In this document: piece by piece, positions 1 through 33,145 of the stretch
Layout of the letters: every line of letters begins with the position of its first letter
How positions within the stretch are numbered: position 1 is the first letter of the stretch
IMG/VR virus record: IMGVR_UViG_3300036857_000207
Span: 1 to 33,145 of that record
Direction: 5' to 3' (one strand)
DNA length: 33,145 nt
Source: a virus
Made by a program: the position numbers and the translations under genes
The notes under the pieces: model-generated
The model's database searches: none
What the model saw: only the letters and a program-made list of their open reading frames with translations
What the model was told of the DNA's origin: nothing

Positions 1-127
1 AATCGTCTACGAAGTGACCGGGCTGCGATCGTGGCGGCGCCGCTGGGCCGGCGGCACCGGCGGCACGTGGACGGCGTGGATCCAACTCACTGATTCGGAC
101 GGCTTCATCGTCGACGGCGTGCTGCCC
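1..127. repeat. 127-bp exact repeat, copy 1 (copy 2 at 32621-32747)
   Basis: Every base from 1 to 127 matches 32621-32747, and identity breaks at base 128 (g against a). The copy begins at the first base of the window and is exactly 127 long, the size of a common assembler k-mer. This suggests an assembly-graph overlap, meaning circular closure or a variant branch, rather than a biological element. Confidence 0.95.
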
Positions 128-661
128 GCGCGACTAAGGCAGAGCGGGCAGTTCAATACGGTCAGCGACTTCAACGCCGCGACTCTCAACGGCTGGTACA
201 CCGTCCTGCCAGGCGCCGCGAATCGCCCGCCCCGCAACAGCGGCTACGACTACTGGATCGTCAGCGTCGCGGCGTGGGACGGCGCGCAGATCCACCAGTA
301 CGCCGCCGAGCTGTGGGGCGAGCTGATCTTCCGCCGCCGCTGCCAGAACGGCACTTGGCAAAACTGGGTGCAGCTCTCGCCCGACGTCGCCGTCGACCAG
401 ACCTACCGCCGCGCGATCGGCGGCATCGTCAACTCAACGCTCGACGGCGCCGGCACGATCCGCGTCAACTTCGCGCGGCCCGTCGCGAACCTCGCCGCCG
501 TCACGGTCACAAACTTAGGCACCGGCCAGCTCAACCGCATCTACTCCGCGGTCGGCTACGACGTCAACGGCTTCACGATCGCCGGATGGGAGCTCAACAA
601 CACGCCCTCCGCTAACGGGCAGGTGCAGGTGGCGTGGATCGCGCTCGTTGACACCGCCTAA
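2..661 (+). CDS. Receptor-binding tail fibre, C-terminal part (5' end outside the window)
   Basis: The frame is open from base 2, so the gene enters from the left; 219 residues are visible. The segment around RRRWAGGTGGTWTAWIQL is the end of one knob-like module, a full second module follows (LPARL, SDFNAATLNGWYTVLP, then FRRRCQNGTWQNWVQL), and the last 85 residues form a beta-rich tip ending in VQVAWIALVDTA. The G-W-Y ... R ... W-x-x-W layout resembles pyocin-knob modules of tail fibres. The protein is homologous to the fibre that runs off the right end: bases 1-127 equal 32621-32747 exactly, and 128-525 align to 32748-33145 without a gap. It may be the same gene (circular genome, variant allele) or a tandem paralogue. 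The tip resembles that of the 994-1527 product. Role: probably host recognition at the tail tip. Confidence 0.8.
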   Translation: MVYEVTGLRSWRRRWAGGTGGTWTAWIQLTDSDGFIVDGVLPARLRQSGQFNTVSDFNAATLNGWYTVLPGAANRPPRNSGYDYWIVSVAAWDGAQIHQYAAELWGELIFRRRCQNGTWQNWVQLSPDVAVDQTYRRAIGGIVNSTLDGAGTIRVNFARPVANLAAVTVTNLGTGQLNRIYSAVGYDVNGFTIAGWELNNTPSANGQVQVAWIALVDTA

Positions 662-676
662 CGAAAGGAGCAAGCG

Positions 677-994
677 ATGACGTACCTCGGCCAGTCGGCC
701 ATCGCGGGAAACCAGTCGATGGCGGCGCGGGTCGCGCAATGCGCCGCGCAACAGGAAATCCCGAACCCCGACCAGTGGACGAGCGTCAACCGCCGGACGT
801 GGGCGGCCTCTCCGGGCTGGGATGATGCCTGGGCCTCAGCGCTCGCGTCGCACGAGGACAACCCGAGCTACGACCCCGGCGCCGACGAGGCCGTGATTAC
901 CGACGCGATGATCCTCTCGGAGGTGCAGGCGATCATGCCCGAGCCGGTCGCCGCGGCCGCGCCGATCACGGCGCCGACCGGAGGCGGCGCGTGA
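677..994 (+). CDS. Small conserved-looking phage protein after the fibre, function unknown
   Basis: It encodes 105 residues, starting at an ATG 7 nt after a clear Shine-Dalgarno (AAAGGAG, 663-669). It begins MTYLGQSAIAGNQSMAARVAQ, has two Trp-rich segments (DQWTSVNRRTW, PGWDDAWASAL) and a Pro/Ala-rich tail. There are no membrane segment, Cys pairs or recognised domain. Position between fibre genes and lysis cassette suggests a minor tail-tip or fibre-assembly protein. This is placement only; I do not recognise a family with certainty. Confidence 0.8.
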   Translation: MTYLGQSAIAGNQSMAARVAQCAAQQEIPNPDQWTSVNRRTWAASPGWDDAWASALASHEDNPSYDPGADEAVITDAMILSEVQAIMPEPVAAAAPITAPTGGGA

Positions 995-1527
995 TGGCCG
1001 CCGTCGAGCCGCTCGGCGCGACGCCGACCTACGGCTTCCCGTATCCCGAGCTCGACGACCCGGCGAACGTGCCGCTCGATATGCAGGAGCTCGCGAACGC
1101 GGTCGACGCCGCGCTCGCCGGCGAAGCGAATGCGCGCGGCAACGCCGTCGCCGGCGAGGCGAACGCCCGGCAGCAGGCCGACGCGGCGCTCGGCGGCCGA
1201 ATCGACGGCGAGACGGCCGCACGTCAGAACGCCGACAACGCGCACGACAACCGGCTGAACGCGCTCGAGGCGCGCGCCCGCGCGGTCGGCGGCGCGACCG
1301 TCATTCACTTCGACACCGGCGCCGCCCGGATCCCCTACCCCGCCGGCACCAACGCCGCCGCGACGCTCGGCGCGACCGTCTGCAACGCCGACCCGGCGAC
1401 AGCCAACGCCTGGTTCAGCGCGGTCGGCTGGGACGCCAACGGGATCAACGTCTACGGCTGGAACAGCGACAACACGCCGCTGCACAACCGCGACCTGAAG
1501 ATCGCGTGGACGGCGGTGGTCACATGA
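994..1527 (+). CDS. Second fibre-like protein with coiled-coil stalk and fibre-type tip
   Basis: It encodes 177 residues. The ATG at 994 overlaps the previous stop by one base (TGATG), with GGAGG at 980-984; a GTG at 991 is the alternative. The N-terminus (YGFPYPELDDPANVPLDMQELANAV) is the type seen at the start of minor tail and fibre proteins. Residues about 30-95 are Ala/Asn/Arg-rich with heptad character and imperfect repeats (AGEANARGNAVAGEANARQQ), a likely trimeric coiled coil. The C-terminus (FSAVGWDANG, GWNSDNTP, KIAWTAVV) matches the tip of the fibre at 2-661. It probably forms a short side fibre or spike sharing the receptor-binding fold. Confidence 0.8.
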   Translation: MAAVEPLGATPTYGFPYPELDDPANVPLDMQELANAVDAALAGEANARGNAVAGEANARQQADAALGGRIDGETAARQNADNAHDNRLNALEARARAVGGATVIHFDTGAARIPYPAGTNAAATLGATVCNADPATANAWFSAVGWDANGINVYGWNSDNTPLHNRDLKIAWTAVVT

Positions 1528-2471
1528 GCCCGAACTGGAACAGCGAGACGCCGCGCGGCGCGCCGATGGTCGACGTGCCGTGGCTCGGCCCGTTCTACCC
1601 GCCCGACGCGAGCTCGAGCGGGAAGGCGCCGTCGCCGGCGAGCGACGTCTTCGTCGCGCTCAAGCGGACGTTGGGGCACCTTGGCGCGTGGCCGTGGGAC
1701 CCCGACGGCTACGACCGGACCTTCTCGAACGACTTCGCGCACGGGTCGAGCCGTGGGCCCGGCATCGCCGGCGTGCAGAAGTGGGCCAAGATCGAGCCGA
1801 CGGGCTGGATCGGCACCTCGACCTGGAACTTCCTTCGCAGCGTCACGATCCAGTCATGGAAGCCGCACGCCGGCGAGCACGCCTTCGACGCCTACAGCGT
1901 CAACCTCGTGCAGAAGGCGGCGAAGCTGCCGCCCTACGTCGAACCGCCGCCGCCGCCGACGCCGAGCAAGAGCCCACGCCAGCTCGCGCTCGACCACATG
2001 CAGGCCCGGCTCGGCTACACCGAGCAACCCGCCAACTCGAACTGCGACAACCGGAGCGATGGCATCAGGACGTCGCAGGACCACTGCGCCGGCGGCGGCA
2101 CGTGGCTGCGCTACCAGCCGTGGTGCGGCTGCTGGTGCTACTACGCGCTCGAGACGGCCGGCGTCGCGAAGCTCGACTCGTCGCTCGCGAGCGTCTCGCA
2201 GATCCAGCAGTACGCCCGATCGGCGAGCAAGTGCTATCGCGGCTGGACGACCGACCGGTCGAAGGTCAAGCCGGGCGACCTCGTGACGATGGGCGGCGCC
2301 GCTCACGTCGAGATGGTCCGCGGCTTCGACGGCTCGACGACGCTCACCTACGGCGGCAACACGTCGTCGGGCACGAGCGGCTCGCAATCCAACGGGGGCG
2401 GCGCCTACGCCCGTTCCCGCTATCCCTCGGAGGTGGACGGCTATGCGCTCATCCGATACCCCGGCGAGTGA
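1524..2471 (+). CDS. Endolysin: wall-binding-like N-terminus plus CHAP/NlpC-type amidase
   Basis: It encodes 315 residues; the ATG at 1524 overlaps the previous stop by 4 nt (ATGA). Residues about 35-115 (LKRTLGHLGAWPWDP..., GVQKWAKIEPTGWIGTSTWNFL) resemble a peptidoglycan-binding repeat domain. A Pro-rich linker (PPPPPTPSKSP, about 141-150) leads to a cysteine-peptidase-like domain with PWCGCWCYYALETAGV (Cys 201, 203, 205), KPGDLV (about 249-254), AHVEMV (His 261) and YGGNTS (Asn 279). This is the Cys-His-Asn order of CHAP/NlpC-type wall hydrolases. It should cut host peptidoglycan at lysis. There is no signal peptide, so export would depend on a holin, and membrane-protein genes follow directly. 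Which Cys is catalytic is not settled. Confidence 0.88.
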   Translation: MSPNWNSETPRGAPMVDVPWLGPFYPPDASSSGKAPSPASDVFVALKRTLGHLGAWPWDPDGYDRTFSNDFAHGSSRGPGIAGVQKWAKIEPTGWIGTSTWNFLRSVTIQSWKPHAGEHAFDAYSVNLVQKAAKLPPYVEPPPPPTPSKSPRQLALDHMQARLGYTEQPANSNCDNRSDGIRTSQDHCAGGGTWLRYQPWCGCWCYYALETAGVAKLDSSLASVSQIQQYARSASKCYRGWTTDRSKVKPGDLVTMGGAAHVEMVRGFDGSTTLTYGGNTSSGTSGSQSNGGGAYARSRYPSEVDGYALIRYPGE

Positions 2472-2673
2472 CCGCGACGAGCTCGAGGCCGGCGAGCAGG
2501 GACCCGTCGACTGGTCGCAAGAGGAAGGAAGCGACGACCGGCTGAGCGGCGAGGCCGCCGAGCGGCTCGAGCGGCGCGAGCATCGCGCCGGCGACGAGCT
2601 CGGCGGCGAAGCCGAGCTCGAGCTCGACGATGACGACCAGGCCGACGACGACGAGCTCGTCGACGAGCCGTGA
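2443..2673 (+). CDS. Small, very acidic protein in the lysis cassette, unknown
   Basis: It encodes 76 residues; the ATG at 2443 lies inside the last codons of the endolysin (29-nt overlap). It is strongly acidic (ELELDDDDQADDDELVDEP at the end) and has a charged helical middle (LSGEAAERLERREHRAGDEL). There is no hydrophobic stretch or Cys. The next gene starts on the base after its stop. The sequence is mostly a charged low-complexity helix. Function unknown; its place suggests a lysis accessory role at most. Confidence 0.6.
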   Translation: MRSSDTPASDRDELEAGEQGPVDWSQEEGSDDRLSGEAAERLERREHRAGDELGGEAELELDDDDQADDDELVDEP

Positions 2674-2877
2674 GTGACCGCCGACGAGCTCGCCGCGCTT
2701 GGCGCCGTGCTATCCGGCGTTGGCGCCGTCTGCTCGTCGGCGCTGGTCCTGCACCGCGTGCGCCGGCGGGCCGAGCGTGACTGCGACAAACGGATCGACG
2801 AGCTGCACCGCGAGCTCGAGCGCGGCGTGCGCATAGGAAGGGGCGACCATGAGACGACGAATCCCGATCCCGACTAG
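2674..2877 (+). CDS. Small single-pass membrane protein with basic cytoplasmic helix, holin-like or lysis regulator
   Basis: It encodes 67 residues, starting at the GTG adjoining the previous stop. One hydrophobic helix (about 6-27, LAALGAVLSGVGAVCSSALVL) is followed by a charged helix rich in Arg and Glu (HRVRRRAERDCDKRIDELHREL). One membrane pass and a charged tail fit small phage holins or antiholins, but no family signature is visible. It overlaps the next gene by 29 nt and belongs to the lysis operon. Confidence 0.65.
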   Translation: MTADELAALGAVLSGVGAVCSSALVLHRVRRRAERDCDKRIDELHRELERGVRIGRGDHETTNPDPD

Positions 2878-3169
2878 ACAGCTCGCCGCGATGCTCGCCG
2901 TGCTCGTGCTCGCCGGCTCGTGCGGCTTCCTCTCGGCGACGGCGCTCGGCACCGGCGCGGCTGACCCGACGCGAACCGTGACGATCGACGTCGGCGCCGG
3001 CGCGACGGGCCCGCAAGGCCCGCAGGGGCCGCCGGGCCCGAAGGGCGACCCGGGCCCGCCGGGACAGGCCGGCAGCTTCGACGACTGCCCTGCCGGCTAC
3101 GAGCTCGCCGACCTCGTGATTAACCACCCCGGAGGGCACGTCACCGTCCTAACGTGCCTCAAGACGTGA
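2849..3169 (+). CDS. Membrane-anchored or lipoprotein with collagen-like triple-helix repeat
   Basis: It encodes 106 residues; the ATG at 2849 follows an AGGAAGGGG ribosome site. The N-terminus has basic residues then a hydrophobic segment (about 10-28, LAAMLAVLVLAGSCGFL); the AGSC stretch is a weak lipobox, so it may be a lipoprotein or a signal anchor. A run of Gly-X-Y triplets follows (about 53-74, GPQGPQGPPGPKGDPG...), a short collagen-like helix. The C-terminus has two Cys (DDCPAGYELADLV, VLTCLKT) that could form a disulfide outside the cell. Collagen-like repeats are known in phage fibres; one tethered to the envelope within a lysis cassette is unusual. Function unknown. Confidence 0.75.
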   Translation: MRRRIPIPTRQLAAMLAVLVLAGSCGFLSATALGTGAADPTRTVTIDVGAGATGPQGPQGPPGPKGDPGPPGQAGSFDDCPAGYELADLVINHPGGHVTVLTCLKT

Positions 3170-3438
3170 CCCGCTCGACGCATTCGCTCGTCGCGCTCGT
3201 GCTCGCCGTCGGCGTCGCGTTCGCGCTCGTCGTGCTCGCGATCGGCGCGGCCGTGACCGAGGCCGGCCTCGGCACCGGCAGCCTGTCGGCCGAGTCGTCG
3301 ACGCTTCTCTCGACGGCGCTCGGCGCCGCTATCGGCGCCGTCGCGACATACCTCGGCGGCCGAATCACGAGCTCGAGCTCGACGCCGCCGGCCGACGTCG
3401 ACGCGCCGACCGAGCCGCGCTGGCGACCCGAGGACTAG
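3166..3438 (+). CDS. Probable holin, two transmembrane helices
   Basis: It encodes 90 residues from GTG at 3166, which gives the GTGA overlap usual in this genome (GTG at 3154 would add 4 residues). Two hydrophobic helices (about 6-29, LVALVLAVGVAFALVVLAIGAA; about 46-65, LLSTALGAAIGAVATYLGG) are separated by a short polar turn. A polar tail follows (SSSSTPPADVDAPTEPRWRPED). Size, two passes, charged tail and place at the end of the endolysin operon just before a terminator fit a class II holin, which would open the membrane for the endolysin. Assignment rests on topology and context, not on a family match. Confidence 0.72.
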   Translation: MTRSTHSLVALVLAVGVAFALVVLAIGAAVTEAGLGTGSLSAESSTLLSTALGAAIGAVATYLGGRITSSSSTPPADVDAPTEPRWRPED

Positions 3439-3513
3439 GCACGCAATTCCGACCACCGGACGGCGTACCATGCGCGCCGCGTTCTGCAGACGCTGTCGGT
3501 AGTTGGTGCTGCG

Positions 3514-3545
3514 CGGCCCGGGCTGTCACCCGGGCCGTTGCTTTT
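3514..3545 (+). terminator. Intrinsic terminator after the late/lysis operon
   Basis: A perfect 9-bp stem CGGCCCGGG / CCCGGGCCG (3514-3522 with 3529-3537) and a 6-nt loop precede TTGCTTTT. It ends the rightward late operon and overlaps the last codons of the convergent minus-strand gene. Confidence 0.8.
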
Positions 3546-3798
3546 CGCCGCCGCCGCGGCGCTTGCGGGCCCTGTCGATCCAGTCGCTGACCCAGCCGGG
3601 GCTAACCTCGAGCGCCTCGGCGATCGCGCTCTGCGGGCAGCCCGACTCGTTCAGCTCGAGCGCGAAGTCCTGCAGTTCCTGCAGCGAGTCGTCGGCCTCG
3701 TCCCTCGCACGGCTGCGGATGGAGTAGAGCTTCCGAAGGTACCTCTGCTCGAGTTCGCTCAATGCCCGCCCGCGCGGCCGGCCGCCCTTCCTCTCCAT
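3526..3798 (-). CDS. Small helix-turn-helix DNA-binding protein, candidate repressor or switch regulator
   Basis: It encodes 90 residues from ATG at 3798 (reading leftwards), with no strong ribosome site upstream. An Arg/Gly-rich start (MERKGGRPRGRALSELEQRYLRKLY) and a charged helix precede a helix-turn-helix (about 52-80, CPQSAIAEALEVSPGWVSDWIDRARKRR). The geometry is that of the sigma-4 or Trp-repressor-like HTH in small phage regulators. It is the only minus-strand gene next to the control region and diverges from the early operon at 4296, the usual place of an immunity repressor or late activator. No separate repressor gene is otherwise recognisable. Which role applies is open. Confidence 0.78.
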   Translation of the reverse strand: MERKGGRPRGRALSELEQRYLRKLYSIRSRARDEADDSLQELQDFALELNESGCPQSAIAEALEVSPGWVSDWIDRARKRRGGGEKQRPG

Positions 3799-4052
3799 CG
3801 CGGCGCACCGTATGCGCTACGCCGTAAAGGGTTTCACCCGGTCCAACGGGGGATTGCCTGACGAAACGCCCGCAAACTGCGCGCTCTCTCGACTTGACGC
3901 ATCTAGACCAGGGCGCGACAGCGGACTAGTCTCGTTGGCTTGCGAGCCCTCCTTCCAGTCGTGACAACCGAGCAGGCGTGGGACTGGTGGTGATCGAGGG
4001 TGGCGAACGACGGATCGGGGCAGGCTGGCATCGCGAACGTGGCTCGAGAGCG

Positions 4053-4095
4053 GAGCGGCCCGGCAGCAACCCTGGAAGGAGGCGCCGGGCCGCTC
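4053..4095. other. Long GC-rich hairpin in the control region
   Basis: A perfect 12-bp stem GAGCGGCCCGGC / GCCGGGCCGCTC (4053-4064 with 4084-4095) closes a 19-nt loop that contains GGAAGGAGG, a Shine-Dalgarno-like stretch without a start codon at the right distance. There is no T tract, so it is not a normal terminator. It could be part of a leader or small RNA, or a protein-bound cruciform. Function unknown. Confidence 0.6.
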
Positions 4096-4105
4096 TGCGG
4101 CGATC

Positions 4106-4134
4106 TTGACAGCCGAACGCGGCGCCGCTCGTGT
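4106..4134 (+). promoter_or_regulatory. Possible sigma-70-type promoter
   Basis: A perfect -35 box TTGACA (4106-4111) is followed after 17 bp by TCGTGT (4129-4134), a poor -10. If used, the transcript would start near 4141 and run through the 10-bp repeat array. It is listed because of the exact -35 match; the -10 is weak. Confidence 0.3.
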
Positions 4135-4181
4135 GCGACCGAGGCGAAAGTTCCCGCAACGAGCGGCGTTTCCGTTGAGGC

Positions 4182-4251
4182 CGTCACGAAGCGTCACCCG
4201 CCATCACCCGCCATCACCCGCCGTCACCAGCCGTCACACGCCGTCATCGCG
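4182..4251. repeat. Seven-unit, 10-bp-phased CGTCAC array upstream of the early promoter
   Basis: Sites start at 4182, 4192, 4202, 4212, 4222, 4232 and 4242. They read CGTCAC, CGTCAC, CATCAC, CATCAC, CGTCAC, CGTCAC, CGTCAT, each followed by 4 less conserved bases (often CCGC). The period is exactly 10 bp, about one helical turn, so a protein could bind side by side along one DNA face. The last unit ends 9 bp before the -35 box at 4256. The same sites with the same period occur in attP at 7308-7343 and 7392-7427. Confidence 0.85.
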
Positions 4252-4255
4252 GCAC

Positions 4256-4284
4256 CTGACACGTCGACGAGTGTGCGCTAGAAC
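4256..4284 (+). promoter_or_regulatory. Early promoter, probably with a nearly leaderless transcript
   Basis: The -35 box CTGACA (4256-4261), a 17-bp spacer and the -10 box TAGAAC (4279-4284) would start RNA near 4291, about 5 nt before the ATG at 4296. There is no ribosome site before that ATG, which fits a leaderless or near-leaderless mRNA, common in actinobacteria. The CGTCAC array lies directly upstream, so activation or repression by its binding protein is likely. Confidence 0.55.
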
Positions 4285-4295
4285 CGGCGTCCCCG

Positions 4296-4709
4296 ATGCA
4301 GCCGACCGACGCGCACCTGTTCCTGCCGATCGAGCTCGAGCCGCTGCAGCGCTTCCGATCGGTCGACGCGTTCTACGCCGACGACGAGCGCCGCCGGCGC
4401 AGCCCCGAGTGGGACTACGGCGTCGCCTGGCGTTCGAGCGCCGACGAGCTGTGGCCGCGCTGGCGCGTCTCGTGGGTCGTCGCGACCGGCGATGTCTACG
4501 CCGTGAAGATCGCGCGCGACCCGCTCGTGCTGCTGCTCGGCGTCGTGCCGCCGCTCGGCGAGTACCCCTACGGCGAGGGCTCGGCCGCGTGGCACGACTT
4601 CGCGCGCGTGCAGCCGGTCGAGCGGGTGCTCGCCGGCTGGGCCGAGCTCGACGAGCAGGTGCTCGGCTGGGTCGTCGAGAGGATCGCCGCCGAAGGGTTC
4701 GACACGTGA
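4296..4709 (+). CDS. First early protein, function unknown
   Basis: It encodes 137 residues from ATG at 4296. It is rich in aromatic residues: FLPIELEPLQRFRSVDAFYADDERR, SPEWDYGVAWRS, PRWRVSWVVATGDVYAVKI, then a hydrophobic strand (PLVLLLGVVPP) and a charged C-terminal helix. It looks like a compact alpha/beta protein without membrane segments or Cys. Similar small proteins are common early genes in actinophages and lack a known function. The next gene overlaps by 4 nt. Confidence 0.82.
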   Translation: MQPTDAHLFLPIELEPLQRFRSVDAFYADDERRRRSPEWDYGVAWRSSADELWPRWRVSWVVATGDVYAVKIARDPLVLLLGVVPPLGEYPYGEGSAAWHDFARVQPVERVLAGWAELDEQVLGWVVERIAAEGFDT

Positions 4710-4954
4710 GCGACGACCTCGTCGCGATGCGGCTATCCGTACAGCCGACGGCGCGGGACGGCCGCTACGTCCCGCCGATCAACCTGCGCGAGCAGCACGT
4801 GAGCCGATCGCACGCGAACATCGCCGCGCGCCTCTTCGAGGAGAGGGCGCGCGACGGGCGCCGGCTCGATCCCGAAGCGCGCCGCCCGCGGCCGCACGTT
4901 CATCCGTCCGCTGTCTCGTTCGGCTGGCCGTGGGGCCCGAGGCCGTTCGCGTGA
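4706..4954 (+). CDS. Small early protein, unknown
   Basis: It encodes 82 residues, from GTG at 4706 that overlaps the previous stop (GTGA). The frame is open far upstream, but that part is antiphase to the previous gene and ignored. The protein is basic and polar (YVPPINLREQHVSRSHANIAARLFEERARDGRRL) with a Trp/Pro C-terminus (SFGWPWGPRPFA). No domain recognised; it could bind nucleic acid, judging by charge only. Confidence 0.65.
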   Translation: MSDDLVAMRLSVQPTARDGRYVPPINLREQHVSRSHANIAARLFEERARDGRRLDPEARRPRPHVHPSAVSFGWPWGPRPFA

Positions 4955-5190
4955 GCACTGACCCGCGCTACGGCGAGCGCGTCGACGCGAACGCTGTCGC
5001 GACGATGGGCGTCGTGCTGAAGGCGCTCGTGCTGCGCGCCGGCGGCCGGATCGAGCTCACGAACGCCGAGCTCGAGGCGGCCGCGCGCGTGACCGTGCAG
5101 ACCGACGCCGACCCCGAGCTGCTCGTGATGCAGCTCGTCGACGGCGCGCCGCCCGACACGCCGCGCTTCGCCGCCGAGGCGAGCGCGTGA
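4951..5190 (+). CDS. Small early protein, unknown
   Basis: It encodes 79 residues, from GTG at 4951 with GTGA overlap (GTG 4930 is possible but would overlap more). It begins VSTDPRYGERVDANAVATMGVVLKALVLRAGGRIELTNAELE, a helix-strand-helix layout, and ends in an acidic tail. No catalytic motif is seen. Its stop overlaps the start of the excisionase-like gene, so they should be made together. Confidence 0.7.
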   Translation: MSTDPRYGERVDANAVATMGVVLKALVLRAGGRIELTNAELEAAARVTVQTDADPELLVMQLVDGAPPDTPRFAAEASA

Positions 5191-5378
5191 CCGTGACGGC
5201 CGCCGACGTCGTCTGGTTGACGAAGCTCGAGGCGGCCGCGCGTGCGCAGCTCTCCCCGTCGACGCTCGAGCGCGCGATGCGCGCCGGCGAGCTGCGCTAC
5301 AGCGGCGGCGGCGGCTACGCCGTCCGCATCCGCTCCGACTGGCTCGACGAGTGGCTCGAGCGCCGCGGCCGGCGCTAG
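5187..5378 (+). CDS. xis: Excisionase-like MerR/AlpA-type winged helix-turn-helix protein
   Basis: It encodes 63 residues, GTG start with GTGA overlap. LTKLEAAARAQLSPSTLERAMRAGEL (about 11-36) is the helix-turn-helix, followed by a wing (RYSGGGGYAVRIR) and a last helix (SDWLDEWLERRGRR), the layout of HTH_17/AlpA-type excisionases that bend DNA at attachment sites. It lies directly upstream of the integrase gene. Such proteins steer tyrosine integrases towards excision and can also regulate promoters. The phased CGTCAC sites at attP and upstream of the early promoter are candidate targets. The fold call is good; the excisionase role comes from context. Confidence 0.8.
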   Translation: MTVTAADVVWLTKLEAAARAQLSPSTLERAMRAGELRYSGGGGYAVRIRSDWLDEWLERRGRR

Positions 5379-5406
5379 CATGGCCGCTCCCTCTCATCCC
5401 CTAGCC

Positions 5407-5412
5407 AGGAGG
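5407..5412 (+). promoter_or_regulatory. Ribosome binding site that decides the integrase start
   Basis: AGGAGG lies 6 nt before GTG at 5419 in the integrase frame. An ATG at 5380 is in frame but lacks such a site, so 5419 is preferred. Confidence 0.75.
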
Positions 5413-5418
5413 CCTCGC

Positions 5419-6735
5419 GTGTCCTTCACCACGCTCGAGCCCGAGCCCGGCGTCCGCCGTCATCCGAGCGGCGCGTCGTGGCAGGTCCGCATCTCACCCT
5501 TTCCGCCCGTCGCAGGCTTCGACGACCTCGACGACGCCAACGATTACGCCCGCGAGCTCCGGCGGCGCAAGCGGCACGGCATCCTCGTGCCGCCCGCGCG
5601 GCGCACGCTCAGCTACCGGCTGCTCCGCGAAGGCGCCGCCGACTACCTCGAGACGCTCGCGATGGTCGGCGGCGCGCACGGCCGCCCCTACAGCCGCCAG
5701 GCGCTCGACGCCGCCCGCAAGTCGCTACGCGTCTGGCTCGGCGAGCCAATCACGCCGCGCAAGCGAAACGGCCGGCTCGTCGTCGGACCTCCCGCCGTCG
5801 ACGACCACGGCCGCCCGTTCGCCGAGCTGCCGCTCGCCGCGCTCGCCGTGCGGCCCCTCGAGGCCTACCTCGCCAAGCGATACGCGATCACGCCGCGCGC
5901 CGCCGTCGGCGAGCAGCAGGCGCTCGCGGCGATCCTCAGGCAGGAGCGCCGCCGCGGCGAACAGTTCGACCCGATGCTGCTCGAGCTGGCACCGCTACGC
6001 CGCCGCGCCGTCGAGCGCGCCGGGCTTGCGTGGGCCGAGCTCGGCTTCCTCGCCGCGCACGCGCAGGAATCGCAGCGGCGCGTCTTCACGCTCGGCGGGT
6101 CGCTCGGCGGCCGGATCATGGAGCTCCTGCAGGCCGAGGACGCCTGGCTCGACGTCGACGCGGCCGTGCTGTCGATCCCGTCGTGGGTCCTGAAGCAGCG
6201 GCGCGACCTCGAGCTCGACTTGCTGCCCGAAGAGGTGCGCGCCTTCCGCGAGCAGCAGCTCGTGCGCTCGCCGCGCACGGCGCACGGCACGATGGGCACC
6301 CCGCTGCTCTTCCCGCGCGTCGAGGGCGGGCCGTGGAACCGTCACGGCAGCTTCTACAACCGAGTCGTGGCGCCGGCGCGCCGGAAGGCCGCGAAGGCCT
6401 GGCGCGCCGAGCACGAGCTCGCGCCCGGCGCCGACACGCCGTTCGAGTGGCTCAAGCGTGACGCGCACGGCGTCGTCGAGCTCGACGCCACCGGCACGCC
6501 GATCGTCGTCGGCTTCGCGCCGCACGACCTGCGCCGCGGCGCCGCCGACCTGCTGCTCGAGCTCGACGTGCCCGCCGAGCTCGCCGCCGTGCGGCTCGGC
6601 CACAAGGACGCCGGCGCGCTGCTGCTGCGCAAGTACGCCAACCGCGACAAGCGGGCCCGGCTGCGCGCCGAGCTCGACTCGATCGCCGCCGACGGCGGCA
6701 TCGACGGCCGGCTCGCGAAGAGGGCGCGCGCATGA
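5419..6735 (+). CDS. int: Tyrosine-recombinase integrase
   Basis: It encodes 438 residues from the GTG with the AGGAGG site. The catalytic set is in order: Arg 232 (GGRIMELLQAEDAWLD), Lys 259 (VLKQRRD), HDLRR with His 369 and Arg 372, GHKD with His 395, and the nucleophile Tyr 406 (LLRKYANRDK). The N-terminal about 70 residues (SGASWQVRISPFPPVAGFDDLDDANDYARELRRRK) look like an arm-type DNA-binding domain; a core-binding domain follows. It should join attP at 7272-7300 to a host tRNA gene. attP lies about 540 bp downstream rather than adjacent, with two ORFs between. It is coupled to the next gene by ATGA. The phage is therefore temperate or derived from one. Confidence 0.95.
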   Translation: MSFTTLEPEPGVRRHPSGASWQVRISPFPPVAGFDDLDDANDYARELRRRKRHGILVPPARRTLSYRLLREGAADYLETLAMVGGAHGRPYSRQALDAARKSLRVWLGEPITPRKRNGRLVVGPPAVDDHGRPFAELPLAALAVRPLEAYLAKRYAITPRAAVGEQQALAAILRQERRRGEQFDPMLLELAPLRRRAVERAGLAWAELGFLAAHAQESQRRVFTLGGSLGGRIMELLQAEDAWLDVDAAVLSIPSWVLKQRRDLELDLLPEEVRAFREQQLVRSPRTAHGTMGTPLLFPRVEGGPWNRHGSFYNRVVAPARRKAAKAWRAEHELAPGADTPFEWLKRDAHGVVELDATGTPIVVGFAPHDLRRGAADLLLELDVPAELAAVRLGHKDAGALLLRKYANRDKRARLRAELDSIAADGGIDGRLAKRARA

Positions 6736-7097
6736 GCGCCACGCTCAACGAGCCGAAGCTGCTCGCCGCGCTCGACTTCGTGCGGCGCACGGGCGCGACG
6801 TCGATTTCGATTCGCTACCACGACGACGAGCAGCCGGTCGTCTGGCTCGTCGTCGCAAGCTACGTCGTCGACGGCGACGAGCGGCACGAGGTCGACGCGA
6901 GCCTCGACCCGGTGCGGGCGGCGCTGCGGCTGTGCGAGCGGCTCGCCGACGGCGGGCAGTGCACGCATTGCGGCCGGCCGTCGGGGCTCGACCCTGACTC
7001 GCTCGAGACGATGCCGCTCGATCGGCTCGTCTGCTGGTACCAGTACGACCCCGAGCTGCGGAAGTTTCGGCGCGGCTGTGAGGGGGATGCGGCGTGA
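6732..7097 (+). CDS. Conserved actinophage protein with a CxxC motif, unknown
   Basis: It encodes 121 residues, ATGA overlap with int. Helix and strand at the start (LLAALDFVRRTGATSISIRYHDDEQPVVWLVVASY) are followed by a helix, then GGQCTHCGRPSGLDPDSLETM and the ending LVCWYQYDPELRKFRRGCEG. The C-x2-C plus later Cys may bind a metal. This C-terminus is the kind that recurs in small actinophage early proteins of unknown role. It lies between int and attP. Confidence 0.8.
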   Translation: MSATLNEPKLLAALDFVRRTGATSISIRYHDDEQPVVWLVVASYVVDGDERHEVDASLDPVRAALRLCERLADGGQCTHCGRPSGLDPDSLETMPLDRLVCWYQYDPELRKFRRGCEGDAA

Positions 7098-7492
7098 GCC
7101 TCGAGCGCATCGGCGGCGCCGCCGTCGCGCTACTGGCCGAGCTCGGAAGAAAGCACGAGCCGCCGGTCCTTCACTCCCGGCGGCTCGAGCTCGTCGGCGC
7201 ATCTGGTCCAGATTTGGTCCGAAGCGCCGTCGCCTTCGACGATACCCCGTCGTTTGCAGGGCTTTCGTCAGTGCGGATGAGAGGACTTGAACCCCTCACC
7301 TCGAGCTCGTCACCGCCCGGCATAGCTCGTCACCTTCCGTCGTCGAAGCCCGAAAAGCCCCGCAAGAGCGGGGCTTTTCACGTGAAGGCCTCGTCACAGC
7401 TCGTCACCGCCCGTCATGGTACGTCACTTCGGGCGGGCGTCGTTTTGGTCCAGATTTGGTCCAGATTTGGTCCGAGGCGGCCGACCGCGTGA
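7094..7492 (+). CDS. ORF that runs through attP, unknown and split by integration
   Basis: It encodes 132 residues, GTG start with GTGA overlap to the previous gene, and its own stop overlaps the GTG of the next gene. This double coupling supports real translation. About 35 residues of ordinary sequence (LERIGGAAVALLAELGRKHE) are followed by translated attP: the 11-bp repeats, the antisense tRNA end (MRGLEPLTSS), the terminator hairpin (PEKPRKSGAF) and the right arm (QIWSRFGPRRP). Integration at 7272-7300 would replace the C-terminal half by host codons. It may be a leader-like ORF that keeps ribosomes on the RNA through the hairpin. No domain recognised. Confidence 0.5.
   Translation: MSLERIGGAAVALLAELGRKHEPPVLHSRRLELVGASGPDLVRSAVAFDDTPSFAGLSSVRMRGLEPLTSSSSPPGIARHLPSSKPEKPRKSGAFHVKASSQLVTARHGTSLRAGVVLVQIWSRFGPRRPTA
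7202..7222. repeat. attP left arm: two 11-bp TTTGGTCCAGA-type repeats
   Basis: The units are TCTGGTCCAGA (7202-7212) and TTTGGTCCGA (7213-7222). The 19 bases 7204-7222 recur exactly at 7457-7475 on the other side of the tRNA core. They are candidate integrase arm-type sites (P arm). Confidence 0.65.
7272..7300 (-). other. attP: attP core: 3' end of a tRNA gene
   Basis: On the minus strand it reads: T stem AGGGG, loop TTCAAGT, stem CCTCT, acceptor strand CATCCGC, discriminator A. Plus-strand positions are acceptor 7273-7279, T arm 7280-7296, discriminator 7272. No matching 5' acceptor (GCGGATG on the minus strand), D arm or anticodon arm lies nearby, so this is only the tRNA tail that integrases of this class use as crossover region. 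A GCGGAUG acceptor with A at the discriminator is often seen in tRNA-Leu, so that is the best guess for the target. Integration would rebuild the tRNA on the int side. Confidence 0.82.
7308..7343. repeat. 10-bp-phased CGTCAC array in attP, four units
   Basis: Sites at 7308 (CGTCAC), 7318 (CGGCAT), 7328 (CGTCAC) and 7338 (CGTCGT) have an exact 10-bp period. Two units are perfect and two are degenerate. It lies between the tRNA core and the terminator hairpin. Confidence 0.7.
7352..7379. terminator. Bidirectional intrinsic terminator inside attP
   Basis: A perfect 12-bp stem GAAAAGCCCCGC / GCGGGGCTTTTC has a 4-nt loop AAGA. The AAAA and TTTT tracts at the stem ends make it a terminator in both directions. 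It lies within the ORF 7094-7492 and between two CGTCAC arrays. It would block transcripts entering the replication genes from the integrase side, or from host DNA in the prophage. Confidence 0.8.
7392..7427. repeat. 10-bp-phased CGTCAC array in attP, second group of four
   Basis: Sites at 7392 (CGTCAC), 7402 (CGTCAC), 7412 (CGTCAT) and 7422 (CGTCAC) have an exact 10-bp period. It matches the 7-unit array at 4182-4251. It lies between the terminator hairpin and the right-arm repeats. Confidence 0.82.
7444..7475. repeat. attP right arm: three tandem 11-bp TTTGGTCCAGA repeats
   Basis: The units are 7444-7454, 7455-7465 and 7466-7475 (the last ends CGA). With the two units on the left arm, this mirrors the two P and three P' arm sites of lambda attP. 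They are likely contacted by the integrase N-terminal domain. Confidence 0.7.
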
Positions 7493-7665
7493 ACAGCGAT
7501 GCCGTGACCGCGCTCGTCGAGCTCGTCGAGGCGCTGCTCGAGCGGCTGCCGCCGTGGCTCGTCGACGCCGAGCTCGAGGCGCTACAGGACGCCGCGACCC
7601 GCGCCGTCGAGCTCGAGGCCGAGCTCGTCTTCGCCGTCGCCGAGCCGCTCGAGGCGGCCGCGTGA
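7489..7665 (+). CDS. Small acidic helical protein, unknown
   Basis: It encodes 58 residues, GTG with GTGA overlap to the attP-spanning ORF. It is almost entirely helical and acidic (TALVELVEALLERLPPWLVDAELEALQDAATRAVELEAELVFAV), with amphipathic character that suggests an oligomerising helix bundle. It is the first gene downstream of attP, hence the first gene at that end of the prophage. Function unknown. Confidence 0.65.
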   Translation: MNSDAVTALVELVEALLERLPPWLVDAELEALQDAATRAVELEAELVFAVAEPLEAAA

Positions 7666-7901
7666 ACGCGAGCGCCGGCGACGTCGCCGTGCTGCTCGCC
7701 GTGCGCAAGGTGAGCACGTCCACGGGCGAGGTCGTCGCGCTGCTGCTCGACGCGCTCGCCGCTCACCACCGCGACGACGACGAGCCGCTCGGCGAGTGCC
7801 CGGACTGCGGCGAGCTCGCGCCAGCGCTCGAGGCGGCGCTCGACCAGTTCCAGGCCGCCGGCGCCGAGCTCGCGCGCATGCTCGAGGGGCTGCGCGCGTG
7901 A
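7662..7901 (+). CDS. Small protein with CPDC motif, unknown
   Basis: It encodes 79 residues, GTG with GTGA overlap. A helical N-terminus (DVAVLLAVRKVSTSTGEVVALLLDALAAHH) is followed by a polar loop with ECPDCGEL (one C-x2-C pair) and a C-terminal amphipathic helix. The His pair before and the Cys pair could form a small metal site. No family recognised. Confidence 0.65.
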   Translation: MNASAGDVAVLLAVRKVSTSTGEVVALLLDALAAHHRDDDEPLGECPDCGELAPALEAALDQFQAAGAELARMLEGLRA

Positions 7902-8092
7902 CCTGGCTCGTGATCGCGCTCGTGCTCGTCGCGTGCGCCGCGATCGCCTGGCTCATGTTGCGGCGCAACGGCGATCCCGACGAGGCCGAGCGGCGGCGCA
8001 GCGCCGAGGACCGGCTGCGGGCCCGGCACGAGCGGGCCGAGCGTCGCCGGCGGCTCGGCCTTCACGACGACGACGACGAAAGGGGGCCGTGA
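7898..8092 (+). CDS. Small membrane protein with basic cytoplasmic tail
   Basis: It encodes 64 residues, GTG with GTGA overlap. One N-terminal transmembrane helix (about 3-22, WLVIALVLVACAAIAWLML) is followed by an Arg/Glu-rich helix (AERRRSAEDRLRARHERAERRRRL) and an acidic end. It is probably an inner-membrane anchor with a charged cytoplasmic coil. Early-gene membrane proteins may act in superinfection exclusion or replisome anchoring, but nothing here shows which. Confidence 0.7.
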   Translation: MTWLVIALVLVACAAIAWLMLRRNGDPDEAERRRSAEDRLRARHERAERRRRLGLHDDDDERGP

Positions 8093-8397
8093 TGGCCGCG
8101 AGGCAACGTGCACAGCCGCAGCTCGCGCTCGACGAAGAGGTCGTCGACGACGAGCTGCTCGAGCAGGCGCTCGAGAAGCGCGAGCGGGCGAAGAACTACG
8201 CCGCCGCCGCGCGCAAGAAGTTCGCCGAGGCCGACGAGACGGCGAAGGGGCACCTTGGCCGGCACGAGCTCGGCGAGAAGCCGCTGCGCGTCGGCCGCTT
8301 CGTGATCGTCGCGCGCGAGCTCGAGGGCCGCGCCGTCAGCTTCGAGACGAGCCCGTCGAGGCGCGTCTCGATCCGCGTCGCGAAAGGCGAAGAGTGA
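8092..8397 (+). CDS. Small conserved-looking phage protein, unknown
   Basis: It encodes 101 residues; the ATG overlaps the previous stop by one base and follows AAAGGGGG (8079-8086). An acidic start (LDEEVVDDELLEQALEKRERAKNYAAAARKKFAEADE) forms a long helix; the second half (LRVGRFVIVARELEGRAVSFETSPSRRVSIRV) is beta-rich. The helix-then-sheet shape recalls small single-strand-binding or Gam-like accessory proteins, but no diagnostic motif is seen. Confidence 0.75.
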   Translation: MAARQRAQPQLALDEEVVDDELLEQALEKRERAKNYAAAARKKFAEADETAKGHLGRHELGEKPLRVGRFVIVARELEGRAVSFETSPSRRVSIRVAKGEE

Positions 8398-8966
8398 AGC
8401 GCGACGACGCCGAGGAATACACCGAGGCGCTCGGCCAGGTCGTCGCCGGCGGATGGCGGCAGGTCGCGCTCGGCGAGCGACTCGGCGTGCCCGCCGCGCT
8501 CGGCCTCACGACGCGCGAATGGGTCGAGCAGCGGCTCGGCGGCTACGTGCGGCTCGGCATCGCCGAGCGCCGAGAGGCGGCCGGCGAGCTCGTCGCCGAC
8601 GGCATGACGCAACGGCAAGTCGCCGACGTGCTCGGCGTCAGCGCCGCGACCGTGAACGGCGACGTTCAGAACCGAACGCCGCGGCGCGACGAGGCCGCGG
8701 TCGAGCTCGACGACGGGCCGGCGCCCGTTCAGAACCGAACGCCGCGCGAGCCTGACCCGCGTGCGACGGCGCGCGACGTCACGCTCTCGATCGCCGACGC
8801 GATCCGCTACCTCGACCGCCCGCTCGAGCACGCGCCCGCGGTCGCCGAGATGTTCGACCCCGACGACGCAGGGATCGGCCGCGAGAACTGGACGCCCGAC
8901 CGATTCGAGCGCGCCGGCGCCTTCCTCGAGGCGCTGACCACCGCGATCAATGGAGGACACCGATGA
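8394..8966 (+). CDS. Helix-turn-helix protein of the early region
   Basis: It encodes 190 residues, GTG with GTGA overlap. The N-terminus (about 18-52, GGWRQVALGERLGVPAALGLTTREWVEQRLGGYVRL) and the HTH (about 62-92, AAGELVADGMTQRQVADVLGVSAATVNGDV) are typical of phage ParB-like or HTH regulators without the nuclease part. The peptide VQNRTPR occurs twice (about 91-97 and 112-118), encoded by a 21-bp exact DNA repeat. The C-terminal 70 residues are acidic and helical. It may regulate the early operon or replication. Confidence 0.75.
   Translation: MKRDDAEEYTEALGQVVAGGWRQVALGERLGVPAALGLTTREWVEQRLGGYVRLGIAERREAAGELVADGMTQRQVADVLGVSAATVNGDVQNRTPRRDEAAVELDDGPAPVQNRTPREPDPRATARDVTLSIADAIRYLDRPLEHAPAVAEMFDPDDAGIGRENWTPDRFERAGAFLEALTTAINGGHR
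8663..8746. repeat. Two 21-bp direct repeats with palindromic core inside the HTH gene
   Basis: Copies at 8663-8683 and 8726-8746 are identical over 21 bp and start 63 bp apart (21 codons, 6 helical turns). Each contains GTTCAGAAC, a near-perfect palindrome, then CGAACGCCGCG. Identical codons across a repeat in otherwise unrepeated coding sequence suggest a DNA-level role, such as an internal operator for the encoded HTH protein, or a recent duplication. Confidence 0.6.
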
Positions 8967-9424
8967 GCAAGACCGCGACGTTCAGGGACCGCGAGCGCGA
9001 GCTCGCCGACGCCGTGCTCGCCGGCACGACCGGCGAATACGAGCCCGCCGTGCTCGCCGGCGAGCTGGCACAACGGCTGCGCGAGCTCGGCGACGCGGAC
9101 ACGACCTACGGGCTCGAGCTGCTCGAACGGCGGGCGCTCGAGCTAATCAACGCCGCCGAGCGCGCCCGGGCGCCGCGGCACGACGGGCAGCAGATGCTCT
9201 TCGACGACGAGGCGATCCTGCAGCTCGGCGACGGGCGCAGCGTCCGCCTCGGCCAACTCGAGGACGTCGCGCAACTCGACCGCGCGCACGCCGTCCGCAC
9301 GCGCCAGCACGCCGGGCAGATGGTGAGCCAGGCGGCCTGGGTCACGAGCTACGTCGAATGGCGCCGGGCGATGATCGACACCGGGCTCCCGTTGCGCGAG
9401 GCGATCGCGCGCGACGAAGCATGA
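8963..9424 (+). CDS. Conserved-looking early protein, unknown
   Basis: It encodes 153 residues, ATGA overlap and GGAGG at 8952-8956. It is mostly helical: RERELADAVLAGTTGEYEPAVLAGELAQRLREL, LLERRALELINAAERAR, then QQMLFDDEAILQLGDGRSVRLGQL and VSQAAWVTSYVEWRRAMIDTGLPLREAIARDEA. No Cys, membrane segment or catalytic motif. Similar helical proteins occur next to recombination genes in actinophages; function unknown. Confidence 0.78.
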   Translation: MSKTATFRDRERELADAVLAGTTGEYEPAVLAGELAQRLRELGDADTTYGLELLERRALELINAAERARAPRHDGQQMLFDDEAILQLGDGRSVRLGQLEDVAQLDRAHAVRTRQHAGQMVSQAAWVTSYVEWRRAMIDTGLPLREAIARDEA

Positions 9425-9858
9425 CCGGCCGCCGCTCGGCGATCGCGCTCGCGCTGCTCGTGCTGCTCGTCGCGCTCGCGACCGTGCTCGTCGAGCAGGC
9501 GCGCGGCGACGATCACCGATCTACGGATCGCGGATCGTTGATCGAGTGCCGCTGCAACGTCGACCCCGTGCTCGACGTGATCCGGCGCGAATTCGGGACC
9601 GGGCCGCTCGCCGGCTGCTTCGCCGGGATCGCGTGGCGCGAGTCGCGCTACAACCCGCGCGCGACCAACTGGCACGACCTGCACGCCGACGGGTCGCGCG
9701 GCAGCTTCGGGCTGTTCCAGATCGGCGCGCTCAACCGGCGCCCGGGAGAATCGGTCGCCGCGTTCGCTCGCCGAATGTACGACCCGGCGGCGAACGCGGC
9801 GCTAGCGCACGAGCTCTATCGACGCTTCGGCCTCGCGCCGTGGGGCGGCCGCTGCTGA
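9421..9858 (+). CDS. Secreted or membrane-anchored lytic transglycosylase-like protein
   Basis: It encodes 145 residues, ATGA overlap. An N-terminal hydrophobic segment (about 5-24, RSAIALALLVLLVALATVLVE) precedes a compact lysozyme-fold domain: FAGIAWRESRYNPRATNWHD with catalytic-type Glu 74, then GSRGSFGLFQIGALN (about 91-105) and a C-terminal helix (YDPAANAALAHELYRRFGLAPW). These are the SLT/goose-lysozyme hallmarks. Two Cys pairs (IECRCN; Cys 66 and terminal Cys) suggest oxidative folding outside the cytoplasm. Its place among early recombination genes, far from the lysis cassette, is unusual. Confidence 0.82.
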   Translation: MTGRRSAIALALLVLLVALATVLVEQARGDDHRSTDRGSLIECRCNVDPVLDVIRREFGTGPLAGCFAGIAWRESRYNPRATNWHDLHADGSRGSFGLFQIGALNRRPGESVAAFARRMYDPAANAALAHELYRRFGLAPWGGRC

Positions 9859-10124
9859 TGGCGTTCGCCGAGACGCCGGCCGGCGTGCCGAGCTCGAGCT
9901 CGAGCTGCCGCTCGTGCGACGCGCCGATCCTGTGGGCCGTCAGCGAACGCGGCAACCGCATGCCGCTCGACGCCGACCCGTACACCGGGCCCGAGCCCGG
10001 CGGGCTGTTCGTGCTGCGCGACGGCGTCGCGATCGCGACGCCGCCCGACGCGTTCCCCGACGAGCCGCACTATCGCAGTCACTTCGCGACGTGCCCGGAT
10101 AGCGGCAAGTGGCGGCGATCGTGA
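9858..10124 (+). CDS. Small zinc-finger-like protein, unknown
   Basis: It encodes 88 residues, ATG overlapping the previous stop by one base. CRSCDAPILWAV (C-x2-C), the segment RGNRMPLDADPY, and HYRSHFATCPDSGKWR (H-x3-C) form a probable zinc site. This arrangement (CxxC-x-API, MPLD, HFxTCP) recurs in small actinobacterial and actinophage proteins of unknown function. It overlaps the exonuclease gene by 4 nt. Confidence 0.8.
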   Translation: MAFAETPAGVPSSSSSCRSCDAPILWAVSERGNRMPLDADPYTGPEPGGLFVLRDGVAIATPPDAFPDEPHYRSHFATCPDSGKWRRS

Positions 10125-11008
10125 CGCCGAAGCCGAAGCCGCGCACTCGCTCGATCCGGCGAGGCCGTGGGCACAGCTACGAGCTCGACCGCGAGAAGGT
10201 GCTCGGCGTTACGACGGTCCTGCGCGACGGCGTGCCCAAGGGCGCGCTGATCGCGTGGGCCGCCGGCGAGGCGGCCGACTACGCGATCGACCATTGGGAC
10301 GACCTCGCCGCGCTCCCGCTATCCGAGAGGCAAGAGCTGATCCGCAAGGCGCCCGACCGCACGCGCGACAAGGCCGGCGAGCGCGGCCGCGAAGTGCACG
10401 AGCTCGTGCGCCGCTACCTCGCCGGCGAGACGATCGCGCCACCCGACGAGCTGCGCGGGCACGTCGACGCCGGGCTGCGCTTCGTCGACGAGTGGCGCGT
10501 CGAAGAGCTCGCCGTCGAGTTCGCCGTCTTCGCGCGCGCCGACCCCGAGCTCGGCCGGCGGCACGCCTACGGCGGCCGGCCGGACCTGCTCGCGCGCCTG
10601 GCCGACGGGCTCGACTGGCTGCTCGACTGGAAAACCGCGCTCAAGGGCCCGTTCTCCGATTGGGCGCTACAGCTCGCCGCCTACCGCTACGCCGACTTCT
10701 ACGTCGTCGACGGCGACCTCGACGACGCCGGCGACTTCGTCGAGCACGCGATGCCGGTCGTCGACCGCTGCGGCGTCGTGCACCTGCACGGCGACGGGTC
10801 CTACGAGCTCGTGCCGCTCGAGGCCGACGAGGCGGCGCTCGAGGTTTTCGCCGCCGCGTGCGAGGTCGCGCGCTTCACCAAGGGCGACCGCGACGAGTGG
10901 ATCGGCGACGCGCTGCGCGCACCCGCGCGCGCCGACGACGAGCTCGAGCTCGACGCCGACCGGCAGGCCTACTTCGACCACGTCGACGCGCGCGAGGCCG
11001 CGGCGTGA
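10121..11008 (+). CDS. Cas4/RecB-like PD-(D/E)XK exonuclease
   Basis: It encodes 295 residues from GTG at 10121 (GTGA overlap; GTG 10109 is in frame). The nuclease core is clear: GREVHELVRRYL with His 93, GGRPDLLARL with Asp 155, LLDWKT with Asp 169 and Lys 171, and LQLAAYRYAD with Gln 184 and Tyr 188. These are the motifs of Cas4/RecB-family exonucleases. It has no Cys cluster, so no iron-sulfur site is seen. With RecT 1.7 kb downstream it probably forms the phage recombination pair: 5'-end resection followed by annealing. Confidence 0.88.
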   Translation: MTPKPKPRTRSIRRGRGHSYELDREKVLGVTTVLRDGVPKGALIAWAAGEAADYAIDHWDDLAALPLSERQELIRKAPDRTRDKAGERGREVHELVRRYLAGETIAPPDELRGHVDAGLRFVDEWRVEELAVEFAVFARADPELGRRHAYGGRPDLLARLADGLDWLLDWKTALKGPFSDWALQLAAYRYADFYVVDGDLDDAGDFVEHAMPVVDRCGVVHLHGDGSYELVPLEADEAALEVFAAACEVARFTKGDRDEWIGDALRAPARADDELELDADRQAYFDHVDAREAAA

Positions 11009-11748
11009 GGGTCGAGCTCGGAGCGCCGGTCGTGCTCGCCGAGGCTTCGCCGGCGCTGTGGCACGTGCCCCGGCCCGAGCCCGTCTCGCCGACCGCGCAG
11101 CCGACGCTGTGCGGGCTCGCCGGCGGCGTCTTCGCCTACCGGGGGCCGATCGTCCGGGCCCGCCGGCTCTGCGGCGTCTGCCGCCGCCGCGGGCCCGCGG
11201 TCCACCACGACCCGACCGCCGGCGAGCTCGCCGAGCTCGTCCGGCGCGGCGGCCGCCCCAAGGGCTCGGTTCGCCGTCTTACCGTCGCGCAGGTTCGGAT
11301 GCTGCACCGGCTCTACGTCGACGAGCAGCTCTCGACGCACGCACTCGGCGCGCTCGTGTGGCGGCAGGCCGGCTACGCGAGCGCCAAGTCGGCGGGCAGG
11401 GGCGTCTGGCAGGCCTTCCGCGAGCTCGGCCTGCCCGTCCGCACGCAATCGGAGGCGACGTCGCTGCGCAACACCCGTCACGGCCGCTGCACCCGCGAGC
11501 TGCGCGCCGCCGGCGGCGACCACGGGCCCGACGGCTACCGGCAATGGTTCCGGCGCGAGCAGGCCCGCTACCGGCCCGTGTGCGCCGGCGTCCGCACGCA
11601 GTACCCCGGCAAGGGCCAGCCGTGCACGCGGCCGGCGATGGCCGGAAGCGATTACTGCTGGTCGCACGACCCGACCGCCGCGGCCGAGCGCGACGCGCAC
11701 CTTGAGGCGATGCGCGCTCGCCGCCGAACGCTCGAGGCGGCCGCGTGA
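11005..11748 (+). CDS. Zinc-finger / helix-turn-helix DNA-binding protein, unknown role
   Basis: It encodes 247 residues, GTGA overlap. The N-terminus has Cys/His pairs (TLCGLAGG, RLCGVCRRRGPAVHHDPT). The middle looks like a resolvase-like HTH (about 90-142: RRLTVAQVRMLHRLYVDEQLS, GYASAKSAGRGVWQAFRELGLPVRT). The C-terminus has CAGVRTQYPGKGQPCTRPAMAGSDYCWSHDP, a Cys4/His knuckle seen in small DNA-associated proteins. It lies between exonuclease and RecT genes. It may be a homing-type or regulatory DNA-binding protein; no catalytic motif is seen. Confidence 0.75.
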   Translation: MRVELGAPVVLAEASPALWHVPRPEPVSPTAQPTLCGLAGGVFAYRGPIVRARRLCGVCRRRGPAVHHDPTAGELAELVRRGGRPKGSVRRLTVAQVRMLHRLYVDEQLSTHALGALVWRQAGYASAKSAGRGVWQAFRELGLPVRTQSEATSLRNTRHGRCTRELRAAGGDHGPDGYRQWFRREQARYRPVCAGVRTQYPGKGQPCTRPAMAGSDYCWSHDPTAAAERDAHLEAMRARRRTLEAAA

Positions 11749-11951
11749 CCCGCGACGAGCTCGCCGGCCGGATCGACCGTGTCGAGGACGCGCTGTGCGA
11801 GCTTCGGGGCGACGTCGTCGAGCTGCGCGATCACGCGACCGCGTTCCCCGGCCGCGGGGCCGTCGCGCTCGAGCTCGAGCGTGCGGTCGACGCGATCGGC
11901 GTTGTGAGCCGGCTGCTCGCTCGCGCCTACCACGAGGCGAGCGAGCCGTGA
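11745..11951 (+). CDS. Small helical protein, unknown
   Basis: It encodes 68 residues, GTGA overlap. It begins VTRDELAGRIDRVEDALCELRGDVVELRDHA, an amphipathic helix or coiled coil, then ELERAVDAIGVVSRLLARAYHEA. It shares its first six residues (VTRDEL) and their codons with the next gene, perhaps from a duplicated translation start region. No function recognised. Confidence 0.65.
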   Translation: MTRDELAGRIDRVEDALCELRGDVVELRDHATAFPGRGAVALELERAVDAIGVVSRLLARAYHEASEP

Positions 11952-12385
11952 CCCGCGACGAGCTCGAGGCGATCGTCGAATGGTGGCGCCCGCGACTCGG
12001 CCTCGCCGGCTGGGAGCTCGAAGTGCGCTGGGAGGCCGCACCCGAGGACGGCGAGCACTTCGAGAACACGCCGACCTCGCGCGCTTACACCTGGCGCGCC
12101 CGCGACTACGACGAGGCGCGCGTCTACTTCAACCCCGCGATGATCGACGGTTGGTCGCGCCGGCAGGCGAACGCGCTCGCCGTGCACGAGCTGCTGCACC
12201 TAGTGACGCGCGAGGTCGAGCACGTGCTCGACCTCGCCGACGGGCAGCTTCACCGCGACGTCGACGAGCTGCTGACGCGCGCGCACCGGCACGCCGTCGA
12301 AGGCGCCGTCGACCGGCTCGCCTACCGGCTCGTCGACCTCGTCGACGAGCTCGGCAAGCTGCCGCCGGCGAAGAGGGCGACGTGA
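11948..12385 (+). CDS. Zinc metallopeptidase-like protein (HELLH), SprT-like
   Basis: It encodes 145 residues, GTGA overlap. LAVHELLHLVTREVEHVLDL holds HExxH (80-84) with a possible third ligand at Glu 88 or His 92. Before it, WELEVRWEAAPEDGE and ARVYFNPAMI are beta strands as in SprT-like and related small metallopeptidases, where the HExxH helix follows a three-strand sheet. Eukaryotic Spartan proteins of this fold cut DNA-protein crosslinks. Its place inside the recombination cluster makes a role on DNA-bound proteins conceivable but unproven. Confidence 0.75.
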   Translation: MTRDELEAIVEWWRPRLGLAGWELEVRWEAAPEDGEHFENTPTSRAYTWRARDYDEARVYFNPAMIDGWSRRQANALAVHELLHLVTREVEHVLDLADGQLHRDVDELLTRAHRHAVEGAVDRLAYRLVDLVDELGKLPPAKRAT

Positions 12386-12756
12386 GCGACGGCGGCTGGC
12401 GCGAGCTCGAGGCCGTCGCGCTCGAGGCGCAGGCCTCGGCGATCGACGTCGCGCTCGACGAGCTCGCCAACGTCGAAGAGCTGCTCGAGGCGCGCGGCCG
12501 CCGCGAGCTCGCCGGCGAGCTGCGGTCGCTCGTGTCAGGGCTGCGCGGCGAGGCCTCGAGCATTCGCGCCGACGCCGCCGAGCGGCGCACGCCGGCGAGC
12601 TCGCACGCGGCGCTACCGATGGCGTTCACGACGCGGCACGTGCGACGTCGACGAGACGACCCGCCGGCGCCCGAGCCGCGCCGGCCGACAACGGAAGGGG
12701 CCAACGATGACGGTCGTGCAATACGAAGCGCCGCCGCCGCTGCCGGCGACGACTGA
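12382..12756 (+). CDS. Small helical protein overlapping recT, unknown
   Basis: It encodes 124 residues, GTGA overlap; its last 50 nt overlap the recT start. Amphipathic helices (ELEAVALEAQASAIDVALDELANVEELLEARGRRELAGELRSLVSGL) are followed by a basic, Pro-rich disordered tail (RHVRRRRDDPPAPEPRRPTTEG). No motif recognised. The tail part over recT may be only a by-product of the overlap. Confidence 0.6.
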   Translation: MSDGGWRELEAVALEAQASAIDVALDELANVEELLEARGRRELAGELRSLVSGLRGEASSIRADAAERRTPASSHAALPMAFTTRHVRRRRDDPPAPEPRRPTTEGANDDGRAIRSAAAAAGDD

Positions 12757-14008
12757 GCTCGACGAGCAGCGAAGCGGGCCGGTCGGCCGCGTCGCGCGGC
12801 TGCGCGGCGCCGCCGAATATGCGAACTACGTCGCGAATACGGCGCTCGTGCCCGAGGCGCTGCGCGGCAAGGCCGACGAGGTCGCCGCCGTGATCCTCAC
12901 CGGCGAAGAGGTCGGCCTCGAGCCGATGGCCGCGCTGCGGTCGGTCGCGATGATCGCCGGCGTGCCTCACTTCCGGGCCGAGTCGCTGCGCGGGCTCGTC
13001 GTCTCGAGGGGGCACGAGCTCTGGGTCGAAGAGTCGACCGTCACGCGCGCGATCGTCGCCGGCCGGCGCGGCGGCTCTGACCGCGTCGGGCGCGTCACCT
13101 GGACGATGGACGACGCCAAGCGCGCGAACCTCGCCGGCAAACCGAACTGGCGCGCCTACCCGCGCGAGATGCTCGTCGCGCGCGCGACGGCCGCGCTCGT
13201 GCGGCAGATGTTCGCCGACGTCGTGCTAGGGCTCGTCGCCGCCGAAGAGCTCGACGAGTACGAGCTGAACGGGGCCGCGCCGCAGCTCGAGGCGGCGCCA
13301 CCCGAAGACGTCGAGAAGCCGAAGCCGGCCGCACGCACGCGCCGGCGGGCAGCTCGGCAGCCGGCGGCCGCGCCGGCGGCTTCCCCCCCGCCCGAGCCGG
13401 CGCGGCCGCCCGTCACGCCAACGCCGCCGCCCGACGAGCAGCCCGAGCCCGAAGGCCTCGCCGAGCTCGAGTCGACCGACGCGCAGCGCCGCCAGATCTT
13501 CGCGCTGTTCCGCGACGCCGGCCTCGCCGAGCGCGACGAGCAGGTCGCCTTCGTCGCCGAGGCGATCGGCCGCACGGTCGCCTCGCGCAGCGAGCTCAGC
13601 TTCGCCGAGGCCTCGACCGTGATCGACGCGCTGCGGGCCGCTGAGAAGCCGCAGGAGGGCGGCGAGCAGGCCGAGGACGAACCGCCCGCGCCGGAAGCGC
13701 CGAGCTCCGGAGCGCCGCCCGAGACACCGCCCGGGCTGCTCGTCGCCGAGGTCGTCGAGCGGCTCGTCGACGCCGCCCGCGTCACCGTCTCGCAGGTCTG
13801 GCGCGTCGTCGCGCAAGGCCGAGGCAAGACGGTCGCCGAGCTCGCCAGCGAGCTCGAGGGCTACGACGCCGAAGGGCTGCTGCGCGTCGCGCCGCTGATC
13901 GCCGCGCTCGCCGACGACGAGGCCGAGCAGCTCGGCGCGTGGCTCGTCGAGGTCGAGGCCTCGCCGCCGGCGCCGCAGGGACCGGGCGACCTGCCCGAGG
14001 GCTTCTGA
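12707..14008 (+). CDS. recT: RecT-family single-strand annealing protein with long C-terminal extension
   Basis: It encodes 433 residues; ATG 12707 follows GGAAGGGG (12691-12698). The RecT core is residues about 30-187: AVILTGEEVGLEPMAALRSVAMI, PHFRAESLRGLVVSRGHEL, TWTMDDAKRANLAGKPNWRAYPREMLVARATAALVRQMFADVVLGLVAAEEL. This is the hallmark order of actinophage RecT proteins. A Pro-rich basic linker (about 190-250), a second helical domain (about 255-312, STDAQRRQIFALFRDAGL...) and a third helical part (345-420) follow. It should anneal resected DNA ends made by the exonuclease at 10121. Confidence 0.9.
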   Translation: MTVVQYEAPPPLPATTELDEQRSGPVGRVARLRGAAEYANYVANTALVPEALRGKADEVAAVILTGEEVGLEPMAALRSVAMIAGVPHFRAESLRGLVVSRGHELWVEESTVTRAIVAGRRGGSDRVGRVTWTMDDAKRANLAGKPNWRAYPREMLVARATAALVRQMFADVVLGLVAAEELDEYELNGAAPQLEAAPPEDVEKPKPAARTRRRAARQPAAAPAASPPPEPARPPVTPTPPPDEQPEPEGLAELESTDAQRRQIFALFRDAGLAERDEQVAFVAEAIGRTVASRSELSFAEASTVIDALRAAEKPQEGGEQAEDEPPAPEAPSSGAPPETPPGLLVAEVVERLVDAARVTVSQVWRVVAQGRGKTVAELASELEGYDAEGLLRVAPLIAALADDEAEQLGAWLVEVEASPPAPQGPGDLPEGF

Positions 14009-14664
14009 TGGCCGCCGGCATGCCCGAGGATTTCGGGCGCCACTACCGCGACGCGATGCTCGTGCCCGGGCGCACGGCCGCCGCGCTGCGGCTCGGCTGG
14101 ACGCTGATCGACCTCGCCTACACGCAACATTCGACGACGGTCGTCGCCGGCTATCGGTACCTCGAGCACGAGACGCACCTGCAACGGCGATCGCTGCAGC
14201 GCGCGCGCGACGAGCTCGTCGACGCCGGGACGCTCGTCGTTACCTCACCGCAACCGGGCGCCCACGGGCGCACCCGATGGCGGCTCGTGCTGCCCGACGA
14301 CCCGGGCGCCCACGGGCGCCCACCTAGCGTGAACGGCGCCGAGCTCGAGCCGGGCGCCCACGGGCGCCCACCCGAACCGAGCGCTGCACGGCGCCCGAAT
14401 CCGTTCCTCGAGGGTGGGCGCTGGACCGGGCGCGCGATCGGGCGCGCTAGCGCGCCCACGGGTCCGGGTCCGGAAAAGCCTGCTCCTGCTCCTGCTCCTG
14501 GTCCTGAAGGGGCCTCGCGCGCGCGCGCGCGCGACGGCGACCTCGAGCTGCACGTCGACGGAGCGGGAGCGGGAGCAGGCGAATCGAAACAACCGACAGA
14601 GCTCGAGCCGATCGCCGCGCTGCTGCTCGGCGCGCTGCCGGCGCGCACCGAGGCGACGCCGTGA
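14008..14664 (+). CDS. Replication-initiator-like winged-helix protein with internal iterons
   Basis: It encodes 218 residues, TGATG overlap with recT. The N-terminal about 85 residues (AALRLGWTLIDLAYTQHSTTVVAGYRYLEHETHLQRRSLQRARDELVDAGTLVV) form a helix-turn-helix plus wing, as in phage replication initiators and DnaD/O-type proteins. The middle has three PGAHGRP peptides encoded by the 48-bp-spaced DNA repeats; the rest is Pro/Ala-rich and probably disordered. As in lambda O, DNA repeats lie inside the initiator gene, which suggests that this is the origin. No AAA or helicase motif is present. Confidence 0.7.
   Translation: MAAGMPEDFGRHYRDAMLVPGRTAAALRLGWTLIDLAYTQHSTTVVAGYRYLEHETHLQRRSLQRARDELVDAGTLVVTSPQPGAHGRTRWRLVLPDDPGAHGRPPSVNGAELEPGAHGRPPEPSAARRPNPFLEGGRWTGRAIGRASAPTGPGPEKPAPAPAPGPEGASRARARDGDLELHVDGAGAGAGESKQPTELEPIAALLLGALPARTEATP
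14254..14373. repeat. Three 48-bp-spaced iterons, candidate replication origin
   Basis: Copies start at 14254, 14302 and 14350, exactly 48 bp apart. Each is about 22 bp and contains CGGGCGCCCA twice in tandem (perfect in copies 2 and 3). GGGCGCCC is a palindrome. A degenerate fourth element lies near 14423-14466, followed by TGCTCC triplets. The layout inside an initiator-like gene parallels iteron origins of lambdoid phages, though a clear AT-rich unwinding region is absent. Confidence 0.6.
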
Positions 14665-15332
14665 CGCACTGGCTCGACGACCCGCAGCCCGAGCTCGGCG
14701 ACGAGCCGACCGAGCGCGACGTGCACGTGTGGACGATCCTGCGCGACCGAGCGATACGCGACTTCGGCGGCAAGGCGCCGCGCGCCGCCGACGAGCAGGC
14801 CGTGCTCAACGTGTGGCTTCGGCAGCCGCAGCTCGTCGAGCGCGCCGTCGAGTCGATCGCCGCCGCGCACGCGTCGGGCCGGATCACCTGGCCGTGGTCG
14901 GCGCTGCGCGGCCGCGTCGAGAAGGAGACGACGCCGGTGCGCGAGGCCGTCGTCGTCGGCGCCGACGAGCGCGTCGGCCGCAGCGCGCGCGCCGAGCGAT
15001 GGCTGCGCATCGCCGGCTTTCACCTAGTGACCGAGGCGCAGGTCGTCGACGAGCTCTTCGGTCGCGGCGGCACGCTCGAGCCGTTCGCCGGCGACGCCGA
15101 GCTCGAGCTGCGCATGCTCGAGCTGTGGCGATCGCTCGAGCCAGTCCGCGAGCAGGTCGAGCGGGAGGCGCTCGAGCGGGCCCGCCGCGCGATCGAGGTC
15201 GAGCAGCGCCGGCACGAGCTCGAGCAGCAGGCGGCCGCCGAGCGGCAGGCGCAGCGCGACGCCGCGCGTGCCGAGCTCGCCGCCGCGAACGGCGCCGGCG
15301 GGAATCCCTTCCTCGACGGGTCGCTCGAGTGA
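14661..15332 (+). CDS. Helical protein after the initiator gene, possible helicase-loader or primosomal role
   Basis: It encodes 223 residues, GTGA overlap. N-terminal part (DVHVWTILRDRAIRDFGGKAPRAADEQAVLNVWLRQPQLVERAVESIAAAHASGRITWPWSALRGRV) is globular and helical. The C-terminal 100 residues are a long charged coiled coil (VEREALERARRAIEVEQRRHELEQQAAAERQAQRD). There is no Walker motif, so it is not a DnaC-type ATPase. Position suggests a replication accessory role; no family recognised. Confidence 0.7.
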   Translation: MTHWLDDPQPELGDEPTERDVHVWTILRDRAIRDFGGKAPRAADEQAVLNVWLRQPQLVERAVESIAAAHASGRITWPWSALRGRVEKETTPVREAVVVGADERVGRSARAERWLRIAGFHLVTEAQVVDELFGRGGTLEPFAGDAELELRMLELWRSLEPVREQVEREALERARRAIEVEQRRHELEQQAAAERQAQRDAARAELAAANGAGGNPFLDGSLE

Positions 15333-15538
15333 ACGGGCCGCCGAACCTCGACACGGTCGAGGGTCGCCGCTTCCTGCTCGCCGCCCGCTGCGCGCAAGCG
15401 CGGCTGCTCGTCGAGCTGCTCCGACCCGACACGACCGACGAGGACGAGCTCGCCGCGCTCGACGCGGTCGCCGGCGCCTGCACGCTCGTCGCCGTCGTCG
15501 GCGAGCGGGGCGACTGGTCGAACGAGGCCGGCGAGTGA
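15329..15538 (+). CDS. Small early protein, unknown
   Basis: It encodes 69 residues, GTGA overlap. It starts VNGPPNLDTVEGRRFLLAARCAQARLLVELLRPDTTDEDELAALDAV and ends in an acidic tail; two or three helices. No motif recognised. Its stop overlaps the start of the next gene. Confidence 0.6.
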   Translation: MNGPPNLDTVEGRRFLLAARCAQARLLVELLRPDTTDEDELAALDAVAGACTLVAVVGERGDWSNEAGE

Positions 15539-15783
15539 ACACGCTCGCGAAGCGGCGCGTGCTGCGCGCTGAGCTGCGCGCGCAGGCGGCCGAGGTCGAG
15601 CAGGTCGTGCGCGACGTCGGCCGCTGGATCGCACACACCGACGCCGTGCTCGATCGCGTCTTCGAGCTCGAGCTCGACCCGTGCTGGTCGACGCTCGTCG
15701 ACGCGCGCCGCGTCGCGGCCGGCCGGCAGCTCGAGCTCGTCGAGACGGCGCGCGAGCTGCGCGCCGAGGCGGCGTCGACGTGA
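15535..15783 (+). CDS. Small helical early protein, unknown
   Basis: It encodes 82 residues, GTGA overlap. Long amphipathic helices (LAKRRVLRAELRAQAAEVEQVVRDVGRWIAH and DARRVAAGRQLELVETARELRAEA) point to a helical hairpin or coiled-coil dimer. A single Cys, no metal site. It lies directly before rusA and may be a small partner of a DNA-processing protein; no evidence beyond place. Confidence 0.62.
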   Translation: MNTLAKRRVLRAELRAQAAEVEQVVRDVGRWIAHTDAVLDRVFELELDPCWSTLVDARRVAAGRQLELVETARELRAEAAST

Positions 15784-16268
15784 GCTCGCGCGTCGACTTC
15801 GTCGTGCTCGGCGAGCCGCAGCCGCAGGGCTCCAAGACCGTCGTGCAACAGCGCGGCCGCCGCCCCCGGGTGATCGAGGACAACCCCGACACGGCGCCGT
15901 GGCGTGAGCGGGTCGAGCGCGCCGCCCGCGAGGCGATGGCCGGCCGGCCGCTGCGCGACGGGCCGCTGCGGCTGACCGCGACGTTCGTGTTCCGCCGGCC
16001 GGCGACGCACTACGGCACCGGCCGCAACAGCGGGCTGCTGAAGCCGAGCGCGCCGATCTACGTCCGCACCCGGCCCGACGTCGACAAGCTGGTGCGCGCG
16101 GTCGGCGACGCGCTCGCCGGGACCGTCTGCCGTGACGACGCGCGGGTCGTGATCGTGCACGCGGAGAAGCACTACGGCGAGGAGGCCTGCGCGCACCTGG
16201 TCGTCGAGGAGCTCACGCTCGAGGACGACCGCGCGGCGCCGGCCGAGCTCGAGGACGGCGCGCCGTGA
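15780..16268 (+). CDS. rusA: RusA-family Holliday-junction resolvase
   Basis: It encodes 162 residues, GTGA overlap. The start (VDFVVLGEPQPQGSKTVV) is the RusA first strand. RTRPDVDKLVRAVGDALAG holds Asp 100 and Asp 102 with Lys 103 and Asp 110, and VCRDDARVVIVHAEKHY holds Asp 119 and Asp 120 with Lys 130; these match the acidic metal-binding set of RusA (Asp-x-Asp-Lys ... Asp). It cuts four-way junctions formed during recombination-dependent replication, and probably clears branched DNA before packaging. Length is about 40 residues more than E. coli RusA, mainly at the C-terminus. Confidence 0.88.
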   Translation: MSSRVDFVVLGEPQPQGSKTVVQQRGRRPRVIEDNPDTAPWRERVERAAREAMAGRPLRDGPLRLTATFVFRRPATHYGTGRNSGLLKPSAPIYVRTRPDVDKLVRAVGDALAGTVCRDDARVVIVHAEKHYGEEACAHLVVEELTLEDDRAAPAELEDGAP

Positions 16269-16321
16269 CAGCTCGCGTCACACTCCTGACCACCGACCAC
16301 CGACGAAGGGAGCCACATCCG

Positions 16322-16567
16322 ATGGACACGAGGACGCTGGAGATGATGGAGCTCGAGGAGATGCAGCGCCGTATCGACGCCGACCCGGGCGAGGCGGATC
16401 ACCTCGTCGAGGTGAGCGGCGCGCCCGCGGCGCTCGCCGAGCTGCGCGACACGGTGGCCGCTCGCATGCGCGAGATCACCGAGCCCGAGCCCGACGACGA
16501 GCCCGAACCGACCGAGCCGGACCCGGCCGGTGACGACGGCGACGAGGACGGCGACCCGACCGAGTGA
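16322..16567 (+). CDS. Small acidic protein before the HNH gene, unknown
   Basis: It encodes 81 residues from ATG at 16322, after an AAGGGAG site. A GTG at 16265 with GTGA overlap would give 100 residues; the ribosome site favours 16322. Helices with Met/Glu (RTLEMMELEEMQRRIDADPGEADHLVEV, LAELRDTVAARMREI) precede a long acidic tail (EPEPDDEPEPTEPDPAGDD...). Possibly a DNA-mimic-like or chaperone-type tail, but no family seen. Confidence 0.65.
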   Translation: MDTRTLEMMELEEMQRRIDADPGEADHLVEVSGAPAALAELRDTVAARMREITEPEPDDEPEPTEPDPAGDDGDEDGDPTE

Positions 16568-16986
16568 CCAGGGCGCGCACCGTGTGCGCCGAACCGCGCT
16601 GCCCGCGGCCGGCGGTGCGGCAGGGCCGATGCGACCTGCACGCGCCGCCGTCGTGGGCGGGTAACCGCGAGCGGCGCGAGCGGGTCGGGCTCGCGGTCCC
16701 GCCGAGCAGACGCCGGCAGGTGCGCGCCGCCGCCGGCCACCGCTGCGCCAGCTGCGGTAGGGCGGTCGCGGCGGGCGAGGGCGCGGTCGACCACGTCCGC
16801 GCCGGCGACCCGACGAGCGAGCTGCAGCTCCTCTGCACTGACTGCCACGGCGCGAAGACGATCGCGGATCTCGTCGCGATGCGTCGCGCGCGCGCGGTGG
16901 GTGGGGGAAGCCCCCCTCGACGCGATGCTTCGACCCCGGCGGGGGCTGTCGCTCGCGGTGTGTACGGCCACGAGGACGCGCCGTAG
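16564..16986 (+). CDS. HNH endonuclease next to the terminase genes
   Basis: It encodes 140 residues, GTGA overlap. N-terminal zinc-like cluster CAEPRCPRPAVRQGRCDLH (about 8-26). The HNH core follows: HRCASCGRAV (Cys 61, Cys 64), GAVDHVRAGDP (Asp 76, His 77), LQLLCTDCHGAKT (Cys 91, Cys 94, His 95, Lys 98). HNH genes directly before TerS are common in cos-packaging siphoviruses such as HK97, where HNH protein with TerL and TerS cuts cos. So this phage may use cohesive ends; no cos site could be identified from sequence. Confidence 0.88.
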   Translation: MTRARTVCAEPRCPRPAVRQGRCDLHAPPSWAGNRERRERVGLAVPPSRRRQVRAAAGHRCASCGRAVAAGEGAVDHVRAGDPTSELQLLCTDCHGAKTIADLVAMRRARAVGGGSPPRRDASTPAGAVARGVYGHEDAP

Positions 16987-16994
16987 GCCGGGCG

Positions 16995-17474
16995 GTGCCT
17001 GCGTCGACGCCGCCGAAGCCGCCCGGGCAGCGCCGCCGGCGCAACCTGGGCCAGTCGCAGTGGCGGACGTTCGCTGCGGAGGGCCGGCCGGGCCGGGTGC
17101 CGCCATTGCCGGCGAGGCGGCCGGGCTGGTCGGCCTCGACGCGGGCGTGGTGGCGGCGGATGTGGCGGGCGCCGATGGCGGCCGCGTATCTCGAGGCCGA
17201 CCTGGGCGCGCTGCATCGGCTCGCGGAGCTCGTCGAGCGGCAGTCGCGTGGCGAGCTGGCGGTCTCGGGGCTGGCGGCGATGCAGCAGCTCGAGGATCGG
17301 TTCGGGTTGTCGCCGCGGTCGCGACAGCTGTTGCAGTGGCAGGTGCTGGGGCGTGGGGAGCTGGAGCGGCCGGCGCCGGCCGCGGCTCCGCGGTCGGGCT
17401 CGTCGAACGTGCGGCGTCTGCGGGCCGTCGACCCGAAGGGCGAGACTCCGCCCGATGCCGTGGCGCGGTCCTAG
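16995..17474 (+). CDS. terS: Terminase small subunit
   Basis: It encodes 159 residues from GTG at 16995, 8 nt after the HNH stop; no clear ribosome site. A basic, Pro-rich start (PPKPPGQRRRRNLG) is followed by the TerS-type helical part: WSASTRAWWRRMWRAPMAAAYLEADLGALHRLAELVERQSRGELAVSGLAAMQQLEDRFGLSPRSRQLLQWQV. W-W and D-L spacing and the LSPRSRQLL motif are usual in actinophage small subunits. It selects phage DNA for packaging. The last 20 nt overlap the terL start. Confidence 0.85.
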   Translation: MPASTPPKPPGQRRRRNLGQSQWRTFAAEGRPGRVPPLPARRPGWSASTRAWWRRMWRAPMAAAYLEADLGALHRLAELVERQSRGELAVSGLAAMQQLEDRFGLSPRSRQLLQWQVLGRGELERPAPAAAPRSGSSNVRRLRAVDPKGETPPDAVARS

Positions 17475-19020
17475 CTTCCCGGGCGAGTTCCCGACGCTCG
17501 GCTACCTCGTCGCCGAGCTGATCCAGGAGCGGTGCGTGATCCCGGACGGCGATCACGCCGGCGAGCCGTATGTGCTCACGAACGAGATGCTGCGGTTCCT
17601 GCTCTGGCACTACCGGCTCGACCCGTCGACCGGCCGCTTCGCCTACAGCCGAGGGTCGCAGCTCGTGCGGCCGCAGAAGTGGGGCAAGGCGCCGTTCGCG
17701 GCCGCGGTCGTGTGCGCGGAGGTCGACCCGGACGGCCCGGTCGTGTTCGACGGCTGGGACGCGAGGGGTGAGCCGGTGGGGCGGCCGTGGGCGACGCCGT
17801 GGGTGCAGGTCGCGGCCGGCTCCGAGGATCAGACCGACAACGTGTGGCGTGCGCTGGTGCCGATGATCGAGCTCGGCCCGCTCGGCGGCGTGCTCGTCGA
17901 CACCGGGGAGACGCGGATCAACCTGCCGGGCGGCGGCCGCGTCGAGCCGGTCACCTCGTCGGCGCTTTCACGGCTCGGTCAGCGGATCGTGCTCGCGGTG
18001 CAGGACCAGACCGAAAGCTGGACGGCCCGCAACGGCGGCCGCGCGCTCGCCGACACTCAGAGGCGCAACCTGGCCGGAATGGGCGGCCGCTTCCTCGAGA
18101 CGACCAACGCGTGGGACCCGACCGAGGAGAGCGTGGCACAGGCGACCGCCGAGTCCGGGGAGCCAGGCGTCTACCTCGACGACGTCGACGCCGGGGCCGG
18201 GTCGGTGCACAACAAGCGGGAGCGGCGGCGGATGCTGCGCAAGGTCTACGGCGACTCGTGGTGGGTCGACCTCGACCGCGTCGACGTCGAGATCGCCGCG
18301 CTGCTCGAGCGGGACCCGGCGCAGGCCGAGCGCTACTTCCTCAACCGCAAGCGGGCCGTCGCCGGCGCCGCGTTCGAGGGCGAGCGCTGGGACGCGCTCG
18401 CCGACCGCGAGCACGAGGTCGAGCAGGGGGCGCTGGTCGTGGTGGGCTGCGACGGCGCCCGCTTCGTCGACGCGCTCGGCCTGGTCGCGGTCGAGGTCGA
18501 GAGCGGCTTCACGTGGCCGCTCGGGATCTGGGAACGGCCCGGCTCAGCCGCCGACGACTACGAGCATCCGGCCGACGAGGTCGACGGGGCGCTGCAGGAT
18601 GCGTTCGAACGGTTCGAGGTGTGGCGGGTCTACATCGACCCGCAGTGGATCGATCATCTCGTCGACCGCTGGCGCGGCCGCTGGGGCGACGACCGCGTGT
18701 ATGCCTGGTATACGAACCGGCCGCGGCCGACCGCGTGGGCCGTGCGCAGCTTCGCGGCCGCGATCGCGGCCGGGGATCTCTCCCACGACGGCGACGAGGA
18801 GCTGGCCCGGCATGTGAAGAACGCGCGCCGGCGGCCCGTGAACGTGTACGACGACGAGCACCGCCGGCTGCACACGATCGGGAAGGAGCGGCCTGACTCG
18901 CCGCGGAAGATCGACGGGGCGATGGCCGCGGTGCTCGCGTGGGAGGCACGCGGCGACGCGATCGCCGCCGGCGCCCAGCGTCGCGTCGACGAGGAGCCGG
19001 CGCAGCTGCTCGTGTTCTAG
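17455..19020 (+). CDS. terL: Terminase large subunit
   Basis: It encodes 521 residues from ATG at 17455, supported by the family start PWRGPSFPGEFPTLGYLVAEL. The ATPase part has RPQKWGKAPFAAAVV (about 72-86) as the deviant Walker A of this group, and VLAVQDQTESW as the likely Walker B region. The nuclease part has VVGCDGARFVDALGL and VYIDPQWIDHLVDRW with Asp residues of an RNase-H-like fold. It drives and cuts DNA during packaging. Its 3' end overlaps the minus-strand gene by 4 nt, tail to tail. Confidence 0.95.
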   Translation: MPWRGPSFPGEFPTLGYLVAELIQERCVIPDGDHAGEPYVLTNEMLRFLLWHYRLDPSTGRFAYSRGSQLVRPQKWGKAPFAAAVVCAEVDPDGPVVFDGWDARGEPVGRPWATPWVQVAAGSEDQTDNVWRALVPMIELGPLGGVLVDTGETRINLPGGGRVEPVTSSALSRLGQRIVLAVQDQTESWTARNGGRALADTQRRNLAGMGGRFLETTNAWDPTEESVAQATAESGEPGVYLDDVDAGAGSVHNKRERRRMLRKVYGDSWWVDLDRVDVEIAALLERDPAQAERYFLNRKRAVAGAAFEGERWDALADREHEVEQGALVVVGCDGARFVDALGLVAVEVESGFTWPLGIWERPGSAADDYEHPADEVDGALQDAFERFEVWRVYIDPQWIDHLVDRWRGRWGDDRVYAWYTNRPRPTAWAVRSFAAAIAAGDLSHDGDEELARHVKNARRRPVNVYDDEHRRLHTIGKERPDSPRKIDGAMAAVLAWEARGDAIAAGAQRRVDEEPAQLLVF

Positions 19021-19409
19021 CGGTATTGCACGGCGAGCGAGACTGTCCCCGACTTCTCGCTCGTCGCGTGCACGTCGACGGTGCACGTGGCGCCCGGGAT
19101 CGGCAGCGGCAGCGCAGCCGTCGCCTTCGCGGCGAGCCGATAGGTGCGCTTGCGCGAAGCCTCGTTGTCTCCTCGCTTGCACTCGACCTCAACTTCCGTC
19201 GTCGTGGGCGACGTCCCGGTCGAGCTGAGCCGCAGCCCGTGCACGTCGAGCATCTTCGCGCTGATCGTGAAGAACATGTAGACGTAGTCGCCGGTGTCGC
19301 GGTCCTGGCCGACCGTGGCGGTGCGCCAGCCCGGGGCGGCGCCGGCCGGTGCGGCGAGAGCTGCGAGCGCGGCCGTGAGCGCGAGCAGCGCAAAGGTCGT
19401 TCTGATCAT
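19017..19409 (-). CDS. Secreted protein with signal peptide, probable moron
   Basis: It encodes 130 residues; the ATG at 19409 follows AGAAGGAG on the minus strand, a strong site. The signal peptide is clear (MIRTTFALLALTAALAALAAPAGAA, cleavage near 25). The mature part is beta-rich with two Cys (VEVECKRGDN and GATCTVDV), and TVSLAVQYR at the end. It lies alone on the opposite strand between terL and portal, the place of morons that change the lysogen. It could alter the host surface or be exported; no family recognised. A TACGAT box lies about 90 nt upstream, a weak promoter candidate. Confidence 0.78.
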   Translation of the reverse strand: MIRTTFALLALTAALAALAAPAGAAPGWRTATVGQDRDTGDYVYMFFTISAKMLDVHGLRLSSTGTSPTTTEVEVECKRGDNEASRKRTYRLAAKATAALPLPIPGATCTVDVHATSEKSGTVSLAVQYR

Positions 19410-19547
19410 GGATAGGCTCCTTCTGCGGCCGGGCGCTTGCCCTCAGATCGGTGCGGGCGCTCGGCCTCGTCTTGAACGCGGGCGAATCGTAACCGGCCCC
19501 CGCGCGGCCTAGCCTGACTCGATCGGGTGATCTACTCTCGGGGCATC

Positions 19548-19823
19548 ATGGCTGCTCTGAGCGCGAAGCAGCGCAGGTCGTTGCCGGCGTCGGAGTTCGC
19601 CTACCCGGCGACGAGGAGCTTCCCGATCGACACGCCCGCGCGCGCCCGTGCTGCGCTCGCGCGTGCCGGCCAGAGCAAGACCAAGGGCAGCTACCGGCAC
19701 GTCGCCGAGAAGGTGCGCGCGAAGTGGGGCGACCGCGTCGCGACGGTCGGCCCGACGAACGGCACCGTGACCGGGCCCGGTCTCCGCAAGGGCTCCGCCT
19801 CGAAGACGCGGCGCAAGCGGTGA
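19548..19823 (+). CDS. Small basic protein of the DUF6582-like type
   Basis: It encodes 91 residues from ATG at 19548 (GTG 19527 is in frame). KQRRSLPASEFAYPATRSFPIDTPARARAALARAGQ is the pattern (LP-x-S-x-FA-P ... R-x-P-I-x-D-x-x-HA-R-x-AL) of a small family often found in phage head regions; here His is replaced by Arg. The C-terminus is basic (KGSASKTRRKR). Role unknown, perhaps head-associated. A TACTCT box (19533-19538) could be a -10 for a nearly leaderless transcript. Confidence 0.75.
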   Translation: MAALSAKQRRSLPASEFAYPATRSFPIDTPARARAALARAGQSKTKGSYRHVAEKVRAKWGDRVATVGPTNGTVTGPGLRKGSASKTRRKR

Positions 19824-19900
19824 CCGTCCGCCTCGAGGCGGTCGCGCTGATTGTGATCGCGGCGCTGCTGCTGTGGGCGAAGCTCGACGGCTGGGGCTGA
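19820..19900 (+). CDS. 26-residue single-helix membrane microprotein
   Basis: GTG at 19820 overlaps the previous stop (GTGA), and the stop is TGA at 19898-19900. The sequence VTVRLEAVALIVIAALLLWA then KLDGWG is one hydrophobic helix with a short polar end. Coupling and the clean membrane-helix pattern in a GC-rich context suggest it is translated. Very small, so no family can be inferred. Confidence 0.5.
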   Translation: MTVRLEAVALIVIAALLLWAKLDGWG

Positions 19901-19941
19901 GCCCCGTAGGAACCGTCGCGTCGGCGTCGTAGGATTCGGAC

Positions 19942-21366
19942 GTGGGCGCCCTCGAGCTCGAGCCCGCCGCCGCCGCCGACGACGTCGCGCGCGACGAGCT
20001 GCTCGCCCAGATCCGCGACCGGCTACTCGCGAAGCTGCGCCGCCAGCGCGAGCACGCGCTCGAGATGTACGCCTGGTACGAGGGCGAGCAGGATCCGCCC
20101 AACCAGCCGGTCGACCCCGCCTACGGCTACAGCGGCGCGTTCAACCGGCTGCGCCGGATGGCGCGCGGCGCCTGGGCCCGCCTGATCGTCGACGCGCTGA
20201 CCGAGCGGCTCGAGCTGCAGGGCATCCGCACGACGCTCGGCCAGGACGCCGACGACGCCGCCTGGACGCTGCTGCAGGACAACCACATCGACGCCGACCA
20301 GCACGACGTCTACGCCGAGGCCTTCATCACCGGCCACACCTACGTCTCGGTCGGTGCGAGCGACGCCGGCGGCGTCCGCATCGCACCCGAGACGGTGCTC
20401 GAGGTCACCCACGAGCACGCGCCCGGCGACCGGCGCGCGACGACCGCGGCGCTGAAGCTGTTCCAGCTGCTCGAGGGCGGCCCGACGTGGGTCGCCGAGC
20501 TCTACACCGCCGACGAGGTCGCGGTCTGGACCGCCGAGCTGCCGCGGAAGGGCCGCACGCCGCTCGGCGAGCGCACGAGTGTGCCCTGGCACGGGCCGAC
20601 GGTCGCCGGCCAGCCGCTCGGCGCCGTGCCGTTCGTGACGTTCGCGAACCGGCCGACCGCGGCGACGCCGGGCGAGGGCGAGCTGCGCGAGCTGATCCCG
20701 GTCATGCAACGGCTCGACGAGCTGCAGCTCGCGAAGATGGTCGCCGCGCACACCTCGATCTTCCGGCAGAAGTGGGCGACCGGGATGCAGGTGCCGAAGG
20801 ACCCCGACACCGGCAAGCCGGTCTCGCCGTTCAAGGAATCGGTCGAGCGGGTCTGGATCAGCGAGAAGGAGGGCACGAGGTTCGGCTCGTTCGAGGCGAC
20901 CGACATCGCGCAGTACCTGAAGGCGATCGACTCCGAGATCGCTGAGCTCGCCGCGATCAGCCGCATCCCGAGCTACTACCTCGTCCAGTCCGAGCTGGCC
21001 AACCCGCCGAGCGCCGACTCGCTGATCGCCGGCGAGGCCGGGCTCGTCTCGAAGCTGCGCGACCGGCAACGCGGGTTCGGCGAGAGCTGGGAGCAGGTCG
21101 TGCGGCTCGCCGCCCAGGCCGGCGACCAGGCGGAGCTCGCCGGCGACCGCCAGCTCGAGATGGTCTGGGCTCCGCTCGAGAGGCGCAGCCCGGCCGTGAT
21201 CGCCGACGCCGCGACCAAGCTCGACTCGATCGATGTGCCCTGGGCGACGCTGATGGAGCTGATCGGGTTCTCGCCGCAGGCGATCGAGCGGATGCGCACC
21301 GAGCGGGCCGCAGAGGCGCTGCTCGAGCCGATCCTCGAGCCGGCAGGTGTCGGCGCCGGCCAATAG
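19942..21366 (+). CDS. Portal protein (SPP1 gp6-like)
   Basis: It encodes 474 residues from GTG at 19942, with no good ribosome site. A TAGGAT box at 19930-19935 would start RNA at the GTG itself (leaderless). Typical portal landmarks: ARLIVDALTERLELQGIR, a beta part (AWTLLQDNHIDADQHDVYAEAFITGHTYVSVG), then GELRELIPVMQRLDELQLAKMVAAHTSIFRQKWATG, the stem region and AISRIPSYYLVQSELANPPSADSLIAGEAGLVSKLRDRQRGFGESWEQVVRLA. Twelve copies would form the DNA channel at the capsid vertex. It overlaps the next gene by 20 nt. Confidence 0.93.
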   Translation: MGALELEPAAAADDVARDELLAQIRDRLLAKLRRQREHALEMYAWYEGEQDPPNQPVDPAYGYSGAFNRLRRMARGAWARLIVDALTERLELQGIRTTLGQDADDAAWTLLQDNHIDADQHDVYAEAFITGHTYVSVGASDAGGVRIAPETVLEVTHEHAPGDRRATTAALKLFQLLEGGPTWVAELYTADEVAVWTAELPRKGRTPLGERTSVPWHGPTVAGQPLGAVPFVTFANRPTAATPGEGELRELIPVMQRLDELQLAKMVAAHTSIFRQKWATGMQVPKDPDTGKPVSPFKESVERVWISEKEGTRFGSFEATDIAQYLKAIDSEIAELAAISRIPSYYLVQSELANPPSADSLIAGEAGLVSKLRDRQRGFGESWEQVVRLAAQAGDQAELAGDRQLEMVWAPLERRSPAVIADAATKLDSIDVPWATLMELIGFSPQAIERMRTERAAEALLEPILEPAGVGAGQ

Positions 21367-22006
21367 GCGCGCGCTCGCCGCGGTGCACCGCCGCGCGCAG
21401 CTCGCGACGCGCGAGCGGGTCGCCGGGCAGCTCTCGACGATGCTGCACCGGCTCCCGTCGGTCGACCAGCCCGAGCTCGAGCTCTACACCCGCGCCGCCT
21501 ACCCGGTCGTCGCCGGCGGGCAACGGCGAGCGGCCGACCTCGGCGCCGCCTACCTGCTCCAGCTCAAGCCGCCCGGCGTGCCGCCGGCGCGGCCGGTCAA
21601 CGTGACCCGCGCGCTCGACCGATCCGGGACGCTGGTGAGCGCCGACTCGCGCTCGCTGGTCGCGCCGGTGCTGCGGGCCCGCCGCGACCTCGCCGCCGGC
21701 GTCGCCTACCTCGACGCGATCGGCGCGGCCGCGAGCTACGCCGGCGCGCTCTCCTCGAACGACCTCGCGGCCGCCGAGCGGGTCGGGCTCGACGAGGGCG
21801 CCGACGCCGGCGGCGTCGAGATCCACGGCTGGCGCAAGGGGCTCAGCGGCGACGCCTGCGACTGGTGCCAATCGATCGCCGAGCAGGTCTACGGCGACGC
21901 CGACTCGATCCCGTTCCACGACCACGACCGCTGCGGGCCCGAGCCGGTGCTCGAGGGCGACGCCGACGAGCCCTACGTCTACGACGACAGCGACATCCCC
22001 TTCTAG
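21347..22006 (+). CDS. MuF-like minor head protein
   Basis: It encodes 219 residues, GTG start overlapping the portal by 20 nt. The N-terminal half is helical (LAAVHRRAQLATRERVAGQLSTMLHRL). The C-terminus, GWRKGLSGDACDWCQSIAEQVYGDADSIPFHDHDRCGPEPVL, has the Cys-x2-Cys ... His ... Cys pattern of MuF/SPP1 gp7-like head-morphogenesis proteins. No protease motif is seen, so it is a minor capsid protein rather than a maturation protease. Position after portal fits. Confidence 0.85.
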   Translation: MSAPANRRALAAVHRRAQLATRERVAGQLSTMLHRLPSVDQPELELYTRAAYPVVAGGQRRAADLGAAYLLQLKPPGVPPARPVNVTRALDRSGTLVSADSRSLVAPVLRARRDLAAGVAYLDAIGAAASYAGALSSNDLAAAERVGLDEGADAGGVEIHGWRKGLSGDACDWCQSIAEQVYGDADSIPFHDHDRCGPEPVLEGDADEPYVYDDSDIPF

Positions 22007-22021
22007 AGTTGGAGGTGCCTC

Positions 22022-22582
22022 ATGGATCTCGACGACGACAAGCCGGACGACAACGTCGACGACGACGTCGACGACGACAAGCCGGACGACGACGACGACC
22101 CGGCGGCGCTGAAGTCGGCGCTCGCCTCGGCGCGCCGCGAGGCCGCGAAGCTGCGGCAGGAGCTCGGCAGCGCCCGCACCGACCTCGAGCAGGAGCGCGA
22201 CAAGTCGCGCACCGACCGCGACCGAGAGCTCGAGCAGGCGCGCCGCGAGGGCGCCGACAAGGTCCGCGGCGAGGTCGCCCGGGAGCTGCTCGAGGCCGAC
22301 GTGCTGCGCGTCGCGACCGGCCGGCTGCGCGACCCCGACGACGCGCTGCGCTACCTCGAGCTCGACGGGCTCGGCGACGTCGACCGCGGCAAGACGCGCG
22401 ACACCGCGATCGGCAAGGCGCTCGACGAGCTGCTCGCCGACAAGACCTACCTCGCCGCCGGCGACGACGACGACGCCGGCCGCAACGGCGACAAGGGCGC
22501 CCGCACGTCCGGCGCCCGTGCGCGCACCCGCACCAGCTCCGACGACCCGTCGGCCTGGCTGCGCTCCAGCGTGCGCAAGTAG
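22022..22582 (+). CDS. Capsid scaffolding protein
   Basis: It encodes 186 residues from ATG at 22022 with a TTGGAGG site. A very acidic start (DDDKPDDNVDDDVDDDKPDDDDD) precedes a long charged coiled coil (ALASARREAAKLRQELGSARTDLEQERDKSRTDRDRELEQARRE), then a helical segment and a basic C-terminus (ARTRTSSDDPSAWLRSSVRK). Acidic N-terminus, coiled coil, basic end and position directly before the capsid gene are diagnostic of scaffold proteins in this group. Confidence 0.88.
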   Translation: MDLDDDKPDDNVDDDVDDDKPDDDDDPAALKSALASARREAAKLRQELGSARTDLEQERDKSRTDRDRELEQARREGADKVRGEVARELLEADVLRVATGRLRDPDDALRYLELDGLGDVDRGKTRDTAIGKALDELLADKTYLAAGDDDDAGRNGDKGARTSGARARTRTSSDDPSAWLRSSVRK

Positions 22583-22729
22583 CGCGGGCTAGCATTCGGC
22601 CCGGCACCTGTTCGGAACCGGCAGGACCGGCCGTGGCAGGCGCCCCGAGCCGCCCGGCGCCGGCGGCCCGCAGGAACCGGCCGGACCGGCCAGCGGAACC
22701 AGATCCCGCACGACCCTGGGAGGTTCCGA
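22583..22729. promoter_or_regulatory. Capsid gene leader: direct repeats and a hairpin over the ribosome site
   Basis: Two 19-bp direct repeats with one mismatch (22614-22632 and 22673-22691, GGAACCGGCAGGACCGGCC type) start 59 bp apart. Then GGAACC (22695-22700) and GGTTCC (22722-22727) form an inverted repeat that encloses the SD sequence GGGAGG (22719-22724). The arm TCCC can also pair with GGGA. So the capsid SD can be paired. A TAGCAT box at 22590-22595 fits a -10 but lacks a clear -35. Possibly a promoter and translational control of the capsid gene. Confidence 0.45.
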
Positions 22730-23602
22730 ATGGCCACTGACTACGAAGGGCTCGTGCCTCGCGGCATCAGCCAGGAGTTCCTCGACGCGATCCAGGTCGA
22801 GAGCATCGCGCTGCGGCTCGGCAACACGATGCGCATGAGCGAGGCGACCGAGACGCTGCCGGTCGTGTCGTTCATGCCGCAGGCCGGCTGGACGGCGAGC
22901 CGCTACGGCGGCCGCAAGCCGGCGACCAAGATCGAATGGTCGAGCGAGGAGATCGTCCCGGCGGAGGTCGCCGCGACGCTCGCGCTGCCCGAGAACTGGA
23001 TCACCGACGCCGGCTTCGACGTCTGGGCGAACGTGCGGCCGACGCTCGTGACCGCGCTCTCGCGGGTGATCGACGACGCGATCCTGTTCGGCAACGGCGA
23101 GCCGGCGACGTTCCCGCCCAACGGCGTGGTCGGCGCGGGCGCCCCGGTCGGCGGCCCCGACGCGCTCGCCGCGCTCGACGCCGGCTTCGACGCGGTCGAG
23201 GCCTCCGGGCTCGACGTCACCGGGATCGGCTCCCGCGTGCAGATCAAGTCGGCGCTGCGCGCCGAGTACCGCGCGATCGGCGCGACCCCGGACACGGTGC
23301 CGACGCTGAGCTACGCCGGCGTCCCGATCGTGACCAGCCCCGAGTGGGACACCGCGAAGTGCGACGCGGTCGTCGGTGACTGGACGAAGCTGGTGATCGG
23401 GATCCGCGAGGACATCTCGTTCCGCACCAGCGATTCGGCGGTGCTGCTCGACGGCGGCGGCGTGATCATCGCCAACTCGTTCCAGGACAACCTGATCGCG
23501 CTCAAGGTCTGGATGAAGATCGGCGCCGCGATCGGCACGCCGGTCGCACCGGACAACGCCTCGGCCGTCAACGCGTTCGTGGCCGTGGACTGGACGCCGT
23601 GA
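22730..23602 (+). CDS. Major capsid protein (HK97 fold)
   Basis: It encodes 290 residues from ATG at 22730 with GGGAGG 5-7 nt upstream. N-terminal arm (YEGLVPRGISQEFLDAIQVESIALRL), the E-loop region (LPVVSFMPQAGWTASRYGGRKPATKIEWSSEEIVPAEVAATLALPENWITDA), the spine helix (VRPTLVTALSRVIDDAILFGNG), the A-domain with a central VPIVTSPEWD, and YRAIGATPDTVPTLSYAG are usual for this fold. There is no obvious N-terminal propeptide or protease gene, so maturation by scaffold release alone is likely. Confidence 0.93.
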   Translation: MATDYEGLVPRGISQEFLDAIQVESIALRLGNTMRMSEATETLPVVSFMPQAGWTASRYGGRKPATKIEWSSEEIVPAEVAATLALPENWITDAGFDVWANVRPTLVTALSRVIDDAILFGNGEPATFPPNGVVGAGAPVGGPDALAALDAGFDAVEASGLDVTGIGSRVQIKSALRAEYRAIGATPDTVPTLSYAGVPIVTSPEWDTAKCDAVVGDWTKLVIGIREDISFRTSDSAVLLDGGGVIIANSFQDNLIALKVWMKIGAAIGTPVAPDNASAVNAFVAVDWTP

Positions 23603-23838
23603 CCGTCGTGCGGCTGACGCGGCGGCGGGCGCCCGACGGCGGCTGGATCTTCGGCCGCTGGCTGCGACGCGCGCTCGCGGCGCCCGTCGGTGCCGGGCAG
23701 TCGGCGTCGTTGCAGTCGATGACGCGGCCGGCGCTCAACCAGCTCGCCGCCTCGCTCGGCATCGCCGACCCGGCCGGCATGCCGAACAAGGACGCCGTGA
23801 TCGCCGCGATCGCCGCGGCGCAGGGCGGCGCGACATGA
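23599..23838 (+). CDS. Small head-tail region protein with HeH/SAP-like C-terminus
   Basis: It encodes 79 residues, GTGA overlap with the capsid gene. A basic start (VTVVRLTRRRAPDGGWIFGRWLRR) and a C-terminal helix-extension-helix (MTRPALNQLAASLGIADPAGMPNKDAVIAAIAAAQ) of the HeH/Rho_N type. Similar short domains are found in actinophage head-tail regions, here and also at the end of the major tail protein. Could bind nucleic acid or act in assembly. Confidence 0.7.
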   Translation: MTVVRLTRRRAPDGGWIFGRWLRRALAAPVGAGQSASLQSMTRPALNQLAASLGIADPAGMPNKDAVIAAIAAAQGGAT

Positions 23839-24338
23839 CCGAGCCCGCGGCACCGGCGGCGGCGCCGCGGGCGCTTCCCGACCCGGCGATCGACCCGGCC
23901 GACGTCCAGGCGATCCTGCCCGACCTCACGCTCGAGCAGGCGACGCTCGCCGCGCAGCTCGCCACCGTCGCGGTCTCGGCGGTGCTCTACCCGACGCCGA
24001 TCCCGACGCCGACGCCCGAGCCGATCTACGCCGTGCTGCTCGCGGCCGCGACCCGCGCCGGCATCGCGATCCTGCAAGGGTCGGCGCTGCCGGTCGTGTC
24101 CGAGTCGCTCGGCTCCTACAGCTACCGGCTCGCGACGCCGCAGTCGCTCGGCGGCGTGTTCGGGCTGACCGACGAGGAGCTCGGCTGGCTCGAGCCGTGG
24201 ACGGCGCGCGACACCGCCTACGACATCGACGTCGCGCCCTGGGCGGGCCCGCCGTGGCCGTTCGACTGGTGGCAGAGCAACCTCGAGCAGCCCGACGGGC
24301 GCGGCGAGGGCTGGCGCGACGGCGAGGGCTGGCGTTGA
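23835..24338 (+). CDS. Head-tail adaptor protein
   Basis: It encodes 167 residues, ATGA overlap. A Pro/Ala-rich start, then helices (PADVQAILPDLTLEQATLAAQLATVAVSAVLYP, PIYAVLLAAATRAGIAILQ) and a Trp-rich C-terminus (EELGWLEPWTARDTAYDIDVAPWAGPPWPFDWW). The position directly after the capsid genes and the helical core fit the gp6/gp15-type connector that joins the portal to the tail. Confidence 0.75.
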   Translation: MTEPAAPAAAPRALPDPAIDPADVQAILPDLTLEQATLAAQLATVAVSAVLYPTPIPTPTPEPIYAVLLAAATRAGIAILQGSALPVVSESLGSYSYRLATPQSLGGVFGLTDEELGWLEPWTARDTAYDIDVAPWAGPPWPFDWWQSNLEQPDGRGEGWRDGEGWR

Positions 24339-24670
24339 CGATCGAGCACCTCCTGACCCGGCAGGCGACGCTGCTGCGCAGGTCGCCGACCGGGCCCGCC
24401 GACGAGCTCGGCGACCCGACCTGGGACGTCGTCGCCGAGCCGGTCGCGTGCGAGCTCCAGCCGGCCGGCTCGAGCGAGGACCACGACGACAACGTCCAGA
24501 GCTCGAGCTGGCGGATCTTCCTCCCGGCCAGCTGCGCCGACCTCGGCGGCTGGGATGCGCTCGAGCTCGACGGCGAGCTCTACGAGTTGACGGGCGACCC
24601 GGGCGTCGAATGGTCGCCGCGGCTGCGGCAGGTCAGCCACGTCGAGGCGCTGGTCGCGCGGGTGCGCTGA
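24335..24670 (+). CDS. Head-tail stopper protein
   Basis: It encodes 111 residues from TTG at 24335 (TTGA overlap). Beta-rich: LLTRQATLLRRSPTGPADELGDPTWDVVAEPVACELQP, SWRIFLPASCADLGGWDALELDGELYELTGDPG and a final VSHVEALVARV. This fits the gp16/gpFII-type stopper that seals the head exit. TTG is a rare start, supported by the 4-nt overlap. Confidence 0.78.
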   Translation: MTIEHLLTRQATLLRRSPTGPADELGDPTWDVVAEPVACELQPAGSSEDHDDNVQSSSWRIFLPASCADLGGWDALELDGELYELTGDPGVEWSPRLRQVSHVEALVARVR

Positions 24671-24981
24671 TGCCGCGCGAGTTCTTCCTACGTCCCAACG
24701 CCGACGAGGTCATCGCGAGCGAGTGCGCCGACCAGGTCGGCGCCGCCGCCGACGAGCTCGCCCGCCAGATCCCGGCGAACGTCCCGGTGCGCGAGGGCGT
24801 CGCGCAACGGCTCTACACCAGCGCGCTGAAGGTCGAGCGGCAGGACGACGGCTCGGCGATCGTGACCGGCTTCCCGTTCCTCTGGCACTGGCTCGAGTAC
24901 GGGACCCGCTTCAACGCCGCCTACCGGCCGATCGAGAACACCGCGCGCGGGCTCGGGTTCAACTGGAGCGCGCAGGGGTGA
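24670..24981 (+). CDS. Tail connector / HK97 gp10-like protein
   Basis: It encodes 103 residues; ATG overlaps the previous stop by one base. Short helices (DEVIASECADQVGAAADELARQIPANVPVREG) and the conserved core GFPFLWHWLEYGTRFNAAYRPIENTARGLGF. W-x-E-Y-G-T is the known hallmark of gp10-type completion proteins. It acts between stopper and tail tube. Confidence 0.85.
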   Translation: MPREFFLRPNADEVIASECADQVGAAADELARQIPANVPVREGVAQRLYTSALKVERQDDGSAIVTGFPFLWHWLEYGTRFNAAYRPIENTARGLGFNWSAQG

Positions 24982-25613
24982 GCAACCTCGCCGTCCAGAC
25001 GCTGCCCGACGCCGAGCAGGAGCTCGCCGCGCTGCTGCGCGCCCAGCCCGAGCTCGGCCCGGTCGCCGCCCGGGTCTACACCGTCTTCCCGGCCAAGGCC
25101 GGCGCCGACCCGCTGCTGGTCGTGCACCGCTTCGGCGGGCAGCCGAAGGTCGGCCGGCCGCTCGTGCTCGACGAGGCGCTGCTGCAGGTCGACGTCTACG
25201 GCGGCTCGAAGGGCGACGTCGCCCGCATCGGCGCGCTGGTACGCGCGCTGCTGGTCGAGCGATCCGACCGCACCGTGCTCGGCCCGTACCGCAACGTCCC
25301 GGACGAGACGTTCACGCCGCCGCGGCCGCGCGCGCTGGTCGACGTGACCTACTACCTCCGGCCGGCGTCGACGCCGACGCTGACCGAGCCGCCGCCCGCG
25401 AGCACGCCCGCGATGGGCGCGACCGCCGGGCAGCCGGGCACGTGGACGCCCGACGGCTGCACCGTCCCGGCGAGCCTCGCCGAGCTGCAGGCGTCCAGCG
25501 TCGCCGCGACGCCGGCCGGCGCCTGGGGCTCCTTCGACTACGTCGAGCTCGGCGACGGCACGAGCGCGACCTGGCTCGGCACCGACTGGAGCAAGTACCC
25601 GCCGTGGTCGTAG
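24978..25613 (+). CDS. Tail terminator protein with C-terminal extension
   Basis: It encodes 211 residues, GTGA overlap. The first about 130 residues (DAEQELAALLRAQPELGPVAARVYTVFPAKAGADPLLVVHRFGGQPKVGRPLVLDEALLQVDVYGGSKGDVARIGALVRALLVE) are the terminator fold. The last about 70 (GATAGQPGTWTPDGCTVPASLAELQASSVAATPAGAWGSFDYVELGDGTSATWLGTDWSKY) form a separate beta domain of the kind used as a decoration module on actinophage tails and capsids. The tail end is thereby given an exposed surface domain. Confidence 0.82.
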   Translation: MSNLAVQTLPDAEQELAALLRAQPELGPVAARVYTVFPAKAGADPLLVVHRFGGQPKVGRPLVLDEALLQVDVYGGSKGDVARIGALVRALLVERSDRTVLGPYRNVPDETFTPPRPRALVDVTYYLRPASTPTLTEPPPASTPAMGATAGQPGTWTPDGCTVPASLAELQASSVAATPAGAWGSFDYVELGDGTSATWLGTDWSKYPPWS

Positions 25614-25747
25614 GCGACCAGCGGCGACCGGAGCTCGGCCTCCCCGAGCTCCTCGACGAGCCCGACCTCCTCGAGCTCGCGCGCCGGCGCGACCGGCGCG
25701 ACCCGACCCGACTCCCGGAAAGGGGATCCAGCTATGGCAGGACTTGA
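25604..25747 (+). CDS. Short ORF between tail terminator and major tail protein, doubtful
   Basis: It encodes 47 residues from GTG at 25604 (10-nt overlap with the terminator gene), ending 14 nt into the next gene. It is charged: ELGLPELLDEPDLLELARRRDRRD. No ribosome site. It is listed because it fills the gap of 120 bp and overlaps both neighbours as real genes here do; it may be chance. Confidence 0.3.
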   Translation: MVVGDQRRPELGLPELLDEPDLLELARRRDRRDPTRLPERGSSYGRT

Positions 25748-26456
25748 AGCTGATCACGTCGTCGTCGCATCGTTCGGCGGCGTCTACATCGCACCCGAGG
25801 GGACGCCGGCGCCGGCCGACCTCGCGCCGCTCGCGGCTCCGTGGGTGAACGTCGGCTACGTCGGCGAGGACGGCGTCACGTTCACGCTGAGCCGCGACTC
25901 GCAGGACATCATGGCCTGGCAGAGCGCCGAGCCGGTGCGGCGGCTGATCACCGCCGAGCCGAAGGAGCTCGCGTTCGAGCTGCTCGAGTTCGACCCCGAG
26001 TCGGTCAAGCTGGCGTTCCGCGGCGGGCAGGTCGCGGTCACCGGCGTGGCGCCGAACGAGATTGCCGTCTACACGCCGCCCGACGCGGCCGCCGGCGCGA
26101 TCAATGCGGTCTGCATCGAGTGGGAGGACCTCGGTTCGACCTGGCGCTTCTTCGCCAAGCGCTCGGAGATTTCGGGCGACGTCGAGTTCACGCTCTCGCG
26201 CACCGACGCGATCCGGCTGCCGCTCACCCTCGCGGTGCTCGCGGCCGACGCGCCGTCGTGGCAGATCATGAGCGACGACGACTCCTGGGTCAGCGGCGCG
26301 GCCGCGTTCGCGGCGCCGGCCGGCGCGCCCGACGAGAGCTGGACGGTCGCCGAGCTGCAGGCGGCCGCGACCGCGGCAGGGCTTCCGACCAGCGGCACCA
26401 AGGCTGAGCTGCTCGAGCGGCTGACCGAGGCGGCGACCGCACCCGCGGCTGCCTGA
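25734..26456 (+). CDS. Major tail protein with C-terminal SAP domain
   Basis: It encodes 240 residues from ATG at 25734 with GAAAGGGG (25717-25724). The tube fold core includes YVGEDGVTFTLSRDSQDIMAWQSAEPVRRLITAEPKELAFELLEFDPESVKLAF and WRFFAKRSEISGDVEFTLSRTDAIRLPLTLAVLA. The last 35 residues (ESWTVAELQAAATAAGLPTSGTKAELLERLTEAA) are a clear SAP/HeH helix-extension-helix. Many copies form the tail tube, so the SAP domains would stud its outside. Confidence 0.9.
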   Translation: MAGLEADHVVVASFGGVYIAPEGTPAPADLAPLAAPWVNVGYVGEDGVTFTLSRDSQDIMAWQSAEPVRRLITAEPKELAFELLEFDPESVKLAFRGGQVAVTGVAPNEIAVYTPPDAAAGAINAVCIEWEDLGSTWRFFAKRSEISGDVEFTLSRTDAIRLPLTLAVLAADAPSWQIMSDDDSWVSGAAAFAAPAGAPDESWTVAELQAAATAAGLPTSGTKAELLERLTEAATAPAAA

Positions 26457-26470
26457 AGGGAGGGCGAGCG

Positions 26471-26818
26471 ATGATCACCTACGCCGTCAAACACGGCGAC
26501 AGCTGGCACGTGCTCGACGTCGGCCCGGGAACCATGATCGCGTTCGAGGACGCCTTCGGGCAGTCGATGCCCGACGGAACCGACGGCGGGCACATGTGGC
26601 GGCACATCGCCTGGATCGCGCACCAGGAGCTCGCGCCCGACGAGCCGTTCGAGCTCTGGGTGCGCGGGCTGAGCGACCTCACCGGCGACGACGACCGGAT
26701 CGCCGCGATCCGCTCCGAGTTGCGCATCGACGCCGGCCTGCCGCCGCTCGAGCCCGAGCCCGACCCCGAGGCCGAGGACCCTACGCCGCTGCAGGCGGTC
26801 GCTGGCGAGCACGGGTAG
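26471..26818 (+). CDS. Tail assembly chaperone (gpG-like)
   Basis: It encodes 115 residues from ATG at 26471 with AGGGAGGG (26457-26464). The family start (YAVKHGDSWHVLDVGPGTMIAFEDAFGQSMPDGTDG...WRHIAWIAHQEL) is clear; the tail is Glu/Pro-rich. It precedes the tape-measure gene, the usual position. A -1 frameshift near the CCCC run (gacccc gag, around 26761-26768) would fuse it to the next frame, as in lambda G/GT. Confidence 0.82.
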   Translation: MITYAVKHGDSWHVLDVGPGTMIAFEDAFGQSMPDGTDGGHMWRHIAWIAHQELAPDEPFELWVRGLSDLTGDDDRIAAIRSELRIDAGLPPLEPEPDPEAEDPTPLQAVAGEHG

Positions 26819-26823
26819 CCGAC

Positions 26824-27165
26824 ATGGCGGTCGCCGCCGGTCTCCCGCCGCCGCTGATCGCGGAACTACCCGCCCGCGACTACGGGGCGCTCGAGGCTGC
26901 GCTCGACCGGCGCTGGGGCCCGACCGAGGAAGGGCTCGCGACGCTCTGCGACCTCGTCCACCTGCTGCTGCTCGTCGAGGTGCAACGCGGCGGCGGCAAG
27001 GGCTGGCGCTGGACGCCGATCCCGCGGCCGACCGCGAGCTCGAGCACGAGACGCCGCCGGCCGGCGAGCGCCGGCGGGCCGCGCAACGGCAAGCCGGGCG
27101 TCCAGACCGGGCAGGCCTTGCTCGCCGCGCTCGGCGGCGCCGGACCCGTGAGGAGTGAGCGCTGA
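26824..27165 (+). CDS. Second tail assembly chaperone (T-like), possibly made by -1 frameshift
   Basis: From ATG 26824 it encodes 113 residues: AGLPPPLIAELPARDYGALEAALDRRWGPTEEGLATLCDLVHLLLLVEVQRGGGKGWRW, then a basic, Ser/Arg-rich end. The frame is open upstream through the G-like gene (-1 relative to it), so it may be translated only as a GT fusion. The CCCC run gives one candidate slip site, but no classic heptamer is obvious. Its stop overlaps the tape-measure ATG (TGATG). Confidence 0.65.
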   Translation: MAVAAGLPPPLIAELPARDYGALEAALDRRWGPTEEGLATLCDLVHLLLLVEVQRGGGKGWRWTPIPRPTASSSTRRRRPASAGGPRNGKPGVQTGQALLAALGGAGPVRSER

Positions 27166-29852
27166 TGGCGGGCACGATCGGCGACGCATTCGTCAACGTC
27201 CACCTCGACCCGAAGGGCGTCGAGCAACAGCTGTCCGGGCTCGGCGGTGGGCTCGAGGGCCGCTTCGGGAAGATGGGCGGCGTCGCTGGCGTCGCGATGA
27301 AGGCCGGGATCGTCGGCGCGGTCGCCGGCACCGCGATCGCGGTCGGCAAGGAGCTCTACGCCGTCGGCGAGCAGTTCGACTCGATGCGCGACGACATCCA
27401 GGTCGCGACCGGCGCGACCGGCAAGGACCTCGACGGGCTCGTCGGCTCGGCCAAGACGGTCGCCACACAGGTGCCGACCAGCTTCGAGAAGGCGGGCGAG
27501 GCGGTCGGGCAGCTGCGCTCGCGCACCGGGCTGAGCGGCAAGGCGCTCGAGGGCATGAGCAAGCAGGTGCTCGAGCTCAGCCGGCTGACCGGCGAGGACC
27601 TCGGCGGCACGATCGAGAAGAGCACCCGCCTGTTCGGCGATTGGGGTCTGCAGGGCGCCGAGGCCTCGAAGGGGCTCGACAAGGTCTTCCGTGCGAGCCA
27701 GGCGACCGGCGTCGGCGTCAGCCGGCTCGAGGAGCTGATGGTCAAGTTCGGCGGGCCGATGCGGCAGCTCGGCTTCAGCTTCGACGACACCGCGGCGCTG
27801 CTCGGGAAGTTCGAGAAGGAGGGCGTCAACACCGAGCTCGTGATGGGGTCGATGCGGATCGCGCTCGGCAAATTCGCCCGCGAGGGCCGCAAGGCGCAGG
27901 GCTACCAGGCGCAGCTCACCGCCGCCCAAGAAAAGCTGACCGAGGCGATGAAGAAGGGCGACGAGTCGGGCATCTCCAAGGCGGAGGAGGCGGTCAACAA
28001 GTACGCGATCAAGCTCGACTTCGCGAAGCGGGCGGCCCAGGGCGCGCCCAAGGCGATCAAGGCGACGTTCAAGGAGATCCGCGACGCCAAGGACCCGACC
28101 GAGGCGACCGCGATGGCGCTCGAGGCGTTCGGCGCCCGCGCCGGACCCGACATGGCGGCCGCGATCCGGGAGGGCCGCTTCTCGATCGACGACCTCGAGA
28201 AAACCATCTCGAAGGGCCGCTCGACGATCGTCGGCACCGGCAAGGACACCGCCGACTTCGCCGAGCAGTGGCAGATGCTGAAGAACAAGGTGCTGGTCGC
28301 GATCGCGCCGCTCGCCGAGAAGTTCTTCAACGTGGTCGGGCAGGGCATGGCCTACGCCGCCAAGGAGCTGCCGCCGCTGGTCGACGGGCTCAAGCGCGAC
28401 CTCGGCCCGACGCTCGAGGACATCGGCTCGATCGTCGACTCGCTGATGCCGGTCTTCAAGGTCGTGTTCTCCTACGCCCAGACGACGCTGAAGAACTTCG
28501 CCGACGCCGCCGAGGCGGCTATGCAGATCGTCGGCGGCGCGATCAAGATCGTCGCCTCGCTGCTGAAGGGCGACTGGAGCGGCGCCTGGGAGGGCGCCAA
28601 GCAGGTCGTCGAGGGCGTCGGCAAAGCGATCGAGGCCGAGCTCAACCAGCTCGCCAACGTGCTCGACCTCGTCACGACGCCGATCCGCAAGGCCGCCGCC
28701 GCGATCGGCAACGCGATCGTCGATGGGATCATGGCGCCGCTCGACAAGGTCGGCGACGCCGCTCGAGGAGCGATCAACAAGGCGCTCACCTTCGGCGACG
28801 AGATCGTGAGCGCGATCGAGTCGCGCGCCGCTGCGATCGGCCGCGCGATCGTCGGCGCCGTCGTCGACCCGATCGCCGAGGTCGGCGACAAGGTCCGCGG
28901 GCAGATCAACAAGGCGATCACGTTCGGCGACGAGCTGCTCGGCGCGATCGAGAACCGGGCCGCCGCGATCGGACGGGCGATCGTGAACGCGGTGGTCGAC
29001 TGGCTCGGCGACATCGGCGACAAGGTGCGCGGCGCGATCAACAAGGGCATCACCTTCGGGGAGGAGCTGCTCGGCGCGCTCGCCGGCAGGGCGGCCGCGA
29101 TCGGCACCCGGATGCTGCAGGCCGTGCTCGACGCGCTCGACGCGATCGGCGACAAGGTACGAGGCCTCGTCCTGGGCGCGATCACGTTCGGCGCCGACCT
29201 GCTCGCGACGATCGGAGGGCGCGCGCTCGCGATCGGCACCTCGATCGTCACGGCGATCATGAGCGGGCTCGCGAGCGTCGGCGACAGCGTGCGCGCCAAG
29301 CTGCGCGGCGCGATCCGGTTCGGCAAGGACCTGCTCGCCACGATCTACAACCGCGCGGTCGAAGCGGGCAACCGGATCGTCGACGGCCTGGTCGCCGGGC
29401 TCGGCGGGCTCGGCGGCGCGATCCTCGACGCGCTCAAGGACGCGCTCGAGTGGGCGCTGCGGCAGTTCAAGAAGATCCCGGGCGCCGGCTTCGTGATGGA
29501 GCACGTGCCCGGCCTGAAGATGAGCGACGGCGGCGGCTTCGACACGGGCGCCGGCGGCGGAGGCGGCGGCGACTTCGGCCCAGGCGCGCGCGCCGCCGAG
29601 GCCGGCGTGCTCGGCGCGCCCGCCCCGAGCGGCGCCGGCGTCGCCGGACCCGTGGCGCCGTTCCAGACGCTGCGGCGCGAGCTCGCCCGACGCGGCGCAC
29701 CCGAGCTCGACGCCGGCGCAGCACCGCCGGTGCTCGTCCGCGTCTACATCGGCGACACCGAGCTGCGCGGGATCGTCCGCACCGAAGTCGGCTACGCCGA
29801 CGACGAGACAGCGCGGATCGCGCTCGGCGGGCTCGTAGGGGTGCGCTCCTGA
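27165..29852 (+). CDS. Tape measure protein with 132-bp internal repeats
   Basis: It encodes 895 residues, ATG 27165 (TGATG) with GAGGAG. N-terminal half: GRFGKMGGVAGVAMKAGIVGAVAGTAIAVGKELYAVGEQFDSMRDDIQVATGA is the phage minor tail/TMP domain, and coiled-coil helices follow (KAQGYQAQLTAAQEKLTEAMKKGD). Residues about 511-774 are six tandem 44-residue units (AAAIGRAIV...DKVRG...ITFGDELLGAIE). The end is Gly-rich. It fixes tail length; at about 0.15 nm per residue, roughly 130 nm is expected. Confidence 0.93.
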   Translation: MAGTIGDAFVNVHLDPKGVEQQLSGLGGGLEGRFGKMGGVAGVAMKAGIVGAVAGTAIAVGKELYAVGEQFDSMRDDIQVATGATGKDLDGLVGSAKTVATQVPTSFEKAGEAVGQLRSRTGLSGKALEGMSKQVLELSRLTGEDLGGTIEKSTRLFGDWGLQGAEASKGLDKVFRASQATGVGVSRLEELMVKFGGPMRQLGFSFDDTAALLGKFEKEGVNTELVMGSMRIALGKFAREGRKAQGYQAQLTAAQEKLTEAMKKGDESGISKAEEAVNKYAIKLDFAKRAAQGAPKAIKATFKEIRDAKDPTEATAMALEAFGARAGPDMAAAIREGRFSIDDLEKTISKGRSTIVGTGKDTADFAEQWQMLKNKVLVAIAPLAEKFFNVVGQGMAYAAKELPPLVDGLKRDLGPTLEDIGSIVDSLMPVFKVVFSYAQTTLKNFADAAEAAMQIVGGAIKIVASLLKGDWSGAWEGAKQVVEGVGKAIEAELNQLANVLDLVTTPIRKAAAAIGNAIVDGIMAPLDKVGDAARGAINKALTFGDEIVSAIESRAAAIGRAIVGAVVDPIAEVGDKVRGQINKAITFGDELLGAIENRAAAIGRAIVNAVVDWLGDIGDKVRGAINKGITFGEELLGALAGRAAAIGTRMLQAVLDALDAIGDKVRGLVLGAITFGADLLATIGGRALAIGTSIVTAIMSGLASVGDSVRAKLRGAIRFGKDLLATIYNRAVEAGNRIVDGLVAGLGGLGGAILDALKDALEWALRQFKKIPGAGFVMEHVPGLKMSDGGGFDTGAGGGGGGDFGPGARAAEAGVLGAPAPSGAGVAGPVAPFQTLRRELARRGAPELDAGAAPPVLVRVYIGDTELRGIVRTEVGYADDETARIALGGLVGVRS
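28695..29486. repeat. Six tandem 132-bp (44-residue) repeats in the tape-measure gene
   Basis: Units start at 28695, 28827, 28959, 29091, 29223 and 29355, exactly 132 bp apart. The first three units are most alike (AAAIG ... AINKA/G-I-TFG-EL); the last two diverge. They give elongated helical repeats; change in unit number would change tail length. Confidence 0.85.
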
Positions 29853-30682
29853 TGGCCGTCACGCTCGCCGCGCAGATCAGCACGCCGCTCGCCGCGGTCA
29901 AGCTGACCGTCGGGATCCCCGCCGGCACGACGACGCTCGACCTCAAGCGCACCGCGACCGCGACCGGGCACGAGGCATATGTCCGCGGCGTGCAGGGCCG
30001 CGACGTCACCGGGCTCGACGAGCTCGTCGTCTACGACTACGAGGTGCCGCTCGGCGTCGCGCTCGTCTACGTCGCGACGGCATACCCCTCGTACGAGTGG
30101 ACGCAGGCCGGGCCGATCACCGTCAACGACTCGCGCGACTGGCTCGTCGACCTCGCGCGGCCGACCAACACGTTCCCGGTCGCGGTCGAGGCGCTGCCCG
30201 AGCTCCGCTACGACGGCCCGGTCGGCGTGCATCGCGTGCTCGAGCGGCGCGACCCGGTGCTGACCACCTCGACGCTCTGGACGCCCAACGCGCAGCTCAG
30301 CTTCACGACCGCGAACAAGAGCGACCGCGACCGCGCCCGCGCGATCCTCGGCGCCGGCGTCACCGTGCTGCTGCGCACACCACCGAGCGAGGGCGTCGGC
30401 AACCTCTACCTCGGCGTGCAGGGCATGAGCGAGCAACGCCCGAGCCGGATCGCCGGCCACTGGTACCGCCGCTTCGCCGTCGACGTCGTCCAGGTCGCAC
30501 GGCCCGACCCGGCGCTCTTCGTCCCCTCGCCGCCGCTGACCTACCGGCGCCTGCTCGAGCTCTGGGCGACCTACCGCGACGTGCTCAACACCGGCCTCAG
30601 CTACCAGGAGCTCGCCTACTACGAAGCCGCCGGCGGCGCGGCCGCGCCCGGCGGGCTGCCCTGGCTACCGGACGACGTCTGA
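29852..30682 (+). CDS. Distal tail protein-like minor tail protein
   Basis: It encodes 276 residues, TGATG overlap with the tape measure gene. Beta-rich N-terminus (LKLTVGIPAGTTTLDLKRTATATGHEAYVRGVQGRDVTGLDELVVYDYEVPLGVALVYVATA) and a C-terminus with PALFVPSPPLTYRRLLELWATYRDVLNTGLSYQELAY. This is the usual siphophage position and layout of the Dit-type hub protein, joining tail tube and tip. Confidence 0.85.
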   Translation: MAVTLAAQISTPLAAVKLTVGIPAGTTTLDLKRTATATGHEAYVRGVQGRDVTGLDELVVYDYEVPLGVALVYVATAYPSYEWTQAGPITVNDSRDWLVDLARPTNTFPVAVEALPELRYDGPVGVHRVLERRDPVLTTSTLWTPNAQLSFTTANKSDRDRARAILGAGVTVLLRTPPSEGVGNLYLGVQGMSEQRPSRIAGHWYRRFAVDVVQVARPDPALFVPSPPLTYRRLLELWATYRDVLNTGLSYQELAYYEAAGGAAAPGGLPWLPDDV

Positions 30683-31872
30683 TGCTCGCGGTCTCGCAAC
30701 GGTTCCTCGACGCGCTACGGCAGTCGCACGTGGTCACGACCGCCGCGACGATCATCCCGCCGGCCGGGCCCGCGCCCGCCGACGCGCCGGTCGTCGGCGG
30801 CTCGCTGCGGCTCGACCGCGACTCGAAGGTGCGCCGGCAGGGCACGCTCGTCGTCGCCGGCGACATCGACGCGAACACCGACTACATCCGCGAGCTCCCG
30901 TTCGGCGGCTACGTCCGGCTCGAGCGCGGCATCCGGTTCCCCGACGGCACGCTCGAGCGGCCGACCGTCGGAATGCTGCGGGTCGCGACGGTCTCCTGGT
31001 CGGCGCCGACCGGCGAGGTCACGCTCGAGCTCGGCGACCGCATGGCGCAAGTCCAGGACGAGCCGTTCCCGTTCCCCTGGGCGCCGGCCGGGCTCAAGCC
31101 GTCCGACGCCGCCGTCCAGGCCGTGCACGACGTCTTCGGCGACGCGATCGACTACCTCGTCCGCACCGACCCGGCCGGCGAGCCGGCGCTCACCGGCAAC
31201 ACGGTCTACGACCAGGACCGCGCGCAGGCGATCGGCGACCTCGCCTCGAGCGTCGGCGCGCTCGCGACGTTCGACGCCGCCGGCGACTTCGTGATCGAGC
31301 CGGCCGTGCGCGACATCGACACCGAGCCGCTCGCCTGGACGATCGACGTCGGGCCCGACGGCGTGCTCGAGGAGGTCAGCGAGAACCTCGACCGCTCCGC
31401 TGTCCGAAACGGCGTCGCGGTGCGCGGCCAGCTCGACTCGACGACGCCGCCGGTCTACGCGCTCGCGACCGACGACGACCCAGGCTCGCCGACACGCTGG
31501 GGCGGCCCGTTCGGGAAGGTCGCGCTGATCGTGAGCTCCACCAGCGTCGGCACGCAGGAGCAAGCCGACTCGATGGCGGCGTCGCTGCTGAACCTGCGGC
31601 TCGGGCTCGCCCGCGCGGTCACGCTACGCGGCGTCCCCAACCCGGCGCTCGAGCCCGACGACGTGATCCTCGCCCGCTACCCGGACGACCGCGAGGAGCG
31701 GCTGCTCGTCAACAACCTGCAGCTCCCGCTCGAGCCCGACGGAGCGATGGACGTCGGCGCGACCGGCCACTACCGGCCGGCGGCGCTCACGCGCCGCGAG
31801 GCGCGCGTCCGGCTCGTGCAGGGCCCGGCGGCGTGGCGCGAGCTCGCCGGCGCGAGGCTGGTGAGCTCATGA
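30682..31872 (+). CDS. Tail tip protein with DUF5047-like domain
   Basis: It encodes 396 residues, ATG overlapping the previous stop (TGATG). SQRFLDALRQSHVVTTAATII, DRDSKVRRQGTLVVAGDIDANTDYIRELPFGGYVRLERGI and TLELGDRMAQVQDEPFPFPWAPAGL are typical of DUF5047-type tail proteins. The rest is beta-rich: VLEEVSENLDRSAVRNGVAVRGQ and ARAVTLRGVPNPALEPDDVILARY. It is probably a tail hub (Tal-like) without protease motif. It overlaps the fibre gene by 4 nt. Confidence 0.85.
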   Translation: MLAVSQRFLDALRQSHVVTTAATIIPPAGPAPADAPVVGGSLRLDRDSKVRRQGTLVVAGDIDANTDYIRELPFGGYVRLERGIRFPDGTLERPTVGMLRVATVSWSAPTGEVTLELGDRMAQVQDEPFPFPWAPAGLKPSDAAVQAVHDVFGDAIDYLVRTDPAGEPALTGNTVYDQDRAQAIGDLASSVGALATFDAAGDFVIEPAVRDIDTEPLAWTIDVGPDGVLEEVSENLDRSAVRNGVAVRGQLDSTTPPVYALATDDDPGSPTRWGGPFGKVALIVSSTSVGTQEQADSMAASLLNLRLGLARAVTLRGVPNPALEPDDVILARYPDDREERLLVNNLQLPLEPDGAMDVGATGHYRPAALTRREARVRLVQGPAAWRELAGARLVSS

Positions 31873-33145
31873 GCTCCAACGGCGGCGTGCTGCGGCCCGG
31901 GTCGCCGGCGCGGCAGCTACCGACCGTGCTCCGGGCGCTCGCCGCCGCGAGGCCGCGGCCCGACGCCGTGCGGCTCGAGCTCGCGACCGTGACCGCTATC
32001 CCGGACGCCGACAGCGTCGAGCTCGACTTCGGCGCCGGCACCGCGGTCGTGCCGCGCATCGCCGGCTACACGCCGACCGTCGGTGAGCCCGCCTGGTGCC
32101 TGGCCGGCGAAACGGTCCTGCTCGCGATCGGCGCCGTCGGCGGCGCTGGCACCGCCGCGCTGCCGGCGAGACTCGCGACCGGGTCAAGCGTCAACGAGAT
32201 CGCCGGCAACTACAACCTCGCGAACGAGTCGGGCTGGTGGACAGGCCGACCGGACGACGCGAACGGACCGCCCGCCGGCGACGCCGTCGCCGTCGCCGTC
32301 GCCGCTCACACGCCCGACTGGATCGTGCAGGACGCCTACAGCTTCGACGGCGCACGCGCGTGGAGGCGCGGCTGCTACGCCGGCGGCTGGTCGGCATGGA
32401 TCCAGACATGGCCGCTCGACGAGACGACGCTGCCCGCGCGGCTCGCCGGCCCCGGGAGGGGCAGCTCGAGCGCGGCGCCCGGCAACGACCTCAACCAGGC
32501 GACGCTCGACGGCTGGTACCAGGTGCTCGCGCCGGGCGGCGCCGGCAACACGGCCAACGCGCCGATCCTCGTCTGGGGCGTCTGCCACGTCTCGAACCTC
32601 GACACGACGACCGGCGTGCAAATCGTCTACGAAGTGACCGGGCTGCGATCGTGGCGGCGCCGCTGGGCCGGCGGCACCGGCGGCACGTGGACGGCGTGGA
32701 TCCAACTCACTGATTCGGACGGCTTCATCGTCGACGGCGTGCTGCCCAACCGGCTCAGGATGCTCGGCAGCGCCAACTCGGTAAGCGACTTCAACGCCGC
32801 GAACGTGAACGGCTGGTTCACGATCGGGCCCGGCGCGGCGAACCGGCCGCCGCGCAACAGCGGCTACGACTACTGGATCGTCAGCGTCGCGGCGTGGGAC
32901 ACCGCGCAGATTCACCAATACGCCGCCGAGCTCTGGGGCGAGCTCATCTTCCGCCGCCGCTGCCAGAACGGCACCTGGGCGAACTGGGTCCAGCTCTCAC
33001 CCGACGTCGCGGTCGACCAGACCTACCGCCGCGCGATCGGCGGCATCGTCGACGGGACGCTCGACGGCAGCGGGACGATCCGCGTCAACTTCCCGCGGCC
33101 CGTCGCGAACGTCGCCGCGATCACCGTCACCAACTCGGGCACCGG
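31869..33145 (+). CDS. Receptor-binding fibre, 5' part (runs off the right end)
   Basis: ATG at 31869 overlaps the previous stop (ATGA). 425 residues are visible. Residues about 33-92 (LELATVTAIPDADSVELDFGAGTAVVPRIAGYTPTVGEPAWCLAGETVLLAIG) form an OB-like baseplate domain. Three knob-like modules follow, each opening LPARL or LPNRL (98, 188, 292) and with G-W-[WYF] about 22-25 residues later and a W-x-x-W end (WSAWIQTW, WTAWIQL, WANWVQL). The last module and the tip start are nearly the same as at 128-525. It probably attaches to the tail tip and binds the host. The frame continues beyond the window. Confidence 0.88.
   Translation, partial: MSSNGGVLRPGSPARQLPTVLRALAAARPRPDAVRLELATVTAIPDADSVELDFGAGTAVVPRIAGYTPTVGEPAWCLAGETVLLAIGAVGGAGTAALPARLATGSSVNEIAGNYNLANESGWWTGRPDDANGPPAGDAVAVAVAAHTPDWIVQDAYSFDGARAWRRGCYAGGWSAWIQTWPLDETTLPARLAGPGRGSSSAAPGNDLNQATLDGWYQVLAPGGAGNTANAPILVWGVCHVSNLDTTTGVQIVYEVTGLRSWRRRWAGGTGGTWTAWIQLTDSDGFIVDGVLPNRLRMLGSANSVSDFNAANVNGWFTIGPGAANRPPRNSGYDYWIVSVAAWDTAQIHQYAAELWGELIFRRRCQNGTWANWVQLSPDVAVDQTYRRAIGGIVDGTLDGSGTIRVNFPRPVANVAAITVTNSGT
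32621..32747. repeat. 127-bp exact repeat, copy 2 (copy 1 at 1-127)
   Basis: Identical to the first 127 bases of the window, in the same reading frame of the fibre gene. After it the two sequences differ but stay colinear for the remaining 398 bases without indels, many changes being synonymous. If the ends overlap as a circle, the unique length is 32620 bp. Confidence 0.95.

Follow-up and report, generated by a model that had tools for sequence, protein, structure and literature searches.

Apl of coliphage 186 is both an RDF and a transcription regulator; seven of its operators lie at pR-pL and another five at attP, all of them 6-bp sites spaced 10-11 bp apart (PMC7498355). Binding to att and to a promoter has been described for each of Apl, Cox and RdfS (Apl: PMC7498355; RdfS: PMC11963761). 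BldC and RDFs form head-to-tail filaments on direct repeats about one helical turn apart (PMC5859096, PMC7498355, PMC11963761). In BldC, a host developmental regulator of Streptomyces for which no recombination role is described, the residues described as making base contacts in the major groove are Arg30 and Lys26 alone (PMC5859096).

We analysed an IMG/VR virus record of 33,145 bases with 73% G+C, the whole of which is called the window here. The features on which the comparison draws are given below; L007 and L214 are two related phages.

3526-3798, minus strand: small HTH_23-like protein (Pfam HTH_23, E=1.5e-4, below the cut-off)
4182-4251, plus strand: early array, seven direct repeats with a 10-bp period and the core C(G/A)TCA(C/T)
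4256-4284, plus strand: predicted early promoter, CTGACA-17-TAGAAC, starting 4 bp downstream of the array; array and promoter follow each other likewise in L007
4296-4709, plus strand: first ORF of the predicted early operon, function not assigned
5187-5378, plus strand: Xis/RDF candidate, an HTH_17 winged HTH of 63 aa (PF12728, phrog_66, fold match)
5419-6735, plus strand: tyrosine integrase (phrog_1, E=2e-12; PF00589 below the cut-off)
7203-7220, plus strand: left (P) arm-type integrase repeats, CTGGTCC and TTTGGTCC
7272-7293, minus strand: attP core, TGCGGATGAGAGGACTTGAACC, an exact 22-nt match to the 3' end of tRNA-Leu(CAG)
7308-7347, plus strand: attP left array, four units, two of them exact CGTCAC and two degenerate
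7353-7378, unstranded: hairpin resembling a bidirectional terminator, AAAAGCCCCGC-GCGGGGCTTTT, conserved in both L007 and L214
7392-7431, plus strand: attP right array, four CGTCA(C/T) units, 84 bp (8 turns) from the left array
7444-7473, plus strand: right (P') arm-type integrase repeats, three copies of TTTGGTCC with an 11-bp period

As in phage 186, repeats of one type, one turn apart, lie at attP and at an early promoter, which in the window is a consensus prediction, and the candidate gene lies in the predicted early operon. The original prediction that no described phage has this layout was wrong, because the operators of Apl at the early promoters and attP of phage 186 are published (PMC7498355). 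The likeness to Apl is one of site layout and presumed role. The Apl sites lie between the convergent pR and pL, whereas the array of the window abuts the -35 box of a single predicted promoter, and the window's attP, unlike that of phage 186, has two arrays around a terminator hairpin. In P2-like phages, the lytic and lysogenic promoters face each other, with the repeats between them and overlapping them. Here the array ends 4 bp before one predicted promoter and a consensus scan found no opposing promoter at the array, so we describe the locus as Apl-like in its probable working and do not file it as P2-like.

Three further proteins resemble the Xis candidate in fold. Its best fold match is BldC (PMC5859096; PDB 6AMA/6AMK), and the equivalent of BldC Arg30 is conserved as Arg29; a head-to-tail filament on direct repeats would be a further likeness. 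BldC binds 9-bp AATT-type repeats, whereas the units of the window are 10 bp long with a CGNCA core. The second-best match is RdfS of ICEMlSymR7A (PMC11963761; PDB 8DGL), an HTH_17 winged-HTH RDF that binds attP and its own promoter, each subunit covering about 10 bp. An additional N-terminal helix sets RdfS apart, and its sites show no visible consensus, in contrast to the strong CGNCA core of the window. Xis of mycobacteriophage Pukovnik (PDB 4J2N) shares the actinophage HTH excisionase fold and one-turn tandem att sites. Its identity to the Xis candidate is only about 19% over the aligned fold. To our knowledge, no early-promoter array is known for Pukovnik Xis.

Repeat arrays at the predicted early promoter and in attP

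The early array reads, in order, CGTCACGAAG CGTCACCCGC CATCACCCGC CATCACCCGC CGTCACCAGC CGTCACACGC CGTCATCGCG (4182-4251). Its unit cores are CGTCAC, CATCAC or CGTCAT at an exact 10-bp period, with 3/42 mismatches to CGTCAC, and its self-consistency (39/42) exceeded the maximum of 35 reached in 200 third-order Markov shuffles. The seven predicted units were thus borne out. The attP right array (CGTCACAGCT CGTCACCGCC CGTCATGGTA CGTCACTTCG; 7392-7431) has 1/24 mismatches, in agreement with the four units predicted from 7392 onwards. The attP left array (CGTCACCGCC CGGCATAGCT CGTCACCTTC CGTCGTCGAA; 7308-7347) has 4/24 mismatches: units 1 and 3 are CGTCAC and the others CGGCAT and CGTCGT. Counting four units at 7308 was therefore generous from the sequence alone, since two are exact and two degenerate, and it is the CGNC at homologous positions of L007 and L214 that rescues the array. 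A lone four-unit array lies barely beyond chance (a score of 23/24 was reached in 2/200 shuffles), and it is position and conservation that make the case for the attP arrays.

Equally regular arrays elsewhere in the genome would have refuted the original prediction; no further CGTCAC array comparable to these three was found on either strand of the window. All three fall outside likely genes, and the early and attP cores are identical. In the attP arrays the linkers vary between units while CGTCA is kept, indicating that recent slippage does not explain the uniform core.

The tRNA-derived core, the arm-type repeats and the integrase at 5419-6735 together identify a tyrosine-integrase attP. Three actinobacterial genomes have a tRNA-Leu(CAG) gene, confirmed with ARAGORN, whose 3' end is identical to the core, and TTTGGTCC-type repeats flank the core on both sides, confirming the predicted placement of attP. 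The direct repeats, about one turn apart, lie between the core and the arm sites. The candidate xis gene (5187-5378) comes directly before int, an order common to L007 and L214. Since the two attP arrays are about 8 helical turns apart, they lie on the same DNA face. CACGTG follows the hairpin directly (7379-7384) and is conserved.

The predicted promoter beside the early array (CTGACA-17-TAGAAC) was the top consensus match between 3400 and 4400 in a simple scan, and a stricter scan found no promoter. L007 has TTGACC-17-TACAAC 6 bp after its early array, the best-scoring site of that region in the simple scan, and in both phages the genes after the promoter lead to xis and int. The claim of an early promoter at this place thus stands as a consensus prediction.

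Between the HTH gene and the early array, 3925-4110 holds long inverted repeats (CCTCCTTCCAG/CTGGAAGGAGG and GCGGCCCGGC/GCCGGGCCGC) with an RNA fold z of -2.3 on the plus strand; a search of this segment against Rfam gave no family.

Conservation of the arrays in related phages

The comparison covers three phages: the window, L007 (IMGVR_UViG_3300036857_000068; integrase about 51% identical to that of the window) and L214 (IMGVR_UViG_3300037153_000341; integrase 53% and Xis about 69% identical). A third relative is a 99% identical contig that ends within int. The window, L007 and L214 have the same attP order: arm repeats, tRNA 3' end, array, hairpin with CACGTG, array, arm repeats. The distance between the attP arrays is 84 bp in the window, 85 bp in L007 and 83 bp in L214, about 8 turns at 10.5 bp. 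Alignment showed that CG.C or CG.CA is kept at 10-bp steps in both attP arrays of the three phages, so the 10-bp spacing holds at attP in relatives, as the original prediction demanded, and on this alignment the repeat unit is CGNCA. The tRNA whose 3' end is used appears to differ among the three phages, indicating that the attP arrays are conserved independently of the target.

The third base of the unit differs between phages. In attP it is T in 7/8 units of the window and A or C in all 18 units of L007 and L214. In the early arrays it is T in each of the 13 units of the window and L007. L007 therefore keeps CGTCAC in its early array and has CGACAC in its attP array; over all its units, base 3 is T in 6/6 of the early array (core CGTCA) and in 0/9 of attP (core CG[A/C]CA; Fisher p=2e-4, a value valid only for independent units, which these are not). 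The right attP array of L007 has near-identical units, and slippage may have contributed to it. L214 has no early array in the intergenic region from its HTH homologue to its first early gene.

The order of hairpin and CACGTG recurs at 7353-7384 of the window, 3646-3677 of L007 and about 4677-4708 of L214, and the hairpins of the window and L007 differ at two loop bases only. A scan of other viral contigs with the hairpin pattern matched only L007. Both relatives carry an additional HTH_17 gene. That of L007 (L088, 3456-4025; G001, 36698-36808, minus strand) lies close to the early region of the circular genome, and that of L214 (2687-2965) lies directly before xis and has a different recognition helix.

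CGTCAC arrays with a 10-bp period also occur in at least 119 genome stretches and in 47 IMG/VR stretches, which were weighed as possible relatives; the screen for relatedness covered the 47 IMG/VR stretches. They were rejected, having no recognisable homologue of the window's Xis, HTH or first early protein within 6 kb; the sole exception was the 99% identical contig. Many of their arrays are situated in a likely replication-initiator frame. In L010, L012, L027, L034, L036, L038, L042, L046, L049, L051 and L055, CGTCACAAAN arrays with a 10-bp period, often of 4+4 units, sit in a reading frame with RTR(R/K)WRE...RH...RH, followed by an A/T- or purine-rich stretch. These look like lambda-O-type origin iterons in the replication-initiator gene of unrelated phages.

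Candidate binders of the arrays

The 5187-5378 product matched PF12728 (E=2.5e-8; 34.5 bits against a cut-off of 27 bits), and its top phage family was phrog_66, 'excisionase and transcriptional regulator' (1.2e-7). It is encoded by the only HTH_17 gene of the window. A structural model (mean pLDDT 82, built on a three-sequence alignment) was closest to BldC, RdfS and Pukovnik Xis, with a probability of 1.00 and no match passing E 0.001. An HMMER alignment, gap-free over the recognition helix, placed Arg29 on BldC Arg30 and residue 25 on BldC Lys26. Arg29 is invariant in the Xis proteins of the window, L007 and L214; at residue 25 the window has Ser, whereas the other two have Arg.

We consider it probable, with some reserve, that this protein is an excisionase/RDF that loads the attP arrays and the early array and autoregulates the xis-int operon. 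Its subunits would line up head to tail in a filament on the 10-bp direct repeats, one for each CGTCA unit, and fill the two attP arrays (7308-7347 and 7392-7431), 8 helical turns apart on one DNA face. These filaments would bend the right arm round the terminator hairpin and help integrase bound at the core and arm repeats to excise. A second filament at 4182-4251 would stop 4 bp ahead of the -35 box, and the promoter there would read from 4296 to xis and int, so that the operon would be autoregulated. The regulation is more likely to be negative, as for Apl and RdfS, with the filament extending into the promoter, because RDF filaments such as those of Apl spread into neighbouring DNA; activation is also possible, as the position upstream of the -35 box allows it.

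Several observations support a shared Xis: the HTH_17 and excisionase-family matches, the fold class and the single HTH_17 gene of the window; the attP plan and the 10-bp CGNCA repeats conserved in two relatives; the same core at both sites of the window; and the precedents of Apl, Cox and RdfS. Furthermore, base 3 of the attP units changes as a block, and residue 25 changes with it. The original choice of the Xis-like product as first candidate is thus upheld as the best explanation, by its HTH_17 domain, its fold class and the fitting type of site. Against a shared Xis, L214 has the closest Xis and no early array, and L007 has early and attP cores that differ at base 3, so the L007 Xis may not read both. 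As the specificity of RDFs is loose, core identity is weak proof of a shared binder.

A less likely alternative is that Xis acts at the attP arrays and that a different HTH_17/BldC-type filament former, a phage paralogue or a host factor, occupies the early array; the shared core of the window would then reflect convergence at one base of CGNCA. The diverging cores of L007 fit this, as does its second HTH_17 protein, which has Ser at the BldC Lys26 position in place of the Arg of the L007 Xis; in L007, then, Xis is not necessarily what binds the early array. The recognition helix of this second protein resembles that of the window Xis (SESTVERAIR versus SPSTLERAMR), and the early core is the same in the window and L007. 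However, L214 has a second HTH_17 gene yet no early array, and the window lacks a counterpart of the L007 gene or any other second HTH_17 gene, so two binders would require a host protein or an unrecognised gene. The helix argument moreover draws on four proteins. From these four, we hypothesize a link between the array type and the residue at the BldC Lys26 position: CGTCA arrays would occur with Ser, and CG[A/C]CA arrays with Arg.

The shared Xis of the window and the two HTH_17 proteins of L007 could also be two states of a dual-purpose excisionase that is splitting, an idea that we put forward as a speculative one with a low probability. One HTH_17 protein would read CGTCA at both sites in the window, two would divide the work in L007, and the residue aligned with BldC Lys26 (Ser or Arg) would set base 3 (T or A/C).

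Binding of the early array, or of all arrays, by the 3526-3798 HTH protein, as an immunity or early regulator, is very improbable. Its gene is divergent from and adjoins the early array, and a homologue adjoins the early array in L007. This co-occurrence, which at first supported it, was undone by L214, which keeps the homologue (177-404, minus strand) without an early array. Its model has a long helix (15-51) followed by the HTH, with no resemblance to BldC or Xis among the top matches, and the base-3 change tracks Xis residues instead. The protein, originally the second candidate, is accordingly not of the filament-type wHTH class in the model and is unlikely to bind the arrays. Least probable of all is that the arrays are non-regulatory, either slipped-strand tandem repeats or replication iterons that resemble binding sites by chance: CGTCAC 10-bp arrays do occur in many IMG/VR contigs, where several are perfect tandem repeats and others lie within a likely replication-initiator gene, but the arrays here lie outside likely genes, keep CGTCA while the linkers vary in attP, occupy homologous attP places in three phages and lie directly upstream of a like promoter in two.

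With a shared Xis, dual excisionase control of the Apl/Cox type would reach into an actinophage-like group. Distinct here are an array that is promoter-adjacent rather than promoter-spanning, two in-phase attP arrays on either side of a terminator, and, in L007, early and attP arrays that have diverged from each other. The block-wise change of a single base in the attP units accompanies a change of one recognition-helix residue, so these phages lend themselves to a simple natural test of DNA reading by HTH_17 filament formers, and could show whether the roles in recombination and transcription are separable.

Genome context

The terminase of the window is related to actinobacteriophage terminases, which fits an actinobacterial-type phage. 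No integrase relatives were found in GTDB genomes or among deposited phages, and a search of 397 genomes from the phylum to which an Actinomycetes MAG belongs gave one weak match only. Neither the integrase nor Xis has a close counterpart among deposited phages, and no integrated relative of the phage was found in the genomes searched.

Ahead of attP, 6732-7097 encodes a conserved protein of unassigned function with 19 relatives in IMG/VR contigs, mostly without an adjoining attP. Except in L007, no such attP was found beside these relatives.

The 99% identical contig (L089) joins the two ends of the window, and the L007 contig carries a terminal repeat whose copies are near-identical; the genomes of the window and L007 thus both appear to be circular or circularly permuted. 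A tape-measure-like ORF (27165-29852) contains about three 132-bp tandem repeats at 28694-29214.
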